A model generated the notes under the pieces. The model saw only the letters and a program-made list of their open reading frames with translations, had not been told where the DNA came from and ran no database searches. A DNA stretch of 7,890 bases from Chitinispirillales bacterium (lineage in GTDB: Bacteria > Fibrobacterota > Chitinivibrionia > Chitinivibrionales > Chitinispirillaceae), in the NCBI GenBank assembly GCA_031254445.1, contig JAIRUL010000184.1, forward strand, positions 1 through 7,890, written 5' to 3'. Positions 1 to 7,890 of this stretch are shown here, piece by piece (positions within the stretch are counted from its first letter, which is position 1; each line of letters starts with the position of its first letter). Made by a program: the position numbers and the translations under genes.

Positions 1-91
1 TGAAGCCGTAGGCTTCGTCTGAAAAAGATTTAAAGAATTTGACTTTTATAGGCTTCGTCTGAAAAAGATTTTAAAAAGACTTTGACTTTTA
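1..91 (-). repeat. Two-core interspersed repeat block, left copy
   Basis: This AT-rich block follows the stop codon of the radical SAM gene. Read on the minus strand it contains the core TTTTTCAGACGAAGCCTA twice (cores at about 49-66 and 9-26). The outer core is completed to the small hairpin GAAGCC-TAC-GGCTTC at 2-16. The cores are separated by AAAGTC/AAATTC-type simple sequence. By hand alignment the first 70 bases match the reverse complement of the block upstream of metH at roughly nine positions in ten. The window edge cuts the element, so it may extend further left. The T-run precedes the hairpin on the minus strand, so it is not a standard intrinsic terminator for the gene that ends here. 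Confidence 0.85.
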
Positions 92-1213
92 GCACTTCAA
101 ATACTTCTCTACCAGCACCCGCCTCTTCCCTTTCAATGACAGCCCATCCATCGACGATATCCGCCCACCGCCTTTACGCATTGCGACTATGCGCTTCGCG
201 GTTTGCGGGCCGATGCCGGGGACACGTAGCAGTTGCAGCGTATCGGCTTTGTTGACGTCTATCGGGAACTTTTCGGGGTGGCTCTCCGCCCACACAAGCT
301 TAGGGTCGCGGGTCATGTCTAGGGCGCCGTTTGCGTCGTAGCGGATGTCGTCTTCGGTGAAACCGTATTTACGGAAGAGGAAATCGACTTGGTAGAGCCT
401 ATGCTCCCTGACGAGCCCGTCGTTTGCGCCGATTATTTCGCGCCGCTCGCCTGGGATCGAGCCGCTACCTAAGCCGCGCTGGTAAGACGAGAAGTAGACG
501 CGGTCGAGATCAAGCCTTTTGTAGAGCCCTGAGGTGTACTTGACAATCTCCGCGTCGGTCTCGTCCGCCGCGCCCACTATGAACTGCGTCGTCTGCCTTA
601 CGCGGTGGTGCCTCATCCCCTTGCCGGTCAGCTTTGCTATGCGGCGCATGGGGTGGATTATGTCTTTGAGGAAGCCCTTTTTTTGCGACAGCGCGGAGAA
701 GTGTTTTTCACCCGGGACTTCGATATTTACGGAGACCGCGCTGGCTAAGGATATCGCTTCGTCTATGGCTGCGTCGCTCGCGCCCGGGATGACTTTGAGG
801 TGGATGTAGCCCCGATAGGCGTACTTGCGCCGCAAAATGCGCGCCGTCCCGTTTATGAGCTCCATGGTGTTGTCCGGCGTCCCCACCACCCCGCTGCTCA
901 GGAAAATGCCTAAGAGGTATCTTTGGCGCGTGTAGCCGATGAAGAGTTTCGCCATCTCGTCGGGCGTAATCGTGCAGCGCGGCACATCCCTTGCGGCGCG
1001 GTACGGGCAGTAGCCGCAGTCGTTGTTGCAGACGTTGGAGATGAGCGTCTTGAGCATTATGGAGTGCCCGCCGCCGGGCATGGAGACGGGGTAGAGCCAA
1101 GAGCCGTCTTCCCCGCGCACACGGTGATCCGGCCCGCCGCGCGTGCCGCAGGCGCAGGCGAGGTCGTATTGGGAAGCGTCGCTCAACATTTTCAGTTTAT
1201 CAAGTGTGTCCAT
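89..1213 (-). CDS. Radical SAM protein with C-terminal helix-hairpin-helix (putative DNA modification/repair family)
   Basis: This is a predicted cytosolic iron-sulfur enzyme of 374 residues. The radical SAM cluster motif is visible as C62-x3-C66-x2-C69 (VCNNDCGYC). It is followed by the family-typical FLSSGVVGTPDNTMELI (about 104-120) and YIHLKVIPGA (about 136-145). The C-terminus holds a ComEA-like helix-hairpin-helix (about 321-346, with VPGIGPQTAKRI), a non-specific DNA-binding fold. From memory, this order matches the radical SAM family called 'putative DNA modification/repair', which is often encoded beside a small uracil-DNA-glycosylase-like partner. No partner is in the window; the downstream side is cut off at position 1. 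The true substrate is unknown. The ATG at 1213 is chosen because MDTLDKLKMLSDAS is the normal family N-terminus. No strong Shine-Dalgarno precedes it, only AAAGAC-like sequence. The gene starts 18 bp after the stop of the preceding gene, so co-transcription is likely. Confidence 0.9.
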   Translation of the reverse strand: MDTLDKLKMLSDASQYDLACACGTRGGPDHRVRGEDGSWLYPVSMPGGGHSIMLKTLISNVCNNDCGYCPYRAARDVPRCTITPDEMAKLFIGYTRQRYLLGIFLSSGVVGTPDNTMELINGTARILRRKYAYRGYIHLKVIPGASDAAIDEAISLASAVSVNIEVPGEKHFSALSQKKGFLKDIIHPMRRIAKLTGKGMRHHRVRQTTQFIVGAADETDAEIVKYTSGLYKRLDLDRVYFSSYQRGLGSGSIPGERREIIGANDGLVREHRLYQVDFLFRKYGFTEDDIRYDANGALDMTRDPKLVWAESHPEKFPIDVNKADTLQLLRVPGIGPQTAKRIVAMRKGGGRISSMDGLSLKGKRRVLVEKYLKC

Positions 1214-1231
1214 AATAATAAGTCTTTAAAA

Positions 1232-2275
1232 TTAAAATCTTTTAGCGTTACCCTCACTCTCAAGCATTTTCATCAACAAGTCAATCTGCGAATACTCCGA
1301 CACCTTCGCCGGGTGCGTGCCGTAACCGGAGCTTACGTATTTCATCACTATGTACTTTGCCAGCAAGTCCGCCGATAGTTCCGCCGGGTGGTAGTCGTAC
1401 TCGGAGAGCGGGAACTTTTTTCTGTAGTGCGTGGCGGCGCGCAGGTCTTTGTATTCGAGCGGCGTTTTTTTGCTCTTGCGCGGGAAGAAGCCTTTAGACG
1501 TGGAGTCTATGACTACGGCCACTCGCTGCACGGTGCCGCCGCCGCCCTTGCCGGCGTCGCGCAGAAGCAGAGCCGGCATGATGTACTCCTTGTCGCTTGG
1601 GGTGAACTTTATCACCCACTCGTTCGGCGGAAAGCGCGTTAGGAATATGCCGCTAGCCTGCATCAATCTGTCTATTGACAGGGCGGGGATTTTACGAAAA
1701 CCCCAAGCCTCGCTGTAAAACTTTTCGAATGTACTCGCCCTGCTCTGCTGCAAGAGCCCAACCTTCTCGTGGATTAGTATCTCCATGCCCACAAAGAGCA
1801 TGCTCGTCTGGTTCTTCATCCACTCCTGCATCTCTTTTAAGAGCCCTGTGGTCAGTACGATGTACTTGTCTGAGGCGGGTATGCCGAAGTCGGAGGAGTC
1901 GGCTATCACGGCGAAGCGCCACGGCAGGCGGTTAAGCGCCGGAAGCTCGGCGTGTATCGCGCTATCGACCCGCGCCACGTACCGCGTGAGCATCTCCCTC
2001 TCCTCGTCGGTGAAGTCGCGCGCCGCGGCGGCAAACGCCGCGCGGCAGTCGAACTCGGCCCGCTTGGCCGCAAAGCGGTTGTAGGTCCCCTCGCCCACAG
2101 AGAGCTCCCAAGCGGGCAAACGCGGAACGCACGGGTCGGACGGGGTTGAGAAGAGCGCGCGCACGGCGCCGGCGGCGCCAACGAACTCTATTGGCCCGCA
2201 AAACGCGGGCGCAGACGCGAGAACCGGCGCCAGCGCCGCGATCACCCCAAATAATCGCAATTTCGTCTTCCGCAT
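1232..2275 (-). CDS. Secreted metallopeptidase-like protein with degenerate HExxH motif, function unknown
   Basis: This protein of 347 residues is not assigned to a named family. Residues 1-26 form a signal peptide (basic MRKTKLR, then hydrophobic VIAALAPVLASAPAF), so export to the periplasm or beyond is expected. C26 lacks a good lipobox, so I do not call a lipoprotein. The core resembles gluzincin-type zinc peptidases. KYIVLTTGLL (about 137-146) looks like the strand before the active-site helix. The helix then reads LIHEKVGLLQQ (about 167-177), where H169-E170 are present but the second zinc histidine position is Gly173. ELSAD (299-303) resembles the ExxxD third-ligand motif. WGF (191-193) follows the helix, as I recall from related hypothetical proteins. 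If the assignment is right, it is probably catalytically dead or altered. The ATG at 2275 is preceded by AGGGG about 9 bases upstream and gives a clean signal peptide. The C-terminal codons (KRF, stop) run into AAAAGATTTTAA-type simple sequence typical of the local spacers. Confidence 0.75.
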   Translation of the reverse strand: MRKTKLRLFGVIAALAPVLASAPAFCGPIEFVGAAGAVRALFSTPSDPCVPRLPAWELSVGEGTYNRFAAKRAEFDCRAAFAAAARDFTDEEREMLTRYVARVDSAIHAELPALNRLPWRFAVIADSSDFGIPASDKYIVLTTGLLKEMQEWMKNQTSMLFVGMEILIHEKVGLLQQSRASTFEKFYSEAWGFRKIPALSIDRLMQASGIFLTRFPPNEWVIKFTPSDKEYIMPALLLRDAGKGGGGTVQRVAVVIDSTSKGFFPRKSKKTPLEYKDLRAATHYRKKFPLSEYDYHPAELSADLLAKYIVMKYVSSGYGTHPAKVSEYSQIDLLMKMLESEGNAKRF

Positions 2276-2379
2276 CGATAACCCCTATCCTAAAGCGCAC
2301 AGCGTTAGATCGCCAACCCGCTAATCGTTTGCCGGGATAGATATTAAGGGCGTCCGCCCTTACCTATCGCCTATCTATA
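2276..2379. other. Spacer between metH and the secreted-protein gene
   Basis: This 104 bp spacer contains one short perfect hairpin (listed separately) and, nearer the downstream gene, a single GCGCACAGCG word at about 2294-2303. That word matches the heptamer unit repeated inside metH. No convincing promoter is visible. Read-through transcription from metH into the next two genes is possible. Confidence 0.4.
2346..2361 (-). terminator. Short GC hairpin after metH, possible weak terminator
   Basis: The sequence AAGGGC-GGAC-GCCCTT (minus strand) lies about 20 bases after the metH stop. It forms a 6-bp stem with a four-base loop. No T-run follows (next is AATATCTATC), so efficient intrinsic termination is doubtful. 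It could instead stabilise the metH 3' end or be attenuating. Confidence 0.35.
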
Positions 2380-5300
2380 CTAAGATAAATATTCCGCATC
2401 GGGGTGATGCACAAAAATTGCAACCGTCGAATGTTCAGGCTGCATCTGGAATCCGGGCGTTAGCGAGATTCCGAGGCGCTCCTCCACCCCGAGGAACTCT
2501 AGGAGGCGCGCCTGATCCTCCAAAGAGGGCATCCCCTGATACCCGAAACTGTACCGCCGCCCCGCGCCCTTACCCAACCCGAGCGCGCGGCGAATCTCCG
2601 CCGACAGCTTGTCCGCAACCGCCTCGACCAAGTAGTTGGCAAGCCCGTTTAGGTAGTAGCCGTCGCTGTAGCGGTCGTGCTCCAAAAGGAGCTCGCGGCA
2701 CCGCTCGCCTATCCGGGCGCTTATCGTTACAGCCTGCGTCGACACAATGTCGCCCTCGGGGCGGACGTAGTCGGCAAGCGACAACCCGCTCTTCGCGCTC
2801 CGCGGGAAGCCAAACGTTAAGCGCTCTGTGTGATAGTCGGAGGGGTCTAGGAACGATATTTTTTCGCCGTCTGCTATGACAGGAAAGAAGCCGTAGAAAC
2901 CGCGGGCATCTATCAGCGACTCGTTTATAATCTCATATGAGAGCCTATCGAAAACGGGCCCGAACTCCTCCTGCCGCGCGCTCGCGTAGGAACCCGCGTC
3001 CAAGTTGCCGCCGCCCCAGCGCGTCTTGAAGAGCTGCTCGCGGTCTACGGCGGCGAGCAAGGCGGGCGTGTCCCACACGAGGATTTCTCCGGTGCCATGA
3101 AAGGGGGGCTCAATTAGGTAGTCATATTTTAGGGCTTTACGGGTTGATTTGGTTGTTGAAGCCGGCGTTGATGTTTTTGACGCTTTTGACGTATCATCGA
3201 TATTGATAATGGTCTTGCCGGATGATTTTTTATCATCGTTGACAGCTGTTACTTGACCGTCAAGCAATACGCCCTTCCCATCGCTCCTCCCGTCCATTGC
3301 GTCAAATATCTTCACCACGTCAAACGCGTCTTTAGCATAATGCACCCCCGGCGCGAATTTTTTACCGTCTTCAAGCACCGCTATCCTCAAGGCGAACTCC
3401 CTATTCACCGCCGCGCCGCCGATTATGATCGGGGTGTTGATGTCTAACTGCGCGAACGTCTTAACGCACTCCCCCATCTGCTTGCTCGTCGTTACAAGGA
3501 GCGCCGACAGCCCCACCGCGTCCGGCTTCTCGCGCCTCACCGCCTCTACTATCGTCTCTATAGCGACCTGCTTGCCGAGGTCGATGACGTCAAAGCCCTG
3601 ATTCCGCAATATAGACGCGACCAAGTTCTTGCCGATGTCGTGCACGTCGCCGTAGACCGTGGCGATGACGATCTTGCCCTTAACCGCGCCGCCGCCGGAG
3701 GCCTTAAGGTGCGGCTCCAAAATCGCGACGGCCTCGCGCATCGCCTCCGCGGCCTGCAAAACAAAGGGGAGGATCATTGAGCCTGCGGCCATAAGCTCGC
3801 CCACCTCGGACATAGCGGGGAGCAAAATCGTATTTAGGATGTCGGGCGCGGGGCGGCTCTCCAGTAATTTGTCTATGATTTCGGGAAGATGGCGCTTGTC
3901 CCTATCGATAATGGCGGAACGCAAGCGCTGTTCGGGAGGCAGATCTGCGGCACCATGAGCGCCGCCCGCTGTGCGCTGTGCGCTGTGCGCTGTGCGCTGC
4001 CCCTCGGCCTCAAAATATTCTACGAATTTCTGCAAACAGTCTGGATGCCTGTTAAAAAGCAGATCCTCCCCCAGCCCGCGTACCGTTTTATCATAAGCAT
4101 TGACGTCGTCCACATGAAGCGGGTTAAAAATCGCCGCGCTCAACCCCGCGTCCACCGCGTAATGCAGCATGAGGTTATTCAGTATACGCCGCGCCTTGGG
4201 CGCAAGCCCGAATGATACATTGCTGACGCCCATCGCCGTGCGGACATTCGGGAACTCCTTTTTGATGCGCCGCAGCGCATCCAGCGTCTCAAGCGCGGCG
4301 TTCGCCGTATCAACATCGCCCGTCGCTAAAGTGAATACGAGCGGATCGATATACACATAATGCTTCGGCAATTTATACTCATCGCACGCTAGTTTTATCA
4401 ACCTATCTGCGACTTCAAGCTTACGGTCGGCAGTCGCCGCCATTCCCGCATCGTCAATAGTAAGCGCGACAACGGGGCAACCGAACTCGGCAGCCAAAGG
4501 CAAAATCTTCCGCGCCTTCGCGCCGCCATGCTCTAGGTTTATGGAGTTGATGAGCACCGACCCGGGCGATTTTTTGAGCGCGGCCTCCATAACCGACGGC
4601 TCGGTCGTATCGATGCAAAACGGTATGCCGACCCTTTCCCTTAGGTACGCGACCACGCTGCCCATCATCTCCGCCTCGCCCACATCTAGCTCGTTAGCGG
4701 CTACGCAGATGTCAAGCAGCGTGCTATTTTTATCAATTTGTTCCTTCGCGATGTAGTAAAGCTCTTCAAAGTTGCGGCCTATCACAAACTCTTTGGTTTT
4801 TTTAGACCCCTGCGTGTTCAACCGCTCGCCTATGATAATCGGGCGGCGCGCCTGTTCCAAATCGAGGCCCGATATCCCAGTAGACAAAAAGCATCCCCTG
4901 CGCGAGTTATCCCTCTTCGCGACATTAATACCACTAATCGCTCCAGCCAAGGCCCGTATATGCGCAGGCGTGGTACCGCAGCACCCGCCGACAACCGACA
5001 CGCCCTTTCCCTTGACAAAAGCGAGCATTTTATCGGCGAACTCCTGAGGCCCCATCTTGTATACTGCCTTACCGTCTACGTTGCTAGGCAAACCGGCGTT
5101 TGGCAGCATCGACACGGGTAATGTCGATAGCTTTAGCAATTCGTCGATGCACGGCCCCATCTCGTCCGGCCCGCTGCTGCAATTCAAACCTACAACATCA
5201 ACCCCCATCCCCTGCACGGCTCCGAGGAACGCCGCGACATCGCTGCCGAGAAGCATCTTCCCGCCGGCGTCCATCGTCACCTGAGCCTGTAGGGGGATGC

Positions 5301-5865
5301 GTTTTGGGGATGATGATAATAGGCGGCGGACGGCGAGGATGACCGCGCGTACCTCTAATAGATCCTGCGATGTCTCGATAAGGAGGATATCCGCGCCGCC
5401 ATCGACAAGCCCTAAAACCTGCTCGGTATAGATATCAACCAGCTGATCGAAATTGACGGATGACAATTCGCTATCGCCGGATGACGGCAAAAAACCAGTA
5501 GGGCCTATCGACCCGCAGACAAAGCGGGGCTTATCGCTGCCGCCGCCGGCCTTCTCTATCGCGCGTCTGGCGATCTGAGCCGCTGCTTTGTTAATTTCGC
5601 GGACGCGGTCTTCTAGGCCGAACTCGCCTAGTTTAGTGCGGCTTCCGCCAAATGTATTCGTCTCTATGGCGTTCGCGCCGGACTCTAAGTATTTTATGTG
5701 TATAGCCTCGATTATGTCGGGGCGGGATATGTTTAAGTACTCGTTGCACCCCGAATAACCGCCAAAGTCGCCCTCGGTAGGCTCGGCCTTTTGGATCTCA
5801 GTGCCTAAGGCGCCGTCAAAGATGACAGGTTCGCGGTTGTCAATCATTTCAAGGTATTTGCGCAT
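2380..5865 (-). CDS. metH: Cobalamin-dependent methionine synthase, full-length
   Basis: MetH transfers a methyl group from 5-methyltetrahydrofolate to homocysteine through cob(I)alamin in the cytosol, making methionine and tetrahydrofolate. At 1161 residues it is near the usual length (E. coli about 1227) and has all modules in order. The homocysteine domain (about 10-310) has zinc cysteines C229 (GLNCSSG) and C295-C296 (GGCCGTTP). The pterin domain (about 340-605) includes IIGERLN and GVSNVSFGL. The cap helices span about 643-725. The B12 domain (about 730-860) has D740-x-H742-x-x-G745, H742 being the cobalt ligand. The reactivation domain (about 911-1161) has the SAM-binding RxxxGYxxxP pattern at 1104-1113 (RYSFGYQGMP). 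Its presence implies reductive remethylation with SAM and a flavodoxin-like donor. Two linkers are odd: 622-633 is encoded by a heptanucleotide tandem repeat, and about 865-912 is Ser/Thr/Lys-rich. The ATG at 5865 gives MRKYLEMIDNREPVIFDGALGTE, a normal start, with AAAGG about 11 bases upstream. No cobalamin or SAM riboswitch is recognisable upstream. Confidence 0.97.
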   Translation of the reverse strand: MRKYLEMIDNREPVIFDGALGTEIQKAEPTEGDFGGYSGCNEYLNISRPDIIEAIHIKYLESGANAIETNTFGGSRTKLGEFGLEDRVREINKAAAQIARRAIEKAGGGSDKPRFVCGSIGPTGFLPSSGDSELSSVNFDQLVDIYTEQVLGLVDGGADILLIETSQDLLEVRAVILAVRRLLSSSPKRIPLQAQVTMDAGGKMLLGSDVAAFLGAVQGMGVDVVGLNCSSGPDEMGPCIDELLKLSTLPVSMLPNAGLPSNVDGKAVYKMGPQEFADKMLAFVKGKGVSVVGGCCGTTPAHIRALAGAISGINVAKRDNSRRGCFLSTGISGLDLEQARRPIIIGERLNTQGSKKTKEFVIGRNFEELYYIAKEQIDKNSTLLDICVAANELDVGEAEMMGSVVAYLRERVGIPFCIDTTEPSVMEAALKKSPGSVLINSINLEHGGAKARKILPLAAEFGCPVVALTIDDAGMAATADRKLEVADRLIKLACDEYKLPKHYVYIDPLVFTLATGDVDTANAALETLDALRRIKKEFPNVRTAMGVSNVSFGLAPKARRILNNLMLHYAVDAGLSAAIFNPLHVDDVNAYDKTVRGLGEDLLFNRHPDCLQKFVEYFEAEGQRTAHSAQRTAGGAHGAADLPPEQRLRSAIIDRDKRHLPEIIDKLLESRPAPDILNTILLPAMSEVGELMAAGSMILPFVLQAAEAMREAVAILEPHLKASGGGAVKGKIVIATVYGDVHDIGKNLVASILRNQGFDVIDLGKQVAIETIVEAVRREKPDAVGLSALLVTTSKQMGECVKTFAQLDINTPIIIGGAAVNREFALRIAVLEDGKKFAPGVHYAKDAFDVVKIFDAMDGRSDGKGVLLDGQVTAVNDDKKSSGKTIINIDDTSKASKTSTPASTTKSTRKALKYDYLIEPPFHGTGEILVWDTPALLAAVDREQLFKTRWGGGNLDAGSYASARQEEFGPVFDRLSYEIINESLIDARGFYGFFPVIADGEKISFLDPSDYHTERLTFGFPRSAKSGLSLADYVRPEGDIVSTQAVTISARIGERCRELLLEHDRYSDGYYLNGLANYLVEAVADKLSAEIRRALGLGKGAGRRYSFGYQGMPSLEDQARLLEFLGVEERLGISLTPGFQMQPEHSTVAIFVHHPDAEYLS
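3130..3260 (-). other. Low-complexity linker of MetH between B12 and reactivation domains
   Basis: This stretch encodes about residues 870-912 of MetH (KTIINIDDTSKASKTSTPASTTKSTRK), a flexible Ser/Thr/Lys-rich hinge. Conformational switching in MetH needs flexible linkers here. On the minus strand the DNA contains GTCAAA, CATCAACG and related words that also make up the intergenic repeat at 6023-6076. It may be repeat-derived, or may simply share codon-driven simple sequence. Confidence 0.5.
3968..3999. repeat. Heptanucleotide tandem repeat inside metH
   Basis: The plus strand shows four exact copies of GCTGTGC plus a partial GCTG, uninterrupted. The unit is 7 bases, so the metH reading frame cycles through it with a 21-base period and encodes QRTAHSAQRTA (about residues 623-633), between the pterin and cap domains. 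Gain or loss of one unit would shift the frame in the middle of metH. Confidence 0.9.
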
Positions 5866-6102
5866 TAGGTGTTGACCTTTTTTTTATCTTTTAATCTTTT
5901 AAAATCAAAATCTTAAAAATCTGTTTCAGACGAAGCCTATAAAATCAAAATCTTTTAAATCTTTTTCAGACGAAGCCTACGGCTTCATAACGTGTGGCGC
6001 AGAGCCGCCACACAAAGTCAAAGTCAACATCAACATCAAAACCATCCACCCCGCCGCCTTTGACGTTGATGTTGACTTTGTGTGGCGGCTCTGCGCCACA
6101 CG
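5866..6102. other. Repeat-filled spacer upstream of metH
   Basis: These 237 bp separate the BatA-like gene from metH. Positions 5866-5920 are AT-rich simple sequence (TTTTAATCTTTTAAAATC type) next to the metH start. Positions 5921-5987 hold two repeat cores, and 5962 onward is the left arm and loop of a large inverted repeat. No promoter with convincing -35/-10 boxes can be picked out of the AT-rich background, though metH expression must start here or read through from upstream. Confidence 0.6.
5895..5987 (+). repeat. Two-core interspersed repeat block upstream of metH, inverted relative to the left-edge copy
   Basis: Read on the plus strand, the core (T)TTCAGACGAAGCCTA occurs at about 5924-5939 (with GTTTCAG instead of TTTTCAG) and at 5962-5979. 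The second is completed to the GAAGCC-TAC-GGCTTC hairpin (5972-5986). The spacing and the AAAATCAAAATC filler match the left-edge block at 1-91 in reverse orientation. The cores and hairpin are essentially identical; most differences lie in the filler. Confidence 0.85.
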
Positions 6103-6131
6103 TTATGAAGCCGTAGGCTTCGTCTGAAAAA
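5962..6131. repeat. Large imperfect palindrome made of two inverted copies of a composite element
   Basis: The left arm 5962-6021 is exactly complementary to 6072-6131 (60 bp). After a 6-base extra AGTCAA in the left arm, pairing continues (6023-6040 with 6059-6076, one mismatch) around an unpaired centre at about 6041-6058. Each arm holds two smaller hairpins: GAAGCC/GGCTTC (5972-5986 and 6107-6121) and GTGTGGCG-CAGAGC-CGCCACAC (5992-6013) with its mirror (6080-6101). Transcribed from the BatA-like gene it would fold into a very long RNA hairpin. It could equally extrude as a DNA cruciform. The right arm includes the 3' end of the BatA-like gene. Confidence 0.95.
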
Positions 6132-7890
6132 AGAATTTAAAAGATTTTGACTTTAAAGACTTTGACTTTAAAGACTTCCACAAAAAGACCTCAAGGCACA
6201 ACATCAGCCCCAACACAACCCAAATCCAATAAGACCACGCATTATTCGACAGATTCCCGATTTGCTCTAGGAACTGCCCAGCTTCAAAATAATATATGCC
6301 GCCGCTATTCCCCAACTCCGGCCTCTCAAAATCCATCTCGCTCTCTAACGGATGCGGCGACACCGCGAAGTTTGCTGTTTCGCCGCTTGATGATACTAGC
6401 GTGTAGACGCCGGGCTTGTCCACGCGCACGTAGGGCTGGTTCGACCACGCGGCCGCTACCTTCCCGTCTCTATCGTAGAGCGTCCCGGTACGCCCGCCGC
6501 CGAAGAAAGGGTTGCGGACGGCGTAGCCGGCGTACCGCGCCTCGTCCGCCTGCCCGCGCCCCGCTAAGAGCGCGTAGCGGCCTAAGCGGTCTACGAAAGG
6601 GACGAAGAAGCCGGTCTCGCAGAGGTTGTTGGACTGCGTGACGCCTATGGGCGTTGCGATTATTAGTATATTGGAACCGGCGTGGATGTTGGACGTAACG
6701 AGCGCGTGATGGTTCATGCTAAGCATAACAAGCTTGTGCTCAAAAATCGGAGACATGAATCGATAAATTTTTGAGTTTTTGCTTGACATAGCGGGAAAGC
6801 CCCGCCAGAGCGTGGAGTTCGTATCAACGAGCATTGGGCTTAGCCCCTTCTCCGCGACCTGAACGCTTGGGAAAACCTTCTGATTGGAGGTAATGCCGCG
6901 AAAGACCGACCTGCCGAAGTCGTCTCCGCGCTCCGGGTCTAATGCGACTATAACCCCCTTGCCGATGGCGCCGCCGACGATGAACGACTCTAAGACGCGC
7001 GAGCGGCCGTTGAAGCTGTTTACTATCACCAAGTCCGCCGCGTTGATATCCTCGTACGAGAGGTCGGGGCCCTCTTTGAGAACGACCTGATTCCAAAACG
7101 ACGGCCCGGCAGCCCGCAAAGCCGCGCCTATGACCTTGTTGCGCTGCACGCTCCCCACGATGAGCGCCGTGCGGCCCGTCTCCTCCGAGACCGTGAAGTA
7201 GTCAATATTGTCGAACGGTAACGGATCGCTCGCGTGAAGCTCCACTTTCCCAAAAGCCCCAATTTTCGCGGGCGGCAGGTCAAACATCACTGTAACGGAG
7301 TCGTTAGCCGCGCAGGCGACGCTGCGCTGCCCAATCCGCAAATCACCCACCGTCAACTCAACATACGTAGAATCCATCGCCGCGCCAAGCGCACGGACGA
7401 CGACAGATACGCCTCCGTTGAGCGATGCGCCGTTTACAGCCGTTACCGAGTAATTGCGCGGAGTATGCGGCGCAAGCGAAACGCATATCGCCTTGCCGCC
7501 GCTATCAGCCAATATTGACCTAAGGGAATCGAACACCTCTACCGTACCGCGCTGAAAATCGCTCAGTAATATAAATACGGCAGGCGACTGGGGCGGACGT
7601 GACGACCGCGCCGCCGTAAAAGCGTCTACGGCCTCGCGAAGGTTCACCGGCCCAAAGCGTCCGGCGAACCTTTGCGGGCCGCTTACGGCTTGCGGCCTGT
7701 CCGCGGCAGCTTGCTTATCCGCCGACAAAACGAAACGCCCGCTCTCGTGATCGAAATAATGGCGCTCTGCTGATGACGGAAGCGTGCGCGTCAGCGAATC
7801 GGCAATCCCCGCAGCCCGCGCCCCCAGCTGCACCCCGTTTTCAACGAACTCCATGCTCACCGTGGGGTCAATCCACGTATAAACAGCGCA
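6103..7890 (-). CDS. BatA-type von Willebrand factor A-like membrane protein, 5' end outside window
   Basis: The reading frame is open to the window edge (10 codons beyond the GTG at 7860, giving AVYTWIDPTVSMEF), so the N-terminus is missing and GTG 7860 is not the real start. Residue numbers here count from that GTG. The visible part begins at the metal-site loop of a VWA domain (DPTVS, cf. DxSxS) and continues to FILLSDFQRGT (about 96-106), typical of this family. Next come beta-rich segments ending in DPLPFDNIDYFTV (about 212-224), then an amidotransferase-like fold (about 229-310, TALIVGS and LVIVNSF). A further beta domain follows (ANFAVSPHPLESEM, about 496-509). A single membrane helix (about 541-561) precedes a basic tail (KSLKSKSLKSKSFK). 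Family members usually carry N-terminal membrane helices too, and sit beside MoxR/Bat genes, which would be to the right. The role is uncertain (envelope or stress-related in other bacteria). The last nine codons (FQTKPTAS, TAA) are the intergenic repeat. Confidence 0.82.
   Translation of the reverse strand, partial: CAVYTWIDPTVSMEFVENGVQLGARAAGIADSLTRTLPSSAERHYFDHESGRFVLSADKQAAADRPQAVSGPQRFAGRFGPVNLREAVDAFTAARSSRPPQSPAVFILLSDFQRGTVEVFDSLRSILADSGGKAICVSLAPHTPRNYSVTAVNGASLNGGVSVVVRALGAAMDSTYVELTVGDLRIGQRSVACAANDSVTVMFDLPPAKIGAFGKVELHASDPLPFDNIDYFTVSEETGRTALIVGSVQRNKVIGAALRAAGPSFWNQVVLKEGPDLSYEDINAADLVIVNSFNGRSRVLESFIVGGAIGKGVIVALDPERGDDFGRSVFRGITSNQKVFPSVQVAEKGLSPMLVDTNSTLWRGFPAMSSKNSKIYRFMSPIFEHKLVMLSMNHHALVTSNIHAGSNILIIATPIGVTQSNNLCETGFFVPFVDRLGRYALLAGRGQADEARYAGYAVRNPFFGGGRTGTLYDRDGKVAAAWSNQPYVRVDKPGVYTLVSSSGETANFAVSPHPLESEMDFERPELGNSGGIYYFEAGQFLEQIGNLSNNAWSYWIWVVLGLMLCLEVFLWKSLKSKSLKSKSFKFFFQTKPTAS
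6148..6177. repeat. Tandem 15-mer in the 3' end of the BatA-like gene
   Basis: The 15-mer TGACTTTAAAGACTT occurs twice in exact tandem, with a degenerate partial copy at 6136-6147. The unit is in frame (five codons) and encodes the KSLKS/KSLKS part of the cytoplasmic tail. The same AAAGTC/TTTAAA words fill the spacers around the other genes. Confidence 0.85.

Follow-up and report, generated by a model that had tools for sequence, protein, structure and literature searches.

An inverted doublet of hairpins in a Chitinispirillales genome as a copy of a dispersed, REPIN/BIME-like intergenic family

The long palindrome at positions 5962-6131 of the window (the whole 7,890-nucleotide stretch of DNA analyzed here) belongs to a dispersed family of inverted doublets located between genes. 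With a probability that we put at about 0.6, this family forms a non-autonomous, REPIN/BIME-like mobile mosaic, the whole doublet being copied to new sites by an enzyme encoded elsewhere. The window makes up the whole of contig C296 of a 1.97-Mb draft genome (G000; 301 contigs, 70% complete), and was compared with the eight genomes of the genus (G000-G007), the 24 of the family (G000-G023) and 41 genomes searched in all. The element is carried by two of these, G000 and G007, each of which is 68-70% complete.

The genes in the window include that of a radical-SAM protein resembling TIGR03916, with a score below the cut-off of this family, and that of a methionine synthase (metH), whose family match covers almost the full length yet scores under the curated cut-off; two further proteins gave no family match. 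The closest named matches to the radical-SAM protein (81-83% identity) belong to Chitinispirillales bacterium (two) and Fibrobacteria bacterium GUT77 (one), and the fourth match is a Bacteroides protein (41%). Chitinispirillales-type genomes such as these closest relatives are presumably of termite-gut origin. The MetH proteins of the genus match that of the window at 71-75%, and when synteny or an empty site was looked for, the three named relatives aligned over the radical-SAM gene only. A GTGCGCT-type tandem repeat is present at 3956-4000 within the open metH reading frame, and the AT-rich array and H1 (6103-6180) supply the stop codon and roughly the last two dozen residues (KSLKSKS...FFFQTKPTAS) of the minus-strand ORF at 6103-7860.

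Checked base by base, positions 5962-6021 pair perfectly with 6072-6131 over 60 consecutive bases, the first mismatches beyond them being located at 6022, 6023, and 6029, and the pairing is resumed after a six-base slip (6019-6034 with 6065-6080 and, after a mismatch at 6035, 6036-6040 with 6059-6063), exactly as the initial annotation of this DNA had described. Expressed as an inverted repeat, the arms (5962-6033 and 6060-6131) are 72 nt long and 96% complementary, with a spacing of 26 nt. The fold energy of the palindrome amounts to -132 kcal/mol, as compared with -41.9 (sd 4.0) in the case of shuffled sequences (z -22.6), none of the 200 shuffles being as good. Each arm consists of a hairpin H1, a linker, a second hairpin H2, and a tail of AAMRTC hexamers (Table 1), and both hairpins fold by themselves, as had also been claimed. 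H1 has the sequence GAAGCC-TAC-GGCTTC (stem 6 bp, loop 3 nt) and a conserved flank, CAGAC/GACG; the AAATCTTTTT adjoining it is conserved across 97 aligned units. In both arms of the window, H2 reads GTGTGGCG-CAGAGC-CGCCACAC. The core was said to recur at three other places in the window: three such places do exist, but the core is full at one of them only (H1 at 2-21), while the other two (51-61 and 5927-5937) are half-cores.

Table 1. Components of the palindrome and of related repeats in the window, with the basis for each.
Feature	Position	Strand	Basis
H1 core belonging to a further element that is truncated at the contig start	2..21	-	Sequence, repeat search
Half-core of the contig-start element, with an AT-rich array around it (22-97)	51..61	-	Repeat search
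AT-rich flanking array of AAAATC/TTTAAATC-like units ending in TTTTT, with a 40-bp direct repeat	5881..5966	+	Repeat search
Half-core CAGACGAAGCC, without its partner half-hairpin	5927..5937	+	Sequence, repeat search
Arm A core CAGACGAAGCCTACGGCTTC with hairpin H1 (5972-5986)	5967..5986	+	273 exact copies in G000; fold
Arm A hairpin H2, stem 8 bp, loop CAGAGC (A type)	5992..6013	+	Doublet comparison, fold
Arm A tail AAAGTC AAAGTC AACATC AACATC AAA	6014..6040	+	Sequence, unit alignment
GC-rich centre ACCATCCACCCCGCCGCC	6041..6058	+	Same sequence or a close variant shared by the majority of the listed 19 doublets
Arm B tail, on the minus strand AAAGTC AACATC AACGTC AAA	6059..6079	-	Sequence, doublet comparison
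Arm B hairpin H2 with an A-type loop, CAGAGC (the usual one is B type, GCTAAAGC)	6080..6101	-	One A/A among 19 doublets
Arm B core with hairpin H1	6107..6126	-	Repeat search, core count
B-side AT-rich flanking array	6127..6180	-	Repeat search

The 20-base core occurs in 273 exact copies in G000 (130 on the plus and 143 on the minus strand), the reversed control giving none. A looser H1 pattern was found 286 times in G000 and 103 times in G007, but was absent from the other 39 of the 41 genomes, and its controls gave no matches. The 79-nt arm yielded 77 matches in G000, at least 15 of which are exact, full-length, and located at different places (the window's own copy included); 40 of the 266 candidates were scored, and these counts are therefore minimum values. 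The palindrome is thus not single-copy, and the description of it as a multicopy, BIME-like inverted dimer more elaborate than a terminator holds good. A plasmid search gave no match to the element, and no exact matches to a 21-base core were obtained in the IMG/VR viral contigs.

The genomic placement of the element was studied in a sample of 80 contigs (C1-C80; 502 kb, of which 489 kb were readable), five of them consisting wholly of N and lying outside the gene-based counts. Genes were predicted with a simple caller of our own (86% coding), and H1 sites with up to three substitutions were accepted. Seventy-eight of the 79 H1 sites are located between predicted genes, and the remaining one is within a short, doubtful ORF. 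Among the spacers of at least 20 nt, the element is carried by 18/161 tandem, 7/41 divergent, and 3/23 convergent ones (divergent vs. the rest, Fisher p 0.31), and there is no preference for the 3' ends of genes. Since the contig ends often fall in the repeat (34 of 160, 10 of them in masked contigs), the latter likely explains the broken state of the G000 assembly.

Inverted doublets are over-represented. Neighboring sites in the 80 contigs form 13 pairs with the cores pointing outward, none with the cores pointing inward, and two direct pairs, whereas random placement in the extragenic DNA (1000 runs) gave a mean of 3.0 for each inverted kind (outward maximum 8) and 6.1 for the direct one, so that 13 outward pairs were reached in none of the 1000 simulations. 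In nine of these 13 pairs the distance is 119, 125, 131, 137, or 143, values separated by multiples of the six-base unit; the remaining four measure 128, 197, 209, and 260. Of the 32 unpaired sites no more than 150 nt away from a contig end, 30 have their tails pointing at that end. This is what would be seen if assembly had broken off within doublets, and these sites are probably halves of doublets.

In the window, the 60 match loci, and the 80 contigs, 19 distinct doublets located inside contigs fit the two-hairpin pattern. When their arms are classified by the loop of H2 (CAGAGC in type A, GCTAAAGC in type B), 16 of them are A/B and two are B/B, and the only A/A doublet is that of the window. 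As a rule, the CCATCCACACCGCCGCC side of the centre accompanies the A arm, and the opposite side the B arm; under a loose motif rule, loop and centre were found to be exchanged in a minority of units (4/20 with the A loop and 3/19 with the B loop), the scoring having excluded 26 of the 97 units for showing neither centre, 30 for being cut short, and two for their rarer loops. Among the 16 A/B doublets, a single one has the exchanged register. In the rest of them, which are in the normal register, the B-side tails contain AAAGTC and AACGTC without any AACATC, whereas AACATC is present in the B-side tail of the window. This A-type hexamer points to overwriting of the arm rather than to the recent duplication initially proposed for the near-perfect arms: the sequence of the A arm was likely copied over the B arm in the window, either through gene conversion or through a template switch across the hairpin. 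The near-perfect arms are an unusual feature of this copy and are not typical of the family, where unlike arms prevail. Singlets are as conserved as doublets (0.43 mismatches, n=21, vs. 0.56, n=25; p 0.59).

Several observations bear on the movement of the doublets. In the 40 best doublet pairs listed, the homology extends no further than about 100 nt beyond the cores and ends in the AT-rich arrays, which indicates that the copies are not segments of larger duplications. The doublets on C15 and C62 have a nested GGGCGTTGC-type hairpin insert in common, in a 288-nt match (86%) ending at the element, so that the doublet and its cargo appear at two loci; alternatively, the same cargo may have been inserted twice, separately, at like places. 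A second type of cargo, on C18, has 119 identical bases in common with the end of C16. No target-site duplication was identified in the flanks, which are of low complexity and leave the exact ends of the element undefined. Judging from these sequence comparisons, the doublets are likely mobile. A trans-acting enzyme would copy the whole doublet to new intergenic sites, the copied form might be a single-stranded hairpin, as proposed for REPINs, and loops could be swapped or overwritten when the inverted arms recombine or the template is switched from one to the other, which would explain the A/A copy in the window.

In G007, as read from 20 stretches picked because they hold matches, the plan of the element is the same as in G000: H1 (with the loop TTC), the linker ATAGG, an H2 with the sequence ATATGCGGGG-CTAAA-CCCCGCATAT, a hexamer tail, the centre, and an inverted H2. 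By eye, the second arm of many of these doublets (L158-L175) was seen to end in another hairpin, GGGCGCGATAAATCGCGCCC, replacing H1, which makes their ends hybrid. The H2 stem of the G007 consensus differs from that of the B type of G000 on both sides of five of its 10 pairs, and all 10 are still paired; these compensatory differences are seen between two genomes; the initial annotation had suggested looking for such changes between the arms. Counted directly over 82 copies (45 rows from G000 and 37 from G007, the G007 pattern having allowed certain loops only, with copies carrying other loops outside the 37), 803 of the 820 H2 pair cells are intact, two truncated G000 copies (GTGTGGCGGC then CAAAGTCAAA) being kept as misses, and C-G replaces A-T at pair 1 in 5/37 G007 copies. 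The difference between the two genomes would fit either compensatory change or the exchange of whole hairpin modules, both of which preserve the structure. One short insert, CTTGTTTATCTCGGCGAAGCC, with AA on either side, was observed both in an H2 loop (L162, around 204) and in a hexamer array (L169, around 640) of G007, which would be consistent with the insertion of a very small element.

The hexamer arrays extend beyond the element. Three consecutive AAMRTC units (overlaps being counted) were matched 559 times in G000 and 217 times in G007; the remaining six genomes of the genus had 11 to 100 matches each, other members of the family had 0 to 8, and genomes outside the family, like the reversed controls, had 0 or 1: these arrays mark the genus. 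In the 80 contigs, 67 arrays are located outside genes and three inside. The types of units are mixed with a weak dependence (chi-square p 0.04), unlike what simple slippage would give. In the genomes lacking H1, inspection by eye of at least 36 loci showed that the arrays frequently adjoin other GC-rich hairpins. An AAMRTC/TAAGTC array of more than 20 units was observed without any H1 element in G006 (L185, 20-170).

Other explanations for the family have to be weighed against that of a mobile mosaic. The element might act at the RNA level, protecting mRNA 3' ends or serving as an RNase III site or an attenuator, and be immobile at present; the very stable fold, the stem pairing kept despite the difference in sequence, and the intergenic position of nearly all the sites would fit such a role. 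We nevertheless regard it as improbable, since divergent spacers carry the element no more rarely than tandem or convergent ones, and the lack of any preference for gene ends argues against a terminator or a role at mRNA 3' ends. The base of the palindrome stem carries a T-run on the 5' side and an A-run on the 3' side (TTTTT...AAAAA), the reverse of an intrinsic terminator, and no known RNA family was found in the window at Rfam gathering scores. An intrinsic terminator proper, i.e. a GC-rich hairpin followed by a run of T, is ruled out by this order of the runs and by the presence of the element in divergent spacers. Some BIMEs bind nucleoid proteins or gyrase, and the dense spread of the element (273 cores in 1.97 Mb) over every class of spacer could likewise suggest a site involved in chromosome structure; the fact that the H2 sequence differs between the two genomes while its pairing is kept would be odd for a fixed protein site and makes this very unlikely. 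That the palindrome is an assembly artefact is scarcely credible: the contigs are of the draft metagenome type and often end in the repeat, but the 19 doublets inside contigs are distinct, 16 of them have unlike arms, and their flanks differ, and a diverged family is present in another genome, G007.

The element might also be a genuine REPIN whose mobilizing RAYT (Y1 HUH) transposase happens to be absent from the incomplete assemblies. The layout is the same (an inverted doublet as the likely copied unit, hairpins, an intergenic location, and hundreds of copies), both element-bearing genomes are only 68-70% complete, and the Y1 transposase family (PF01797, the only mobilizing enzyme included in the search) is present in three of the eight genomes of the genus (G001-G003). 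The link to such a transposase which the initial annotation had envisaged found little to sustain it, however: PF01797 had no match in G000 or G007, all three genomes carrying it are devoid of H1, and the element has no GTAG tag. The Y1 genes of G002 (L073, 1386-1980) and G003 (L074, 1300-1985) are flanked by GCACCCC...GGGGTGC hairpins which, by eye, are unlike H1 and H2, and these genes and hairpins likely constitute a separate REP/RAYT system in the genus. We therefore consider a true REPIN unlikely, and prefer the reading of a non-autonomous doublet copied by an enzyme encoded elsewhere.

The distribution of SbcCD, a nuclease acting on palindromes, is relevant to the persistence of such long arms. 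SbcCD was not found in six of the eight genomes of the genus or in seven of the 16 other family members, some of which are near complete; for G000, G006, and G007, each about 70% complete, this absence is weak evidence. SbcD exceeded the cut-off in one genome of the genus (G003) and in nine of the 16 other family members, and the strong SbcC matches agree with SbcD and add G006, which was scored as positive on SbcC alone; no SbcC match in the 41 genomes exceeded the TIGR00618 cut-off, and strong refers here to a line of our own (E below 1e-40). Weak SbcD matches below the cut-off in G000, G005, and G007 (E 6.6e-9 to 3.6e-5) were taken for other metallophosphoesterases, as they would seem to be from the fact that G003 has both a weak and a strong match. 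Over the 24 family genomes, arrays are commoner where SbcCD was not found (p 0.026, shared ancestry being uncontrolled), the differences within the genus (0.14) and outside it (0.13) not being significant. When palindromes with an arm length of 25 nt or more and a spacer of at most 120 were counted, there were 15 in 489 kb of G000, one in 102 kb of G002, none in 153 kb of G003 (SbcCD-positive), and none in 80 kb of G004 (SbcCD not found), counts which are too few to rely on and in which G004 runs against the idea. The loss of SbcCD would at most be permissive, allowing such palindromes without producing them by itself, and its association with them is suggestive but confounded; the fact that 16 of the 19 doublets still have unlike arms speaks against the simple form of this idea. 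A broader scenario, which we hold to be doubtful, is that SbcCD loss opened the intergenic space to long-armed palindromes, the degenerate AAMRTC arrays found throughout the genus serving as a common docking and recombination strip where hairpin modules would be inserted, swapped, and folded into inverted doublets, with the linker conserved and the hairpins turning over between species.

When the element is compared with known systems, BIMEs and the neisserial intergenic mosaic elements (NIMEs), which are mosaics of hairpin modules and linkers in intergenic space, show the same general construction, and like BIMEs, the element is an intergenic mosaic in which palindromic units alternate in orientation; its linkers differ in that they are degenerate AAMRTC arrays which occur genus-wide and also beside other hairpins. 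Like MITEs, it is short, non-autonomous, and dispersed, with terminal inverted repeats, but it has no known parent transposon, and no target duplication was seen. The CGTC-tagged REPs have an unpaired CGTC at one end, a stem of 8-9 bp, and a loop of 4-5 nt, whereas the CGTC of the element lies 3' of the hairpin. According to the available text of Di Nocera (2013; PMC3733652), they form inverted dimers, often of unlike units, have no known dedicated transposase, and are sometimes found inside longer palindromes. The element resembles them in forming inverted dimers which are often heterodimers, and differs from them in its shorter H1 (6 bp, 3 nt) and in having GACG 5' and CGTC 3' of the hairpin, with CAT rather than CCA next to the stem. 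No earlier report of this repeat family was found among the top listings for open PMC text, and neither Fibrobacter nor Chitinispirill occurs in the available main text of PMC12306157.

Along with the CGTC-tagged REPs, the closest parallel is provided by the REPINs, described in the available text of Bertels and Rainey (2011; PMC3116915) as extragenic inverted doublets of palindromic repeats present in hundreds of copies, the doublet being the likely copied unit. The element shares with them the inverted doublet, the extragenic location, the hundreds of copies, and compensatory change in paired parts, and differs in its two hairpins per arm, its hexamer tails, and the fact that no GTAG and no RAYT were found; in addition, the REPIN model predicts more diverged singlets, whereas those of the element are no more decayed than its doublets. 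It works like a REPIN, yet is not classed as one, because the GTAG tag and the decay of singlets were both looked for and neither was observed. REP-type palindromes lacking a known mobilizer are an open problem, and heterodimers of unlike REPs have been suggested to persist by escaping SbcCD-type clearance (Di Nocera, 2013; PMC3733652, available text). With SbcCD not found in six out of its eight genomes, and with 103-286 H1 sites in two of them, the genus lends itself naturally to a test of this idea of escape from SbcCD.
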